This document shows positions 1 through 64,000 of a DNA stretch of 64,000 nt, in pieces. Each line of letters starts with the position of its first letter. Position 1 is the first letter of the stretch. Made by a program: the position numbers and the translations under genes. The notes under the pieces are model-generated. The model was given only the letters and a program-made list of their open reading frames with translations, ran no database searches and had not been told where the DNA came from. The stretch spans positions 1 to 64,000 of the forward strand of contig JALEJI010000011.1 in assembly GCA_022769825.1 (NCBI GenBank), in the 5' to 3' direction. Source of the DNA: Prevotella sp. (GTDB lineage Bacteria > Bacteroidota > Bacteroidia > Bacteroidales > Bacteroidaceae).

Positions 1-1414
1 ATTTCTTCAATCTGAATGATGTCTCAATGCTTACAAGCTCAGCCGAGAAGGCCTTGTCGACCTGCATGCGTTTCTCCACTTGCGAGCATGAGTGGATAAC
101 CGTGGAATGGTCGCGGTTGCCAACAAGCTTGCCAATGCGGCTCGCGGGCATCTTGGTGTATTTCTGCGCGAGATACATCGACACTTGGCGCGCCACCACA
201 TAATCGCGCTTACGGCTCTTCGAGTTGATTTGCGTGGTGGTGACATTATAATGCTGGCAAACCTTCTCAAGGATATCGTCCACGGTAAGCGGGCGGTCGT
301 CAATCTTCACGGCGCGCTTCACCACTCGCTCTGCCAAGCGCATGTCGATGTTGCAATTGTAAACGATGGAATAGGCCATCAATGAGTTGATGACGCCTTG
401 CAAGTCGCGCACGCTGCCACTCGCTGTCTCGGCAATAAGCTCTATGACATCACGTGGAATCTTCAATCCGTCGCGCTTGATCTTGTTCTCAAGGATGTCC
501 ACGCAGAGCTTGCGATTGGGCTTCTCAAGTTCCGCAATAAGTCCGCAAGAGAAACGCGTGAGCAATCGGTCGGGCATGTCCTTGAGGTCTACCGGCGGAC
601 GGTCGGAGGCGAGTATGATGCGCTTGCCATTGCGGAAGAGGTTGTTGAATATGTGGAAGAAGGTGTTGAGCGTGCCTGTCTTTCCCATCCATTCCTGGAT
701 GTCGTCCACGATAAGCATGTCGATGGTCTGGTAGAATGCAATGAAAGAGTTTACCGAGTTTTGAAGCACGGCATTGCTATACTGCACCTGAAACAATCGC
801 GCCGAGATGTAAAGCACTCGCTTTTGCGGGTAGAGTTCCTTTGAGCGCATGCCTATGGCGTTGACGAGGTGCGTCTTTCCGCAACCCGACGGGCCATAGA
901 CGAACATCGGGTTAAACTGCATCGTGCCTGGATGTTCCGCGATAGACAATCCCACCGAGCGCGACAACTTGTTACTGTCGCCCTCTATATAATTAGAGAA
1001 TGTGAGATGCGGGTTCAGCTGTGGGTCCAGCGCCTGCGGTTGTGCCGCGTCGAGAGGCGTCGGGCTTTGGTTTGCCCTCTGCACCGGCTTTGGCTTCACG
1101 CCATTGGCAGGCTCCGACCAAACGGTCTCCGTGCCGCCCTTGTCCTTGCGCTCACGATCCACGACGACACGATAAGACAAATGAATCTTGGGACCGAAGC
1201 ACTCATAGAGCACCTTGGTAAGAAGGTCCACGAAGTTCTCCTCAAGATACTCGTAGACAAAGGGGCTTGGCACCTGAACAAGAATCATCCTTTGAGCCTC
1301 ATCGAAGTGCTCAAAGACGATTGGCTTGAACCACGTGTCATATATTTGCCCGGTTACATTCTGCTGAATGAGCTGCAAGGCTTTCTGCCACCGGGAATCA
1401 ATTTTTGCTGTCAT
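1..1414 (-). CDS. dnaA: Chromosomal replication initiator protein DnaA (3' end cut by window edge)
   Basis: Manual minus-strand translation starts MTAKIDSRWQKALQLIQQNV...; contains Walker A FVYGPSGCGKTHLVNAIG, Walker B MLIVDDIQ and the C-terminal DnaA-box-binding motif VGNRDHSTVIHSC. Absent from the ORF track because the stop lies outside the window. Confidence 0.96.
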   Translation of the reverse strand, partial: MTAKIDSRWQKALQLIQQNVTGQIYDTWFKPIVFEHFDEAQRMILVQVPSPFVYEYLEENFVDLLTKVLYECFGPKIHLSYRVVVDRERKDKGGTETVWSEPANGVKPKPVQRANQSPTPLDAAQPQALDPQLNPHLTFSNYIEGDSNKLSRSVGLSIAEHPGTMQFNPMFVYGPSGCGKTHLVNAIGMRSKELYPQKRVLYISARLFQVQYSNAVLQNSVNSFIAFYQTIDMLIVDDIQEWMGKTGTLNTFFHIFNNLFRNGKRIILASDRPPVDLKDMPDRLLTRFSCGLIAELEKPNRKLCVDILENKIKRDGLKIPRDVIELIAETASGSVRDLQGVINSLMAYSIVYNCNIDMRLAERVVKRAVKIDDRPLTVDDILEKVCQHYNVTTTQINSKSRKRDYVVARQVSMYLAQKYTKMPASRIGKLVGNRDHSTVIHSCSQVEKRMQVDKAFSAELVSIETSFRLKK

Positions 1415-1619
1415 TTTGCTGTCTCAGAGATGTAGATTGTCTGCCATCGAAACGCCTCATTATCGAAACGCAAATGCAAAGCTACACAAAAAATCAATAC
1501 GCTGCAACCCCCCAATTCCATCATTCTCGCCAGTTACCGATTTATAACTTCTTATGAATTATGATATTAAGGGTTGCCAAAGCGTGCTTGTTAACGTAAT
1601 ATAAAATCTCGTGTGGGCT

Positions 1620-2543
1620 CTACTTGTCTTTCTTTCCGAACAAGGAGAAGTGGACATAACGTTTCGGGTGCGCCTTGAGGTCGATAAGCAATGAGTCGGC
1701 CGAGCGCATCGTGCCGTTCAGGTTGCGGTAAAGCTCCTGGTCGTTCATGAGGAGGCCCAGTGTCCCGTTAGGCGAATTGAGCTGCCTTGTCACGCTCTCC
1801 ACGTTGTCGAGAGTGCGATCCACCTTTGCCATGGTCGTCGCGATGTCGAGCTGCGCGAGACTTGCCGTGAGCTTGTCGGTATTGTTGAGTGTGGAGCCAG
1901 CCTTACCCATGGCGTAGTCGGCCTTGGCCAGCAGTCCTGGCACCTTGCTGTTTGCCTGTGCCACGAGGGTGTTGAGGCCCGCTGAAGTCACGGCGAGGTT
2001 TGCCGACATCGTTTCCATGTTGTGCAACGACGCCTTGATGGCCGGGTCGGCAAGCAGCATGTTCACGCTTGCCAAGATGCTGTCTATCTTTGGCAGCATG
2101 GCGGCGATGGTGGGCACGAGCTGTTGCACCGAGCCCATCAGTCCGGCGTTCATGTTGCCTTGTATGGTGTCGCCCGGCTCCACCCTTTCACGAGGGTTAT
2201 TGGCAAGCAGGATGTTCATATTGACATTGCCCATCATGTCGCTTTCTATCTCAGCCGTGGATCCCTTAGGCAAGCGCAAGTCGTTGTCTACCTGAAACTC
2301 CACGAGCACGTTGCCGCTCTTCTGATAGTTGTAGATTATCGATTTCACGTTGCCCACCTGATAGCCGTCGGCATAGATGGGGGTTGACGCCGAGAGACCA
2401 TTCACATCCTTAAACGAGGCGTAATACACGTTGTCAGTGGAGAACACTGGCATGCCTTTTAGGAAATGGAGCCCAAAGAAGAGCACCACAATACCCACGA
2501 TAGCCACTGTCGCGATCTTGACTTCTTTAGTAAAAAACTTCAT
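1620..2543 (-). CDS. MlaD/MCE family protein (phospholipid ABC transporter substrate-binding type)
   Basis: N-terminal TM segment followed by an MCE-like domain (FKDVNGLSASTPIYADGYQVGNVKSI...) and a helical C-terminal region. Confidence 0.88.
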   Translation of the reverse strand: MKFFTKEVKIATVAIVGIVVLFFGLHFLKGMPVFSTDNVYYASFKDVNGLSASTPIYADGYQVGNVKSIIYNYQKSGNVLVEFQVDNDLRLPKGSTAEIESDMMGNVNMNILLANNPRERVEPGDTIQGNMNAGLMGSVQQLVPTIAAMLPKIDSILASVNMLLADPAIKASLHNMETMSANLAVTSAGLNTLVAQANSKVPGLLAKADYAMGKAGSTLNNTDKLTASLAQLDIATTMAKVDRTLDNVESVTRQLNSPNGTLGLLMNDQELYRNLNGTMRSADSLLIDLKAHPKRYVHFSLFGKKDK

Positions 2544-2567
2544 GTTTATCGTGTTATGTCGTTGTTG

Positions 2568-3848
2568 TTATTTCTTTTTCTTGCTTTCAAGAAACTCCCT
2601 TATGGCTCCGTTCACGTCTACCGCCTTGCCGTTTTTCATGGCGATAATGAAGCAATCGGGAAACTTGTCGAGAATGGTGCCGCGCAGCCTCTTTATCTCA
2701 TTGTAGTTGGTCGAGGCACCATAGGTGTATCTCAGCTTGTCGCCATCCGCGAAGTTCTCGCAACCTTTCAGTCCCTTGAAGAACGGGCTGCCATCGCTGA
2801 GCTTCTGCTTTCCTGCGAATATCTGTATCTTGAACACGGGCGCGTCCTTGTCGGCCTGGCGCGCGCGCGCTGTTTTTTTGGTTTCCTCTCGCGAAGCCGG
2901 CTGCCTCTGCGCTTGCGCGTTCTCGCGCTTGCGCTCCACGGTTTGCCTTGTCGTTCTCGTGGTGGCTTTCGCTGCCTTGTCGCCATCGTCGCTCGCGGCA
3001 ATGTTTGCAGACATGTATGCCGAGGAACCGTCGTCGCCATTGTCGTTGAACGGTATTTGCGTTCCCGTGAAGCCATAACGCTGCTTGTAAATCCGGAAGG
3101 CGTTGACAATGCCCCTCGTGTAAGCGTCAAGGGCGGCATCGGTATTCAAGTAGTTTTCCTCATCGGGCGTGGTGATAAAGCCAAGCTCCAGCAACACGGC
3201 AGGCATGGAGGTCAAGCGCAACACCGCGAGGTTGTTCTGGTGAGCGCCGCCATTTTCCCTTCCCGTGGCGCGGCAAACCTCCGTCTGCAGCATGCGCGAC
3301 AGCTCCACGCTGCGCTCACGGTTCTTGTCGGCTATGAGCTCGAACATGATGTCGCCCTCGGCAGAGTTCTGCAACCCCTTGTACCGGGTCTTGTAGTCTT
3401 TCTCCAGGAAAATCACCGAGTTCTCTCGTTTTGCCACCTCAAGGTTTTCCTTGAGCCCTTTCGTGCCAGTGCGCTCTCCCGTACCAAGCGTGTAGCTCTG
3501 GAACCCGTGGCTTATCCTTCCGCCGGCAAGGGCGTTGATGTGAACCGACATGAAGAGGTCGGCCTTGTTGCGGTTGGCTATGTCGGCACGCTCGTGCAGC
3601 GGTATGAAGACATCGGTGCGTCGGGTATAGACCACGCGCACGTTGTCAAAGTTCTTCTCTATGGCGCTGCCCAAGGCAAGGGCGTAGCGCAGCGTGAGGT
3701 TTTTCTCGTAAGATATCAATCCCTTCGCGCCACAGTCGTTGCCGCCGTGTCCGGCGTCGATCACGACCGTGAATTGTCTCGGTGCGGCGTTAAGCGTCAG
3801 CGAGACAAGGAACAGCAAACAAAGCGTGAAAAATGACTTGTGGAACAT
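2568..3848 (-). CDS. N-acetylmuramoyl-L-alanine amidase (Amidase_3)
   Basis: Signal peptide; VVIDAGHGGNDCGAKG, SVHINA and VLLELGFITTPDEENYL motifs. Confidence 0.93.
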   Translation of the reverse strand: MFHKSFFTLCLLFLVSLTLNAAPRQFTVVIDAGHGGNDCGAKGLISYEKNLTLRYALALGSAIEKNFDNVRVVYTRRTDVFIPLHERADIANRNKADLFMSVHINALAGGRISHGFQSYTLGTGERTGTKGLKENLEVAKRENSVIFLEKDYKTRYKGLQNSAEGDIMFELIADKNRERSVELSRMLQTEVCRATGRENGGAHQNNLAVLRLTSMPAVLLELGFITTPDEENYLNTDAALDAYTRGIVNAFRIYKQRYGFTGTQIPFNDNGDDGSSAYMSANIAASDDGDKAAKATTRTTRQTVERKRENAQAQRQPASREETKKTARARQADKDAPVFKIQIFAGKQKLSDGSPFFKGLKGCENFADGDKLRYTYGASTNYNEIKRLRGTILDKFPDCFIIAMKNGKAVDVNGAIREFLESKKKK

Positions 3849-3860
3849 GATTCTCCTTGT

Positions 3861-4400
3861 CTATTCTGTCACGTATTTCTTCAATGCCCTCACCACGCCG
3901 TTCTTCCACGTGTTGATGTTGTCGTCGTTGAGCGACAACGAGCTAACGAGCTTCACCACATGGTCGATGGGCATTCCGTAACGCAACACCCCGGATATGA
4001 GCTTGGCATAGTTCCAATACTCTGGGTTGAACTTGCCCGACAGCCCCTCCACCGTGGTCTTGTAGCCACGCCGGTTTTCAAACTGGAAGTCGTAGCGATG
4101 AGTGCCGTCAGGGTTGGTCTGTCTGATTATCTTTCCTTTCACCACGGTCTTGGGCAGCACAATGCCCTCATCATCGTCTTGCAGACCCGTGAAAATCTCG
4201 TAAGGCCGACCGTCGAGAAGTCCCACGAAGGCCACCCATTTATCTTTATTGTTCTGAAAGCGCACGACGTCGCAGTCGAGCTCGTCGGGGCGATCCTCTA
4301 TCACCTGCTGACGCACGTAGTCGCCATTGGCCCAAACGGAACCATCCGACGATGTCGCCGACTGGGCCTTGATTTCCTTATCCGATTGTTGTAAATCCAT
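3861..4400 (-). CDS. Standalone protein resembling the C-terminal domain of adenosylcobalamin-dependent (class II) ribonucleotide reductase NrdJ
   Basis: Likely start MDLQQSDKE at 4400. VVRFQNNKDKWVAFVGLLDGRPYEIFTG ... YDFQFENRRGYKTTVEGLSGKFNPEYWNYAKLISGVLRYGMPIDHVVKLVSSL ... INTWKNGVVRALKKY resembles the NrdJ C-terminal region; no catalytic domain nearby. Confidence 0.6.
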   Translation of the reverse strand: MDLQQSDKEIKAQSATSSDGSVWANGDYVRQQVIEDRPDELDCDVVRFQNNKDKWVAFVGLLDGRPYEIFTGLQDDDEGIVLPKTVVKGKIIRQTNPDGTHRYDFQFENRRGYKTTVEGLSGKFNPEYWNYAKLISGVLRYGMPIDHVVKLVSSLSLNDDNINTWKNGVVRALKKYVTE

Positions 4401-4575
4401 GAAACTTATACAAGCTTGTTTTTGTAATGTTCTCGTTCCGCACGAGTTATCAATGTGCAAAAATAACTTTTATTTTCCACATTCTATATAAAACTCGCTA
4501 AAAGAACCGTTTTTTTCAGATAATTTTCCATAACTTTGCATAAATACGTTCAAAAGGGAACAGTAAAAAGGTAAT

Positions 4576-5316
4576 ATGGATAGTTTGAACAATCGTAAGA
4601 GCATAAGGAAATATTCAAGCCGTGAGGTGTCTTCACAATTATTGACAAGCCTGCTTAAAGACGCTGAGCGCACGCCAACCATGGGCAACCTCCAGCTATA
4701 TAGCGTTGTCGTGACGCGCGACGAGGAGATGAAGGCGAAGCTCGCCCCTGCCCATTTCAACCAGCCCATGGTGACAGGCGCGCCTGTGGTGCTCACTTTC
4801 TGCGCCGACTTCCGCCGCACCACCCTTTGGGCGGAAGACCGCAAGGCCGACCCAGGCTACGACAATTTCCTTAGTTTCATCAACGCCGCCACCGACACGC
4901 TGCTCTTCTGCCAGACCTTCTGCAATATCGCGGAGGAAAAGGGGTTGGGCACATGCTTCCTTGGCACTACGGTATATCTTCCACAACTCATCATCGACAC
5001 GCTTAAATTGCCAAGGCTCACCTTCCCCGTGGCGACCATCACGCTCGGCTGGCCCGATGAGGACCCTGCCCAAAGCGACCGTCTGCCCGTGGAGGCGATA
5101 ATGCATGAGGAGACCTACGACGACTACACTCCGGAGAGGATAGACAAGTTCTACTCCTATAAAGAGTCGTTGGCCGAGAACAAGCATTTCGTGGAAATAA
5201 ACCACAAGGAGACATTGGCGCAGGTTTTCACCGACCTGAGATATACCCGCAAGGACAACGAGGCCATGTCGGAAGGACTGATGAAGGCCCTTAGAAACCA
5301 AGGTTTTATAAAATAG
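4576..5316 (+). CDS. Nitroreductase family protein (NADPH-dependent oxidoreductase type)
   Basis: NNRKSIRKYSSREVSSQLLTSLLKDAERTPTMGNLQLYSVVVTRD; FMN-dependent nitroreductase fold pattern. Confidence 0.9.
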   Translation: MDSLNNRKSIRKYSSREVSSQLLTSLLKDAERTPTMGNLQLYSVVVTRDEEMKAKLAPAHFNQPMVTGAPVVLTFCADFRRTTLWAEDRKADPGYDNFLSFINAATDTLLFCQTFCNIAEEKGLGTCFLGTTVYLPQLIIDTLKLPRLTFPVATITLGWPDEDPAQSDRLPVEAIMHEETYDDYTPERIDKFYSYKESLAENKHFVEINHKETLAQVFTDLRYTRKDNEAMSEGLMKALRNQGFIK

Positions 5317-5324
5317 GCCACGAA

Positions 5325-6479
5325 ATGAGCTCACGTTCCGACATCCAAGTCGTCGAAGTGACGACAAGCAAGCAACGCAAGGCTTTCGTCGATTTCTTTT
5401 ACGACCTTTATCGCGACAGCCCATACGCCGTGCCATACCTCTACCTTGCCGAGAAGCTGACGCTGAAGCCCGGCTCCAACCCCGCGTTCGAGTTTTGCGA
5501 GGCTCAATGCTTCCTTGCCTATAACGACGGCAAGGTCGTGGGCCGTGTGGCAGCCATAATAAACCATCGCGCCAACGATTATTGGAAGCGCGAGATGGCG
5601 CGCTTCGGCTGGTTCGACTTCGTGGATGACCCCAAGGTCTCTGAAGCCCTCTTGCTCGCGGTGGAGAAATGGGGAAAAGGCAAGGGTATGACCGAGATTG
5701 CCGGACCTTTCGGCTTCGAGGACATGGATCGCGAGGGCATGCTGGTGGATGGCTTCGACGAGCTGTCAAGCATGTATGTCAACTACAACTACCCTTATTA
5801 CCCTAAGCACATGGACCGCCTCGGCTACAGGAAGGACAACGACTATGTGGAATATCGCATAAAGGTGCCGGAGGTGACGCCCGAGAAATTCGCCCGGACG
5901 GCAAAGCTCATCAAGACGCGCTATCACCTTGAGGAGCGCAAGTTCAGCCACCGCGAGATGACCAAGGGCGGCAGGGCGCGCGAGCTTTTCAACATTCTCA
6001 ACATCACTTACGGCAATCTGTACGGATACTCGCAACTCTCGACAGAGCAGATTGACACGATTACAAACAATTACATAAAACTCGCCGACCTCAACCTCGT
6101 GACCTGCGTGGTCGACACCGAGAAGGACGACAAGATGGTGGGCTTCGGCGTCTCCTTCCCTTCTTTCTCTGAGGCCCTGCGCCACACCCGCAACGGCCAT
6201 CTCCTGCCTTTCGGCTGGTGGCATCTGCTGAAGGTCATGAAATGGCACAAGACGCCTACGGTTGACCTGCTGCTCATCGGCGTGCTGCCAGAGTATCGCG
6301 TGAAAGGTGCCAACGCCATCATCTTCAACGACCTCATATCATGGTACCGGCGTTACGGTTTCAAGTACGCCGTGACAGGGCCGCAGATGGAGACCAACAA
6401 GGGCGTGCTCTCGCAATGGCAATACCTGGAATCGGAGGAGATAAGGCGGCATCGCATTTACGTGAAGGACATTAAATAA
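5325..6479 (+). CDS. GNAT-like N-acetyltransferase
   Basis: GRVAAIINHRAND...WFDFVDDPKVSEALLLAVEKWGKGKGMTEIAGPFGFEDMDREGMLVDGFDE, typical of large Bacteroidetes GNAT-like proteins. Confidence 0.75.
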   Translation: MSSRSDIQVVEVTTSKQRKAFVDFFYDLYRDSPYAVPYLYLAEKLTLKPGSNPAFEFCEAQCFLAYNDGKVVGRVAAIINHRANDYWKREMARFGWFDFVDDPKVSEALLLAVEKWGKGKGMTEIAGPFGFEDMDREGMLVDGFDELSSMYVNYNYPYYPKHMDRLGYRKDNDYVEYRIKVPEVTPEKFARTAKLIKTRYHLEERKFSHREMTKGGRARELFNILNITYGNLYGYSQLSTEQIDTITNNYIKLADLNLVTCVVDTEKDDKMVGFGVSFPSFSEALRHTRNGHLLPFGWWHLLKVMKWHKTPTVDLLLIGVLPEYRVKGANAIIFNDLISWYRRYGFKYAVTGPQMETNKGVLSQWQYLESEEIRRHRIYVKDIK

Positions 6480-6496
6480 ACTAACGCGATAAGACA

Positions 6497-7021
6497 ATGG
6501 AAAACGAAGTTTTAAAGGCTATCAAGGAGCGCCGAAGCATTCGCCGCTTCAAGAAGGAACAGGTCAGCGACGCGGAACTAAACACCGTGCTCGAGGCCGG
6601 CACGTGGGCTCCCACGGGCATGGGCACCCAAGACCCGTTTATCGTGGCCGTGCAAGACGAGCGGCAGAAGGCCATCCTGTCGGGAATCAACGCGGAGATA
6701 ATGGGCGCCAAGTCTGACCCTTTCTATGGCGCGCCAACGCAAGTGTATGTCTTCGCGCCTGCTGGCAACCCCAACAACGTGAAAGACGGCAGTCTCGTGC
6801 TCGGCTCCATGATGCTTGCCGCCCACTCCATCGGCCTCGGCTCTTGCTGGATAAACCGCGTCGACAAGATGGTCGACTACGATGAGGTGAAAGAGCTGAT
6901 GAAGTCGTGGCACCTGCCCGAGGGCCTCATGGGCGTGGGATCGCTAGCCTTGGGCTATCCCGACGGCGAGCCTCACGCGGCCAAGCCTCGCAAGGACGAC
7001 TACGCAAGGGTCATAAAATAA
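6497..7021 (+). CDS. Nitroreductase family protein
   Basis: IKERRSIRRFKKEQVSDAELNTVLEAGTWAPTGMGTQDPFIVAVQ; C-terminal GVGSLALGYPDGEP. Confidence 0.92.
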   Translation: MENEVLKAIKERRSIRRFKKEQVSDAELNTVLEAGTWAPTGMGTQDPFIVAVQDERQKAILSGINAEIMGAKSDPFYGAPTQVYVFAPAGNPNNVKDGSLVLGSMMLAAHSIGLGSCWINRVDKMVDYDEVKELMKSWHLPEGLMGVGSLALGYPDGEPHAAKPRKDDYARVIK

Positions 7022-7038
7022 AGCTACTCGAACAGGAA

Positions 7039-8985
7039 ATGATAGACAGGCAGACTGTTGAGAAAATCAAGGACGCGGCCAACATCGTGGATGTCGTGTC
7101 GGAGTTTGTCACGCTGAAGAAGTCGGGTGCCAACTACAAGGGCCTGTGCCCCTTCCACAACGAGAAGACCCCGTCGTTCTATGTCTCCCCAGCCCGAGGC
7201 ACCTGCCACTGCTTCGGCTGCGGCAAGGGCGGCAACGCCGTGACGTTTATCATGGAGCACGAGCAGCTCACCTATCCAGAGGCCCTAAGATGGCTCGCCA
7301 AGAAATATCACATAGAGATAAGGGAGCGCGAGCTGACCAACGAGGAAAAGGAAGAGCAGTCGAAGCGCGAGTCGATGTTCATCGTCAACGAATGGGCGGA
7401 ACACTATTTTGAGGATCTTCTCCACAACCATCCCGACGGCAAGGCCATAGGCTTGCAATACTTCCGCTCGCGCGGCTTCCGCGACGACATCATCAAGAAG
7501 TTCAACCTCGGCTACGACCTGCCCGACCGCTTTTTGCTTGCCACGGCTGCCAAGCAGAAAGGCTACAAGGAGGAGTTCTTGGTGTCAACCGGCCTGTGCT
7601 ATAAGACCGAGCGTAACGAGCTCATCGACCGCTATGCCGGCCGCGTGGTGTTTCCCTGGACAGGCGTGAGCGGCAAGGTGGTGGGCTTCACGGCGCGCGT
7701 GCTCGACAAGCGCACGAAGGGCGTGAACCAGAAATATGTCAACTCTCCCGACTCCGAGGTCTTCCACAAGGACCATGAGCTGTACGGAATATGGCAGGCC
7801 AAGCGAGCCATAGCCAAGGAAGACAGGGTGTTCATGGTTGAGGGTCAGGCCGACGTGATATCCATGCACCAGTGTGGCATCGAGAACGTGGTGGCCAACT
7901 CCGGCACAGCCTTGAGCCTGCACCAGATACACATGCTCCACCGCTTCACGGCCAACATCACGCTTATCTACGACGGCGACGCGGCTGGCATACAGGCGGC
8001 CCTGCGAGGCACCGATATGCTGCTTTCCGAGGGCATGAGCCTAAGGGTGCTGCTGCTGCCTGGAGGGCAAGACCCCGACGAGTTTGCGAGGAACCACACA
8101 GCCGAGGATTTCCGAAAGTATATCGACGACAACCAGGAAGACTTCATACAGTTCAAGACCTCGCTTCTGCTCAAGGGCGAGACTGACCCGAAGAAACGCG
8201 CCGACGGCATCAACTCCATCGTGGAGAGCATATCCATGATACAAGACCCCATCTTGCGCGACACTTATATCCATGACTGCTCACAACGCATAGGCATGGC
8301 GGAGGCCACGCTCATCAGCAGGATGAACACTTACATCAGGAGCAAGAGCCCATACGCCACGCCGCAGCCCAAGGCCGACGCGCAGAGCGCGGAGGAGCAC
8401 GTGGTCGACGACAAGGGCAAGGCATCGTCGCTCATCGTCAGGCTCATCGTGAAGCATGGCGAACACGTCATATATAATAATGTGGAAGACGACAATGGCG
8501 TTTGCCATAACCTCACGATAGCGCAGGTGGTGGAATACAGTCTGGCGCAAGACCACCTCAACTTCAGCAACGAGCTGTACAACCGCATATTGCACGAGGC
8601 GGCGGAGAAAAGCGCCGACGCTCAATGGAAGGCCGAGCCTTATTTCCTGCACCACGACGACATCGACATCTGCCGAGTGGCGACGGAGCTGTCGGCCGAC
8701 GACTACCACGTGACACAGCCGAAAGACGAGGAGGAAGCCATGAACGAGGAGGCACGGAAACAGCAAGAGACCAACAAGACTGACGCGCTCAGGGGGCAAA
8801 CAGAGCACTTGCTTCTCGACTTCCGCATGAGCTACGTGGAAAAGCACCTGAAGGAGCTACAGGCGCAAATGATGAAAGTGGCAGGCGACATGGACAAGCT
8901 GAAGAAGCTGATGGAAGAGTTCAAGGACATGCAGCAGATACGCAACCTGCTCGCCAAGAAGCTCGGCAACAACATCTTCATATAA
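7039..8985 (+). CDS. dnaG: DNA primase DnaG
   Basis: Start reassigned to MIDRQTVEKIKDAANIVDVVSEFV; zinc finger CPFHNEKTPSFYVSPARGTCHCFGC, TOPRIM VFMVEGQADVISMHQCGIENVVANSGTAL and YDGDAAG. Confidence 0.97.
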   Translation: MIDRQTVEKIKDAANIVDVVSEFVTLKKSGANYKGLCPFHNEKTPSFYVSPARGTCHCFGCGKGGNAVTFIMEHEQLTYPEALRWLAKKYHIEIRERELTNEEKEEQSKRESMFIVNEWAEHYFEDLLHNHPDGKAIGLQYFRSRGFRDDIIKKFNLGYDLPDRFLLATAAKQKGYKEEFLVSTGLCYKTERNELIDRYAGRVVFPWTGVSGKVVGFTARVLDKRTKGVNQKYVNSPDSEVFHKDHELYGIWQAKRAIAKEDRVFMVEGQADVISMHQCGIENVVANSGTALSLHQIHMLHRFTANITLIYDGDAAGIQAALRGTDMLLSEGMSLRVLLLPGGQDPDEFARNHTAEDFRKYIDDNQEDFIQFKTSLLLKGETDPKKRADGINSIVESISMIQDPILRDTYIHDCSQRIGMAEATLISRMNTYIRSKSPYATPQPKADAQSAEEHVVDDKGKASSLIVRLIVKHGEHVIYNNVEDDNGVCHNLTIAQVVEYSLAQDHLNFSNELYNRILHEAAEKSADAQWKAEPYFLHHDDIDICRVATELSADDYHVTQPKDEEEAMNEEARKQQETNKTDALRGQTEHLLLDFRMSYVEKHLKELQAQMMKVAGDMDKLKKLMEEFKDMQQIRNLLAKKLGNNIFI

Positions 8986-9164
8986 CCAATAAACTGATTG
9001 ATGACCTTTGCTCGCAAAGAAATCTCTATCTTTTGAGAACGGGATGTCTGAGTAAATAGAACTACTAAAAGTAGAGGCCTAAAACCAAATCGATCATTTA
9101 AAAAGCTTTTCTTATTTTTTAATGTCGATTTGGGTTAAATACCGGCAATAGCCACCCACGTTGA

Positions 9165-9552
9165 AATGTAAAATATTATTGCCAAAATTTAACACTTGGA
9201 AACAGGGGCAAATAGAGCGGGAAAAGGGTAGCCTTCGGCTCTTTTACAACACCGTCGGGGGCTTTTCGGCCATTTTTGTTTGCCGTTACGGTGCAATCGC
9301 GTCGCCGTTACACCGTAATCGCAACGCGATTACACCGTAATGGTGACGCGATTACACCGTAACGGCGACGCGATTACAGTGTAACGGCGACGCCATTTTA
9401 GTGAATTTGCAACTCCGAAAAACCGCTAAAAACATAATCGCCTAATAGTCAGTAATTTACCAAAACAGCCCATAATCGCGTTATTTCCAGCCAAGTGACA
9501 GCTTGGTTGAAAAAAATCGATTCCCAGACGACCATTTGTTGAATATTTTGAT
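9165..9552. repeat. Dispersed intergenic element, copy A, carrying five 22-bp tandem units
   Basis: Shares flanking blocks with 36423-36810 (AAAATATTATTGCC...TTAACACTTGGAA on the left; CCCATAATCGCG[T]..ATTTCCAGCCAAG.GACAGC.CGGTTGAAAAAAATCGATT.[C]CAGACGACCATTTGT on the right). Internal array 9282-9391. Confidence 0.9.
9282..9391. repeat. 5 x 22-bp tandem repeat, near-palindromic TTACACCGTAA core
   Basis: gccgttacggtgcaatcgcgtc / gccgttacaccgtaatcgcaac / gcgattacaccgtaatggtgac / gcgattacaccgtaacggcgac / gcgattacagtgtaacggcgac, all in exact 22-bp phase. Confidence 0.95.
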
Positions 9553-9681
9553 ATACTTCGTATGCTTTGCAGAGGCGGCCCCTTGTAATGCCTTTGTTGG
9601 CGACGCCAATATAATAATGTATAAATTCATGCGCATTATTAACTATATTTGCTACCTTTGCACATTACAAATGAGAAGTCC

Positions 9682-11400
9682 ATGCAAATAACCGACATCA
9701 TAACCAGCATTTCTTTCATCTTGATGGCCATAGCCGTAACCGTCCTTGCAGTGCTAAGGATTCTGGGCTTGAGAAAGGCCATGGGGACGACGTGTCAAGG
9801 CGACATCAAGGCCATGATAAAACGGGCCTTGAAGCAACTTAATGTCAACGCGGAATGGACAAGCGACAAGGACGTGCACACATTACGCTTCGCATATCAA
9901 GGGGGCCACTTCAGCATAGACATAAGGAAAGGCCAGGATTTTGCCACGCTGAGCTATCTCTATTTCTACAACGCCGGCATGGACAGCATAGAGAACGTGC
10001 GCGCCGTGTGCAACCTGTGCAACCTCAACGCCGACAATTGCCGCATAGTCTACACCGTGGACAGCAAGGAGAGCAGCGTGGACGTGCATTACATAAGCGA
10101 CATTCACGCCACGCGAGAAGACATAGGACAAACGTTGCAACTTGCCATGGGCGAGGCCTTCCGCTGGCAAAACACTTTCTCGAAGAAACTTGATGACATA
10201 GGCAAGGACCGGAAAGGCGACAAAGAGAAAAAGGTGGCCGAAATGAACAGCGAGATTGAGCTGATGCGCGAGCAAGAAATGACCCACCAAGCCGAAGGGT
10301 CGGAATGGCACGAGTCGGCAAGCCAGCCTTTCAGCCTGAAGCACGTGATAGCCACCACCTTGGGGCTAAACGCCATAGTGCCCATCGGACTGACGATTAC
10401 CGAGAACGAGACGGCCAAGACCATCTCCGACACCAATGACATATTGGGCATGAACGTTCACGCCATGCTCATCGACGACGGCAAGTTCAAATGCAAGTCG
10501 GCGTTTGCCAAGCTCGACTTTTACGACCCTCGCGACCTGTCACAGGAAAGGCACCTGATGATGGACCTTGAGGCCGACGGACAGACCAAGGACACGCTCT
10601 ACTATCGCGTCACGCTGTCGGTGTCGCCGACGTCACGGAACAGCGATACCGACATCAACTCATGGCAGCGACAGAAGAAGATGACGAGCGTGCTGCTCGG
10701 CTACGACCTCACGCCCTCGGAGGACCGGCTGGCGCATTTCAACTACGTATGGAAAGAGGCCATGAGCAAGGCCAAGAACGGCGACGAGGCAAACATGACC
10801 GAGGAGGAGAAGACGCTCGCCAACATGCAGAGCGCGCACATAGCCAAGAACTTCCACATGGGCAAGCACCTGTATGCCCAAAGGCGTTTCCACGAGGCAT
10901 TGGGCCACCTGACCGACGCCTACCACGAGCTGGAAGACAAGTGGGCACAGGGCGACCGAGGCTGCCACGACTCATTATGGGAGACAGCGTATCTCGTGGC
11001 ATGCTGCCACATGGCCCTCGGACAATATGAGATGGCATGCTTCTACATACAGGCCACCGCGCCTTTCGACATAGGCAAGTTCACCAAGGTGTATGTCAAC
11101 TGCCTGGTCAACAACAAGGACTTCAGGGCCCTCGACGCCATAAACATATTGCTCGACGAGCTGGACCATCTACAAGGAAACGACTTCATCGGGGATGATG
11201 ATGACGACGACGAACAATACGAACCAAGCAACACGCAACTCGACAGCTTCATCAGTTTCGTAAGGCGGCGCAAGGCTTACCTGCTCGTGAGCCTCGGCAG
11301 ATACGACGAGGCGAAAACCATACTCACGGCGATGCTAAAGGAGCCCGAGAACAGCGACTTCGCCCTCAACGAACTGGCATATATACAGAAAAACAAATGA
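9682..11400 (+). CDS. Uncharacterised membrane-anchored protein with C-terminal TPR-like region
   Basis: N-terminal TM (IITSISFILMAIAVTVLAVLRIL), YbjN-like region (RFAYQGGHFSIDIRKGQDFATLSYLYFYN), then TPR-like HMGKHLYAQRRFHEALGHLTDAYHELEDK and LLVSLGRYDEAKTILTAMLKEPENSDFALNELAYIQ. Confidence 0.6.
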   Translation: MQITDIITSISFILMAIAVTVLAVLRILGLRKAMGTTCQGDIKAMIKRALKQLNVNAEWTSDKDVHTLRFAYQGGHFSIDIRKGQDFATLSYLYFYNAGMDSIENVRAVCNLCNLNADNCRIVYTVDSKESSVDVHYISDIHATREDIGQTLQLAMGEAFRWQNTFSKKLDDIGKDRKGDKEKKVAEMNSEIELMREQEMTHQAEGSEWHESASQPFSLKHVIATTLGLNAIVPIGLTITENETAKTISDTNDILGMNVHAMLIDDGKFKCKSAFAKLDFYDPRDLSQERHLMMDLEADGQTKDTLYYRVTLSVSPTSRNSDTDINSWQRQKKMTSVLLGYDLTPSEDRLAHFNYVWKEAMSKAKNGDEANMTEEEKTLANMQSAHIAKNFHMGKHLYAQRRFHEALGHLTDAYHELEDKWAQGDRGCHDSLWETAYLVACCHMALGQYEMACFYIQATAPFDIGKFTKVYVNCLVNNKDFRALDAINILLDELDHLQGNDFIGDDDDDDEQYEPSNTQLDSFISFVRRRKAYLLVSLGRYDEAKTILTAMLKEPENSDFALNELAYIQKNK

Positions 11401-11430
11401 CATTATAAATCAACATAACAACATAAAGAA

Positions 11431-11760
11431 ATGTACTACATAGAAAAATCGTTTGAGGTATCAGCCTGCCACCACCTCATTCTCGACCACGGCAGCAAAT
11501 GCGAGAACATACACGGCCACAACTGGCAAATCACCGTCTACTGCAAGGCCGAAGAGCTCGACAACAACGGCATGGTGATCGACTTCACGCTCATAAAGCA
11601 GAAAATACACGGTCGCCTCGACCACCAAGACCTGAACAAGGTGCTCAGCTTCAACCCCACGGCAGAGAACATAGCCAAGTGGATTGTCGACGAGATACCA
11701 CATTGCTACAAGGCGAAGGTGGCAGAGACGGCAAGCAACGTGGCCATTTACGAGAAATAG
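11431..11760 (+). CDS. queD: 6-carboxytetrahydropterin synthase QueD
   Basis: FEVSACHHLILDHGSKCENIHGHNWQITVYCKAEELDNNGMVIDFTLIK; zinc-binding His residues and LDHQDLN motif. Confidence 0.93.
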   Translation: MYYIEKSFEVSACHHLILDHGSKCENIHGHNWQITVYCKAEELDNNGMVIDFTLIKQKIHGRLDHQDLNKVLSFNPTAENIAKWIVDEIPHCYKAKVAETASNVAIYEK

Positions 11761-11763
11761 AAG

Positions 11764-12351
11764 ATGGAGAGGAATTATCGCGTCAACGACATCTTCTATT
11801 CGCTGCAGGGCGAGGGCCACAACACCGGACGCGCCGCCGTGTTCGTGAGGTTCAGCGGCTGCAACCTGAAATGCCCGTTTTGCGACACCGATTTCTCAAG
11901 GTTCGAGAGCATGACCGCCAAGGAGATAACCAGGCGGATGACAGCCCTCTGCCCCGAATCGGAAGTCAAGCCCATGGTGGTGCTGACCGGCGGAGAGCCA
12001 ACCCTGCAGGTTGACTCCGACCTTATCGACGCCATCCACGAGGCGGGATTCGGCATGGTTGCCATGGAGAGCAACGGCACCAACGAGCCCCCGGCCAACC
12101 TCGACTGGCTGACCGTGTCGCCCAAGGAGCGTGTCAGCGTGAGACATTGCGATGAGCTGAAGGTGTTGTTCGATGGCAAGAACGAGCCTTGCGATCATGG
12201 CGTGAGCGCCAGCTTCATGTATCTGCAACCGCTCGACAGCGGCAAGGAGACCGAGAACGCCTATATCATGAAGAACTGCGTGGAATACATCACCAAGCAC
12301 CCACAGTGGAGGCTCAGCCTTCAGACCCACAAGCTGATAGGCATAAAATAA
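11764..12351 (+). CDS. queE: 7-carboxy-7-deazaguanine synthase QueE (radical SAM)
   Basis: IFYSLQGEGHNTGRAAVFVRFSGCNLKCPFCDTDF (CxxxCxxC-type cluster) and VVLTGGEPTLQ. Confidence 0.94.
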   Translation: MERNYRVNDIFYSLQGEGHNTGRAAVFVRFSGCNLKCPFCDTDFSRFESMTAKEITRRMTALCPESEVKPMVVLTGGEPTLQVDSDLIDAIHEAGFGMVAMESNGTNEPPANLDWLTVSPKERVSVRHCDELKVLFDGKNEPCDHGVSASFMYLQPLDSGKETENAYIMKNCVEYITKHPQWRLSLQTHKLIGIK

Positions 12352-12365
12352 AAGACCGTGGCACA

Positions 12366-13799
12366 ATGGGAGGAATGGATTACATCTATTGGGCTTTCTA
12401 CGCCGCCTATGTAGCGGTAGACATCGTGGTGATGTTGAAGGTCGTGATGGACAACCGGCAACCTTCAAAGACCATGGCATGGCTCCTCGTGCTTTGGGCG
12501 GTGCCTTTCGTGGGCATACTGCTCTATTTCTTCTTCGGGCAAAACACGCGCAAGGAGAGGCTCATCTCCGAGAGGTCGCTCAGCCAGCTCACCAAGCGGT
12601 CGATGTTTGAGTATATCGAGCAGAAAGACCTCCGCCTGCCGGAAGCCCACCGACCGCTGATGATGCTCTTCAAGAACCAGAGCATGGCGTTGCCCTTCAA
12701 GGACAACGAGGTGACGATATACACGTCGGGCTACGAGTTCTTCCCCAGCCTGCTGCGTGAGATAAGCCAGGCGAAGAAGCACATACACATAGACATCTAC
12801 ATCTTCGAGGACGACGAACTGGGCAACCTCGTTGCCGACGCCTTGATAGACAGGGCCGAGCACGGCGTGGAGGTGCGGGTGGTCTACGACGACGTGGGAT
12901 GCCTGAACGTGAAAAACGCCTTCTACGAGCGCATGCGCAACGCCGGCATCGACATCCACCCTTTCATGCCAGTGAAGTTCCCCATGTTCACGTCGAAGGC
13001 CAACTATCGCAACCACCGAAAGATTATCGTCATAGACGGACGGGTGGGTTTCGTGGGCGGCATGAACATAGCCACGCGATACGTCAAAGGCACGGGTACG
13101 CAACCTTGGCGCGACACGGCCATGCGAGTGACCGGCGGAGCGGTCTACGGATTGCAACGCGCCTTTCTCATGGACTGGTATTTCGTGGACCGCACGCTCA
13201 TCACCAGCAAAGCCTACTACCCCCCACTCGACCCATCGGTCAGCAACAACTGCCTCGCCCAGGTGGTGACAAGCAGCCCCATAACCCATTGGCCCGACAT
13301 CATGCAAGGTTATGTGCGCGTATTGCTTGAGGCGAAGCGGTATGTCTACATGGAGACCCCTTACTTCCTGCCCACGGAGCCCGTGCTATTCGCCATGCGC
13401 ACCGCGGCCCTCGCGGGCGTCGACGTGAGGCTTATCGTGCCCATGCACAGCGACTCAAGAATCGTGGAATGGGCAAGCACAAGCTATATACACGAAGTGG
13501 CAGAGGCCGGCGTGAAGGTCTATTTCTACCAGGCGGGATTCAACCACTCAAAGTTTCTCGTCAGCGACGACAGCGTCTGCACGTGCGGAAGCACAAACGT
13601 TGACTTCCGTAGCTTTGAGCACGATTTCGAGGCCAACGTCTTCTTCTTCGACGAGGGCGTGGCCTTGCGCATGAAGAAAATATTTCTCGACGACCAAGCC
13701 TTCAGCCCTACCTTCGACGAGATATCCGCGCATGTGCGCTTCTCGTTCAGGAAAAGGCTTTGGACAAGCATAATAAGGCTTTTGAGTCCGCTCTTGTGA
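12366..13799 (+). CDS. cls: Cardiolipin synthase (two PLD domains)
   Basis: Two HKD-type motifs: NHRKIIVIDGRVGFVGGMNI and NHSKFLVSDDSVCTCGSTNVDFRSF; two N-terminal TM segments. Confidence 0.94.
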   Translation: MGGMDYIYWAFYAAYVAVDIVVMLKVVMDNRQPSKTMAWLLVLWAVPFVGILLYFFFGQNTRKERLISERSLSQLTKRSMFEYIEQKDLRLPEAHRPLMMLFKNQSMALPFKDNEVTIYTSGYEFFPSLLREISQAKKHIHIDIYIFEDDELGNLVADALIDRAEHGVEVRVVYDDVGCLNVKNAFYERMRNAGIDIHPFMPVKFPMFTSKANYRNHRKIIVIDGRVGFVGGMNIATRYVKGTGTQPWRDTAMRVTGGAVYGLQRAFLMDWYFVDRTLITSKAYYPPLDPSVSNNCLAQVVTSSPITHWPDIMQGYVRVLLEAKRYVYMETPYFLPTEPVLFAMRTAALAGVDVRLIVPMHSDSRIVEWASTSYIHEVAEAGVKVYFYQAGFNHSKFLVSDDSVCTCGSTNVDFRSFEHDFEANVFFFDEGVALRMKKIFLDDQAFSPTFDEISAHVRFSFRKRLWTSIIRLLSPLL

Positions 13800-13855
13800 T
13801 TTTTTTCGTAACTTTGCACCAAAGCTCTTCTTCCTACAAATAGAGAAAAACAGAA

Positions 13856-14335
13856 ATGAGATTGAAAGTGAACAACACGTATTGTCTCGGCGGATGCGTC
13901 CTCATCTTAGTCTTGCTTTGCCTTATAAGCATCGGCTCGCCAATGTATTTTGAGAAGCAGAAGGCGAGACGGGAAAGCGCGGTGAAAGAAAGGCTGATGA
14001 CCATTCGCGCCGCCGAGGAGAAATACAGGGCAAGGCATGGCGTCTACGCCGCGAGCTTCAAGGAGCTGGCGCGGTGCGGACTTCTCGCCGACTCGCTCGC
14101 CGACGTGCCTGGCGTGGAAGGCCAGCGGTTCTCGCTCACGGCCACCACGCTTCCGGGAAAAAGCGGGAATGCCATACCCGTGATGGAGTGTGGCGCCACA
14201 TACAAGCAGTATCTGGACGGGCTCGACAAGGCAAGCGTGGACGAGCTGACGCAGGAAGCCAACGCCAACGGAAGATTCCCCGGACTGAAAATAGGCGACA
14301 CGGAGACGCCAAACGACAACGTGGGCAACTGGTAA
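13856..14335 (+). CDS. Hypothetical protein, single N-terminal TM, pilin-like layout
   Basis: CVLILVLLCLISIGSPMYFEKQKARRESAVKERLMTIRAAEEKYRARHGVYAASFKELA; family not recognised. Confidence 0.5.
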   Translation: MRLKVNNTYCLGGCVLILVLLCLISIGSPMYFEKQKARRESAVKERLMTIRAAEEKYRARHGVYAASFKELARCGLLADSLADVPGVEGQRFSLTATTLPGKSGNAIPVMECGATYKQYLDGLDKASVDELTQEANANGRFPGLKIGDTETPNDNVGNW

Positions 14336-14360
14336 GGGCCACCACCGTCACGATTACAAC

Positions 14361-15164
14361 ATGAATACCGAAAAGACCATGCAAAACAGAATGACATTAA
14401 GGGTGGCGGCTGGCTCGCTCGCCTTCGCTCTTCCAAAGGACACGGATCGCACCGAAGTGGACTTTTACAAATACGCCTCGAAAAACGGCATCTCTGCAGC
14501 CGCACAGCTCCGGGACGCCTTCAAGACCGTCGACTTGCTAAAAAACGCGACGACCGACAGGGCCAAGGTGATGGTCGACTCGCCGGTGCTCCTCATACCT
14601 CTCGACGAATACAACGACAACGACAAGGAGACACTCTATAAGCACTCGTTCCCGTCGACCGAGGGCTGCGCCATCATCGGCAACGTGCTGCCCGACTTGA
14701 ACGCCGTAGCCGTGTTCGCGCTGAACCGCGACCTGAAACTCGTGGTGGAAGACCATTACAGCGACACGAGATACATACATCTCATGCAACCCGTGTGGGA
14801 CTACCTGCACAGGAGGCATTTCCTTGGCAACAGGCGGAAACTGTATGTCTATTTCCACGACAACGAACTGGAGATGTTCAGCTTCGAGCGCAACCATTTC
14901 ATTTTCTACAACCGCTATCAAGCGCGCTCGGCCAAGGACGCCGTGTATTTCACGCTCTTCGTCTGGAAACAACTCGCCTTGGACCAGATGCACGACGAGC
15001 TGTTCCTGGGGGGCGAGATTCCCGACAAGGAGCAACTGCTCAGGGGGCTGCGCTCATATGTGCAGATGGTAGCGGTAATAAACTCGGCGGCAAGTTTCAG
15101 CAACGTGCCGCTGACGCAGGAAAAGGGCATTACGTTTGACATGATAACATCTTTACTCGCATGA
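14361..15164 (+). CDS. DUF3822 family protein
   Basis: Gene order immediately upstream of rsmD and pattern LLIPLDEYND...YIHLMQPVWDYLHRRHF...KLYVYFHDNELEMFSFERNHFIFYNRY. Confidence 0.7.
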   Translation: MNTEKTMQNRMTLRVAAGSLAFALPKDTDRTEVDFYKYASKNGISAAAQLRDAFKTVDLLKNATTDRAKVMVDSPVLLIPLDEYNDNDKETLYKHSFPSTEGCAIIGNVLPDLNAVAVFALNRDLKLVVEDHYSDTRYIHLMQPVWDYLHRRHFLGNRRKLYVYFHDNELEMFSFERNHFIFYNRYQARSAKDAVYFTLFVWKQLALDQMHDELFLGGEIPDKEQLLRGLRSYVQMVAVINSAASFSNVPLTQEKGITFDMITSLLA

Positions 15165-15691
15165 GAATAATAACTGGTAAATATAAAGGGCGCCACTTCG
15201 ACATCCCGCGCACGTTCAAGGCAAGACCCACGACCGACTTCGCGAAGGAAAACATCTTCAACGTGCTAAACGGCTACGTCGACTTCGACGGCGCGTCGGC
15301 CTTGGACCTCTTCGCCGGCACGGGAAGCATATCGCTCGAGATGCTGTCGAGGGGATGCGCGCCGGTGATAAGCGTGGAGGGCGACAGGGACCATTCCGCC
15401 TTCATATCGCAATGCATGAAGAAGATTGGCACCACCGACAACATCTTGATACGCGGAAACGTCTTCAGGTTCCTGAAGAAATGCCACGAGACGTTCGACT
15501 TCATCTTCGCCGACCCACCTTACGCCCTCGACAACCTCGCCACCATACCAAGCCTCATATTCGAACATGAGCTATTGAAGCCAGACGGGGTCTTCGTGCT
15601 TGAGCATGGAAAAAACTACGACTTCTCCGAGGAGCCGCACTTCGTGGAGCACAGAAGTTATGGCAGCGTAAACTTCTCCTTGTTCAAATGA
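15161..15691 (+). CDS. rsmD: 16S rRNA (guanine(966)-N(2))-methyltransferase RsmD
   Basis: MRIITGKYKGRHFDIP, ALDLFAGTGSISLEMLSRG, DFIFADPPYAL. Confidence 0.95.
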   Translation: MRIITGKYKGRHFDIPRTFKARPTTDFAKENIFNVLNGYVDFDGASALDLFAGTGSISLEMLSRGCAPVISVEGDRDHSAFISQCMKKIGTTDNILIRGNVFRFLKKCHETFDFIFADPPYALDNLATIPSLIFEHELLKPDGVFVLEHGKNYDFSEEPHFVEHRSYGSVNFSLFK

Positions 15692-17124
15692 AGACCTACG
15701 AGCTCGTTGAGCGCATAATCTGCAACTTCGGCTTTTCTCCCACTCAAGACCAATACGACGCCCTCACCGTCTTCTCGCGCTTTCTCGCCGACCGAAGGCA
15801 AGAGGCCGTCATGGTGATGAGAGGCTCTGCCGGCACGGGCAAGACCTCGCTCGCGGCCGCCATCGTGTACACCCTCCACTCACTCGGCCAGCGCCTCGTG
15901 CTCATGGCCCCCACAGGGCGCGCCGCCAAAGTGTTCTCGCTCAGCAGCGGCATGCAGGCCTCGACCATCCACCGCGCCATCTACAGGGAAAAGACGTTCA
16001 CGGGCATTGGTGGCAGTTTCGACCTCAACTTCAACGTGCACAGAAACACCTTGTTCGTGGTCGACGAGGCTTCCATGATAGGCAACGGCAGTGCCGGGGA
16101 AAGCGGATTCGGCTCGGGCAGCGTGCTCTACGACCTCATGCGCTTTGTTTACAATGGCAACAATTGCCGGCTCATGCTCATAGGCGACAAGGCGCAGCTG
16201 CCGCCCGTGGGCGAGGAAGAGGCTCCCGCGCTGTCGCCGCAAGAGCTCGAGAGCTATGGACTGACCGTATACCAATGCGACCTCGACGAGGTGCTCAGGC
16301 AAGGGCACGACTCTGGCATATTGTTCAACGCCACAATGATAAGGCGCATGATAACCCATAGCGAGATGACACGGCTGCCGAAAATACACGTGGACGGCTT
16401 CAGCGACATCACGGTCATGCCGGGCAACGAGTTGATAGAAAGCCTCGCGTCAAGCTACAGCAAGATGGGCCTCGACGAGACCATCGTGATAACACGATCC
16501 AACAAGAGGGCCAACATATATAATAATGGTATAAGAAACAGCATACTCGACAGGGAGGAGGCCATATGCCCGGGCGACATGCTGATGGTGGTAAGAAACA
16601 AGTATATCCCCAACGGGGACTTGAAAGACGGCAAAGAGGCGAAAGAGACATTCGTGGCCAACGGCGACCGGTGCGTCGTGCGCCGGGTGCGCAACTTCAT
16701 CGAGCTTTACGGCTTCCACTTCGCCGACGCCACGCTGCAATTCCCCGATTTCAACAACCAAGAGCTTGACACCACGATTATCCTCGACACCCTCACAAGC
16801 GAGGCGCCAGCGCTGACAAGGGAACAAAGCGAGACGCTGTTCAACGCCGTGATGGAGGATTACGCCGACATACCCATAAAGGCAGACCGCATGAAGGCAT
16901 TGAGGAAAGACAAGTATTTCAATGCCATACAGGTGAAATTCGCCTACGCCGTCACGTGCCACAAGGCGCAAGGCGGACAATGGCAGCACGTTTATCTCGA
17001 CCAAGGCTACATGACCGACGACATGCTCACCCCCGACTATATCCACTGGCTCTACACCGCCTTTACACGGGCAAAGGAAAAGTTGTTTCTCGTGAATTGG
17101 CCAAAGACACAAATAGATTCTTGA
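15688..17124 (+). CDS. RecD-like ATP-dependent DNA helicase
   Basis: Walker A MRGSAGTGKTSLAAAIV, VVDEASMI, LIGDKAQLPPVGEE, C-terminal VTCHKAQGGQWQHVYLD. Confidence 0.92.
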   Translation: MKTYELVERIICNFGFSPTQDQYDALTVFSRFLADRRQEAVMVMRGSAGTGKTSLAAAIVYTLHSLGQRLVLMAPTGRAAKVFSLSSGMQASTIHRAIYREKTFTGIGGSFDLNFNVHRNTLFVVDEASMIGNGSAGESGFGSGSVLYDLMRFVYNGNNCRLMLIGDKAQLPPVGEEEAPALSPQELESYGLTVYQCDLDEVLRQGHDSGILFNATMIRRMITHSEMTRLPKIHVDGFSDITVMPGNELIESLASSYSKMGLDETIVITRSNKRANIYNNGIRNSILDREEAICPGDMLMVVRNKYIPNGDLKDGKEAKETFVANGDRCVVRRVRNFIELYGFHFADATLQFPDFNNQELDTTIILDTLTSEAPALTREQSETLFNAVMEDYADIPIKADRMKALRKDKYFNAIQVKFAYAVTCHKAQGGQWQHVYLDQGYMTDDMLTPDYIHWLYTAFTRAKEKLFLVNWPKTQIDS

Positions 17125-17289
17125 AGAGACCGTTTGCCGCTCTCGCGATGCACAGAATGATACGTATTGTGCAAAAAACGGCTGTTTTCGTATTATTTCT
17201 TTGGCAGGGAGGCAAAATTATTGTAATTTTGTCCCGATATTTCATACGTAACTTCAAGAAGATTACATAATTATATATTTTAAGAATAC

Positions 17290-18174
17290 ATGAAATTAAA
17301 CATTGTAGTGCTTGCCAAGCAAGTACCCGACACGCGTAATGTGGGTAAAGACGCAATGACAGCGGAAGGCACAGTGAACCGTGCCGCCCTTCCTGCCATC
17401 TTTAACCCCGAAGACCTCAACGCGTTGGAACAGGCCCTTCGCCTTAAAGATTTGGATCCAGAGAACGTACACGTCGGTGTAGTGACGATGGGCCCTCCCC
17501 GCGCCGGAGAGATCCTGCGCGAGAGCCTCTATCGTGGTGCCGACGAGGGCTGGCTCCTCACCGACCGCAAGAGCGCTGGTGCCGATACTCTCGCCACTGC
17601 CTATTTCCTCTCAAAGGCCATTGAGAAAATAGACAAGGACGTGTTCCACGTTGACCTTGTCATTGGTGGCCGTCAGGCTATCGACGGCGACACGGCACAG
17701 GTGGGCCCGCAGGTAGCGCAGAAGCTCGGCCTCAACCAAGTGACTTACGCCGAGGAGATAAAAGAGGTGAAAGACGGCAAGGCTACAATAGTGCGCCATA
17801 TCGATGGCGGCGTGGAGACCGTCGTGGCTCCGCTGCCAGTGATGGTAACCGTAAACGGAACAGCCGCGCCAGCACGTCCATGCAACGCCAAGCTCGTGAT
17901 GAAATACAAATACGCCTCTTGCCCGATGGAGCGCAAGGGCGACGAGCCTTGGGCCTCACTCTACGAGACACGCCCCTACCTCACGCTCGGCCAGTGGAGC
18001 ATCGCCGACTGCGGCGCCGATTACGACCAGTGTGGCTTGGCAGGCTCGCCCACGAAGGTGAAAGCCGTGAAGAACATCGTCTTCCAGGCGAAGGAGAGCA
18101 AGAGGCTCACCGCTTCCGACGAGGACGTGGAGGGACTCGTAAAAGAACTGTTAGACGAGAGCATAATTGGATAA
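17290..18174 (+). CDS. etfB: Electron transfer flavoprotein subunit beta
   Basis: MKLNIVVLAKQVPDTRNV...; followed by etfA and acyl-CoA dehydrogenase. Confidence 0.95.
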   Translation: MKLNIVVLAKQVPDTRNVGKDAMTAEGTVNRAALPAIFNPEDLNALEQALRLKDLDPENVHVGVVTMGPPRAGEILRESLYRGADEGWLLTDRKSAGADTLATAYFLSKAIEKIDKDVFHVDLVIGGRQAIDGDTAQVGPQVAQKLGLNQVTYAEEIKEVKDGKATIVRHIDGGVETVVAPLPVMVTVNGTAAPARPCNAKLVMKYKYASCPMERKGDEPWASLYETRPYLTLGQWSIADCGADYDQCGLAGSPTKVKAVKNIVFQAKESKRLTASDEDVEGLVKELLDESIIG

Positions 18175-18186
18175 GTAGTTAAGACA

Positions 18187-19209
18187 ATGAATAACGTATT
18201 TGTATATTGCGAGATAGAAGGCACTACCGTACAGGAGGTGTCACAAGAACTGCTCACCAAGGGCCGCAAGCTCGCCGACACTCTCGGCGTGGAGCTCAAT
18301 GCCATTGTGGCAGGCACAGGCATCAAGGGTAAGGTGGAAGACCAGATTCTTCCTTATGGCGTGGACAAGCTTTTCGTCTTCGACGGCGAGGGCCTCTTCC
18401 CTTACACTTCAGCACCCCACACCGACATCGTGGTCAACCTCTTCAAGGAGGAGCAGCCGCAAATCGCCCTCATGGGAGCGACAGTCATTGGCCGTGACCT
18501 TGGCCCAAGGGTGTCGTCATCACTGACTTCTGGTCTTACCGCCGACTGCACACAGCTGGAGATTGGCGAATACGACGACAAGAAATCGGGCAAGCATTAC
18601 GACAGCCTGCTCTACCAGATTCGTCCCGCCTTCGGTGGCAACATCGTGGCTACCATCGTAAACCCGGAGCATCGCCCACAGATGGCTACGGTGCGCTCAG
18701 GCGTCATGCAGAAAGCTCTCTATCAGGGCAAGGCAAAGGGCGAGGTCGTCTATCCAGACCCGAAGAAGTATGTCAACCCATTGTCATACGCCGTGCAGGT
18801 AATCGACCGCCATGTAGAGGCTGCCAAGAACAACCTCAAGAGCGCTCCTATCGTCGTGGCAGGTGGCTATGGCGTAGGTTCAAAGGAAGGCTTCGACATG
18901 CTGTTCCAGCTTGCCAAGGAGCTTCACGGTGAGGTCGGCGCAAGCCGCGCAGCCGTGGACGCAGGATGGGTAGACCACGACAGGCAGGTGGGCCAGACAG
19001 GCGTGACGGTGCATCCAAAGGTGTATATCGCTTGCGGCATCAGCGGTCAGATTCAGCATATCGCCGGTATGCAGGACTCAGGCATCATCATATCTGTCAA
19101 TAGCGACCCGGACGCTCCTATCAACCAGATTGCCGACTACATCATCACCGGCACGGTGGAGGAAGTCGTTCCGAAACTCATCAAATATTACAAGCAGAAT
19201 AATAAGTAA
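18187..19209 (+). CDS. etfA: Electron transfer flavoprotein subunit alpha
   Basis: C-terminal FAD-binding region: GASRAAVDAGWVDHDRQVGQTGVTVHPKVYIACGISGQIQHIAGMQDSGIIISVNSDPDAPI. Confidence 0.96.
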   Translation: MNNVFVYCEIEGTTVQEVSQELLTKGRKLADTLGVELNAIVAGTGIKGKVEDQILPYGVDKLFVFDGEGLFPYTSAPHTDIVVNLFKEEQPQIALMGATVIGRDLGPRVSSSLTSGLTADCTQLEIGEYDDKKSGKHYDSLLYQIRPAFGGNIVATIVNPEHRPQMATVRSGVMQKALYQGKAKGEVVYPDPKKYVNPLSYAVQVIDRHVEAAKNNLKSAPIVVAGGYGVGSKEGFDMLFQLAKELHGEVGASRAAVDAGWVDHDRQVGQTGVTVHPKVYIACGISGQIQHIAGMQDSGIIISVNSDPDAPINQIADYIITGTVEEVVPKLIKYYKQNNK

Positions 19210-19236
19210 TTCTTTTATTCTCCAAAATATACAACA

Positions 19237-20931
19237 ATGACAGACGCAAAAAAACTACAATATTATCTTGACTCACCCTTGATGAAGCGTATTGTCGAGC
19301 TGAAAGAGCGCGACTTCGCTGACAAGGACAAGTTCGACTACGCTCCCGTCTCTTACGATGACGCCATCGAGAACTACAAGCGCATCGTTGAAATCACCGA
19401 CGAGGTGGCAAAGAACATCATCGAGCCTAACTCTGAGAGCGTTGACCTCGAAGGCCCCCACCTTGAGAACAACCGCATGATTTATGCCTCAAAGACATAC
19501 GAGAACCTTGACGCTACGCGCAAGGCCGGCCTGTGGGGCATCACCATGCCACGCCGCTTTGGCGGACTGAACCTCCCCATGACGGTGTTCTCCATGCTCT
19601 CCGAGCTCGTTTCAGCTGCCGACAGCGGCTTCCAGAACGTGTGGTCGCTCCAAAGCTGCATAGACACCCTCTACGAGTTTGGCACTCCTGAGCAGCAAGC
19701 CAAATACATCCCACGCATTTGCGCCGGCGAGACAATGTCAATGGACCTCACCGAGCCAGACGCAGGCTCTGACCTTCAGCACGTCATGCTAAAGGCCACA
19801 CAAGACGCTGACGGCACATGGAGGCTCAATGGCGTGAAGCGTTTCATCACCAACGGCGACTCCGACATTCACCTCGTGCTTGCCCGTTCAGAGGAAGGCA
19901 CACGCGATGGTCGCGGCCTCTCTATGTTCATCTACGACAAGCGCGACGGCGGTGTTGACGTGCGTCACATCGAGAACAAGCTCGGAATCCACGGCTCACC
20001 AACCTGCGAGCTCGTTTACAAGAACGCCAAGGCTGAGCTCTGCGGTGACCGCCGCCTCGGACTTATCAAGTACGTGATGAGCCTCATGAACGGCGCGCGT
20101 CTCGGCATCGCCGCACAGAGCGTCGGTCTGGAACAGGAGGCTTACGACCAGGCCGTGAGCTACGCACGTGACCGTAAGCAGTTTGGCGAGGCCATCATCA
20201 ACTTCCCTGCCGTCTACGACATGCTGTCTCGCATGAAGGCCAAGCTCGACGCAAGCCGTGCCATCCTCTACCAGACTTCACGCTACGTGGACATCTACAA
20301 GACCCTTGAGGACATCTCACGCGAGCGCAAGCTTACTGGCGACGAGCGCAAGGAGATGAAGAAATACAGCCGCTTGGCAGATGCCTTCACGCCTCTGGGC
20401 AAGGGCATGACTTCCGAGTTTGCCAACCAGTCGGCCTACGATTGCGTGAGCGTGCATGGAGGCTCAGGCTTCATCATGGAGTATAAGGCTCAACGCCTGT
20501 TGCGCGACGCCCGCATCTTCTCCATCTACGAGGGCACCACTCAGCTTCAGGTGGTGGCGGCCATCCGCTATATCACCAACGGCACCTACCTCAACATCAT
20601 GAAAGAGATGCTCGCTGAGGAGGTTTCCGAAGCCGTCAAGCCTCTCCTCGACCGCATTGCCAATTGCGTGGACCTCTACGCCGAGGCCGTGGACAAGGTA
20701 AAGGCAGACAACGATCAGGCCGAGCACGACTTCCTTGGCCGTCGCCTCTACAACATGACTGGTGACATCATCCTCTCTCTGCTCCTGCTCAAGGATGCCA
20801 CAAAGGATCCCGAGGAGTTCGAGAAGAGCGCCAACGTCTTCGTGCGCATGGCAGAGGAAGAGTGCGTAGGTTCTCACGCTTACGTCATGAACTTCAAGGC
20901 CGACGAACTGAAAAACTTCGTGACCGAGTAA
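19237..20931 (+). CDS. Acyl-CoA dehydrogenase
   Basis: MDLTEPDAGSDLQHVMLKA, YARDRKQFGEAIINFPAVYDML, GGSGFIMEYKAQRLLRDARIFSIYEGTTQLQ. Confidence 0.95.
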   Translation: MTDAKKLQYYLDSPLMKRIVELKERDFADKDKFDYAPVSYDDAIENYKRIVEITDEVAKNIIEPNSESVDLEGPHLENNRMIYASKTYENLDATRKAGLWGITMPRRFGGLNLPMTVFSMLSELVSAADSGFQNVWSLQSCIDTLYEFGTPEQQAKYIPRICAGETMSMDLTEPDAGSDLQHVMLKATQDADGTWRLNGVKRFITNGDSDIHLVLARSEEGTRDGRGLSMFIYDKRDGGVDVRHIENKLGIHGSPTCELVYKNAKAELCGDRRLGLIKYVMSLMNGARLGIAAQSVGLEQEAYDQAVSYARDRKQFGEAIINFPAVYDMLSRMKAKLDASRAILYQTSRYVDIYKTLEDISRERKLTGDERKEMKKYSRLADAFTPLGKGMTSEFANQSAYDCVSVHGGSGFIMEYKAQRLLRDARIFSIYEGTTQLQVVAAIRYITNGTYLNIMKEMLAEEVSEAVKPLLDRIANCVDLYAEAVDKVKADNDQAEHDFLGRRLYNMTGDIILSLLLLKDATKDPEEFEKSANVFVRMAEEECVGSHAYVMNFKADELKNFVTE

Positions 20932-20956
20932 ACAGTAACACAAAGCATAATAGCAT

Positions 20957-20995
20957 AAAAAAGCCACGCCAAAAACACTGGCGTGGCTTTTTTAT
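20957..20995. terminator. Rho-independent terminator after acyl-CoA dehydrogenase
   Basis: AAAAAAGCCACGCCA aaaacac TGGCGTGGCTTTTTT. Confidence 0.95.
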
Positions 20996-21424
20996 GTTCC
21001 CATGACAGTGCTCACTCCTGTCGTGATACGGCCAATTTCAGCAATGATGTCCTCTAAAGCTTTAATGTCCGTCTCGCTGCGAAGATAATATGAATGAGAC
21101 GTTGATTCAAGGGTACTTTGCAGCCGAGTTCGCACGTCTTCAGTAAGGCTTTCATTCCCAAGATACGACTTTGCCTTGTTGTAGAGCTCTACATAAGTAT
21201 TATACGTTTGCTTCTGTTTTGGCGAAATGAGCAACCAATCGTTGGCAGGGGTTGAGGTCTGTGCCGAGAATCTTGTTTGGCAAACCATCCACGTTCAAGG
21301 CACATACACTGAACGACTTGGTTTGGTCTTGCGCCTCAATAGTCTGAAATGCGCAAACGAGAAATACTAAGGCGAGCACGGCACGCGCCGATACCGCCAC
21401 CATTTTTTTGATATTGTAATTCAT
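20992..21424 (-). pseudogene. Remnant of a secreted endonuclease/exonuclease/phosphatase (EEP)-like protein
   Basis: Frame 1 gives signal peptide + FSVCALNVDGLPNKILGTDLNP then terminates; a second frame continues ANDWLLISPKQKQTYNTYVELYNKAKSYLGNESLTEDV...; no catalytic core remains. Confidence 0.6.
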
Positions 21425-21575
21425 GCTTTGCTGAGTTTCTATTTAATGCTTTGTAAAGATATCGGCATCTCCTATCATTCGCCTTAACTCTACCCCAAAC
21501 CATCTAAATACGGAGTAAACAAGACAAGGACTCAGAAGTATCCTAAGCCATAAATATTAGAGCTTACACATACCA

Positions 21576-22190
21576 TCAAAGCCAATCGCCTAATACTGTC
21601 AGCTCCTTGTTGGCTTCCAACGGTATCTCTTCACCATCTTTTGTGATGGTAATATTTTTGAAAGAGAATCCTTTAGTCGGAAACTCATCGTAATAAAATT
21701 TTGGGTCATATATTTTCTTTTCTTTTATGAAAAAAAAGAATTGATAAACATGATTCTCTATTTTAAAATTCTTGCTTCCTTTCCAATCATATATCTTGTA
21801 GCTGTAAAGAGAATCCTTACCTTGCCATCTTATCAAGCCATATTCCAATTTAAGCAGGAAAGAATCCTTGCAGTTATAAAAAGCGTCCTTGTCCTCGTCT
21901 GAAGTGGTAAGCTTTGCAAGTGCACTTACTGGTATATTGGAGCATATGTGCATGTCATCATGATCACCAAATGTTATATGGCATACGGAAAGCGTGTCCA
22001 TTATGACATCCGAGGTCCGTACGCAAACCACCCCATTGTAAGTTCCCGCATGTCGATCAACTATGGCAGGATTACTTGTTAGGAAACAAGGTTTGCTATA
22101 GTTCTCGGGATATGGACTGTCGTCCCTTGGAATGCATCCCGACAGGACAACAGAAACACAACACAAAACGAATGCTTTTTTTAGTTCCAT
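21576..22190 (-). CDS. Hypothetical lipoprotein (possibly DUF4840-like)
   Basis: Lipobox VVLSGC; AGTYNGVVCVRTSD. Confidence 0.55.
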   Translation of the reverse strand: MELKKAFVLCCVSVVLSGCIPRDDSPYPENYSKPCFLTSNPAIVDRHAGTYNGVVCVRTSDVIMDTLSVCHITFGDHDDMHICSNIPVSALAKLTTSDEDKDAFYNCKDSFLLKLEYGLIRWQGKDSLYSYKIYDWKGSKNFKIENHVYQFFFFIKEKKIYDPKFYYDEFPTKGFSFKNITITKDGEEIPLEANKELTVLGDWL

Positions 22191-22203
22191 GTCCTTATGA
22201 GAT

Positions 22204-22719
22204 TTATGAGATTATGATATATCCTTGGCAATAGGTTGTAAGACCATTCTCATCACCAGAATGATGACGGCCGGTCATAAAACGATTTGCATCAGAAGAG
22301 ATCCATATATTTCGGGATTCTTTTATGCTATCAGATGTTATTTGATTGACAAGCGTTACTTCTTTACCGTTAAACTTGATAATGGCCGTTGCATATCGGG
22401 TTTGCCCGTTCTCGTCACCATTATGTTGGCGTCCTACCAATACACGATTCTCAACAGCGTCATACCCATTTCCAGAAGACTCTTTCAACCATGGTGACCA
22501 TTGAATGTCATCGACAATGATATTTCCTTGAACGACAGAATTATTCTCATCAAAAGCTGCCAACGTACTGTATTCGTACCATGTTTTGCCGTTTTCATCA
22601 CCAGAATGGCACCTTCCTGTAAGCACTGTATTTGAAGGGCATAAAAAATAACTGTTCTTTTCTTTAATTCCGTCTGTGCGTTTCCGTGTTTGCGGACGTA
22701 TAAAAATAGTTTGACTCAT
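22204..22719 (-). CDS. Hypothetical protein with three GRxHxGDENGxTxY repeats
   Basis: NTVLTGRCHSGDENGKTWYEY, NRVLVGRQHNGDENGQTRYAT, NRFMTGRHHSGDENGLTTYCQ; likely start MSQTIFIRPQ at 22719. Confidence 0.7.
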   Translation of the reverse strand: MSQTIFIRPQTRKRTDGIKEKNSYFLCPSNTVLTGRCHSGDENGKTWYEYSTLAAFDENNSVVQGNIIVDDIQWSPWLKESSGNGYDAVENRVLVGRQHNGDENGQTRYATAIIKFNGKEVTLVNQITSDSIKESRNIWISSDANRFMTGRHHSGDENGLTTYCQGYIIIS

Positions 22720-22976
22720 AGCTTTATAAAAATTTATGGTTAATAATTTATTTTGCAATATATGAAAAATACTTGAAACGCGCACACGCCAGATAAATAT
22801 TTAGCTTTTTTTTTAACCTCAAAAGGGCTACTCGGTTCTGAACCAGCATGTAGTGCACCCATAAGACCAACATTTCATAAAAAACGTTGTCGAGACAACA
22901 AATTATGGGTTGAAGAGAACCAAGCAATTGTTTTTTTTGCTATTTTTGTGCATAGAATAACCATAACGTTGCCACC

Positions 22977-23792
22977 ATGCAGAAATACGCTGATTATATC
23001 ACCCAGATAGAGATTGACTCCCTTTGGAGCGGACACAAGCACATTCTCTGGAACCTCGACCGCCGCGTTAACATCCTCAGCGGTGTCAACGGCGTGGGCA
23101 AGTCGACCATAATCAACAAGGTGGTGAAAGGACTTGCTGCCGGTGGCGAGTTTCATTCCCACTTGCTTAAAGGCGTGCACCTGAAGGTCTGTCCAGAGGA
23201 TGCCAACTGGATACGCTACGACATCATCAGGTCGTTTGACCGCCCGCTTATCAATGCCGAGGTGATGTCGCAAATGAATATATCGCTTGCCACAGAACTT
23301 GATTGGCAACTCTACAAGCTCCAACGCAAGTATCTCGACTACCAGGTCAACATCGGTAACCGCATGATTGAGGTGCTGCAGAAAGGCGGGGCCACGGCGG
23401 GCGAAGAGGCGCAAAAGCTGTCGGAACCGAAGAAGAGGTTCCAGGACGTCATTGACGCGCTCTTCGCCGACACCGGTAAGAAAATAGTACGCACAGACAA
23501 TGAGATAAGCTTCTCGCAAATGGGCGAGACGCTTGTGCCATACCAGTTGTCGAGTGGCGAGAAGCAGATTCTCGCCATACTGCTCACAGTGCTCGTAGAA
23601 GACCAAAAACCATACGTGCTCTTCATGGACGAGCCTGAGGTGAGCCTACACATAGAATGGCAGAAAAAGCTTATCGACCTCATACTGGAGCTGAATCCCT
23701 GCGTGCAGATTATCCTCACCACCCACTCACCCGCCGTGATCATGAACGGATGGATGGACAAGGTGACGGAAGTGTCAGACATTACAATCTGA
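22977..23792 (+). CDS. AAA family ATPase (AAA_15/ABC-type), upstream partner of DUF4435
   Basis: Walker A SGVNGVGKST, signature LSSGEKQ, Walker B PYVLFMDEPEVSLH, H-loop TTHSPAVI. Confidence 0.92.
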   Translation: MQKYADYITQIEIDSLWSGHKHILWNLDRRVNILSGVNGVGKSTIINKVVKGLAAGGEFHSHLLKGVHLKVCPEDANWIRYDIIRSFDRPLINAEVMSQMNISLATELDWQLYKLQRKYLDYQVNIGNRMIEVLQKGGATAGEEAQKLSEPKKRFQDVIDALFADTGKKIVRTDNEISFSQMGETLVPYQLSSGEKQILAILLTVLVEDQKPYVLFMDEPEVSLHIEWQKKLIDLILELNPCVQIILTTHSPAVIMNGWMDKVTEVSDITI

Positions 23793-23797
23793 ACGCC

Positions 23798-24802
23798 ATG
23801 AAACGTCTCCAGGACAACCTCACCTCTTCTTATCTGCAGGCGGCCAACTCCCTTAACCCACGCCGGCAGAGAAAAAAGGTCGTGGCTTATGTGGAGAGCT
23901 ACGACGACGTGTTTTTCTGGAGAAGCATCCTGAGCCAGTTTGAGACCGACAGGATATTTTTTGAAATCATGCTGCCCACGCGCGACAACAACCTTGAGCG
24001 CGGCAAGAAAGCGGCTCTCATGAGCGCGCTAAAAGGCAAGACAGGGCAGTGGCTCATAGCTTGCGTGGATGCCGACTACGACTACCTCATACAAGGTGCC
24101 ACGGAGATCTCAAGGAAAATCATCTCCAGCCCTTTCATCTTCCACACCTACGCCTACGCCATAGAGAACCTGCAATGCTACGCGCCTTCGCTACACGACG
24201 TGTGCGTGGCGGTGACTCTCAATGACCACGCCATTTTCGACTTGCGACAGTATCTCGAGGATTATTCGCGCGCCATATATCCCCTGTTTGTCTGGAACAT
24301 TTGGTATTACCGCACAAGCCATTACGGCGAGTTCACCATGAGCGACTTCCTGCACACCATAGAAACCACCAGTTTCAACATGAACGACGCCCAACGCGTC
24401 ATATCCCTTCTACATAGCAAGGTGGCAAAGCGGTGCCAGCAATTCAAAAAGGCCAATCCTAATGCTAAGGAGAGCTATCACCGACTTGAAGACGACCTGC
24501 GAAGGCTCGGCGTGACGCCCGAAACCACTTATCTCTACATCCAAGGGCATCATCTCTTCGACAAGGTAGTGATGCCAATGCTTAACCGCGTGTGCGACAA
24601 GCTCATCAGGCAGCGACAAGAGGAAATAGCGCGGCAAAGCGTACATGGCACGCAAAGGCGAAACGAGTTGTCATGCTACAACAGCTCGGTGGAGACTGTC
24701 ATGCCAATGCTGAAGAAGAACACGGCCTTTACCTCATCAGACCCTTACAAGCGCATAAAGGAAGACCTAACGGCATTCCTATCACACACCAGCTATGTAT
24801 AA
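23798..24802 (+). CDS. DUF4435 domain-containing protein (TOPRIM-like)
   Basis: VVAYVESYDDVFFWRSIL, WLIACVDADYDYLI, FHTYAYAIENLQC; starts 5 nt after the ATPase stop. Confidence 0.85.
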   Translation: MKRLQDNLTSSYLQAANSLNPRRQRKKVVAYVESYDDVFFWRSILSQFETDRIFFEIMLPTRDNNLERGKKAALMSALKGKTGQWLIACVDADYDYLIQGATEISRKIISSPFIFHTYAYAIENLQCYAPSLHDVCVAVTLNDHAIFDLRQYLEDYSRAIYPLFVWNIWYYRTSHYGEFTMSDFLHTIETTSFNMNDAQRVISLLHSKVAKRCQQFKKANPNAKESYHRLEDDLRRLGVTPETTYLYIQGHHLFDKVVMPMLNRVCDKLIRQRQEEIARQSVHGTQRRNELSCYNSSVETVMPMLKKNTAFTSSDPYKRIKEDLTAFLSHTSYV

Positions 24803-25027
24803 TGCTTTGATCATGACTCTCATGTCGGCATTAACTAACGTTTAACTTTATAACAAAATTTATACTGCTCTCTATCATAGAGTTTGTAATAAACCATCAC
24901 GGTATTCTTAAATTTTATAACTTTGCAGTCGTTAAGAATTCGAATTTGCAACTCTGACCACACTGAAAAAAGGAATGCGAATACCAAAAAGCTGTAAGTG
25001 AGTAGGCACAATTAAATCTTATCTTTC

Positions 25028-25192
25028 ATGAAAAAGACAGAAATAGTACCTCTGCAAACAGAATCCGAAAAGAACAACCAGTTGTCACCAATCAGTTTTG
25101 ATGAGTAATATGAGATTTTAGGAGGCGGAAGACCTACTAAGGGGCATGATACGCAAAAAGGAAGTTGCGGTGGTCTTATTTGCTGGTGCTAA
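25028..25192 (+). pseudogene. Double-glycine-leader bacteriocin/RiPP-like precursor peptide interrupted by one in-frame TAA
   Basis: Translation: MKKTEIVPLQTESEKNNQLSPISFDE*YEILGGGRPTKGHDTQKGSCGGLICWC*; the frame is open either side of TAA 25106-25108; followed by a terminator. Confidence 0.6.
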
Positions 25193-25206
25193 ATATCTAA
25201 ATATAA

Positions 25207-25252
25207 AACAGATTGTGCTTTCTTTTGAAGGCACAATCTGCTTTTATTCTTT
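25207..25252 (+). terminator. Rho-independent terminator downstream of the peptide ORF
   Basis: CAGATTGTGC (25209-25218) / GCACAATCTG (25231-25240) then CTTTTATTCTTT. Confidence 0.88.
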
Positions 25253-25311
25253 AAGACATGGATAACGATATACATTTTATAAAGAACAAAACATTAATAG
25301 GTCATTTAAGA

Positions 25312-27633
25312 ATGAAGTCAATACTACTATTTTTATCGTTTGAGCTTCTTTCCATCTGCCAAGTCATGGCTCAAAATGTCAAGGGAAAAATCGTAGATGG
25401 AACAGGCAAGCCTCTTTCCTTTGCAAATGTGGTTCTTCTAAATCGCCAAGACTCTTCTTTTGTCAAGGGTACCATAAGTGGCAATGATGGTGGATTCTTA
25501 ATAGAGACATCATGTGTTAATGGAATCATAAAGGTTTCATCCGTAGGATACAAGACTACCTTTAAGGATTATAATAGCGAGGATGTAACGGTCGTCTTGG
25601 CGGAAGACAGAAAGACGTTAGGTGAAGTGGTTGTGAAATCAAATTTACCAAAGACAATTTTGACAAATGGCGGAATGAAGACAACCGTAGCAGGTTCTGT
25701 GCTTGAAAAGGCCGGAACGATGGAGAACTTGCTTGACCGCATCCCAAATTTGTCTGCACAAAACGGAAGCATTAAGGTATTTGGTCGTGGCGAACCCATG
25801 ATTTACATAAACGGCAAACAGATGAGAGACAAAAGTGAGCTTGACCGTTTGCGTTCCGACATTATAAAGTCGGTAGAAGTCATCACGAACCCCGGTGCCA
25901 GTTATCCAGCAAGTGCGAAGGCCGTAATCTGCATCACAACAAAGAAAACTCCAGGTGAGGGGTTGGGAATCGATGCCACGGCCATGGGAGAATATGACGA
26001 GAAAGACAACCTCGGAGCCAATGGGCGAGTAAATGTCAATTACCGCAGGAACGGGCTTGAATTAGGGGCATACGCCTCTGTCGCTAAGCAATATCAGCCA
26101 GACTACAAGGACGTGCAACAAGTCACTTATCTTGACAAGACCTGGAACCAGAAAAGCAAGGTGAGACAAACCGGGGTTACGGAATCAATGAATTACCGAA
26201 TGGACGCGAGCTATCAAATAGACACCGACAATTCCATCGGAGCTAATTTCAGTTATCTTCGGAATCCAGAGAAGTCATGGAATGGAGACATGAATACTTC
26301 AATATTGCAGGACGAAACGCTTTCCGAAAGCAATCAGAGCCATGTTGACCTGTCTGGGCAGAGAAGCAATATGTCCAGCAACATTTACTATTTAGGAAAA
26401 ATAGGGAAATTGGGAGTCGACTTCAACGCGGATTGGCTTTGGGACAAGGCAAATCAAAACAACGTTACCAATGAGCATTTCCAGGAAATCGGGGAAAACG
26501 GGCAATACCAAACCGTCAGGAGCACAACCAACACACGCAACCATCTGCTGGCTTCAAAATTAGTTCTCACCTACCCTCTGCTGGGCGGAGAACTGTCTGT
26601 TGGTGGCGAGTTCTCCAATATACATCGCACTTCCAAAATGCAAGTCGTACCTACAAACCTCGTAAATGACGACAACAGCCGTGTAACCGAAAGCATGGCC
26701 TCTTCTTTCCTGTCTTACTCACGAGACTTTGGGGCTCTCAGCTTGGAGGCTGGCCTGAGGTATGAATATATTGACTTCTACTATTATGAGTATGGCAAGC
26801 GCATCGCCGGCCAAAGCAAGACTTATGGCAACTGGTTTCCATCTCCTAGTCTGTCCTTGCCGGTAGGGAACGCACAAATGCTGCTGAGTTATTCCTCTGA
26901 TATAAATCGTCCTTCATACCAAAGTTTGAGAAGCGCGATGCAATATGACAACCGCTATACTTACGAGACGGGTAACCCTTCGTTGCTATCTGAGATAAGC
27001 AGGAGCTTCGACTACGAGGTGTCTTACAAATGGCTAACATTTGATGTTACCTACTCACACACGTCAAATCCAATAATGCAGCATGTTAACACTTACAAGG
27101 ACAATCCAGCCATAGGGCTGATGAAGCCTATAAACGGGAAGGCGTACGATGACATCGAATCGTCCGTCACCTTGCAGCCGACATTTGGCTTCTGGCATCC
27201 ATCCCTTACGACTTCAATTGTCAAACAATGGTTTAACATGGACACTAACGAAGGAAAAGCACTCAACAAGCCAATGGCATCTTTCCGTTTCGACAATACA
27301 TTTGACACCAAGTTGGCAATGTTCACGCTCATGATGTCATACTACACAAAGGGACATGAACGAAATATCTATTTCCGCAAACCAATGTTCTGCACCAATA
27401 TATCCATATATAAAGCCTGCATGAAGAATCGCCTGTCCTTCCAACTCTTTGTCTATGACCTGTTTGGAACCAACGACCAGCATTTTATTGCCTATTTCGG
27501 AAAAATGAGAAACATGATCTATGACACACAATCTACCAGCAAGTTGTCACTCACCGTTCGATATACTTTCAACGCGTCTCGAAGCAAATACAAGGGTACC
27601 GGTGCTGGATTGGAACAGAAAGGAAGAATCTGA
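25312..27633 (+). CDS. Outer membrane beta-barrel family protein with N-terminal carboxypeptidase-regulatory-like domain
   Basis: Signal peptide MKSILLFLSFELLSICQVMAQ; GKIVDGTGKPLSFANVVLL; plug-like VLEKAGTMENLLDRIPNLSAQNGSIKVFGRGEPMIYINGK; aromatic beta-barrel strands. Confidence 0.88.
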   Translation: MKSILLFLSFELLSICQVMAQNVKGKIVDGTGKPLSFANVVLLNRQDSSFVKGTISGNDGGFLIETSCVNGIIKVSSVGYKTTFKDYNSEDVTVVLAEDRKTLGEVVVKSNLPKTILTNGGMKTTVAGSVLEKAGTMENLLDRIPNLSAQNGSIKVFGRGEPMIYINGKQMRDKSELDRLRSDIIKSVEVITNPGASYPASAKAVICITTKKTPGEGLGIDATAMGEYDEKDNLGANGRVNVNYRRNGLELGAYASVAKQYQPDYKDVQQVTYLDKTWNQKSKVRQTGVTESMNYRMDASYQIDTDNSIGANFSYLRNPEKSWNGDMNTSILQDETLSESNQSHVDLSGQRSNMSSNIYYLGKIGKLGVDFNADWLWDKANQNNVTNEHFQEIGENGQYQTVRSTTNTRNHLLASKLVLTYPLLGGELSVGGEFSNIHRTSKMQVVPTNLVNDDNSRVTESMASSFLSYSRDFGALSLEAGLRYEYIDFYYYEYGKRIAGQSKTYGNWFPSPSLSLPVGNAQMLLSYSSDINRPSYQSLRSAMQYDNRYTYETGNPSLLSEISRSFDYEVSYKWLTFDVTYSHTSNPIMQHVNTYKDNPAIGLMKPINGKAYDDIESSVTLQPTFGFWHPSLTTSIVKQWFNMDTNEGKALNKPMASFRFDNTFDTKLAMFTLMMSYYTKGHERNIYFRKPMFCTNISIYKACMKNRLSFQLFVYDLFGTNDQHFIAYFGKMRNMIYDTQSTSKLSLTVRYTFNASRSKYKGTGAGLEQKGRI

Positions 27634-27730
27634 CCTTGCAATGCGGACAATATGAAAGGGCAACATCATAAGCCATAATACCAAACTCATACATAGAGAA
27701 GATGGAAACTATTTTATGGCTATAGCCACA

Positions 27731-27775
27731 TAATGGCGAAGTTAGCTATCACAGCTCACTTCGCCATCATTCTTT
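27731..27775. terminator. Bidirectional terminator hairpin between convergent genes
   Basis: ATGGCGAAGT (27733-27742) / ACTTCGCCAT (27758-27767), inner AGCT pair. Confidence 0.85.
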
Positions 27776-27827
27776 CTTTTCTAAGAATTGGATTTTTATA
27801 TTTTAATTTAAGAGAGTATCTTACTGA

Positions 27828-30209
27828 TTAGTAACTAATCTTCACGCCCACATAATAGCTGCGTGGGAGGGAAGGACCATAGATGTAGTTGGAATCTCGG
27901 TTCCATCCCTTGTCGAAATCCTTCTGATAAGCATTGGTGATGTTCTGGATACCACCATTCACCTGCAAGGTGAGATACTTGTAGATAGGGAAATCGTACG
28001 ACAACTTCATATTTACCTCCATGAACTTAGGCGTATTCACAGCCACAGGCTCCTCTACTCCCGAACCCGCACTGTGACCAACGAGCATACTGCCGGTATA
28101 ATTGCCTGTAACAGAAGCCGTGAATCGCTTCACTGGGGTGAAGGATGCGGTAAAGTAACCATAAGTATTCGGGGTGCGCATCATCTTCATGTACTTCTGC
28201 TCTGGTACCTCGTCGTTCCAAGCGATAGCCTCATCATAATGGCTCTGCTGCAAGGTAAGTCCTGCCTGGAGCGAGAACCAACGGGTAAACATCGCCTTAC
28301 CCTCGATGTTCAAGCCGAGAACCTTGGCACCGTAGGCGTTGTAACGCTCCTGCACGGTATTGTCCTGTGCATCAGGCTGGTCGAGCTGACGGAGCGCGAA
28401 CACATTGTTGAGGTCGGTATAGAAACCCTCTATCAAGAGATTGGTCTGCACATTGCCAAACTTGTGATACAAGTCGGCTGACACACTGAAACTATTGGAA
28501 CGCTCCTCTTTCAGGTTCTTCGCCAATACCGTAACCAGTCGTTCACCTCCTACTACGCCTACGTGCAAATCCTCATCGAAAGCCTGTGGTGCACGGAATC
28601 CACCAGCATAGGTAATACGCAGGTTCACATTCTCCGTTGGATTAAAGCGAAGGTTGGCACGAGGACTGAAGATGACGTGATCTACCAAGTTATGCTTGTC
28701 CAATCGACCACCCAAGAGGAAGCTCCACTGCTTGTTCTTCCATTCGTTCTGGAAGAAGAAACTTCCGATACGGACATCCTGCTTGAAGTTGCGGTCGTAA
28801 CCGAGGATGACATCCTTGATACCATCGTAGCTATACTCTGCACCCAGGATCAGGTCGGATGGCATGAAGAGCAACTTATCGAAGGAGTGAACATACTGTG
28901 TTCCTGCCACATAAGTAAAGTTGTGAGTGGTGCCGTATGCATTCTCGGCAGTCTCTATATCTTCATCCGTTCCCTCGCCGATGCCACCATAGTAACTCTT
29001 GCGAGCCGTGGTCTGGAATGAGAAATATGCCGACAGGCGATTCTTCTCGTCAGGAGAATAGAAATTATAGGTGAGCCCACCACCCTGGATGTTGTGCTCT
29101 GCCTGCTCTGCGATATTTGCCTCGTGAGGAGCCTGGTCGAGTTTGTTACCGCCACGACGGAACTCATGGATGCCATGATACTGGAGGCTCAACTTGGAGT
29201 AAGGACTGAGACGGAGGTAGGAGTTGAGGCCGAACGTCTGGTTGTTCAACTCTGGCAACTCGGTGTAGCCATCGCCATCATAGTCATAACCTTGACGAGT
29301 GCGAGTCTGTCCATAAGCATAAATGCCCGCCTTGTTGTCGTCGGTTACCAAAGAGACATTGCCCGTCGTCACATTATCAAAAGAATTAGAACCTCCTTGC
29401 GACATGAATGTATGACCGAAGGATGCCGAATTGCGGATAGGTTCCTTGGTGATGATATTGATGGTTCCACCGATGGCAGATGCACCGAAGAGGGCAGAAC
29501 CTCCACCACGAACCACCTCCACACGGTCTATCATGTTGGCAGGTATCTGCTCCAAGCCATACACACCGTTGAGAGAAGAGAACACAGGGCGAGAATCCAC
29601 CAATATCTGGGAATAGTGACCATCGAGACCATTGATGCGCACCTGGGTAAAGCCACAGTTCTGGCAGTTGTCCTCCGTACGCACACCAGGCTGGAAGTTA
29701 AGTCCTTGCGCCAAGCAAGTAGATTGTGTGATGTCAAATAGTTTACCGCCAATCACATTCACCAAGTTTGGAGCCAATCTTCGTTGCGTCTCGTTTCGGT
29801 TGGCGGAAACCACTACCTCGTCCAAGTCCACGTCATCGCTTGCCAGTGCGAAATTCAGTTCTTGCGTGGCATCATGCTTTATGGCAACCTTCTTTTCTTG
29901 TGTCTTGTATCCAACCATCTTCACTACGACGGTGAATGTGCCCTCCGGCAAGTTCTTCAGGAAGTAGTGCCCCGTGTGGTCCGTCGTGGTTACGATAGTG
30001 GTGCCTTTGAGCTGAATGGTCACGAAAGGCAAGTGCTCTCCACTGCTTTTGTTGATTACGTGACCATACACGTTGGCATCCGTGTTCTTTTCGATAGCCA
30101 CCGGCAGCACATCACCCGCTACCGGCTTGTTGTCTTCGGCTGCTTTAGCCACAAATGAGACTGTCAATGCTCCAGCAAGGAGCATCAACTGACAATTCTT
30201 GGAATTCAT
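27828..30209 (-). CDS. TonB-dependent receptor with carboxypeptidase-like regulatory domain
   Basis: ANVYGHVINKSSGEHLPFVTIQLKGT; plug GVRTEDNCQNCGFTQVRINGLDGHYSQILVDSRPVFSSLNGVYGLEQIPANMIDRVEVVRGGGSALFGASAIGGTINIITK. Confidence 0.95.
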   Translation of the reverse strand: MNSKNCQLMLLAGALTVSFVAKAAEDNKPVAGDVLPVAIEKNTDANVYGHVINKSSGEHLPFVTIQLKGTTIVTTTDHTGHYFLKNLPEGTFTVVVKMVGYKTQEKKVAIKHDATQELNFALASDDVDLDEVVVSANRNETQRRLAPNLVNVIGGKLFDITQSTCLAQGLNFQPGVRTEDNCQNCGFTQVRINGLDGHYSQILVDSRPVFSSLNGVYGLEQIPANMIDRVEVVRGGGSALFGASAIGGTINIITKEPIRNSASFGHTFMSQGGSNSFDNVTTGNVSLVTDDNKAGIYAYGQTRTRQGYDYDGDGYTELPELNNQTFGLNSYLRLSPYSKLSLQYHGIHEFRRGGNKLDQAPHEANIAEQAEHNIQGGGLTYNFYSPDEKNRLSAYFSFQTTARKSYYGGIGEGTDEDIETAENAYGTTHNFTYVAGTQYVHSFDKLLFMPSDLILGAEYSYDGIKDVILGYDRNFKQDVRIGSFFFQNEWKNKQWSFLLGGRLDKHNLVDHVIFSPRANLRFNPTENVNLRITYAGGFRAPQAFDEDLHVGVVGGERLVTVLAKNLKEERSNSFSVSADLYHKFGNVQTNLLIEGFYTDLNNVFALRQLDQPDAQDNTVQERYNAYGAKVLGLNIEGKAMFTRWFSLQAGLTLQQSHYDEAIAWNDEVPEQKYMKMMRTPNTYGYFTASFTPVKRFTASVTGNYTGSMLVGHSAGSGVEEPVAVNTPKFMEVNMKLSYDFPIYKYLTLQVNGGIQNITNAYQKDFDKGWNRDSNYIYGPSLPRSYYVGVKISY

Positions 30210-30366
30210 AAAATCCGTTTGTATTCTTCTATTATTATAATTTTGAGTGCATTTGTTTTTACGATTTCTTCATACAACAGGGCACACCTTCCCCCCTAAT
30301 CATCCGCCTGAAAAGCACACGATTGAAGAAATCAAAAAAGGGAAAAGCTCCATAAAGAGCTAAAAA

Positions 30367-30732
30367 CTACAAAGATAGAAGTACGGGTGGAGCACGAGTG
30401 GAAAGAATGTCGCCTTCGCGAGTCTTGACAAACGGGCAAGAGACTGCGAGAACGACGTGAACCATAGCGACAAATGCCGTTATGTGAATAATGACAGGCA
30501 CCACGTATGGCAAACTATGCAAATGGCAGAGCACGCATTCGTACATGAAACTCAGCTCGGCGGTGAGGTGACCATCGTGGTGGATGTGATGAGCGCAATC
30601 GTAACAATAGGTGGTAGCGGCACTGCCCTCCGCCCCTGAGTGGTGGTGGAAGGTAATGGCGAGCAACATTGGCACGTACACCAACATCAGCAGCCATGCG
30701 AACCTCTTTCTTCTATTGTCACGATGACGCAT
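30367..30732 (-). CDS. Small His/Cys-rich membrane protein, probably metal-related
   Basis: FHHHSGAEGSAATTYCYDCAHHIHHDGHLTAELSFMYECVLCHLHSLP followed by a hydrophobic segment; upstream of and co-oriented with the TonB receptor. Confidence 0.65.
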   Translation of the reverse strand: MRHRDNRRKRFAWLLMLVYVPMLLAITFHHHSGAEGSAATTYCYDCAHHIHHDGHLTAELSFMYECVLCHLHSLPYVVPVIIHITAFVAMVHVVLAVSCPFVKTREGDILSTRAPPVLLSL

Positions 30733-30800
30733 TATCCTGAACTGTTTTTATTTCTCGATACGCATGATTTCCGAACATCAGAAATCATGGCATTTAGCAG

Positions 30801-30855
30801 GCGCAAAAGTAATACTATTCTTATAAACGATAATCAAACATATCGTTGAATTATC
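30801..30855 (-). promoter_or_regulatory. Promoter with overlapping Fur-family-like palindrome
   Basis: GATAATCAAAC-atatc-GTTGAATTATC (30829-30855), arms 9/11 matched; -7-like TACTTTTGC on the minus strand at about 30801-30809 with TTTG upstream inside the palindrome. Confidence 0.55.
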
Positions 30856-31111
30856 ATTTTTTATCCGTTTTTTGATGTTAATATAATAATCGGGCGCATG
30901 GCGTCGAAGTGTTCCTTGCTCCAGAGCGGCACGCCGTAGTAGCGGGCCACGGCATAGGGGTTCTGCCACAAGTCTGACCGGCATCATGATGATTTCGACG
31001 AAAAATTAAGACTTTGCTTATATTTCTCAACAAGAAGCGAACCTGTCTTGAATAATTGCGTTATCTTTGCATAAGATAAAGACACTTAGTTTAATAATAT
31101 ATCATAACGGA

Positions 31112-34100
31112 ATGAAAAAGATTCTCTTAGCCTTAATCGCCCCACTGGCAACGGCATCGGCCATGGCGCAAAGCGACCCTCTGTGGATGCGCTTCCCTGC
31201 CATCTCGCCCGACGGCAAGACCGTGGCGTTCTCCTATAAAGGCGACATCTGGACCGTGCCGGCCAACGGCGGACAGGCACGGCAAATCACCACTAACCCC
31301 GCTTACGACGCATACCCCGTGTGGAGCCCCGACTCCAGGCAAATAGCCTTCGCCTCAAGCCGTGAGGGCAGCATGGACATCTACGTGGTGGGCAGGGACG
31401 GTGGCGCGCCGCGAAGGGTTACGACCGACAGTGGCGACGAGTACCCCATGGCTTGGCGAAACGACAGCACCATCATGCTGAAAGCCTCTATCATGCCGAA
31501 GGCCACGAGCATCATGTTCGCCGACTTCTCGCAGGTCTATGAGGTGAGCGACAAAGGCGGACGCATGCGCCTCTTCTCCGACATACCGATGGAAGACATC
31601 AGCGTGGGCAACGACGGCGCCCTGCTCTACCACGACAACAAAGGCTACGAGGACCCGTTCCGCAAACACCACCAGTCGCCCATCTGCCGCGACATCTGGC
31701 TCTACAAGGGTGGCAACTACACCAAGCTGACCAATTTCGCCGGCGAGGACCGCACGCCGGTATGGGGCGACAACAACACGTATTATTATCTTAGCGAGGA
31801 AGACGGCACCTTCAACGTCTACAAGCGCCGCATAGGCGAGACGGCCAAGACGCAACTCACCCACTACAAGGGCAATCCCGTCAGGTTCCTCACGCGCTCC
31901 ACCGACGGCACGCTGTGCTACGCCTACGACGGCGCCATCTACACCCTCAAGGAGGGCAGCCAGCCCGTGAGGCTCAACCTCTCGATGGTTGCCGACGACG
32001 GCTCAGACAAGTTGCGGCGACAGGTGCTGAGAAGCGGCGCCACGGAGTTCGCGGTGTCGCCATCGGGCAAGGAAATAGCCTTCGTGGTGCACGGCGACGT
32101 CTACGTCACGTCGACAGACTACACCACGACAAAGCGTATCACCGACACGCCGGAGCAGGAGCGCAATGTCAACTTCTCGCCCGACGGCCGCAGCCTTGTC
32201 TACGCCTCTGAGCGTGGCGGACTTTGGCAAATCTACCAGACGAGCATCGTGAACAAGGACGAGAAGCAGTTCACCTACGCCACGCAGCTCAAGGAGGAGC
32301 AGCTGGTGAAGTCGTCGTTGGTCGACATGCAGCCGGCGTACAGTCCCGACGGCAAGAGCGTGGCCTACATCGAAGACCGCGGCGCGCTGAAGGCCGTGGA
32401 CGTGAAGACGAAGGCCGTGAGGCAGCTCATGGACGGCAAGTTCCAATACAGCTACTCCGACGGCGACCTGTGGTTCCAGTGGAGCCCCGACAGCAAGTGG
32501 CTGCTCTCCAACTACATCGGCCACGGCGGCTGGAACAACAGCGACATAGCCCTCGTGCCTGCCGACGGAAGCCAGAAAATCACCAACCTCACCAACAGCG
32601 GCTACAACGACAACAACGGGCGATGGGTGCTTGGCGGCAAGGCCATGCTCTTCATGAGCGACCGCGCCGGCTACCGCAGCCATGGCAGCTGGGGCGCGGA
32701 AGACGACGCCTACATCATGTTCTTCGACCTCGACGCCTACGAGCGCTTCCGCATGGGCAAGGAGGAGCGCGCGCTCTACGACGAGGCTCACAAGAAGGAG
32801 AAAGCAGACACCACGAAGAAGAAAAAACCGCTCATAAAGCTTGGCAAGAAGGCGAAAGACGACAAGAAGAAAGACAAGGCGAAGACCCTGAAGTTTGACC
32901 TCGCCAACTGCCGCGACCGCGTGATACGCCTCACCGTCAACTCGTCGCACATGGCCGACGCCATACTCTCGCCTGGCGGCGACACCTTGTATTACCAAGC
33001 CAAGTTTGAGGGCGGCTACGACCTGTGGAAACACGACTTGGTGGAAAACAAGACCGAGATAGTGATGAAGAACGTGGGCTATGGGCTCGAGGCCGACAAG
33101 GACTTCAAGAACCTCTATGTCTACAACAACGGCATAAAGCAAATAGACCTCGCCAAGAACTCGCAAAAGGGCATCGACTTCGAGGCCAACTTCAACTATC
33201 GTCCTTACGAGGAGCGCGCCTACATCTTCAACCACGTGTGGCAGCAGGTGAAAGACAAGTTCTACGACCCCAAGCTCCACGGCGTTGACTGGGAGGGCTA
33301 CAAGAAGACTTACGCCAAGTTCCTGCCATACATCAACAACAACTACGACTTCCGCGACATGCTCTCCGAGATGCTCGGCGAGCTCAACGGCTCTCACACC
33401 GGCGCGCGCTATTACCCAGAAGGCGCCACGCTGAAGACGGCGGCCCTCGGCCTCTTCTTCGACAACGATTATGAAGGCGACGGACTGAAGGTGGAGGAGG
33501 TCATCAACCGCGGGCCTTTCGCCGTGCGCAACACGGGCGTAAAAAAAGGATGCATAATAGAGGCCATCGACGGACAGAAGATAGCTAAAGGCTCCGACTA
33601 CACCTCCCTACTCGACGGCAAGGCCGGCAAGATGACGCGCGTCAGCGTGTTCGACCCGTCAAGGAAGAAGCGCTTCGATGTCGTCGTCAGGGCGATAAGC
33701 CGCTCGGCGCAGGCCGACCTGCTCTACCGACGCTGGGTGGACCGCAACCGCGAGATGGTTGACTCGCTATCCAACGGCACCATCGGATACGTACACGTCA
33801 AGGCCATGGACAGCGAGAGCTTCCGCACGGTGTTCAGCCAACTGCTCTCCGACTCCATGCGCCAGAAGAAAGCCGTCATCGTGGACGAGCGACACAACGG
33901 TGGCGGATGGCTGCACGACGACCTCTGCACCTTGCTCTCGGGCAAGCAATACGCCAAGTTCATAGCCCACGGCAAGTATATCGGCTACGACCCATGGAAC
34001 AAGTGGGTGAAACCGTCGTGCGTGATGATTTGCGAGGACGACTACAGCAATGGCCACGGCTTCCCGGCCGTCTACAAGACCCTGGGCATCGGCAAGCTCG

Positions 34101-34318
34101 TGGGCGCGCCCGTGGCCGGCACCATGACGGCCGTTTGGTGGGAACGCATGATGAACGGCATGATCTTCGGCATTCCGCAGGTGGGCAACCAGGCGATGGA
34201 CGGCACCTTCTTCGAGAACAAGGAACTAAAGCCCGACATAGAGGTCTACAACACGCCTGCCGACTATGAGACGGGCAACGACGAGCAACTGAAAGCCGCG
34301 GTAGAGAGCTTCAAGTAA
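31112..34318 (+). CDS. S41 family peptidase, tricorn protease homolog
   Basis: Signal peptide; N-terminal beta-propeller motifs (AISPDGKTVAFSYKGDIW); C-terminal protease region KKAVIVDERHNGGGWLHDDLC, GAPVAGTMTAVWWE. Confidence 0.93.
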   Translation: MKKILLALIAPLATASAMAQSDPLWMRFPAISPDGKTVAFSYKGDIWTVPANGGQARQITTNPAYDAYPVWSPDSRQIAFASSREGSMDIYVVGRDGGAPRRVTTDSGDEYPMAWRNDSTIMLKASIMPKATSIMFADFSQVYEVSDKGGRMRLFSDIPMEDISVGNDGALLYHDNKGYEDPFRKHHQSPICRDIWLYKGGNYTKLTNFAGEDRTPVWGDNNTYYYLSEEDGTFNVYKRRIGETAKTQLTHYKGNPVRFLTRSTDGTLCYAYDGAIYTLKEGSQPVRLNLSMVADDGSDKLRRQVLRSGATEFAVSPSGKEIAFVVHGDVYVTSTDYTTTKRITDTPEQERNVNFSPDGRSLVYASERGGLWQIYQTSIVNKDEKQFTYATQLKEEQLVKSSLVDMQPAYSPDGKSVAYIEDRGALKAVDVKTKAVRQLMDGKFQYSYSDGDLWFQWSPDSKWLLSNYIGHGGWNNSDIALVPADGSQKITNLTNSGYNDNNGRWVLGGKAMLFMSDRAGYRSHGSWGAEDDAYIMFFDLDAYERFRMGKEERALYDEAHKKEKADTTKKKKPLIKLGKKAKDDKKKDKAKTLKFDLANCRDRVIRLTVNSSHMADAILSPGGDTLYYQAKFEGGYDLWKHDLVENKTEIVMKNVGYGLEADKDFKNLYVYNNGIKQIDLAKNSQKGIDFEANFNYRPYEERAYIFNHVWQQVKDKFYDPKLHGVDWEGYKKTYAKFLPYINNNYDFRDMLSEMLGELNGSHTGARYYPEGATLKTAALGLFFDNDYEGDGLKVEEVINRGPFAVRNTGVKKGCIIEAIDGQKIAKGSDYTSLLDGKAGKMTRVSVFDPSRKKRFDVVVRAISRSAQADLLYRRWVDRNREMVDSLSNGTIGYVHVKAMDSESFRTVFSQLLSDSMRQKKAVIVDERHNGGGWLHDDLCTLLSGKQYAKFIAHGKYIGYDPWNKWVKPSCVMICEDDYSNGHGFPAVYKTLGIGKLVGAPVAGTMTAVWWERMMNGMIFGIPQVGNQAMDGTFFENKELKPDIEVYNTPADYETGNDEQLKAAVESFK

Positions 34319-34340
34319 AAAGAAATAACGCCATTCACAG

Positions 34341-34410
34341 TTCGAGCCACTGTCTTATCGCCTATTGGGCAACATGTTTGTGACCAAGGGCGATAAAACG
34401 GTGGCTCGAA
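34341..34410. repeat. Long hairpin (22-nt arms)
   Basis: TTCGAGCCACTGTCTTATCGCC (34341-34362) vs GGCGATAAAACGGTGGCTCGAA (34389-34410). Confidence 0.9.
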
Positions 34411-34531
34411 TGGTATTTGCGCACTTTTATCGGCATAAACTCGCCGCCAAGTTGACTATTATCGTAAAAATGACGTAACTTTGCATATAAACACGTCATT
34501 GCGAGTCTCGCTTGATATCCAAAGAAAACGA

Positions 34532-36415
34532 ATGAAATACAGCTTAACTAAATGGTACCTCTCACGGAGTGCCCTGCCTTATTGGTGCATTATCGTAACC
34601 GACCTGATAATCGGCTTTCTCTCCGGCATTCTCGTGTATTGGTTCTACTATCGTGGGGCTATGACCTTAGGCAACATCCTGCCGCTGACAAAGACCATTG
34701 GCGTCTACCTTATCTTCTTCCTGATTGGCTTCCGCGCGTTCCACACGTATAGCGGCATCATACGCTATTCATCAGCCGACGACCTTCGGCGCATCTGCTG
34801 CGCGCAACTGTTGAGCTGCGTCCTTGCCGAGGTGTTCCACTACGCCGTGTATCACTTCCACCTTCCTTTCGTGCCCTTTGAGGGGCGGCAGGTGTTCTTG
34901 ATGTTTGTCATCTCCACGTTCCTGATGTGGAGCCTGCGCATACTGATGAGAACCCTCTACGAACAGTTGCTTGGCAAAAACGCTACCCACAACGTGCTTA
35001 TCTACGGTGTGCATTACGGCGCGATGGCCCTGGCGAGATCCATACAAGGCAACGCCGGCAACGGCAAGAGGTTCCGCCTAAGGGGTTTCATCTCTCCCGA
35101 CAACAAGTTGGAGAACAAGATAATAATGGGTCAGCGCACCTACCTAAACGACGCAAGCCTCGTGGACGTGATAAAGGACAAGGAAATAGACACCGTGCTG
35201 GTGTCTCCATTGGTGATACGGAATTTCCGCGAGGACAGCGCGTTGCAAGACCTGCTCCTCGGCCAGGACGTCAGCATCTACGTGATGAAAGACATGGAGA
35301 AATGGCACGAGGGCAAGGAAATCGACTCGAGCAAGCTCAAGGAGATTGAGATTTCCGACCTTCTTCCAAGAGACGAGATACAGGTTGACATCGACGCCAT
35401 TGGCACCATGCTGAGAGACAGCACCATACTCATCACGGGCTCGGCCGGAAGCATCGGCTCTGAGATAGTGAGGCAAGTGGCGACGTTCAACCCCGCCCAC
35501 ATGGTGCTCATCGACTCCGCCGAGACTCCGCAACACGACATCAGGCTGATGATGCGCAAGCGTTTCCCAAGCATCGACTGCCAGACCATAGTGGCAAGCA
35601 TCACGCAGAAGAAGCTGATGGACAAGATTTTCAAGACCAACCGTCCCGACTACGTGTTCCACGCCGCGGCCTATAAGCACGTGCCCATGATGGAGGACTC
35701 TCCATCCGAGGCCATCTACAACAATGTTTACGGCACGAAGATAATGGCAGACCTCAGCGTGAAATACGGCGTGAGGAAGTTTGTGATGATTTCCACCGAC
35801 AAGGCGGTGAACCCGACCAACGTCATGGGATGCTCTAAACGCCTGTGCGAGATTTACACGCAAAGCCTCAACGGCGCGCAAGAGACCACGGAGTTTGTAA
35901 CCACGCGTTTCGGCAACGTGCTGGGCAGCAACGGCTCGGTCATCCCGATATTTGAGAAGCAGATACGCAACGGCGGCCCCGTGACGGTGACCGACCCCAA
36001 CGTAACGCGCTTCTTCATGCTCATACCGGAAGCCTGCAAGCTCGTGTTGGAAGCTGGCACGCACGGGCACGGCGGACAGATATTCGTGTTCGACATGGGC
36101 AAGTCGGTGCGCATTTCCGACCTCGCCAAGCGCATGATAAAACTGTCTAACGCAAAGGACGTGAAGATAGTGTACACGGGATTACGCCCTGGCGAGAAGC
36201 TCTACGAGGAGGTGCTCGCCAACGAGGAGAGCACCGAACCCACGTTCAACAAGAAGATAAGGATTGCCAAGGTAAGGCAATACGAGTTTGGCCAAGTGTC
36301 GAAAGAAATCGACAACATCATCGAAACCGCGCTCACCTACGACCAAAATGCCGTAGTGGCCCTCATGAGACAGCTCGTGCCGGAATACAAGCCGGCTAAC
36401 AGCCAATGGGGATAA
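34532..36415 (+). CDS. CapD/WbpM/PglF-like nucleoside-diphosphate sugar epimerase/dehydratase
   Basis: N-terminal TM segments; ILITGSAGSIGSEIVRQVATFNP; YVFHAAAYKHVPMMEDSPSEAIYNNVYGT; VMISTDKAVNPTNVMGCSKRLCE. Confidence 0.95.
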   Translation: MKYSLTKWYLSRSALPYWCIIVTDLIIGFLSGILVYWFYYRGAMTLGNILPLTKTIGVYLIFFLIGFRAFHTYSGIIRYSSADDLRRICCAQLLSCVLAEVFHYAVYHFHLPFVPFEGRQVFLMFVISTFLMWSLRILMRTLYEQLLGKNATHNVLIYGVHYGAMALARSIQGNAGNGKRFRLRGFISPDNKLENKIIMGQRTYLNDASLVDVIKDKEIDTVLVSPLVIRNFREDSALQDLLLGQDVSIYVMKDMEKWHEGKEIDSSKLKEIEISDLLPRDEIQVDIDAIGTMLRDSTILITGSAGSIGSEIVRQVATFNPAHMVLIDSAETPQHDIRLMMRKRFPSIDCQTIVASITQKKLMDKIFKTNRPDYVFHAAAYKHVPMMEDSPSEAIYNNVYGTKIMADLSVKYGVRKFVMISTDKAVNPTNVMGCSKRLCEIYTQSLNGAQETTEFVTTRFGNVLGSNGSVIPIFEKQIRNGGPVTVTDPNVTRFFMLIPEACKLVLEAGTHGHGGQIFVFDMGKSVRISDLAKRMIKLSNAKDVKIVYTGLRPGEKLYEEVLANEESTEPTFNKKIRIAKVRQYEFGQVSKEIDNIIETALTYDQNAVVALMRQLVPEYKPANSQWG

Positions 36416-36422
36416 AGGAAAA

Positions 36423-36810
36423 TTGTAAAATATTATTGCCAAAAATTAACACTTGGAAGCCAGTGATTTTAGAGCGGAGAAACAGCTCGAGGCTACCCTC
36501 TGGGCAACCCCAGCAGCCAGTTTTCAGCCATTTTTCCTTGCCGTTACGGTGTAATCGCGTCGCGATTGCACTGTAACGGCGACGCGATTACGGTGTAACG
36601 GCAACGCGATTGCACTGTAACGGCGACGCGATTGCACTGTAACGGCGACCCCGATTGTCAGTTTCGGCATCACCTGAAAATCACCAAAAACACAATCGCT
36701 TAATAGTCAACGCTTTACCAAAACCGCCCATAATCGCGTCATTTCCAGCCAAGAGACAGCTCGGTTGAAAAAAATCGATTCTCAGACGACCATTTGTAAA
36801 ATATTATTAT
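36423..36810. repeat. Dispersed intergenic element, copy B, carrying five 22-bp tandem units
   Basis: Homologous to 9165-9552; here both ends carry TTGTAAAATATTATT (36423-36437 and about 36795-36809). Confidence 0.9.
36540..36649. repeat. 5 x 22-bp tandem repeat
   Basis: gccgttacggtgtaatcgcgtc / gcgattgcactgtaacggcgac / gcgattacggtgtaacggcaac / gcgattgcactgtaacggcgac / gcgattgcactgtaacggcgac. Confidence 0.95.
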
Positions 36811-36862
36811 CACATCAAATCGGTGCAAAACGGTTGGAAGACGGTGTGCGTAATTGGAGAAA

Positions 36863-36902
36863 CAACAAGGGCGACCACAAGTCTTCGTGGCCGCCCTTGT
36901 TG
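36863..36902. terminator. Strong hairpin at the 3' end of murF-alr (minus strand)
   Basis: CAACAAGGGCGaCCAC / GTGGcCGCCCTTGTTG; on the minus strand it follows the stop codon closely. Confidence 0.8.
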
Positions 36903-36925
36903 GCTTTATTATTTGATTTATCGCG

Positions 36926-39400
36926 TCAGTCTTGGAAATACACTCGCTTCACGCGATTGCTGATGCCCGTGAGCACCTCATAAGGTATGGTGTCGAGCAC
37001 GTCGGAGAGAACCGTCACGGGCAGGTCGTCGCCGAAAATCTCAACGCTGTCGCCTTCCTTGCACGGTATGCCCGTGACATCTATCATGGCCACGTCCATG
37101 CAGATGTTGCCCACGTATTCGGCCTTATGTCCGTTGACCAGGCAATAGCAATGACGGTTGCCAAGATGGCGGTTCAGGCCGTCGGCGTAGCCAATAGGTA
37201 TGGCGGCTATCACGCTGTCGTGGTCTATCGTGCCCTTACGGCTATAACCCACGGTGTCGCCCGCCGGCACGTTGCGCAACTGCAATATGGTGGTCTTCAA
37301 TGTAGACACATTGTTGATGACATGGTTGTTGCGACTGTTGATGCCATACAGGCCAAGGCCAAGACGGCACATGTCGAGCTGGCGCTCAGGGAAATGCTCT
37401 ATGCCCGCCGAGTTGTCGATGTGGCGGAGTATCTTATGGCTGAAAGCGGCCTGCAACTTGCGGCTGCCCTTGTCGAAGAGCTCGAACTGGTGGGCGGAGA
37501 AGGCGTCGAAGTCGTCGCTGTCGGAACCCACGAAATGGGAGAACACCGAGCGGGGTATGATGGCGTCTTGATGCTTCAGCCTGTCGATGAGCTTGTCGAT
37601 GTCCTTCTCCGGGTCGAAGCCAAGGCGGTGCATGCCCGTGTCGAGCTTTATGTGTACGGGCCAGCCCGTTATGCCCTCTTTCTCGGCCGCTTTCACGAGA
37701 GCGTCGAGCAGGCGGAAAGAGTAGACCTCCGGCTCAAGGTCGTAGTCGAACATCGTCTTGAACGCCGACATCTCCGGGTTCATTATCATGATATTCGACG
37801 TGATGCCGTTGCGGCGCAGCGTGGCACCCTCATCGGCCACGGCCACGGCGAGATAGTCAACGCGATGGTCTTGCAGCGTCTTGGCAATCTCCACGCTGCC
37901 CGCCCCATAAGCGTCGGCCTTTATCATGCACACGAGCTTGGTCTCGGGCTTCATGAACGAGCGGTAATAGTTGAGGTTGGCCACCACGGCGTTGAGGTTC
38001 ACCTCCAGCACCGTCTCGTGCACCTTCTCCACGAGGAGGTCGGTGATTTGGTCGAAGCCAAACTGCCGCGCGCCCTTGATGAGGATGACCTCATCGCGCA
38101 GCGTGCGAAACACCGTAGAGTCGAGAAACGAGCTGACGCTGCTGAAGAAGAACGAGTCCTTGATGTCTATCCTGTTGGCATTGTCAGACACCACCGGGCC
38201 TATGCCGATAAACTTCTCCACGCCACGCTCCTTTGCCAAGCGGCTCACCTCGCGATAGAGGTCGGCAGGGTTCATGCCGCTCTGCTGTATGTCGCTGAGG
38301 ATGAGCGTGCGGCGACGGCCCTTGTGGTCGGGACGGCGGTTCATGAAGTCGAGGGCTATGTCGAGCGAATTGATGTCGGAGTTGTAAGAGTCGTTGATGA
38401 GCGTGCAGCCATGACGGCCCTCTTTCACCTCAAGGCGCATGGCTATCGGCTCAAGCTGGGCCATGCGCTCTTTCAGCGCGTCAGCGCCCACGCCGAGGCG
38501 CATGGCCACGATGGCGGTGACGATAGAATCCTCGATGCTGGCATCGTCGATAAACGGGATGGTATAGCTGCCCTCCACATTATTATATATAAAGTCGACA
38601 GTGGTGTCGCCCTCTGTCTTCACCACATTCTTGACAAACATCTTTGCGCCGGCGTCCTTGCGCGACCAGCAGAGCTTCTCGCCCTTGTAGTCGGACGCGG
38701 CAACGAGCCGAGCCACGGTGTCGTCGTCGGCATTGTAGACTATGACCTGCGCGTCGTGGAAGAGGATGAGCTTCTCCTTGCACTTGGCCTCCATCGACGT
38801 GAAGTTCTCTTGGTGTGCCGCGCCGAGGTTGGTAAGCACCGCTATCGTTGGCTGTATGATGTCGCGCAGGGCGAGCATCTCGCCTGGCTTGCTTATGCCA
38901 GCCTCGAAGACGCCAACCTTCGTGTCGTCGTTCATCAGCCACACCGACAATGGCACGCCAATCTGCGAGTTGTAGGAACGTGGCGAGCGAGTCACGAAAC
39001 AGTCGGGCGAGAGCACCTGATAGAGCCATTCCTTGACCACGGTCTTGCCATTGGAGCCCGTGATGCCCACTATTGGTATGTTGAACTCGTCGCGGTGGCG
39101 CTCAGCAAGACGCTGCAGGGCCTCCAAGGTGTCGGTGACTTTAAGGAAGTTGCCCTGTGGGAAGCGAGCCTGGTAATTGTCGGGCACGGATGTCACAACG
39201 AAGTTGCGCACGCCACGCAGGTAAAGGTTTTGGATATACTTATGACCGTCGTTGCGCTCCGACTTGATCGCGAAAAACAAGGTTTCCTCGGGGAAACAAA
39301 GCGAACGGCTGTCAGTAAGCAAGAACGCGATATTGGCATCCGCAGTCCCATAGCGACGCGCACCGATGAGGGTGGTGATTTTCTCAATGGTATAAGTCAT
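36926..39400 (-). CDS. murF-alr: Bifunctional MurF / alanine racemase fusion
   Basis: MurF half: VGITGSNGKTVVKEWLYQVL, NDSYNSDINSLDIALDFM; Alr half: VNLNAVVANLNYYRSFM, KADAYGAGSVEIAKTL, KLDTGMHRLGF, GYADGLNR. Confidence 0.96.
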   Translation of the reverse strand: MTYTIEKITTLIGARRYGTADANIAFLLTDSRSLCFPEETLFFAIKSERNDGHKYIQNLYLRGVRNFVVTSVPDNYQARFPQGNFLKVTDTLEALQRLAERHRDEFNIPIVGITGSNGKTVVKEWLYQVLSPDCFVTRSPRSYNSQIGVPLSVWLMNDDTKVGVFEAGISKPGEMLALRDIIQPTIAVLTNLGAAHQENFTSMEAKCKEKLILFHDAQVIVYNADDDTVARLVAASDYKGEKLCWSRKDAGAKMFVKNVVKTEGDTTVDFIYNNVEGSYTIPFIDDASIEDSIVTAIVAMRLGVGADALKERMAQLEPIAMRLEVKEGRHGCTLINDSYNSDINSLDIALDFMNRRPDHKGRRRTLILSDIQQSGMNPADLYREVSRLAKERGVEKFIGIGPVVSDNANRIDIKDSFFFSSVSSFLDSTVFRTLRDEVILIKGARQFGFDQITDLLVEKVHETVLEVNLNAVVANLNYYRSFMKPETKLVCMIKADAYGAGSVEIAKTLQDHRVDYLAVAVADEGATLRRNGITSNIMIMNPEMSAFKTMFDYDLEPEVYSFRLLDALVKAAEKEGITGWPVHIKLDTGMHRLGFDPEKDIDKLIDRLKHQDAIIPRSVFSHFVGSDSDDFDAFSAHQFELFDKGSRKLQAAFSHKILRHIDNSAGIEHFPERQLDMCRLGLGLYGINSRNNHVINNVSTLKTTILQLRNVPAGDTVGYSRKGTIDHDSVIAAIPIGYADGLNRHLGNRHCYCLVNGHKAEYVGNICMDVAMIDVTGIPCKEGDSVEIFGDDLPVTVLSDVLDTIPYEVLTGISNRVKRVYFQD

Positions 39401-39487
39401 TGGTATTGCTTTTATAAATCTGCTGCAAAGTTAATAAAAAAGTCTATACGGCGACAAGCAATTCGGATAAAAGAAACGTGGTAGCCG

Positions 39488-41395
39488 CTATTCGGCGGGC
39501 AACAAGTTCATCTGGCACTCGCCGCAACGGAAATCGAGACGGAAGCCTCGCCCGTCGCCGAGCCTCAATGTCAACGGCTCGCGCCACTCCGGTTTCTTGC
39601 CGCCACGTCGCACGCAGAAGCCGAGCTCGTAGCGTATGCAATAGCGGCACTGCATGGCCACCACGCCTCTCGGCTCAGCCGTCTCCAAGGCTGGCTCCAT
39701 GCCGCTCAGGCCGTGGGCTTCGTAGAAGGCGCGGGCCTCACGGTTGGCAACATTGAAAAGATAGGGGTATTTCTTGTACTCCTCCGACCAGAAACGCGCC
39801 GGCGCGCCAGTGCCCTCTTGGTCGCGGGTCAGGCCCACGTCGGCAGTCGCCTTCTCAAGGGCATTGCCGTAGGCCTCCACCGCGTCGCGCCGGAGCTGCG
39901 CCAAGACGCTGGAAGGAATGAACAAGCCCTTGGCGTCTTGGTCGATGGTCAAGCCCTTCTGCTCGAAGATGGTGCCTCCGAGCTTGGAGAGTTGCTTGCG
40001 TATGTTGTCCTCTTGCGGGCGGTTGGCCCGCTGGTGCTCAAAAGGCGTCGCCACGGCCCACTCCAACGTCTTCCCCTCACCGGTGTCTACCGTCATGGCA
40101 AGGCGGAAACCGTCGGGCGTGGCACCAAACTCCATCGACACGGGTACGACCCTGCGCGCCGTCTCGCCCGCCAAGGCCTTGCCAAAGGCCACGTCGTTGT
40201 TGCGGTACAGCGACATGCCCCTCCGCAAGCCGCGAGGCATATGGAACGGGAAGAGGCGGTTGCCTTCCACCCTGTTCACGCGGAAGCCCTCGAGCAGCTC
40301 GCCCTGCCGGGCACTGCCGTCAGCCTGGTCCTTGGCAAAGCATAGGCCGTCGCCATTGGCAAACGCCGCCATGCCCGACACGCGGAAAGAATCGCCACGA
40401 AGGTCTTTCACCGTGCCCACGAACTCGCCGAGGGCCTTGGGCGTGAACATGGTGGACAAGCCATGCTGACGGCCTCTAAGGAAATAATCGGTATAGCCGC
40501 GGTTGAACGTCTTGGCGAGGTCTGGCTGGAAAGCATAGTCCACCCTGCCCCACGAGGCGCGGCGATAGTCGCCGCCACGACGCTTGATAATTTCGTTGAG
40601 ACGTTGCGAGTAGGCCGCCACGACGTTCTTCACGTAGTCGGCGTCTTTCAGCCTGCCTTCTATCTTGAACGACGACGCACCAGCGTCGGCAAGCTGCTCA
40701 AGGTGGTCCACATGGCACATGTCTTTCATCGACAGGAGGTAGCGGTCTTTTACCACCACCCTGCCGTCGGCATCCACGAGGTCATAGCTCATCCGGCACA
40801 CCTGGGCACACTCGCCACGGTTTGCCGAGCGACCGAAAAGGCACTGCGAGACATAGCACTGACCCGAATAGCTCACGCAGAGCGCGCCATGCACGAAGAC
40901 CTCGAGCTCCACTTCGGGCACGGCCTCGTGGATGGCCTTTATCTCATCTACCGACAACTCCCTGGCCAGCACCGCGCGCGTGAAACCGAGGTCGCGAAGC
41001 CACGCCACCTTTTCCGCCGTGCGGTTGTCCATCTGCGTGGAGGCGTGAAGGAGCGGCACGCGCCCCACCTTGGCCAAGGCCACGCGACGCATGGCAAGCG
41101 TCGACATGTCCTGCACGAGGAGGGCATCCACGCCCACCTCGGCAAGCCGCGTGATGAGCTCTTGCGTAGCCGACAGCTCATCTTCGTAGATGATGGTGTT
41201 GACGGTGACATACACTTTCGCCCCGAAGAGATGGGCGAAATCGCACAAGGCGTGAATGTCGGCGACGCTGTTGCCCGCCGAGGCGCGCGCGCCAAAGTGG
41301 TCGGCGCCGATATACACGGCATCGGCGCCGTGGCTGATGGCGGCAATGCCGCACTCCAAGTTCTTGGCTGGCGCCAAGAGTTCCAATGTTCTCAT
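39488..41395 (-). CDS. U32 family peptidase
   Basis: MRTLELLAPAKNLECGIAAISHGADAVYIGADHFGARASAGNS; ELEVFVHGALCVSYSGQCYVSQCLFGRSANRGECAQVCRMSY. Confidence 0.95.
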   Translation of the reverse strand: MRTLELLAPAKNLECGIAAISHGADAVYIGADHFGARASAGNSVADIHALCDFAHLFGAKVYVTVNTIIYEDELSATQELITRLAEVGVDALLVQDMSTLAMRRVALAKVGRVPLLHASTQMDNRTAEKVAWLRDLGFTRAVLARELSVDEIKAIHEAVPEVELEVFVHGALCVSYSGQCYVSQCLFGRSANRGECAQVCRMSYDLVDADGRVVVKDRYLLSMKDMCHVDHLEQLADAGASSFKIEGRLKDADYVKNVVAAYSQRLNEIIKRRGGDYRRASWGRVDYAFQPDLAKTFNRGYTDYFLRGRQHGLSTMFTPKALGEFVGTVKDLRGDSFRVSGMAAFANGDGLCFAKDQADGSARQGELLEGFRVNRVEGNRLFPFHMPRGLRRGMSLYRNNDVAFGKALAGETARRVVPVSMEFGATPDGFRLAMTVDTGEGKTLEWAVATPFEHQRANRPQEDNIRKQLSKLGGTIFEQKGLTIDQDAKGLFIPSSVLAQLRRDAVEAYGNALEKATADVGLTRDQEGTGAPARFWSEEYKKYPYLFNVANREARAFYEAHGLSGMEPALETAEPRGVVAMQCRYCIRYELGFCVRRGGKKPEWREPLTLRLGDGRGFRLDFRCGECQMNLLPAE

Positions 41396-41498
41396 GTATG
41401 GAAACAAATGAAGGGGCACGTGCGAGCAGGCACAAACCCCTTCGGTTGAACTGTGAAAACCAGGATCACCTCAAAGGGCGAGGCTGGCTGGTTGCCGT

Positions 41499-42722
41499 TT
41501 ACTCGTTGAAGCCTTCCGTGAGCTGGCAAATCCTCACGATGACCTCCACGGCCTTTTGCATGACCTGGATGGAGACGAACTCGTAAGGGCCATGGAAGTT
41601 GACTCCGCCGGCGAAGATATTCGGGCAGGGCAAGCCACGGAACGACAGCTGCGCGCCGTCGGTGCCGCCACGGATAGGCTCCACCTTCGGCCTGACGCCG
41701 CTCTCTTGCATGGCCTTGAGCACGATGTCGATGACATACATGTTGGGGTCTATTTTCTCCTTCATGTTGTAGTACTGGTCCTTGATGTCTATCGTCACGG
41801 TGCCCTCGCCATACTTGGCGTTCATCTCTTCCGCGATGTGCTCCATGAAGTCCTTGCGCTGCTCAAACTTCTTGCGGTCGTGGTCGCGTATGATGTAGGA
41901 GAGCTTGGCCTCCTCGCAATGGCTGTTGATGGAGAGCAAGTGGTAGAAGCCCTCGTAGCCCTCGGTGGTCTCAGGTATGTCGGTGTCTGGTATGTGGCTG
42001 TTGAATTCGCAGGCCAGGCGCGAGGCGTTGATCATCTTGCCCTTGGCGTAGCCCGTGTGCACGCTCACGCCCTTGATGGTGACCTTGGCGCCGGCGGCGT
42101 TGAAGTTCTCGTATTCCAAGTCGCCGATGTCGCCACCGTCCATGGTGTAAGCCCATTGGCAACCAAACTTCTCCACGTCGAAGTGGTGGGCGCCCATGCC
42201 AATCTCCTCGTCGGGGTTGAAACCCACGCGGATGTCGCCATGCTTAATCTCAGGATGATCCTTCAAGTAGCACATGGCCTGCACTATCTCTGCGATGCCA
42301 GCCTTGTCGTCGGCGCCAAGGAGCGTGGTGCCATCGGTCACGATAAGGTCCTCGCCCTTGTGCTGCAGCAGCTCCGGGAACTTCTTGGGAGAGGAGACGA
42401 TGCCGGGAGAGAGCTCTATGTCGCCCCCGTCGTAGTTATTCACGACGCGCGCCTTGATATTGGCGCCGCTCGCGTCGAGGGCCGTGTCGTAGTGGGAGAT
42501 GAAGCCTATCGTGGGCGCGTCTTTCTTGGTGTTGCCGGGCAGGGTGGCATAGATGTAACCCATGTCGTCCATTTCCACGTCTTGCAACCCCTCGCGCTCC
42601 AGCTCTTCCTTCAGGTATTTGGCGAAGATGAGCTGCTTGGAGGTACTGGGCACGGTCGAAGAGTCTTCTGCCGACTGCGTGTCAAACTTTGTGTAATTGA
42701 TGAATCTTTCTACTATATCCAT
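41499..42722 (-). CDS. pepT: Peptidase T
   Basis: [94 protein letters not shown]. Confidence 0.96.
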
Positions 42723-43241
42723 ATTTCGCGTAAGTCGCTTGATTATACTATTGCAAAAGTAGTGGTTTTTATAAACAAGCCGAACAAATATGGCTTAATT
42801 ATTATTAAAACCACATATTTATATTATAAGGCCATTGCCCATGGCGGAGGGCGAAAGGGCCTCTACGGTGGAACGGCGACGAGGGCGCGATGAAGCCGCG
42901 ACGGCTTTTCAGCGGGAAGCCTAACGACCACGAGCCACATGCCGGCGACAAGGCACATTTATCGGAAAAACAATGCGTTTCAGCACAAAGCCGCAGCTAT
43001 GTTTTAACAGGAACCACTTAACTACTTGATTGCCAAAAGAGAATAAAAAAGTTGAAAAAAAGAAGATAAAACGTCTCCGACTTATCAAACTTTTTACTAC
43101 TTTTGCAATCGGAAACGAACAAAAACAGACAACTTCGGGAAAGAGAAGAAAGCATAAAGTTATCCAAAATGGAAAACTTTTGTTTCTTAAATTAAGAAAA
43201 AGTTTCCCGTTTTTGTGCATGAAAAATATTACAAGACAGCC

Positions 43242-45617
43242 ATGATCCAAGTTAGAAAGCGCGACGGCAAGGTAGTTCCGTTCGACTTGACAAAGATTCA
43301 AGTCGCCATTTTGAAAGACCTCAAGGCCATAGGTCACGAGGGCGACATCGATAAAATATCACGCGAATACGCCGACAAGGTGTTTGCACTGTGCGAGAAG
43401 AAATATCTTCCGACGACAGACATCTTCGAGATAGAAAACATCCAGGACACCGTAGTGGAGGTGCTTGCCAAGGAAGGCGAGACTCGCGCCGTGATAGCTT
43501 ATTGCGAGTATCGCTACCAGCACAAGCTGGAGCGCGAACAACGCGTGAAGAAAGCCTACGAGGACAAGCTGATGGCCAAAAACGTGGTCAACCAAAACGC
43601 CAACATCGACGAGTATTCAGGTGGTGGACGCTCGGGAGAGGCCGCCAACGTGTATGAGAAGCAATACGCGCTCGACCATTGCATGTCAGACTTGGCTTGC
43701 AGAAACCACGAGAACAACGAGGTCTACATACATGACCTCAACAAATATGCCATTGGCTTCCACAACTGCCTGTCCATTCCTTTCGACGACCTGCTGTCAA
43801 AGGGTTTCCACACTCGCCAAGGCGACGTGCGCCCGGCTGGCTCGCTCAACACGGCAATGCAGCTCGTGGCCGTCATCTTCCAGCTTCAGAGCCTCGACCA
43901 GTTCGGCGGCGTGTCGGCCACGCATCTCGACTGGACAATGGTGCCGTATTTCCGCAAGTCGTTCTTCAAACATTACATCACGGCTTGGGCAAAAGACCAA
44001 AAGGAATTTGCCGACACCGACTTTCTCACCCTCTACGACGAGACCTACCAAGACAGCGTGGGCGTGACAAGGTCGGCCTTCGAACACTGGGCCGACACCG
44101 TGAAGGAAAGCTTCTCAAAGGCCACACGACTGACTAAGGAAGACTTCAAGCTCGCCAACAAGGACAAGTTTGACCCGAAATACTACAACGCGGCGCTGTG
44201 CGACACCATCCAGGAGTTGCACCAGGCCGTGGAGGCCATGTACCACAACCTCAACACGCTGCAAAGCCGCTCGGGCGACCAACTGCCGTTCACATCAATC
44301 AACTACGGCACTTGCACGCTGGAGGAGGGCCGCCTCGTGACGCGCGCCCTGCTGCTCGGCTCGCTCGAGGGCATCGGCTTCCACCACAACACGCCGATAT
44401 TCCCATGCGGAATATTCCAATACATGAAAGGCGTGAACGACAAGCCCGGAACACCCAACTACGACCTCAAGCAGCTCGCGATGCGCTCTACGTCGCAACG
44501 CTTGTACCCCAACTACGCCAACGTGAACTGGAGCGGAAACGAGGGATTCGACATCAACGACCCGCGCACCTACTTCTCGACAATGGGATGCCGCACGGCA
44601 AACGGATGGGACGTGAACGGACTGGGCCAGCTGAAGGACGGACGCGGCAACATCTGCCCCACGACCATCATAATGCCTACCCTCGCAATGGAGGCGGGAA
44701 GAGACGTGGAGAAGTTCATGAAGCTGCTCGACAAGAAGATTCATGAGGCAAAGGACACGCTCATAGAGCGATTCAACTGGATTTGCTCGCAAGACCCAAA
44801 GACAGCGCCATTCATGTGGGACAACCACACCATGGCCGGATACATTCCAGAAGAAGGCATACGCTCGGCCATGAAGCACGGCACGCTCGCAATGGGCCAG
44901 CTCGGATTGGCCGAGACACTGCAGCTGCTCATAGGGTGCAACCACACCAAGCCCGAGGGCATGGCATTGGCAAAGCGCATAGAGTCGCTGTTCAAGAAGA
45001 GGTGCGCAGAGTTCAAGGAAGAATACAAGCTCAACTTCGGCGTCTACTACACGCCGGCGGAGAACCTCTGCTACACCGCCATGAAGAAGTTCAAGGCAAA
45101 GTACGGCGTGATAAAGAACGTGTCGGACCGCGACTATTTCACCAACTCCATACACGTGCCCGTATGGGAGCACATGACCCCGTTCGAGAAGATTGACATA
45201 GAGAGCCAGCTTACCGGATATTCTTCAGCGGGCTGCATCACATACGTGGAACTGCCGTCAACCACGAAGCACAACGTTGAGGCATTGGAGAAAATCATCG
45301 ACTATGCCATGGACAAGGACATCCCTTATTTCGCCATCAACGTGCCCAACGACACGTGCATGGACTGTGGCTACACCGACGAGATTAACGACACGTGCCC
45401 CATCTGCGGCTCAAGCAACATCAGGCGCCTGCGCCGCGTAACGGGATACTTGACGACCGACTACCACAACTTCAACCTTGGAAAGCAAGCTGAAGTGAAA
45501 GACCGCGTGAAGCACCTGCGCTCATTCGCCAACGATACGCAAAAATGTGGCGGAAGCACCGGAAGCTCGCTTTCGGAAAAGAACAAGAAAGTGGCCGCGC
45601 CTTTCCAGGACATGTAA
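43242..45617 (+). CDS. nrdD: Anaerobic (class III) ribonucleoside-triphosphate reductase
   Basis: ATP-cone start MIQVRKRDGKVVPFDLTKIQ; C-terminal zinc site CMDCGYTDEINDTCPICG and glycyl-radical motif RRVTGYLTT. Confidence 0.97.
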   Translation: MIQVRKRDGKVVPFDLTKIQVAILKDLKAIGHEGDIDKISREYADKVFALCEKKYLPTTDIFEIENIQDTVVEVLAKEGETRAVIAYCEYRYQHKLEREQRVKKAYEDKLMAKNVVNQNANIDEYSGGGRSGEAANVYEKQYALDHCMSDLACRNHENNEVYIHDLNKYAIGFHNCLSIPFDDLLSKGFHTRQGDVRPAGSLNTAMQLVAVIFQLQSLDQFGGVSATHLDWTMVPYFRKSFFKHYITAWAKDQKEFADTDFLTLYDETYQDSVGVTRSAFEHWADTVKESFSKATRLTKEDFKLANKDKFDPKYYNAALCDTIQELHQAVEAMYHNLNTLQSRSGDQLPFTSINYGTCTLEEGRLVTRALLLGSLEGIGFHHNTPIFPCGIFQYMKGVNDKPGTPNYDLKQLAMRSTSQRLYPNYANVNWSGNEGFDINDPRTYFSTMGCRTANGWDVNGLGQLKDGRGNICPTTIIMPTLAMEAGRDVEKFMKLLDKKIHEAKDTLIERFNWICSQDPKTAPFMWDNHTMAGYIPEEGIRSAMKHGTLAMGQLGLAETLQLLIGCNHTKPEGMALAKRIESLFKKRCAEFKEEYKLNFGVYYTPAENLCYTAMKKFKAKYGVIKNVSDRDYFTNSIHVPVWEHMTPFEKIDIESQLTGYSSAGCITYVELPSTTKHNVEALEKIIDYAMDKDIPYFAINVPNDTCMDCGYTDEINDTCPICGSSNIRRLRRVTGYLTTDYHNFNLGKQAEVKDRVKHLRSFANDTQKCGGSTGSSLSEKNKKVAAPFQDM

Positions 45618-45647
45618 GCCACGGAACCAACTGAGTGAAGAATAAGC

Positions 45648-46127
45648 ATGCGATTTCACGACATAACAACTTGTGACGTCAACAATGGCGAGGGCTTCCG
45701 CGTTACTCTGTGGGTGGCAGGATGCACGCACCATTGCCAAGGATGCCAGAATCCGGAGACGTGGGACTTCAAGGGAGGGCAACCCTTCGGCAAGGAGGCG
45801 CACGATTACCTCTTCTCCGAACTCTCAAAGCCATATATTCAAGGGGTTACATTCTCTGGCGGCGACCCCTTGTGTTCAGCCGGCGAGGTGACAGCGTTGG
45901 CAAAGGAGATAAAGGAAAAGTTGCCAGGCAAAGACATTTGGCTCTACACGGGCTTCACCATCGAGCAAATAGAGGCCAACGACAAGCTCAAGCAGATACT
46001 GCCATACGTCGACGTGATTGTTGACGGCGAATACGTGAAAGCCCTCAGAGACGTGACTCTCGCCTTCAGGGGCTCGCGCAACCAACGGATAATTTCGATT
46101 AAAAACGGAAAAACTGTTAAAAGGTAA
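45648..46127 (+). CDS. nrdG: Anaerobic ribonucleotide reductase activating protein
   Basis: LWVAGCTHHCQGCQNPETWDFKGG (radical SAM cysteines), TFSGGDPL; directly follows nrdD. Confidence 0.96.
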   Translation: MRFHDITTCDVNNGEGFRVTLWVAGCTHHCQGCQNPETWDFKGGQPFGKEAHDYLFSELSKPYIQGVTFSGGDPLCSAGEVTALAKEIKEKLPGKDIWLYTGFTIEQIEANDKLKQILPYVDVIVDGEYVKALRDVTLAFRGSRNQRIISIKNGKTVKR

Positions 46128-46189
46128 CAGTTCCCAACAAAAAAAACAAGAATTATTTACGATATTCAAAATTTTTGCTTAATTTTGCA

Positions 46190-46335
46190 GCATCATCGTG
46201 AGATGATATCCATTTAAGTTTCATTAGGTTAGTAGTTTGATAGATTTTTTTAAGGTAAAACGGGATTTATGTCAGCTTCAAAAATTCTGACATAAATCTA
46301 ACAAAAGGCAGTGCAAGTGATTGTATTGCCTTTTT
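46190..46335 (+). ncRNA. Candidate structured ncRNA with its own promoter and terminator
   Basis: TTGCTTAATTTTGC promoter-like box at about 46175-46189; hairpin ATCATC-gtga-GATGAT; 12-bp perfect hairpin GATTTATGTCAG/CTGACATAAATC (46264-46275/46287-46298); terminator AAAGGCAGTGCAA...TTGTATTGCCTTTTTTTT. Confidence 0.55.
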
Positions 46336-46464
46336 TTTCATCTTAATATGCGAAACCACACAAAACAAACATGATATTTATATTAAAAATCATAATAAAA
46401 AGGAAAAACCGCACATAATTGACCTATTCTTAGTAAATTTGCAGCTAAAAAGTAAATTAACGCA

Positions 46465-47733
46465 ATGAAAAAACTGTTTTCGAAGGTCGTTATCATCATG
46501 GCAGCCGTGTTTTCGCTAACCTCCTGCCTGAGTGACAACAATGAAATCGACACGACATATTACACCGACACGGCAATCACTTCGTTCTCGCTTGGAACGC
46601 TCAACTTGACCAACCACACCAAGGCGAAAGACGGCGTAACAGACTCTACATACACCACGACTTTCTCGGCAAGCAGCTATAATTTTGACATAGACCAATA
46701 CGCGAAGACAATCAACAATACCGACTCACTGCCCAAAGGCACGGACTTGAAGCACGTCCTCGCCACCATAAACACCACAAATAGCGGCACGGTGCTGCTC
46801 GTGCTGAAGTCGAAAGACAACAAGGACAGTCTCGTATACTATTCGTCGTCAGACTCCATAGACTTTACGAATCCCGTGCGAGTCCGCGTATACAACATGA
46901 TTGCTTCCGCATACCGCGAGTACACAATAAAAGTGAACGCGCACAATGAAAGCGAGAATGAGTTTAGCTGGAAGGCGACATCCATTGACAACTACACAGG
47001 ACTGGAGAGCCGCCGATTCGCAAGCGAGAATGGCCAGCTGTTCCTCACCGGCCTTCACGATGGCATGACCGACGTGTTCGGGAAAGACGTCACGTCGTGG
47101 AAGAAGGTGGACAAGGCACTCGCCAAGGACGAGAACGTGATTGGCACAACGAAGAAGTACCGCTACGGCATAATCGACGGCAAACTAATGCGTGCCGCTA
47201 TCAATGGAGGGGAATGGACAGAGGAGACGCTTGACGACGACGCGTCGCTGCTCCCGAACGAGAGCGTGAGCTTCATCGCGGCCCCGATGAACAATGACCC
47301 ATCCGTCTACAACCTTCTCGTCATGGGAAACAGCAACGGAAAGACCGTGATCTGGAGCAAGGTGGAAGACGATGGCGACAAAACGCAAACGTGGATGTAT
47401 TATAATGAGGATGAGTACCAACAGAAAAGGTTGCCTTACCTTGAAAACATGAAAGCCGTGTTGTACGGCGACAGCATAATAGCCACAGGCGGAGACTTCT
47501 CGCAAGTCTACACAAGCCCCGACTGGGGACTCACCTGGAACAAGAGCACGCTCTTCAAGTTGCCGACCGATTTCGGAAGCTCCGCGGCTAAGTTCGACAT
47601 GACCGTGGACAAGGACAACTACATCTACATCTCGCGCGACGGCGCGTCAACGGTGTGGTCGGGCCGCCTCTCACAGTTAGGGTGGAAAGAAGACCAGAAA
47701 ACGTTCACGAAGGGCGCGGCAAGGCGCAAATAG
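46465..47733 (+). CDS. Lipoprotein, DUF6242-like
   Basis: Lipobox VFSLTSCLSDN; TDTAITSFSLGTL; C-terminal YISRDGASTVWSGRLSQLGWKEDQKTF. Confidence 0.65.
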   Translation: MKKLFSKVVIIMAAVFSLTSCLSDNNEIDTTYYTDTAITSFSLGTLNLTNHTKAKDGVTDSTYTTTFSASSYNFDIDQYAKTINNTDSLPKGTDLKHVLATINTTNSGTVLLVLKSKDNKDSLVYYSSSDSIDFTNPVRVRVYNMIASAYREYTIKVNAHNESENEFSWKATSIDNYTGLESRRFASENGQLFLTGLHDGMTDVFGKDVTSWKKVDKALAKDENVIGTTKKYRYGIIDGKLMRAAINGGEWTEETLDDDASLLPNESVSFIAAPMNNDPSVYNLLVMGNSNGKTVIWSKVEDDGDKTQTWMYYNEDEYQQKRLPYLENMKAVLYGDSIIATGGDFSQVYTSPDWGLTWNKSTLFKLPTDFGSSAAKFDMTVDKDNYIYISRDGASTVWSGRLSQLGWKEDQKTFTKGAARRK

Positions 47734-47737
47734 ATGA

Positions 47738-48439
47738 ATGGACAAGCCGTCAATGAGCACCTGGGCTAAGACAATGGCAATAGCGGCAATGGCAATGTTG
47801 TCGCTAACGTGCGCGGCACAAGACGATCCTGAATATCGTCATGAGGTTGGCGTGGGAGCGGGCATGGCTGGGTATCTCGGCGACTACAACGGAAGCCTGA
47901 CGCGCGGCATGCAACCAGTAGCGAGCCTCATGTGGCGATACAACATAGACCCTTGGATGGCTTTGAGGCTGAACATGGGTTATGAGAAGATGAAAGGGTC
48001 TTCGAGAAATGTTGACACGTGGGATCCCGAGACCGCCCAAGGCGAATACACGTTCGGCAACAGTCTCTACGACATATCCATTGTCTACGAGTACAACTTC
48101 CTGCCGTTCGGCACAGGACGCGATTACAGGGGAGCAAAGCGCTTCACGCCTTTCGTCCTCGGCGGATTGGGACTGGGAATGTGCAAGACCACGGAAAAGA
48201 CAAGGACGGCAATGGAGCTGCCAATAGGCATAGGAGTGAAGTACAAGATAAACGAGAGGGTCAACCTCGGCCTCGAATGGGCCGTCAATTTCACGACAAG
48301 CGACTGGCTCGACGGCGTGAAAGACCCATACGGCATAGAGAGCAGCGGAATGTTCAAGAACACGGACGCCTTCCACAGGTTGCAACTGTCGCTGACCTAC
48401 AGCTTCTCGCCAAAATGCATTAACTGTAACAAAGAGTAA
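47738..48439 (+). CDS. DUF6089-like outer membrane beta-barrel protein
   Basis: EVGVGAGMAGYLGDYNGSLTRGMQP...; alternating barrel strands; precedes uppS-bamA. Confidence 0.7.
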   Translation: MDKPSMSTWAKTMAIAAMAMLSLTCAAQDDPEYRHEVGVGAGMAGYLGDYNGSLTRGMQPVASLMWRYNIDPWMALRLNMGYEKMKGSSRNVDTWDPETAQGEYTFGNSLYDISIVYEYNFLPFGTGRDYRGAKRFTPFVLGGLGLGMCKTTEKTRTAMELPIGIGVKYKINERVNLGLEWAVNFTTSDWLDGVKDPYGIESSGMFKNTDAFHRLQLSLTYSFSPKCINCNKE

Positions 48440-48454
48440 CAACATACTAAGAGC

Positions 48455-49216
48455 ATGACTTCGTGCAGTAACCATCAATCCAATACGGCTAACGCCCCGG
48501 TTCCCGAGAGCATCGCCATCATCATGGACGGTAACGGCCGTTGGGCTACAGAGAAAGGCAAGGACCGCTCGTTTGGCCATCAAGCCGGTGTAGAAACCGT
48601 TAGGCGCATAACGTCTGAATGTGTGCGGCTGGGAGTAAAACATCTCACGCTCTACACATTCTCCACGGAGAATTGGAACAGGCCACAGCCTGAGATACAC
48701 GCCTTGATGGGTCTCGTGCTGACAAGTTTGGAGGACGAGATTTTCATGAAGAACAACGTGCGTTTCCGCGTCATCGGAGACTTGAAGCGCCTTCCGGTGG
48801 AAGTGCAGGAAAAACTGCGCGAGACTGAAGAGCACACTCGCGACAACACGGCAATGACAATGGTGGTGGCATTGAGCTACTCATCGCGCTGGGAGATAAC
48901 AGAAGCCGTGAAAGACATCGCAAAGGAGTGGAAAGACACGGGCAAGCCAATTGAGGACATCAACGAGGACACCGTGACACGGCATCTGCAAACCAACTTC
49001 ATGCCTGACCCAGACCTGCTGATACGCACCGGAGGAGAATATCGCATAAGCAACTACCTGCTATGGCAAATAGCCTACACGGAACTGTATTTCACGCCCG
49101 TGTATTGGCCAGACTTCTCGGAAGAAGACCTGCACAAGGCCATTGAGAGTTACCAAAAGAGGCAACGAAGGTTCGGCAAGACCGAGTCGCAAGTTGACCC
49201 CACATTAAATAAATAA
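48455..49216 (+). CDS. uppS: Isoprenyl transferase (undecaprenyl diphosphate synthase)
   Basis: [69 protein letters not shown]. Confidence 0.97.
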
Positions 49217-49313
49217 GGAAATAAGAACAAGGAAGAATTTGGGAGAAAAACTGACGACATCGCGACATAAACGAGCCACAGCTTTCCTGTCTTCAACCCG
49301 CAACAAGTAATAA

Positions 49314-51938
49314 ATGCACTACAACAAGAAGAAAGTAGCAGCTGCAATCATCGCCATGGCATGCAGCCTTGGCATAGAGGCACAAGAACGCATCGTACAC
49401 CCCGACATCACTTACGCCGGCACGCCACGCAATTTGGTCATCGGAGGCTTTTCAGTCTCTGGCATGGATGGCTATGAGGACTATATGCTTACGGGCATAT
49501 CAGGACTCACGGTCGGACAGCACATAGCCGTACCTGGCACCGATATAACCGATGCCGTGAAACGATATTGGAAACACGGTCTGTTCTCTGACGTGCAAAT
49601 TTCCGCCGACTCCATCGTTGGCGACAAGATATTCCTGCATATAGCCTTAAAGCCAAGGCCAAGGGTGTCTACAATCAATTATTATGGATTGAAGAAGACT
49701 GAGCGAGAGGACATGGAAAAGAAACTCGGCATATTGAAAGGCGGACAAATAACGCCTAACATGATTGACCGCGCGAAAATCCTCGCAAAGAAATATTTTG
49801 ATGACAAGGGCTATAAGAACGCTGACATTGAGATAAACCAAAAAGACGACCTCTCAAAGAAAAACCAAGTCATCCTCGACATCGTGATAGACAAGAAGTC
49901 GAAGATGAAGGTACGCAACATCTTCCTTGAAGGCAACGAGCAGCTCAAGTCTTCACGTATCAAGGGCGGACTGTTCAGGAAAGGCGCGTTCGCCAAGACC
50001 CACGAGGCTGGCAAGCTGTCTTCTTTCCTCAAGCCGAAGAAGTTTACGCCTGAGCGTTGGAAAGAAGACAAGGAAAAACTCATCGAGAAATACAACGAGT
50101 TGGGTTATCGCGATGCCGCAATCCTTGGCGACAGCGTTTGGAACAACGACCCGAAGCACGTGAACGTGTGGATTAAGGTATCGGAAGGACAGAAATATCA
50201 TATCAGGAAGATCCATTGGGTGGGTAATACCGTTTACACTACCGACTACCTGCAACGCGTTTTGGGCATGAACCCTGGCGACGTGTACAACCAGAAGCTC
50301 CTCGACAAGCGATTGAAGAGCGACGACGACGCCGTGGGCAACCTTTATTACAACAACGGCTACGTGTTCTCAAACATAGACCCTGTGGAGCAAAACATCG
50401 AGGGAGACTCCATCGACCTCGAGATGCGAGTGCAAGAAGGCCCACAGGCTCACCTGTCACACGTGCGCATCTACGGTAACAACCGTCTTTACGAGAACGT
50501 GGTGCGTCGTGAGTTGCGCACAAAACCTGGCGACCTCTTCTCAAAGGACGCCATCATGAGGTCGTATCGTGAGATAGCGAGCATGGGACACTTCGACCCA
50601 GAGAAGATCAACCCGGACGTGAAGCCTGACTACGAGTCGGGAACAGTGGACTTGAACTGGATGCTTGAACAGAAGTCGAACGACCAGATAGAATTCTCGC
50701 TCGGTTGGGGACAGACTGGCATCATTGGCCGTATCGGATTAACACTCAACAATTTCTCAATGGCAAACTTGTTCCGCAAGAACAAGGAGCACCGCGGCAT
50801 TCTGCCTATCGGTGATGGAGAGAAGCTGTCGATAAGCGCGCAGACCAACGGTACTTACTACCAGAGCTACAACGCCTCCTACTCCACCAACTGGTTCGGC
50901 GGTAAGCGACCAAACCAGTTCTCTATTGGTTTATACTATTCAAAGCAGACGGACATCAACAGTAACTACTGGAACCAGTCGGCGTACAACAACTATTATT
51001 ATAATATGTACGGCTACAACTCGTACGGTTATAATTATTCCAACTACGAGAACTATTACGACCCGAACAAGTACATCCAGATGTTCGGCGCTTCGCTTGG
51101 TTGGGGTAAACGCCTGCGCTGGCCTGACGATTACTTCACGCTCTCGGTGCAAGCCGCATACACACGCTACATGCTGAAAAACTGGCGTTACTTCTACCTC
51201 ATGACAAACGGTAATGCCAACAACCTCAACTTCAGCATCTCGCTGAGCCGCGCCTCTACCGACAACCAGCTCTACCCAAGAACGGGTTCCGAGTTCAGCG
51301 CGAGCGTGACCCTCACTCCGCCATGGTCGCTGTGGGACGGCAAAGACTACAAGCATCTCGCCACCAATCCCAACTCGCCAACTTACGTCAACGAGCAAAA
51401 GAAGAAATACACATGGATTGAGTATCACAAGTGGTCATTCAAGTCGAAGACTTACACCGCTCTCAGCAACGGACAGAAGTGCTTCGTGCTCATGACAAGG
51501 GCTGACTTGGGTCTGCTCGGCAGCTACAACAAGTATAAGGAGTCGCCATTCGAAACGTTCTACATGGGTGGCGACGGCATGAGCGGCTACTCGTCATACG
51601 CTGGCGAGGAGACCATCGGACTGCGTGGATACGAGAATGGTTCAATAGCTTACAATGGCTATGCATACGACCGCTTTACCTTAGAGCTTCGTTATCCGTT
51701 CCTTCTCGGCAACACCACCATATATGGCCTCACGTTCCTTGAGGGCGGTAACGCCTGGAGCAAGATACGACAGTTCAACCCGTTTGACATGAAACGCTCT
51801 GCAGGCGTGGGTGTGCGCATCTACCTGCCTATGGTGGGACTCATGGGTATCGACTGGGGCTACGGCTTCGACAAGGACAACGTGAACAACCGCAAGGGCG
51901 GCTCTCAATTCCACTTCGTGCTGGGACAGGAGTTCTAA
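49314..51938 (+). CDS. bamA: Outer membrane protein assembly factor BamA
   Basis: Successive POTRA domains and an Omp85 barrel (SLGWGQTGIIGRIGLTLNNFSMANLF; C-terminal GSQFHFVLGQEF). Confidence 0.96.
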   Translation: MHYNKKKVAAAIIAMACSLGIEAQERIVHPDITYAGTPRNLVIGGFSVSGMDGYEDYMLTGISGLTVGQHIAVPGTDITDAVKRYWKHGLFSDVQISADSIVGDKIFLHIALKPRPRVSTINYYGLKKTEREDMEKKLGILKGGQITPNMIDRAKILAKKYFDDKGYKNADIEINQKDDLSKKNQVILDIVIDKKSKMKVRNIFLEGNEQLKSSRIKGGLFRKGAFAKTHEAGKLSSFLKPKKFTPERWKEDKEKLIEKYNELGYRDAAILGDSVWNNDPKHVNVWIKVSEGQKYHIRKIHWVGNTVYTTDYLQRVLGMNPGDVYNQKLLDKRLKSDDDAVGNLYYNNGYVFSNIDPVEQNIEGDSIDLEMRVQEGPQAHLSHVRIYGNNRLYENVVRRELRTKPGDLFSKDAIMRSYREIASMGHFDPEKINPDVKPDYESGTVDLNWMLEQKSNDQIEFSLGWGQTGIIGRIGLTLNNFSMANLFRKNKEHRGILPIGDGEKLSISAQTNGTYYQSYNASYSTNWFGGKRPNQFSIGLYYSKQTDINSNYWNQSAYNNYYYNMYGYNSYGYNYSNYENYYDPNKYIQMFGASLGWGKRLRWPDDYFTLSVQAAYTRYMLKNWRYFYLMTNGNANNLNFSISLSRASTDNQLYPRTGSEFSASVTLTPPWSLWDGKDYKHLATNPNSPTYVNEQKKKYTWIEYHKWSFKSKTYTALSNGQKCFVLMTRADLGLLGSYNKYKESPFETFYMGGDGMSGYSSYAGEETIGLRGYENGSIAYNGYAYDRFTLELRYPFLLGNTTIYGLTFLEGGNAWSKIRQFNPFDMKRSAGVGVRIYLPMVGLMGIDWGYGFDKDNVNNRKGGSQFHFVLGQEF

Positions 51939-52029
51939 ACGCGTCTGAGACCGACGGTCTAAACGTTTCATCATGTAGAGCGTAACAAAAAATACAAATC
52001 ATTCGTCTAAAAGAATAAACATAACAAAA

Positions 52030-52563
52030 ATGAAGAACAAAAACATTTTCAAGTGTATTGCGCTTATGGCGATGATGCTTGCGTTGCCACTTATAGGCCA
52101 CGCGCAGAAATTCGCTCTCATAGATATGGAATATATCCTGAAGAACATTCCAGCCTACGAGCGTGCCAACGAACAGTTGAACCAAGCCACAAAGAAATGG
52201 CAGGCTGAGGTGGAGGCCCTCAACACGGAAGCCTCTACCATGTACAAGAACTACCAAAACGAGCTCGTATTCCTATCAAAGGAACAAAAGAAAGCCAAGC
52301 AAGAGGAGATAATGAACAAGGAAAAGGCCGCGGCAGAGCTCAAGCAGAAGTATTTCTCGCCTGAGGGAGAGTTGTACAAGAAGCGTGAGAGCCTCATGCA
52401 GCCCATACAAGAGGAAATCTACAACGCCGTGAAGGAAATAGCTGACCTCAGGGGATATAGCCTCGTGCTCGACCGTGCGTCGGACACTGCCATAATCTTC
52501 GGCTCACCCAAGATAGACATCTCCGATGAGGTGTTGCGCAAGCTCGGTTACTCGCCTCGCTAA
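52030..52563 (+). CDS. OmpH/Skp family periplasmic chaperone
   Basis: Signal peptide, FALIDMEYILKNIPAYERANEQLNQATKKWQAEVEAL. Confidence 0.93.
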   Translation: MKNKNIFKCIALMAMMLALPLIGHAQKFALIDMEYILKNIPAYERANEQLNQATKKWQAEVEALNTEASTMYKNYQNELVFLSKEQKKAKQEEIMNKEKAAAELKQKYFSPEGELYKKRESLMQPIQEEIYNAVKEIADLRGYSLVLDRASDTAIIFGSPKIDISDEVLRKLGYSPR

Positions 52564-52625
52564 AGCGACACTCGGCGCCATGCCAAGAATAGAATAAAAA
52601 CTATAAACAAATAACACAAACAACA

Positions 52626-53120
52626 ATGAAAAAACTTTTATTATTCATCATGCTGATGGCACCGCTTGCCACTTTCGCACAGAAGTTTGGCAAGGTAAAC
52701 ACACAGACCATCATGCAAGCGTTGCCCGACATCGCAAAGGTTAACGGCGAGCTTCAGGCACAGCAGAAGACTTACGAGAACGACCTTAAGGGCATGCAAG
52801 ACGAGCTCACACGCCAAAACGAGGCTTACGAGAAGGGTAAGAGCACTATGAACCCAACTCAACAGAAGCAAAAGGAGCAGGAGCTTCAGACTCTTTACCA
52901 AAAGATTCAGCAGACTTATCAGGACAACTCACAGGCTCTGCAAAAGAAGCAGCAAGAACTCATGCAGCCTATCGTGACAAAGGTGCGCAATGCCATTGAC
53001 GCAGTGGGTAAGGCCGGTGGCTACACGTTCATCTTCGAGGATGGCGTGGCTGTCTACACAGGCACTAACGTCGAGGATGTCACATCCAAGGTGCAGGCCG
53101 AGATTTCCAAGATGAAGTAA
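52626..53120 (+). CDS. OmpH/Skp family periplasmic chaperone
   Basis: FGKVNTQTIMQALPDIAKVNGELQAQQKTYENDLKGMQDEL. Confidence 0.93.
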   Translation: MKKLLLFIMLMAPLATFAQKFGKVNTQTIMQALPDIAKVNGELQAQQKTYENDLKGMQDELTRQNEAYEKGKSTMNPTQQKQKEQELQTLYQKIQQTYQDNSQALQKKQQELMQPIVTKVRNAIDAVGKAGGYTFIFEDGVAVYTGTNVEDVTSKVQAEISKMK

Positions 53121-53141
53121 ACAATACCTTTGGGAACAAAC

Positions 53142-53172
53142 AAGGGGCGGCAGTGCAATGCCGCCCTCATAA
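53142..53172 (+). terminator. Hairpin between the second and third OmpH genes
   Basis: GGGCGGCA (53145-53152) / TGCCGCCC (53159-53166); weak U tract. Confidence 0.6.
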
Positions 53173-53192
53173 TTTCAGACTTTTAACCAACC

Positions 53193-53756
53193 ATGAAGAA
53201 ACTCATCCTCTTTTTCATCGCCACGGCAACAATGCTTTCAGCCAACGCCCAATCAGAGAACACGATGCCTGATCAAGCAACCATGACCGTCAACAAAGAT
53301 GGCCAGCAACCTGCCATTCGCTTCGGTTATCTCAGTTGTGACAGCGTGCTACATTCCATGCCGGAATACAACGCGGCAATGAAAAACCTCAAAGAGCTGA
53401 AAGCGAAATATGACAGTGAAATGAAGCGCGTGGAAGATGAGTTCAACAACAAGTACGAGCTATTCCTCGAGGGACAAAGCGACTTCGCGCCATCAATAAG
53501 GCAAAAGCGTCAAGCCGAACTGCAAGAGCTCATGGAGAAAAACATGGCTTTCAAGGAAGAGGCGCGCCGCCTTCTTGAAAAAGCCAAGCTTGAAGCCCTC
53601 ACACCACTGAAAAAGACCATACAGGCGACAATCACCCGCATTGGCCAGCAAAGAGGTCTCGCCTTTGTCGTGAACACCGATGGAGGCAACATGCCCTACC
53701 TCAGCACAATAATGGGCGAAGACATTACGGAAGAGGTCATAAAGGCCTCAAGATGA
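53193..53756 (+). CDS. OmpH/Skp family protein (third paralog)
   Basis: FGYLSCDSVLHSMPEYNAAMKNLKELKAKYDSEMKRVEDEFNNKYE. Confidence 0.88.
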   Translation: MKKLILFFIATATMLSANAQSENTMPDQATMTVNKDGQQPAIRFGYLSCDSVLHSMPEYNAAMKNLKELKAKYDSEMKRVEDEFNNKYELFLEGQSDFAPSIRQKRQAELQELMEKNMAFKEEARRLLEKAKLEALTPLKKTIQATITRIGQQRGLAFVVNTDGGNMPYLSTIMGEDITEEVIKASR

Positions 53757-53760
53757 TAGT

Positions 53761-54612
53761 ATGCAAGATAAAAATACTATTCTTTTACCACAAGGGTCAG
53801 GACCGATTGGTGTCTTCGACTCTGGCTACGGAGGCTTGACCATCCTTCACGGTATCAGGCAGACGTTGCCTCAATACGACTATATTTATCTTGGCGACAA
53901 CGCCAGGGCTCCCTATGGCCCAAGGTCTTTCGACGTGGTATATGAGTTCACAAGGCAGGCCGTGGAACGATTGTTTTCCATGGGTTGCCAACTCGTCATC
54001 ATAGGATGCAACACCGCGTCGGCAAAGGCGCTACGCTCTATCCAACAAAACGACCTGCCCAACTGGGACCAAAGAAGACGCGTGCTCGGCGTCATAAGGC
54101 CAACGGCTGAAATCATAGGAGACATCACAAGAAACAATCATGTCGGACTGCTCGCAACCGAGGGAACGGTGAAGAGCCAAAGCTACGACATGGAGATACA
54201 TAAGTTGTGGCCCGACATCAAGGTCACGGGACAGGCTTGCCCATTCTGGGTGCCATTGGTGGAATATAACGAGGCCGACTCGCCTGGTGCCGACTACTTC
54301 GTGAAAAAACGAATAGACCAACTCCTTAGAAAAGATCCGGAAATAGACTCCATAATCCTCGGCTGCACCCATTTCCCGTTGCTCATGCCGAAGATTCTAA
54401 AATACACTCCACCGGGCATAACCATTGTGCCACAAGGTGAATACGTGGCAAGCAAATTGAAAGACTATCTAAGAAGGCATCCTGAGATGGAGACTCTGCT
54501 CACAAAAGGCGGTGACGTGAAATACTTCTCAACGGAAAACGCGTCTAAGTTCATGGCATCAGCCTCCATCTTCCTCCACGAGAGGATTAAAGCGACACAT
54601 ATAGATTTATAA
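53761..54612 (+). CDS. murI: Glutamate racemase
   Basis: IGVFDSGYGGLTILHGIRQTLPQYDYIYLGDNARAPYGPRS; VIIGCNTASAKAL; IILGCTHFPLL. Confidence 0.97.
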   Translation: MQDKNTILLPQGSGPIGVFDSGYGGLTILHGIRQTLPQYDYIYLGDNARAPYGPRSFDVVYEFTRQAVERLFSMGCQLVIIGCNTASAKALRSIQQNDLPNWDQRRRVLGVIRPTAEIIGDITRNNHVGLLATEGTVKSQSYDMEIHKLWPDIKVTGQACPFWVPLVEYNEADSPGADYFVKKRIDQLLRKDPEIDSIILGCTHFPLLMPKILKYTPPGITIVPQGEYVASKLKDYLRRHPEMETLLTKGGDVKYFSTENASKFMASASIFLHERIKATHIDL

Positions 54613-54635
54613 AACCAAACAGTAAATAATAAAAC

Positions 54636-54971
54636 ATGCAAGAAACAAGACAAAACAAGATAGCGCGACTGCTTCAAAAGGAGCTCGCTGAGATTTTCCA
54701 AGGCCAAACTCGCCAAACCCACGGCATTCTCGTGAGCGTGACGCGTGTTAGGGTAAGTCCAGACCTTAGTATCTGCACCGCTTACCTCAGCATCTTCCCG
54801 CCTGAAAAGGCAAAAGACCTTCTCGACAACATCCGCAAGAACGAGAAGACCATACGCTACGACCTTGGAAAGCGTGTGCACAACCAGCTGCGCATCATAC
54901 CTGAGTTACGGTTCTTCCAGGACGACAGCCTCGACTATATCGAGCATATTGACAGCCTGCTGAAAAAGTAA
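54636..54971 (+). CDS. rbfA: 30S ribosome-binding factor A
   Basis: RQNKIARLLQKELAEIFQ...VSVTRVRVSPDLSICTAYLSIFP...IRYDLGKRVHNQLRIIPELRFFQDDSLDYIEHI. Confidence 0.94.
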   Translation: MQETRQNKIARLLQKELAEIFQGQTRQTHGILVSVTRVRVSPDLSICTAYLSIFPPEKAKDLLDNIRKNEKTIRYDLGKRVHNQLRIIPELRFFQDDSLDYIEHIDSLLKK

Positions 54972-55004
54972 CAACACTCTCTAAGACAAAAACTATCACC
55001 AACG

Positions 55005-56231
55005 GTGAACTTCCCATTTTTCATAGCTCGGCGTTACCTCTTCTCCAAGAAGAAGACCCACGCCATAAACGTCATTTCCATAATCTCTGTCATTGGCGTG
55101 GCTGTGGCAACCATGGCTCTCGTCATCGTCATGTCGGTGTTCAACGGCTTCCACGACCTCGTGGCCAGTTTCTTCACCAACTTCGACCCACAGCTCAAGG
55201 TGGTTCCTGTCACGGGAAAGTCGGTTGCTGCCGATGATCCTGCGCTATACAAGATTAAGAAACTGCCGCAGATTGATGTCGCCACGGAGACTTTCGAGGA
55301 CATGGCCCTTGCCGTCTACAAAGGCAGGCAAGCCATGGTTACGATAAAAGGCGTGGACGACAACTTCGCCGACCTTACGCATATCACCGACATCCTCTAC
55401 GGCGACGGGCAATTCAAGCTCCACACGGCCAACCTCGAATATGGCACGCCGGGCATTCGGCTTGCCAACAACTTGGGCCTTGGCGCCAGATGGGACAACT
55501 ACCTGCGCATCTACGCGCCACAACGTCAGGGACAGCTCGACATGAGCAACATGGAAGGTGGATTCGTGCTCGACTCTTTGCTTTCCAGTGGAGTCGTCTT
55601 CACGGTGAACAACAGCAAATACGACAAGGGCTATATACTCACTTCTCTCGGCTTCGCGAGAAGGCTTTTCGATGCCCAGGGCGAACTGACGGCCTTGGAA
55701 CTGCGACTGAAACCTGGCTCCAACTTCGATGCCGTGAAGAGCGACATACAGGACATAGCCGGAAAACGTTTCAAGGTGGAGGACAGGTATGAGCAACAAG
55801 CCGACACGTTCAAGATCATGGAGATTGAAAAGCTCATGGCCTATATCTTCCTGACGTTCATCCTCGTAGTGGCTTGCTTCAACATCATCGGCTCACTGTC
55901 CATGCTCATCATCGACAAGAAGGACGATGTGGCTACCTTGCGCAACCTCGGCGCCACCGACAAGCAGATTACCAGGGTCTTCCTCTTCGAGGGCAGAATG
56001 ATATCTGTCATTGGCGCGCTCATCGGCATTGGCGTTGGACTGCTCCTGTGCTTGCTCCAGCAACAGTATGGCTTGGTCAGCATGGGCAGTGGCGACAACT
56101 TCGTGGTCAACGCCTATCCCGTCAGCGTTCACTATTCCGACGTGTTCATCATCTTCCTCACCGTCATCGCCGCTGGTTGGTTGGCGGTGTATTACCCCGT
56201 AAGGGCACTGAGCAAACGCTTATTGAGTTAA
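55005..56231 (+). CDS. FtsX-like ABC transporter permease (LolC/LolE type), GTG start
   Basis: FFIARRYLFSKKKTHAINVISIISVIGVAVATMALVIVMSVFNGF; C-terminal FtsX TM segments. Confidence 0.93.
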   Translation: MNFPFFIARRYLFSKKKTHAINVISIISVIGVAVATMALVIVMSVFNGFHDLVASFFTNFDPQLKVVPVTGKSVAADDPALYKIKKLPQIDVATETFEDMALAVYKGRQAMVTIKGVDDNFADLTHITDILYGDGQFKLHTANLEYGTPGIRLANNLGLGARWDNYLRIYAPQRQGQLDMSNMEGGFVLDSLLSSGVVFTVNNSKYDKGYILTSLGFARRLFDAQGELTALELRLKPGSNFDAVKSDIQDIAGKRFKVEDRYEQQADTFKIMEIEKLMAYIFLTFILVVACFNIIGSLSMLIIDKKDDVATLRNLGATDKQITRVFLFEGRMISVIGALIGIGVGLLLCLLQQQYGLVSMGSGDNFVVNAYPVSVHYSDVFIIFLTVIAAGWLAVYYPVRALSKRLLS

Positions 56232-56314
56232 CTAGACCATCAAATGCGGCATAAGCCTTTAGGATAGACTTATGCCTTTAGACAAACACATTCCACACAT
56301 TTTTTAATACGAAG

Positions 56315-56354
56315 AAACGGCTGGTAGCTCACGATGGAGCCGCCAGCCGTTTTT
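56315..56354. terminator. Terminator between convergent permease and GH31 genes
   Basis: AAACGGCTGG ... CCAGCCGTTTTT with inner GCTC/GAGC. Confidence 0.85.
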
Positions 56355-56375
56355 CCGTGGTTTTAGCCTTGTCGC

Positions 56376-59300
56376 TTAAAAGTCGAGCTCATTCAAGTTC
56401 TTGTCCACGGCCATACCCTTAGGAGCCTGTTGCTTCACCGTGAACGATCGCACGGCCTTGAAATGCAATTCGCAGAGTGTCTCGTCGCCATTGAGCGTGG
56501 CCTGGTTGTCCACGTTGGCGAATGTTGGGTACAGCACTTGTGAGCCATCGCTGTGGTGTCTGTCATAAGTCATGTTGCGCATGTCCTTTGCAGCCACTGC
56601 CTCGGCCTTCACGAACCTCATGTCTTGCGGACGATAAGGAAGCACGAAGTTGAACGCGTTGACCGATTGCATGCCATGACCTTTAACCTTCACCGTGACG
56701 TCATCGCCAGCCTTGTATGCCTTTTTATCGTACTCATAAGAGAACTTGCCAGCCAAAGGCGTGTTGTGGCCATCATCATAGACGCCTCCGTCGAGCTTTG
56801 TCGTCACGTTGGATATGTCATAAGCGTCTATCAAGCCATTGTTGTTAACGTCGCCCACGGAGATATAACCGTCAAAGTCGGAGTCGCCTTTCTTCAAGCC
56901 AGTATAGTTCATGTACGAAGTCAAGTCGTTGTCGTCAATCTTGCCATCGTTGTTGATGTCACCAGGGATTAGCGTCTTGGTTCCCGGCACCTTGAAGACA
57001 TAGAGTTCACGTCCCGAGCCGAAGCCGCCTACGGCGTCAAGCACCTTCACCTTGACATAGCGAGCCTCAGGATGTGATGTCAGCTTCACCTCCTTAGTCT
57101 GGGCGTTACGCGCCCACGTCTGCTCACCAATTTCCGTCCACGTCTTGCCATCGCGGCTCACCTGTATGTCGGCGCGCGTTATCGTGCCGTTGCCGGCGTC
57201 GGCACGCGGCAGATACTGAATCTTGTCGAGCGTGCTGATGCCGTGAAGGTCTACCGTGAAATCAAACGGCACCGCCTTGCTATAATAATATGTGTGCCAG
57301 ATGTCGCCCGTAGTGGCGAAGTCGAAGAGGTGCTCTATGCCGAAGCCTTCCATGTCCTTCGCCGTCGATGTGGCGGTGAGGCCATGGAGCGCGAATTCCA
57401 ATGGGTTCACGGCCGTGCGCACGTGCAGCGGTGTCCACTCGCCTACTCCACTGGCGTTGACCGCACGCACCTTGAAGTCATAGTCGGTCTGTGGCGTGAG
57501 GTCGTTAAAGGTCAACTCGTTGCCGCGTATCGTGGAATAGTTCTCGCCCTGGAACTCCACCTCATAATAATCGGCGTTGTCCACGCTCTTCCATTTCGGC
57601 GTTACGGAATATGGTTGCACGTCGGCCTTGAGCAGCTGTGGCGCGGCAAGTGTGCCCGTGCTCTTCTTCAGCCCGTTGTCCTTGGCCAACTTCACGAATC
57701 CCTTCACGGTCAGCGCCACGTCGTTTGCCGTGATGTCGGTCTTGGCTATGCGAACGGTAATGCATGGGGTCTTCTTCACGCTGAACGACGCGCTCGGCGA
57801 GCCTGGCGTTGAGAAACGGTTAAGCTCAGGAGCCTCATCATAGCTCCACGTGTTCTCACCCGAAGCCGCCTCGCTCAATGCCACTTTCTTTCCGCCTATC
57901 GTGGCTGTCACCTTTGAAGGCTTGGCGTCGCAATTGATTAGGAGCGTAGTGCCCTGCTGGGTGGTCTGCCCGTCAAACTTGCCTTGCGTCTTGCTGATGT
58001 GTATGTCTAATTCGCCCTTTGCCTTCAAGTCTGACGTGACGAGCGTGGTGGCGGATTCGCCCTTGAGATAGCCCTCCGTCACGCCATCGTCATCATAGAG
58101 TGTGAACGACGACTGGCCGTCAGGATAAATCTCGAACACGCGTGTCGACTTGTCTATCTGCGACGGATTGTTGTTGGCGTTGTTCATCGGGATTATTGCC
58201 CCGGCCTTTACAAACAGCGGCAACTTCCACAACGGCGCGTCATAATCATTGAGTATGCGTCCGCCATCATAGGTCGCGCCCGTGAAGTAGTCGTACCATG
58301 TGCCCTTTGGCAGGTAGATGCCGTTTCGCTTGTCGTTGCCTTGCTTGTCTGCAGCCGTGTTCTGGTATATTGGTGCCACGAGCAGCGATGGGCCATACAT
58401 GTACTGGTAGCGTGTAGCCGTGCCCAGGGTGTAATCGGATGGGGCGTCGAGGAACATGGCCCTGATGAGCGGCTTGCCTGTCACAGCCTCATGTGCGCAA
58501 GAATAGCTATACGGCAAAATCATCGACTTCAGCTTCAGGTATGAGCGGTTTATGCTCGTCGCCGGCTCGCCAAGGGCGCTGGGGTATTTCGGGTTGGCGC
58601 CCCATCCGTCCATGTTGAGCTGCATTGGCGAGAACGCCTTCCACTGGAAGTCGCGGATATTCACAATCTGGTTCTTGCCACCGAATATGCCGTCCATGTC
58701 GCTCGTGATGTTGCCCATGCCCGACAGTCCCGCGCCTATATACGTGGGAATGTGGAAACGAATGTATTCCCACTCGCCACCAGTCTGGTCGCCCGACCAC
58801 ACGCCGCCGTAGCGCTGCGTGCCGGCCCATCCGTCGAGCGTGATGATAAACGGGCGCGCGTTGTTGCCATAGTAAGGCATCACGCCCGCCACGTCGGCAA
58901 TGCCATTAAGGCCAAACGAGTAGCCGGCGCCTACCCACGCCACGTCGGTCTTCAGCACGCGCACGCCTGCGTCGCGCACCTCTTTCACGATGTCACGTTG
59001 AAGCAAGGCCGGTATGGAGTCTATCGGGTGAAGGTTCGACTGTGTCCACAAGCCTATCTCCACGCCGTTCTTGCGGGCATAGTCGCCAAAGCTCTTCAGG
59101 TTGGCAATGTTGCCGTCGAGCGTCGAGGTCTGGCCGTAGCCGGCGCCGTAGCCGTCGTTTGGCAGCACCCATCCCAATGGCAGGTCGTTATTTTTGTACC
59201 TGTCCACCACGGCGCGGGCGGAGAACTGATAGTTGTTCTTTTCCCCGTTCAGGCTTTCCTTTATGCCGCCGTTGTCTTTCTGGCTCTCCTTGTATCGTTT

Positions 59301-60170
59301 GCCATCCTCAAAGAGTATGCCCTTGGCGTCAGTCGTCTCTTTCCAATAGTCGCGGTTGTAGGCGTTGAGGTGTCCCTCATAGAAGGCGAACTTGGGCAGG
59401 AGCACGGGATTGCCCGTAAGCTGGTAGTAGTCGCGCAGCAAGGCCGTGGGCGTGCTGTCCACCATGAGGAACATGTCAAGATACGACGTGTCATGGGTTA
59501 ACGTCACGGTCGACTTGTCGGTGCTTCCGAAGTCGTATTCTCCCGGCTTGAAGGTATAGGGCATGGCCGCGTAACCCTTCGTTGACCAATAGAACGGAGC
59601 GGGAGATGCCACGCCGCCATCAGTCCAGCTGTTGGTGTTCACTATCTTTATGCGCTTGCCGCGGTGCGAGAAACGCCCGTTCTGCACGCCTCCGCCATAG
59701 AAATACTCGTCGTCGTGGTTTCTGAGGCTGAACGTGGTGCGGCCTTTCCCGAAGTTGACTTCCTTGGTCTCCTCTGCCACCACCTTGCCGTTTCTCAGGT
59801 CGGTGACGCTCATCAAGCCCGAGTGGCGGTCGAAGCTGACCTTTATCTCGGCCGTGGCCACGGCCACCGTCTTGTCGTCCTCGGTCACCTCCAGCGCGCC
59901 CACGTCGTGTCGGGGCGTGTCTACAAGGATCTTGGCTGGTGGATTGCTCTTTGGGTCACGTATTATGCCGCCGTCGGGGTCTTGAAACACGCGGAAGATG
60001 TTCTTGCCATAGAAATCGAGGGTCAGCAACTTGCCGTTGCCGTACAATACCTCTACCGTCGTCGGGTTAATCTGCCGTATGCCCGTGACGGGCACGTTTG
60101 CCGCCTGCGACACACCGCTTGCCATCAACACGGAAAGCAAGGTTGCAAGATGTTTTTTCTTAGTCATCAT
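56376..60170 (-). CDS. Glycoside hydrolase family 31 with Fn3, F5/8 type C, dockerin-like and C-terminal cohesin-like regions
   Basis: GH31 core GVRVLKTDVAWVGAGYSFG...GVWSGDQTGGEWEYIRFHIPTYIGAGLSGMGNITSDMDGIFG; GDINNDGKIDDNDLTSYMNYTG...GDVNNNGLIDAYDISNVTTKLDGG (type I dockerin-like); terminal YDKKAYKAGDDVTVKVKGHGMQSVNAFNFVLPY. Confidence 0.88.
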   Translation of the reverse strand: MMTKKKHLATLLSVLMASGVSQAANVPVTGIRQINPTTVEVLYGNGKLLTLDFYGKNIFRVFQDPDGGIIRDPKSNPPAKILVDTPRHDVGALEVTEDDKTVAVATAEIKVSFDRHSGLMSVTDLRNGKVVAEETKEVNFGKGRTTFSLRNHDDEYFYGGGVQNGRFSHRGKRIKIVNTNSWTDGGVASPAPFYWSTKGYAAMPYTFKPGEYDFGSTDKSTVTLTHDTSYLDMFLMVDSTPTALLRDYYQLTGNPVLLPKFAFYEGHLNAYNRDYWKETTDAKGILFEDGKRYKESQKDNGGIKESLNGEKNNYQFSARAVVDRYKNNDLPLGWVLPNDGYGAGYGQTSTLDGNIANLKSFGDYARKNGVEIGLWTQSNLHPIDSIPALLQRDIVKEVRDAGVRVLKTDVAWVGAGYSFGLNGIADVAGVMPYYGNNARPFIITLDGWAGTQRYGGVWSGDQTGGEWEYIRFHIPTYIGAGLSGMGNITSDMDGIFGGKNQIVNIRDFQWKAFSPMQLNMDGWGANPKYPSALGEPATSINRSYLKLKSMILPYSYSCAHEAVTGKPLIRAMFLDAPSDYTLGTATRYQYMYGPSLLVAPIYQNTAADKQGNDKRNGIYLPKGTWYDYFTGATYDGGRILNDYDAPLWKLPLFVKAGAIIPMNNANNNPSQIDKSTRVFEIYPDGQSSFTLYDDDGVTEGYLKGESATTLVTSDLKAKGELDIHISKTQGKFDGQTTQQGTTLLINCDAKPSKVTATIGGKKVALSEAASGENTWSYDEAPELNRFSTPGSPSASFSVKKTPCITVRIAKTDITANDVALTVKGFVKLAKDNGLKKSTGTLAAPQLLKADVQPYSVTPKWKSVDNADYYEVEFQGENYSTIRGNELTFNDLTPQTDYDFKVRAVNASGVGEWTPLHVRTAVNPLEFALHGLTATSTAKDMEGFGIEHLFDFATTGDIWHTYYYSKAVPFDFTVDLHGISTLDKIQYLPRADAGNGTITRADIQVSRDGKTWTEIGEQTWARNAQTKEVKLTSHPEARYVKVKVLDAVGGFGSGRELYVFKVPGTKTLIPGDINNDGKIDDNDLTSYMNYTGLKKGDSDFDGYISVGDVNNNGLIDAYDISNVTTKLDGGVYDDGHNTPLAGKFSYEYDKKAYKAGDDVTVKVKGHGMQSVNAFNFVLPYRPQDMRFVKAEAVAAKDMRNMTYDRHHSDGSQVLYPTFANVDNQATLNGDETLCELHFKAVRSFTVKQQAPKGMAVDKNLNELDF

Positions 60171-60280
60171 TGGTTATTCTAAACAGTATATTTGAATTTC
60201 AAAATTACAAAAGCTTTTCGAGATAGCAGCAAAAGCCATGATTCAATTAAGGTTAAATGCGTTAAAGACGTATAACGCTA

Positions 60281-60409
60281 ATGCAAAAATTTGTTTACAA
60301 CCTTGGTTGTGTCGGCATTGCCATGATATGTGGCATGCCTGTTACCGCCTTTGCAAGCGACGGTCACTCGCAACCAAAGAACTTGGCACTTCAAACTACA
60401 AATCAATAA
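60281..60409 (+). pseudogene. Orphan signal-peptide ORF (42 aa), probably 5' remnant of a secreted/outer-membrane protein gene
   Basis: MQKFVYNLGCVGIAMICGMPVTAFASDGHSQPKNLALQTTNQ*, overlapping out of frame the 5' part of the next ORF. Confidence 0.5.
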
Positions 60410-61086
60410 TAGGCTGCCTCTTGCTCGCGGGAATGACGATGTCGTCATGCGACTCCATCGTCATCGACGGCCTCTATGCCAAATACGGGGCCTTGAATTA
60501 CCAGTTCTCCTTCGTGAGCCGCGACGGTGGCGAGACAGTGCCGTTCACGGTGAGCGCGCAGGCTGGTGCCGTGAAGCCCACCGTCAAGGACGCGGGCCTG
60601 GGAGACGCCATCGCCCTGACGGGTGCCGACCTCTGGACCGACGACCAGGAGAGCTCGGAAGGCCCGCTCAAGGACCTCGTGGACGGAAACGCGAGCACCT
60701 ACTTCCACATGAGCTGGTCCAACCCATCGCCATTCCCCCACTACATCGTTGTCGACTTGAAGAAAGAGGTCTACGGCGTGACGTTCTCTTACATCTGCCG
60801 TAACCAGAACAACAAGGACAACCCGAAGCAAATCACCGTCCTCGGCTCGGAAGCGTTCGGCCAGACTACCGACGACCTGTCAAAGGCCTTCCAGCTCGAC
60901 GTGATGTCGGGTCTGCCGGGCGACAAGGCGGCTTCTTACGAGTCGTCGCACATCATAAGCAGCAAGCCTTTCCGCTACCTGTGGCTCCGCATCGACTCTT
61001 CTACGTCGGGAAGCAACTGGGTGGCGCTCGCCGAATTGTCGGTGACAGAGGTGAAGACCACCATCTACGACCCGGAAAACGAGTAG
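60380..61086 (+). CDS. Lipoprotein with F5/8 type C (discoidin-like) domain; 5' end unclear, possibly truncated
   Basis: SIIGCLLLAGMTMSSCDSIVIDG lipobox-like region without a convincing nearby ATG; LVDGNASTYFHMSWSNPSPFPHYIVVDLKKEVYGVTFSYICRNQNN. Confidence 0.65.
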
Positions 61087-61143
61087 CGTCAGGATAAACA
61101 TCCCATGTCATACCAATGCTCACGCCGAGCATTCTGAACTCTT

Positions 61144-61192
61144 GTAGGAGAAAAACGAAAGCAGGGAAAAAACCTCTTCGTTTTCCTCCTAC
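61144..61192. repeat. 16-bp stem hairpin
   Basis: GTAGGAGAAAAACGAA (61144-61159) / TTCGTTTTCCTCCTAC (61177-61192), one mismatch. Confidence 0.85.
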
Positions 61193-61554
61193 TTTGGTTT
61201 TCATGGCTTAACGGTCTTCTGCCATCTATCGCAATCATCAGGCGCATTGCCATACGCATGTCAAGGCACGTCAATTCCCAAGTTTTATAATAATCTGATT
61301 TATTTATAATTGCGATAAAAGAAACCGCATTAAACAAGGATGCTGGAGTGGCTCTGCCTGTTTATAATGTTGAGGAACCGAAGGTGCCATTGATAATCTC
61401 CAGTAGTCGCAACATAAACGGCAAGCGGTTTTTCCCTAAAGCGCATGAGGATTTCTCTTAAATAACAAACTTTTTATGATAAAACATTGCCATATTCAAA
61501 CATCATCGTACCTTTACAAACCAAAGTTGTTAAGAAAAGTGGCAGGTTTTAGCA

Positions 61555-61621
61555 AAAAGTCACTTGAAAAACGTGCACATATATAATAAAAGTCGCTAGA
61601 AAAACGTGCGCCATATATAAT
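61555..61621. repeat. Two tandem 33/34-bp direct repeats
   Basis: aaaagtcacttgaaaaacgtgcac-atatataat / aaaagtcgctagaaaaacgtgcgccatatataat. Confidence 0.9.
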
Positions 61622-61717
61622 ATGGCAATATAAACCACTCATTACAAGATGTTTAAAAGATTGTATGCTATTGGAGCGCACGAGGATTTCTCCCCCCCCC
61701 ACGCGCCGTACCAGATT

Positions 61718-61827
61718 TTCGCCGCGGTTTGGTACGACGAGTACCAAGGCGTGGTACAGGCAGTACCACACCGTGGTATTGAGAGTACCACACCGTGGTA
61801 CAGAGAGTACCACGCCGTGGTATTCCA
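61718..61827. repeat. 22-bp tandem array (four good units plus one degenerate), palindromic TACCACaccGTGGTA core
   Basis: 61718 ttcgccgcggtttggtacgacg / 61740 agtaccaaggcgtggtacaggc / 61762 agtaccacaccgtggtattgag / 61784 agtaccacaccgtggtacagag / 61806 agtaccacgccgtggtattcca. Confidence 0.93.
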
Positions 61828-61898
61828 ACCAATCGCAATAGCTTCTTCGTGTTTAAGGACTTTGCGCCAAAAGATTATTTCGCGTTTATTTTTGGCAA

Positions 61899-61961
61899 TG
61901 CGACAAAAAACCATTAATTTTGTCGCAAATGTTGCGACGTTATCAAGCCTTTAATGTCGCA
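61899..61961 (+). promoter_or_regulatory. fic promoter region with two equally spaced inverted repeats
   Basis: TGCGACA-N15-TGTCGCA at 61899-61927 and TGCGACG-N15-TGTCGCA at 61933-61961; TTTGGC and TAATTTTG look like -33/-7 boxes. Confidence 0.6.
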
Positions 61962-61977
61962 TGAGTGATTTTATTGT

Positions 61978-63264
61978 ATGTACATACACGAAAGAGACAA
62001 TTGGACGGCATTCAAATGGGACGCATCGGCACTTACGGCGATTCTTGAAAAGGTTAACCGTAAGCAAGGCTTGCTGTATGGCAGACTTGCCTCACTCGGT
62101 TTTGACAGCAAACTGAAAGCGATGGCTGAAAACCTGACGTATGATGTTGTTTATTCGTCAGAGATAGAAGGTATCCGTCTGAATGTTGATGAGGTGCGGT
62201 CGTCTATTGCCCGAAAGCTTGGAATTGAGAACGTCAAACAAATCGCGCCATCGCATTATGTAGACTCTGTCGTGGCGGTAATGCTTGACGCTGTAAGTCA
62301 TTATGACCGACCGCTGACCAAGGATAAACTATGTGCTTGGCAAGCTGCGTTTTTTCCGACAGGCTTTAGTGAGGGTTCGCAGATTGAGGTAGGCAAATAC
62401 CGCACAAATGAAGAGCATATCGTATCAGGAATGTTTGGCAGAGAGAAAGTGCATTACATTGCTCCTGCGCCAGAGCGTATAGAAGGAGAAATGACAATGT
62501 TTCTTGACTGGTTCAACAGGGATGAGAATATAAGTTATGTCGTTCGCTCGGCCATAGCCCACCTTTGGTTCGTGAGTATTCATCCGTTTGAGGACGGCAA
62601 TGGACGGTTGGCACGCATACTTTCTGACATGTTGTTGGCTCGTGCCGACAAGAGTGAGTTCCGCTTCTATAATATCTCCTCGCAGATAAACAAGGACAAG
62701 AATCATTACTATGACATTCTGGAAAAGACACAACATGGCGACGGAGACATAACAGAGTGGATTTCATGGTATGCCAACACACTGTCTACAGCTCTTGACG
62801 AAGCTGAGAATGTGGTCAGCACAATACTCAACAAGAGCCTCTTCTGGCAGAAAGCTTCAACAGTGTCGCTAAATCAACGTCAGACAGACATTCTTAATCT
62901 TTTCCTTGATGGTTATGAGGCAAAGATTACGTCAAAGACATGGGCCTCGCTCGGCAAATGCTCCAAGGACACAGCCATCCGCGACATACAAGACCTTGTG
63001 GCGAAAGACATTCTGCGTGAGGACATTCCTGGAGCCAAGCGTCCAAGTTATTCCATCATATACGGTCATGAAGACATGACCGAATTATTTTCCGACATAG
63101 CTATCGTGGAGGATAATGGCGCAAACTACTTGACCGCGATATACAAAGGCAAGATGCCCGTGCGTGAAAGAGTGCTGCCCTTGGATGCAGAACGCTTCAA
63201 AAGAGGTGACTTGCCATTGGAGAACCTGCTTGCCAAGTATTGTTCATACATTGAAACGAAATGA
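61978..63264 (+). CDS. Fic family protein with N-terminal inhibitory helix motif and C-terminal winged-helix-like region
   Basis: Inhibitory motif SSEIEG; Fic motif HPFEDGNGRLAR; ITSKTWASLGKCSKDTAIRDIQDLVAKDIL resembles a wHTH. Confidence 0.93.
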   Translation: MYIHERDNWTAFKWDASALTAILEKVNRKQGLLYGRLASLGFDSKLKAMAENLTYDVVYSSEIEGIRLNVDEVRSSIARKLGIENVKQIAPSHYVDSVVAVMLDAVSHYDRPLTKDKLCAWQAAFFPTGFSEGSQIEVGKYRTNEEHIVSGMFGREKVHYIAPAPERIEGEMTMFLDWFNRDENISYVVRSAIAHLWFVSIHPFEDGNGRLARILSDMLLARADKSEFRFYNISSQINKDKNHYYDILEKTQHGDGDITEWISWYANTLSTALDEAENVVSTILNKSLFWQKASTVSLNQRQTDILNLFLDGYEAKITSKTWASLGKCSKDTAIRDIQDLVAKDILREDIPGAKRPSYSIIYGHEDMTELFSDIAIVEDNGANYLTAIYKGKMPVRERVLPLDAERFKRGDLPLENLLAKYCSYIETK

Positions 63265-63389
63265 AGAACAAGGAATAATCTGGGTAAAGGCAAAAGAAGA
63301 GACCGAAAAAGGAGGTGACACAAAACAAGTTAGTGCATATAAAGAGAAAAACCGGCGCACCTCATAAGGAGACGCGCCGGATTTTCTTG

Positions 63390-63463
63390 AGCCTCTTGTC
63401 GGATTCGAACCAACGACCCCGAGATTACAAATCACGTGCTCTGGCCAACTGAGCTAAAGAGGC
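63390..63463 (-). tRNA. tRNA-Thr (anticodon TGT)
   Basis: Minus strand GCCTCTTTAGCTCAGTTGGCCAGAGCACGTGATTTGTAATCTCGGGGTCGTTGGTTCGAATCCGACAAGAGGCT; acceptor stem and T-loop GGTTCGAATCC present. Confidence 0.93.
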
Positions 63464-63466
63464 GGG

Positions 63467-63566
63467 TGGGCAAGCGATTCTTATCGCGCCGCTACAACCA
63501 AGTACCCTTGCTACGTTCCCGTCCTGGGGGATTCCGAGGGAGCTGGCCGTAAGAGACTTGCCCATG
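63467..63566 (-). ncRNA. ffs: Signal recognition particle RNA (small bacterial type)
   Basis: Minus strand GGGCAAGTCTCTTACGGCCAGCTCCCTCGGAATCCCCCAGGACGGGAACGTAGCAAGGGTACTTGG...GAATCGCTTGCCC; terminal GGGCAAG/CTTGCCC pairing and conserved CAGGACGGGAACGTAGCAAGGG tip. Confidence 0.85.
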
Positions 63567-63703
63567 TCATATTGAGGGGTTTTCTCAAATGCGGGTGCAA
63601 AGGTAAGACAAATTACGGAATAACGAAAATAATATCATGTTGAAAAAGCAATATTTAACATATTTTTTCCACTTCCCCACCCTGTCTACCTCTAAAAAAT
63701 GCG

Positions 63704-63711
63704 TACCTTTG
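63704..63711 (+). promoter_or_regulatory. Bacteroidetes-type -7 box (TACCTTTG)
   Basis: TACCTTTG close upstream of the ATG at 63722; same class as TAACTTTG at 13809-13816 and 34476-34483. Confidence 0.6.
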
Positions 63712-63721
63712 CACCCGAAAT

Positions 63722-64000
63722 ATGATAAACGTCATCTCTCTAATACAGCTCAAGGCCTTTGCCCGTCAGGACGGTTTTTTGCTCTTCCTGCTATGGATAG
63801 CGTCGTTCGCCCTCATCGTCCACGACCCGGCTTCCTCATGGGGCAGCCTGCTTGCCATGGCGACACCATTCTTCGTGGGCTGGCGGCTCGTGAAGTTTCG
63901 CGACTACGCCCTTCAAGGCGTCATCTCGTTTCGCAGGGCACTGGCCTTCTCCGTCTTCACGTTCTTCTACGCCTCCATGCTCTTCGCCGTGGCGCAGTAT
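63722..64000 (+). CDS. DUF4199-like membrane protein (cut by window edge)
   Basis: MINVISLIQLKAFARQDGFLLFLLWIASFALIV...VGWRLVKFRDYALQGVISFRRALAFSVFTFFYASMLFAVAQY. Confidence 0.7.
   Translation, partial: MINVISLIQLKAFARQDGFLLFLLWIASFALIVHDPASSWGSLLAMATPFFVGWRLVKFRDYALQGVISFRRALAFSVFTFFYASMLFAVAQY

Follow-up and report, generated by a model that had tools for sequence, protein, structure and literature searches.

A probable BOX/BrickBuilt-like mobile element with an array of 22-bp palindromic units in a Prevotella genome

Introduction

Small non-autonomous repeats of the BOX and BrickBuilt type are known from a few pathogens. The BOX elements of Streptococcus pneumoniae are composed of a boxA leader, variable boxB units and a boxC tail, and about 125 copies are present per 2-Mb genome. 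They are intergenic and folded, are over-represented between convergent genes, carry terminal inverted repeats with target duplications, and are regarded as parasitic and non-autonomous (PMC3049150). The BrickBuilt MITE of Porphyromonas gingivalis, with 19 copies, consists of a leader, a variable number of tandem 23-nt units (AGAYCATARTATCCTCTCRTRTG) and a tail; it is intergenic, has long predicted stem loops and IS5-like inverted repeats (GAGACCTTTGCA), and is found in a narrow host range (PMC4596501). In the Correia or NEMIS elements of Neisseria, the terminal inverted repeats are long, the termini are TA, and there is no 22-bp array (PMC2229807).

Here we analyze an intergenic element from Prevotella sp. 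that was noticed in a stretch of 64,000 nucleotides (contig JALEJI010000011.1, positions 1 to 64,000), to which we refer as the window.

Results

A preliminary description of the window had reported two copies of an element that share their flanks and enclose 110-bp arrays, and this is borne out by the alignment of positions 9165-9552 (copy A) with 36423-36810 (copy B) over about 388 bp, in which left and right blocks are conserved. A period of 22 was found by TRF and by autocorrelation. The parts follow the same order in A and B (Table 1), with a left terminal block that begins with TGTAAAATATTATTGCC, a leader that varies, the 110-bp array, a tail, and a right terminal block that ends CCATTTGT and is followed by a second TGTAAAATATTATT-like repeat, degenerate in copy A. 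Unit 1 of the array had been called the same degenerate variant in both copies; beyond being degenerate, it is an inverted unit that matches the reverse complement of the consensus. Copy A has dnaG (recognized by Pfam DnaG domains) on one side and a gene with weak TPR matches on the other, and copy B separates a polysaccharide-biosynthesis gene from a Mur ligase/alanine racemase gene that is convergent with it.

Table 1. Parts of the two element copies in the window (z, fold z-score of the array as single-stranded DNA; R1, tail model).
Copy	Part	Position	Strand	Remarks
A	Left terminal block	9166..9202	+	Direct repeat TGTAAAATATTATTGCC plus AATTTAACACTTGG; nearly invariant among 50 five-unit copies
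A	Leader	9203..9281	+	Variable, ~22% divergence
A	Array	9282..9391	+	Five 22-bp units, unit 1 inverted; predicted long hairpin; z -7.5
A	Tail	9392..9503	+	IHF-like stretch ATAGTCAGTAATTTA from 9445; small hairpin CCAAG..CTTGG; R1 match 9419-9561
A	Right terminal block	9504..9552	+	GGTTGAAAAAAATCGATTC-CAGACGACCATTTGT plus degenerate right direct repeat; 74 genome matches
B	Left terminal block	36423..36456	+	Direct repeat TTGTAAAATATTATT
B	Array	36540..36649	+	Five 22-bp units, unit 1 inverted; z -4.8
B	Tail	36650..36761	+	IHF-like stretch from 36703; R1 match 36676-36820
B	Right terminal block	36762..36811	+	Includes right direct repeat TTTGTAAAATATTATTATC

The element ends are direct repeats (TGTAAAATATTATT). 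No terminal inverted repeats were found at these ends, and no target duplication is clearly separable from the conserved direct repeats. The shoulders on the left and right are semi-conserved and ragged, so the true outer boundary is uncertain.

The two copies in the window are not alone in the genome, which was surveyed as one draft assembly (2.34 Mb, 87 contigs, 86% complete). BLAST revealed dozens of full copies, and a pattern search of the genome at no more than 3 mismatches returned 84 left ends and 74 right ends compared with 0 for the reversed control, which excludes chance. There are about 80-90 copies, a total given as a range because some ends lie at contig edges and are possibly halves of one copy. 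With regard to a parent IS with matching ends, those left-end matches with readable sequence lead into the element itself, and several others stop at contig ends; element copies coincide with many contig ends of the assembly. From fetched genome stretches, 75 copies could be paired left to right. The whole element is dispersed and not the unit alone, as the preliminary description held. The core has five units and a length of 369-371 bp (mode 370 bp) in 50 of the 75, with lengths of 133 to 392 bp outside this mode. The earlier statement of exactly five units holds for both window copies, but genome-wide five is only the mode among copies with 0-7 units, one of which has lost its array.

All 75 paired copies are intergenic, outside the genes predicted by codon usage, and they have no consistent orientation to genes: the neighboring pairs are convergent in 22 cases, divergent in 18 and codirectional in 27. 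Consistent with the earlier claim that no ORF explains the region, no frame is kept open and the median longest stop-free runs span 33-57 codons. A check of Rfam gave no family above the gathering threshold for the element. No matches were obtained in an exact-pattern scan of GTDB genome contigs, in pattern scans of viral contigs, or in plasmid and phage records, and no description of the element in Prevotella was found among open-licence papers. A CRISPR array was also considered and rejected; the 22-bp units are contiguous, without spacers.

The consensus unit of 22 bp is about GCGATTACACCGTAACGGCGAC. Units are oriented '<>>>>' or '<>>>' in 37 of the 75 copies, and an inverted first unit is also present in most others. 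Because the first unit usually runs opposite to the others, the array is predicted to fold back into a long hairpin. As RNA, the median array fold z-score is -7.95 over 71 copies, with values below -2 in 70 of them. Both strands fold well. The hairpin or cruciform array suggested in the preliminary description is strongly predicted by the fold z-scores, and other species retain the 22-bp phasing with units of unrelated sequence. The RNA consensus fold of 50 copies has a strong energy, few truly compensatory pairs and much unit-against-unit pairing; on account of that pairing pattern, we base no RNA function on this fold.

Conservation is distributed unevenly along the element. Pairs among 50 five-unit copies average 77% identity and reach 87% at most; one pair with unequal arrays reaches 91%. 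The terminal blocks diverge from the consensus by 3-4%, the array by 13%, and the leader and the initial part of the tail by 22-29%; the middle of the element diverges by about 30%. Each terminal block is approximately 36 bp long, and 21 of the 36 columns of the left block are fully invariant among the 50 five-unit copies. On a tree, changes in the terminal blocks fall on terminal branches in 111 of 125 cases, compared with a fraction of 0.80 expected from branch lengths (p = 0.013). This excess fits a constraint that acts on the ends mainly while copies still move, followed by decay, although the evidence is only modest, since the interior still changes faster than these blocks.

In the tail, 51 of 74 copies have the IHF consensus WATCAANNNNTTR on one strand or the other, versus 1.65 in shuffles. 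Window copies A and B carry AGTCA, departing from the strict consensus. An association with IHF is also a property of the RIB/RIP elements of the REP/BIME group.

Several loci bear on whether copies have moved. From the stop of dnaG at 8985 to the start of the next gene at 9682, the gap here measures 696 bp, and in four relatives with DnaG identities of 78-81% and the same next gene by sequence, the gap is 70-223 bp and the element is absent. One empty site is known, at L116, where a single repeat has a typical shoulder on its left and a right flank on its other side; it could reflect deletion between direct repeats instead of enzyme-driven excision. A copy in the genome of another species (G323; L142, contig C144, 7001-7383) is 94% identical over the core to copy L003 of the host genome, and the two have about 38 bp of left shoulder and about 105 bp of right shoulder in common, with unrelated outer flanks. 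Recent transfer could account for this copy, and so could mis-binning of its contig, given that the G323 assembly is a draft of metagenome type. Between copies L005 and L015, the left terminal block and over 200 bp of flanking sequence to its left are shared, whereas the cores are only 83% identical and the right flanks differ. Copies thus recombine with one another, and the L005/L015 breakpoint is inside the element. Recent transposition within this genome is unsupported because no two of its copies exceed 87% identity (91% for the pair with unequal arrays), but near-identical copies could hide at assembly breaks.

The genome has a single detected Y1_Tnp (RAYT-like) gene (L300 1100-2220, G000 contig C74), which is flanked on both sides by a second, REP-like repeat family (TGCAGGGGCGGGCCCTGTGCCCGTCCGCAACCCGAATGG; TGCAGGGGCGGGCCCTG...), and no tail-model match was found in this locus. 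In a screen for a REP-like repeat (GTATGCTTTGCAGGGGCGG) next to the right end, 32 of the 75 copies matched, and a copy of the REP-like repeat that flanks the Y1 gene adjoins copy A at 9566-9610. The frequent position of the REP-like repeat immediately to the right of the element, in one orientation, suggests targeting or a composite unit. Inclusion of the right shoulder in the element was rejected, as a second REP-like family, independent of the element, makes up much of this shoulder; both are present in the G323 copy. No mobilizing gene for the element was identified. Elsewhere in the window, positions 61730-61824 hold another 22-bp palindromic array (AGTACCACACCGTGGTA units) that has strong hairpin potential (z -7.3) but not the terminal repeats of the element; the unit of this array was not found in the other genome stretches examined. 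Just before it, at 61555-61622, are a 33-bp tandem repeat in two copies and a tract of C.

Relatives were sought in 399 sampled genomes of the genus, among which the close form is nearly confined to the host genome. Diverged members were reached through weak matches (L158, L187, L192, L183, L184, L188 in G353, L156 in G089, L159 in G190 and L154 in G328) and through dnaG neighborhoods (L253 in Segatella maculosa, L207 in KA00344, and L235 and L233 in rumen bins). At least eight other lineages keep the leader, the tail and the 22-bp period with unrelated units. Of ten relatives tested, nine have their strongest internal period at 22 bp and one has it at 44 bp, again with unrelated unit sequences. 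Folding exceeds chance in 10 of 12 arrays from relatives (z from -2.8 to -7.3), the exceptions being L156 and L159. A second tail hairpin is significant in some relatives only, and we make no claim for it.

The preliminary description had also proposed a model-based search of related genomes. A sequence-only tail model built from 20 members, with at most 7 places scored per genome, finds matches in 227 of the 399 genomes (E 0.001 per genome). The condition under which the preliminary description would have been refuted, a lack of other copies, is answered by the approximately 90 copies in the host and by relatives throughout the genus. Roughly half of the tail-model places tested have an array (period 22, occasionally 21), and some are shorter palindromic elements without one. 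L215, which is outside the training set, again has a 22-bp array of another sequence, and L208 has a left end and tail with no clear array. L286 and L287 contain palindromes, either free-standing or carried in a tail, whose arms are AAAACTCGCGTATTT-like or AAAACTCTCGTATTT; they may represent an older family of palindromes that gave rise to the tail.

Discussion

We believe that the element is probably a non-coding, non-autonomous mobile element of BOX/BrickBuilt-like character, present in this genome through a lineage-specific burst of an old Prevotella-group family. It comprises a terminal direct repeat, a leader, phased 22-bp units predicted to form a hairpin, a tail containing an IHF/HU-like site, and another terminal direct repeat. 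A candidate recombinase or transposase acting in trans would recognize both of the invariant terminal blocks, each about 36 bp long, with insertion or excision by a crossover in or near the TGTAAAAT repeat, and a protein of the IHF/HU family may bend the tail. The number of array units might shift by slippage or recombination, with the array retained for its fold or its phasing. Once inserted, copies would stay in tolerant intergenic DNA, where they decay and recombine with each other.

Some of the same features would be expected of a chromosomal element that serves the host, wherein phased 22-bp palindromes and an IHF-like site provide a platform for nucleoid or gyrase-type proteins and have been selected at about 90 places. 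The period is kept across lineages despite the unrelated units, the tail carries an IHF-like site, and the terminal blocks are nearly invariant in copies that otherwise average 77% identity. However, such a role is unlikely given that the orthologous dnaG site has no element in four relatives, that the closest sequence relatives are almost absent from the genus, that copies decay, drop units or have no array, and that changes in the ends are concentrated on terminal branches. Alternatively, the copies might be structured small RNAs or RNA control elements whose hairpins act in transcripts. In favor of this are the very stable predicted RNA folds and the preservation of the hairpin in most relatives with different sequence. 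Against it, both strands fold well, as expected of palindromic DNA, and there is little compensatory change in the element's own family beyond unit swaps. An RNA of this kind, which moreover has no Rfam match and no constant relation to neighboring genes, seems quite unlikely to us.

It is very improbable that the element is REP/BIME-like and is moved by the single RAYT-type Y1 transposase of the genome. The presence of one Y1_Tnp gene and the frequent REP-like neighbor at the right end (32 of 75 copies) speak for this possibility, but the gene is flanked by the other repeat and not by the element, several genomes with strong tail-model matches have no Y1 match (G353, G317, G012, G407, G201 and G207), and both length and layout are unlike those of REPs.

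An apparently undescribed family comparable to BOX and BrickBuilt thus seems to be widespread in the Prevotella group, whose members are major bacteria of the gut, rumen and mouth. That the 22-bp period is fixed while the units change freely leads to testable alternatives, in which the array is kept for DNA phasing, for hairpin shape or for a binding protein, and the mosaic copies indicate that element copies act as recombination points. As a rather unlikely conjecture, there might exist a genus-wide class of small mobile DNA that is defined by its geometry and not by its sequence. The array would be swapped wholesale between species while period, hairpin, leader and tail persist, implying co-evolution with a fast-changing and so far undescribed partner that binds the array, such as a recombinase or a double-strand-binding protein.

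Among known systems, the element agrees with MITEs in general in being short, non-coding, high-copy and intergenic, but it lacks terminal inverted repeats. Its ends may bear a partial resemblance to Xer/dif sites. With Correia or NEMIS elements it has in common a short, abundant, non-coding and hairpin-forming sequence with an IHF site in some copies (PMC2229807), and it differs in having the 22-bp array and no long terminal inverted repeats or TA termini. REP/BIME elements with RAYT (PMC2817692) are similar in that their palindromic units alternate in orientation, in their high copy number and location between genes, and in their nucleoid-protein sites, whereas the layout here is much longer and fixed, with no association with the RAYT-like gene of the genome. 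Comparing architecture alone, BOX elements are similar in modular layout with variable n (0 to 7 here), in copy number and in orientation-free intergenic placement; they are unlike this element in that it has direct-repeat ends and phased 22-bp palindromic units, and occurs in another phylum. BrickBuilt shares the order Bacteroidales, the leader-units-tail layout with a variable number of units, the intergenic location, the long predicted stem loops and the narrow host range, but the Prevotella element has a 22-bp unit of other sequence, direct-repeat ends, about 90 copies and an inverted first unit. Because it has no inverted ends, and its unit and ends are different, the element belongs to neither BOX nor BrickBuilt, and matches them in kind alone.
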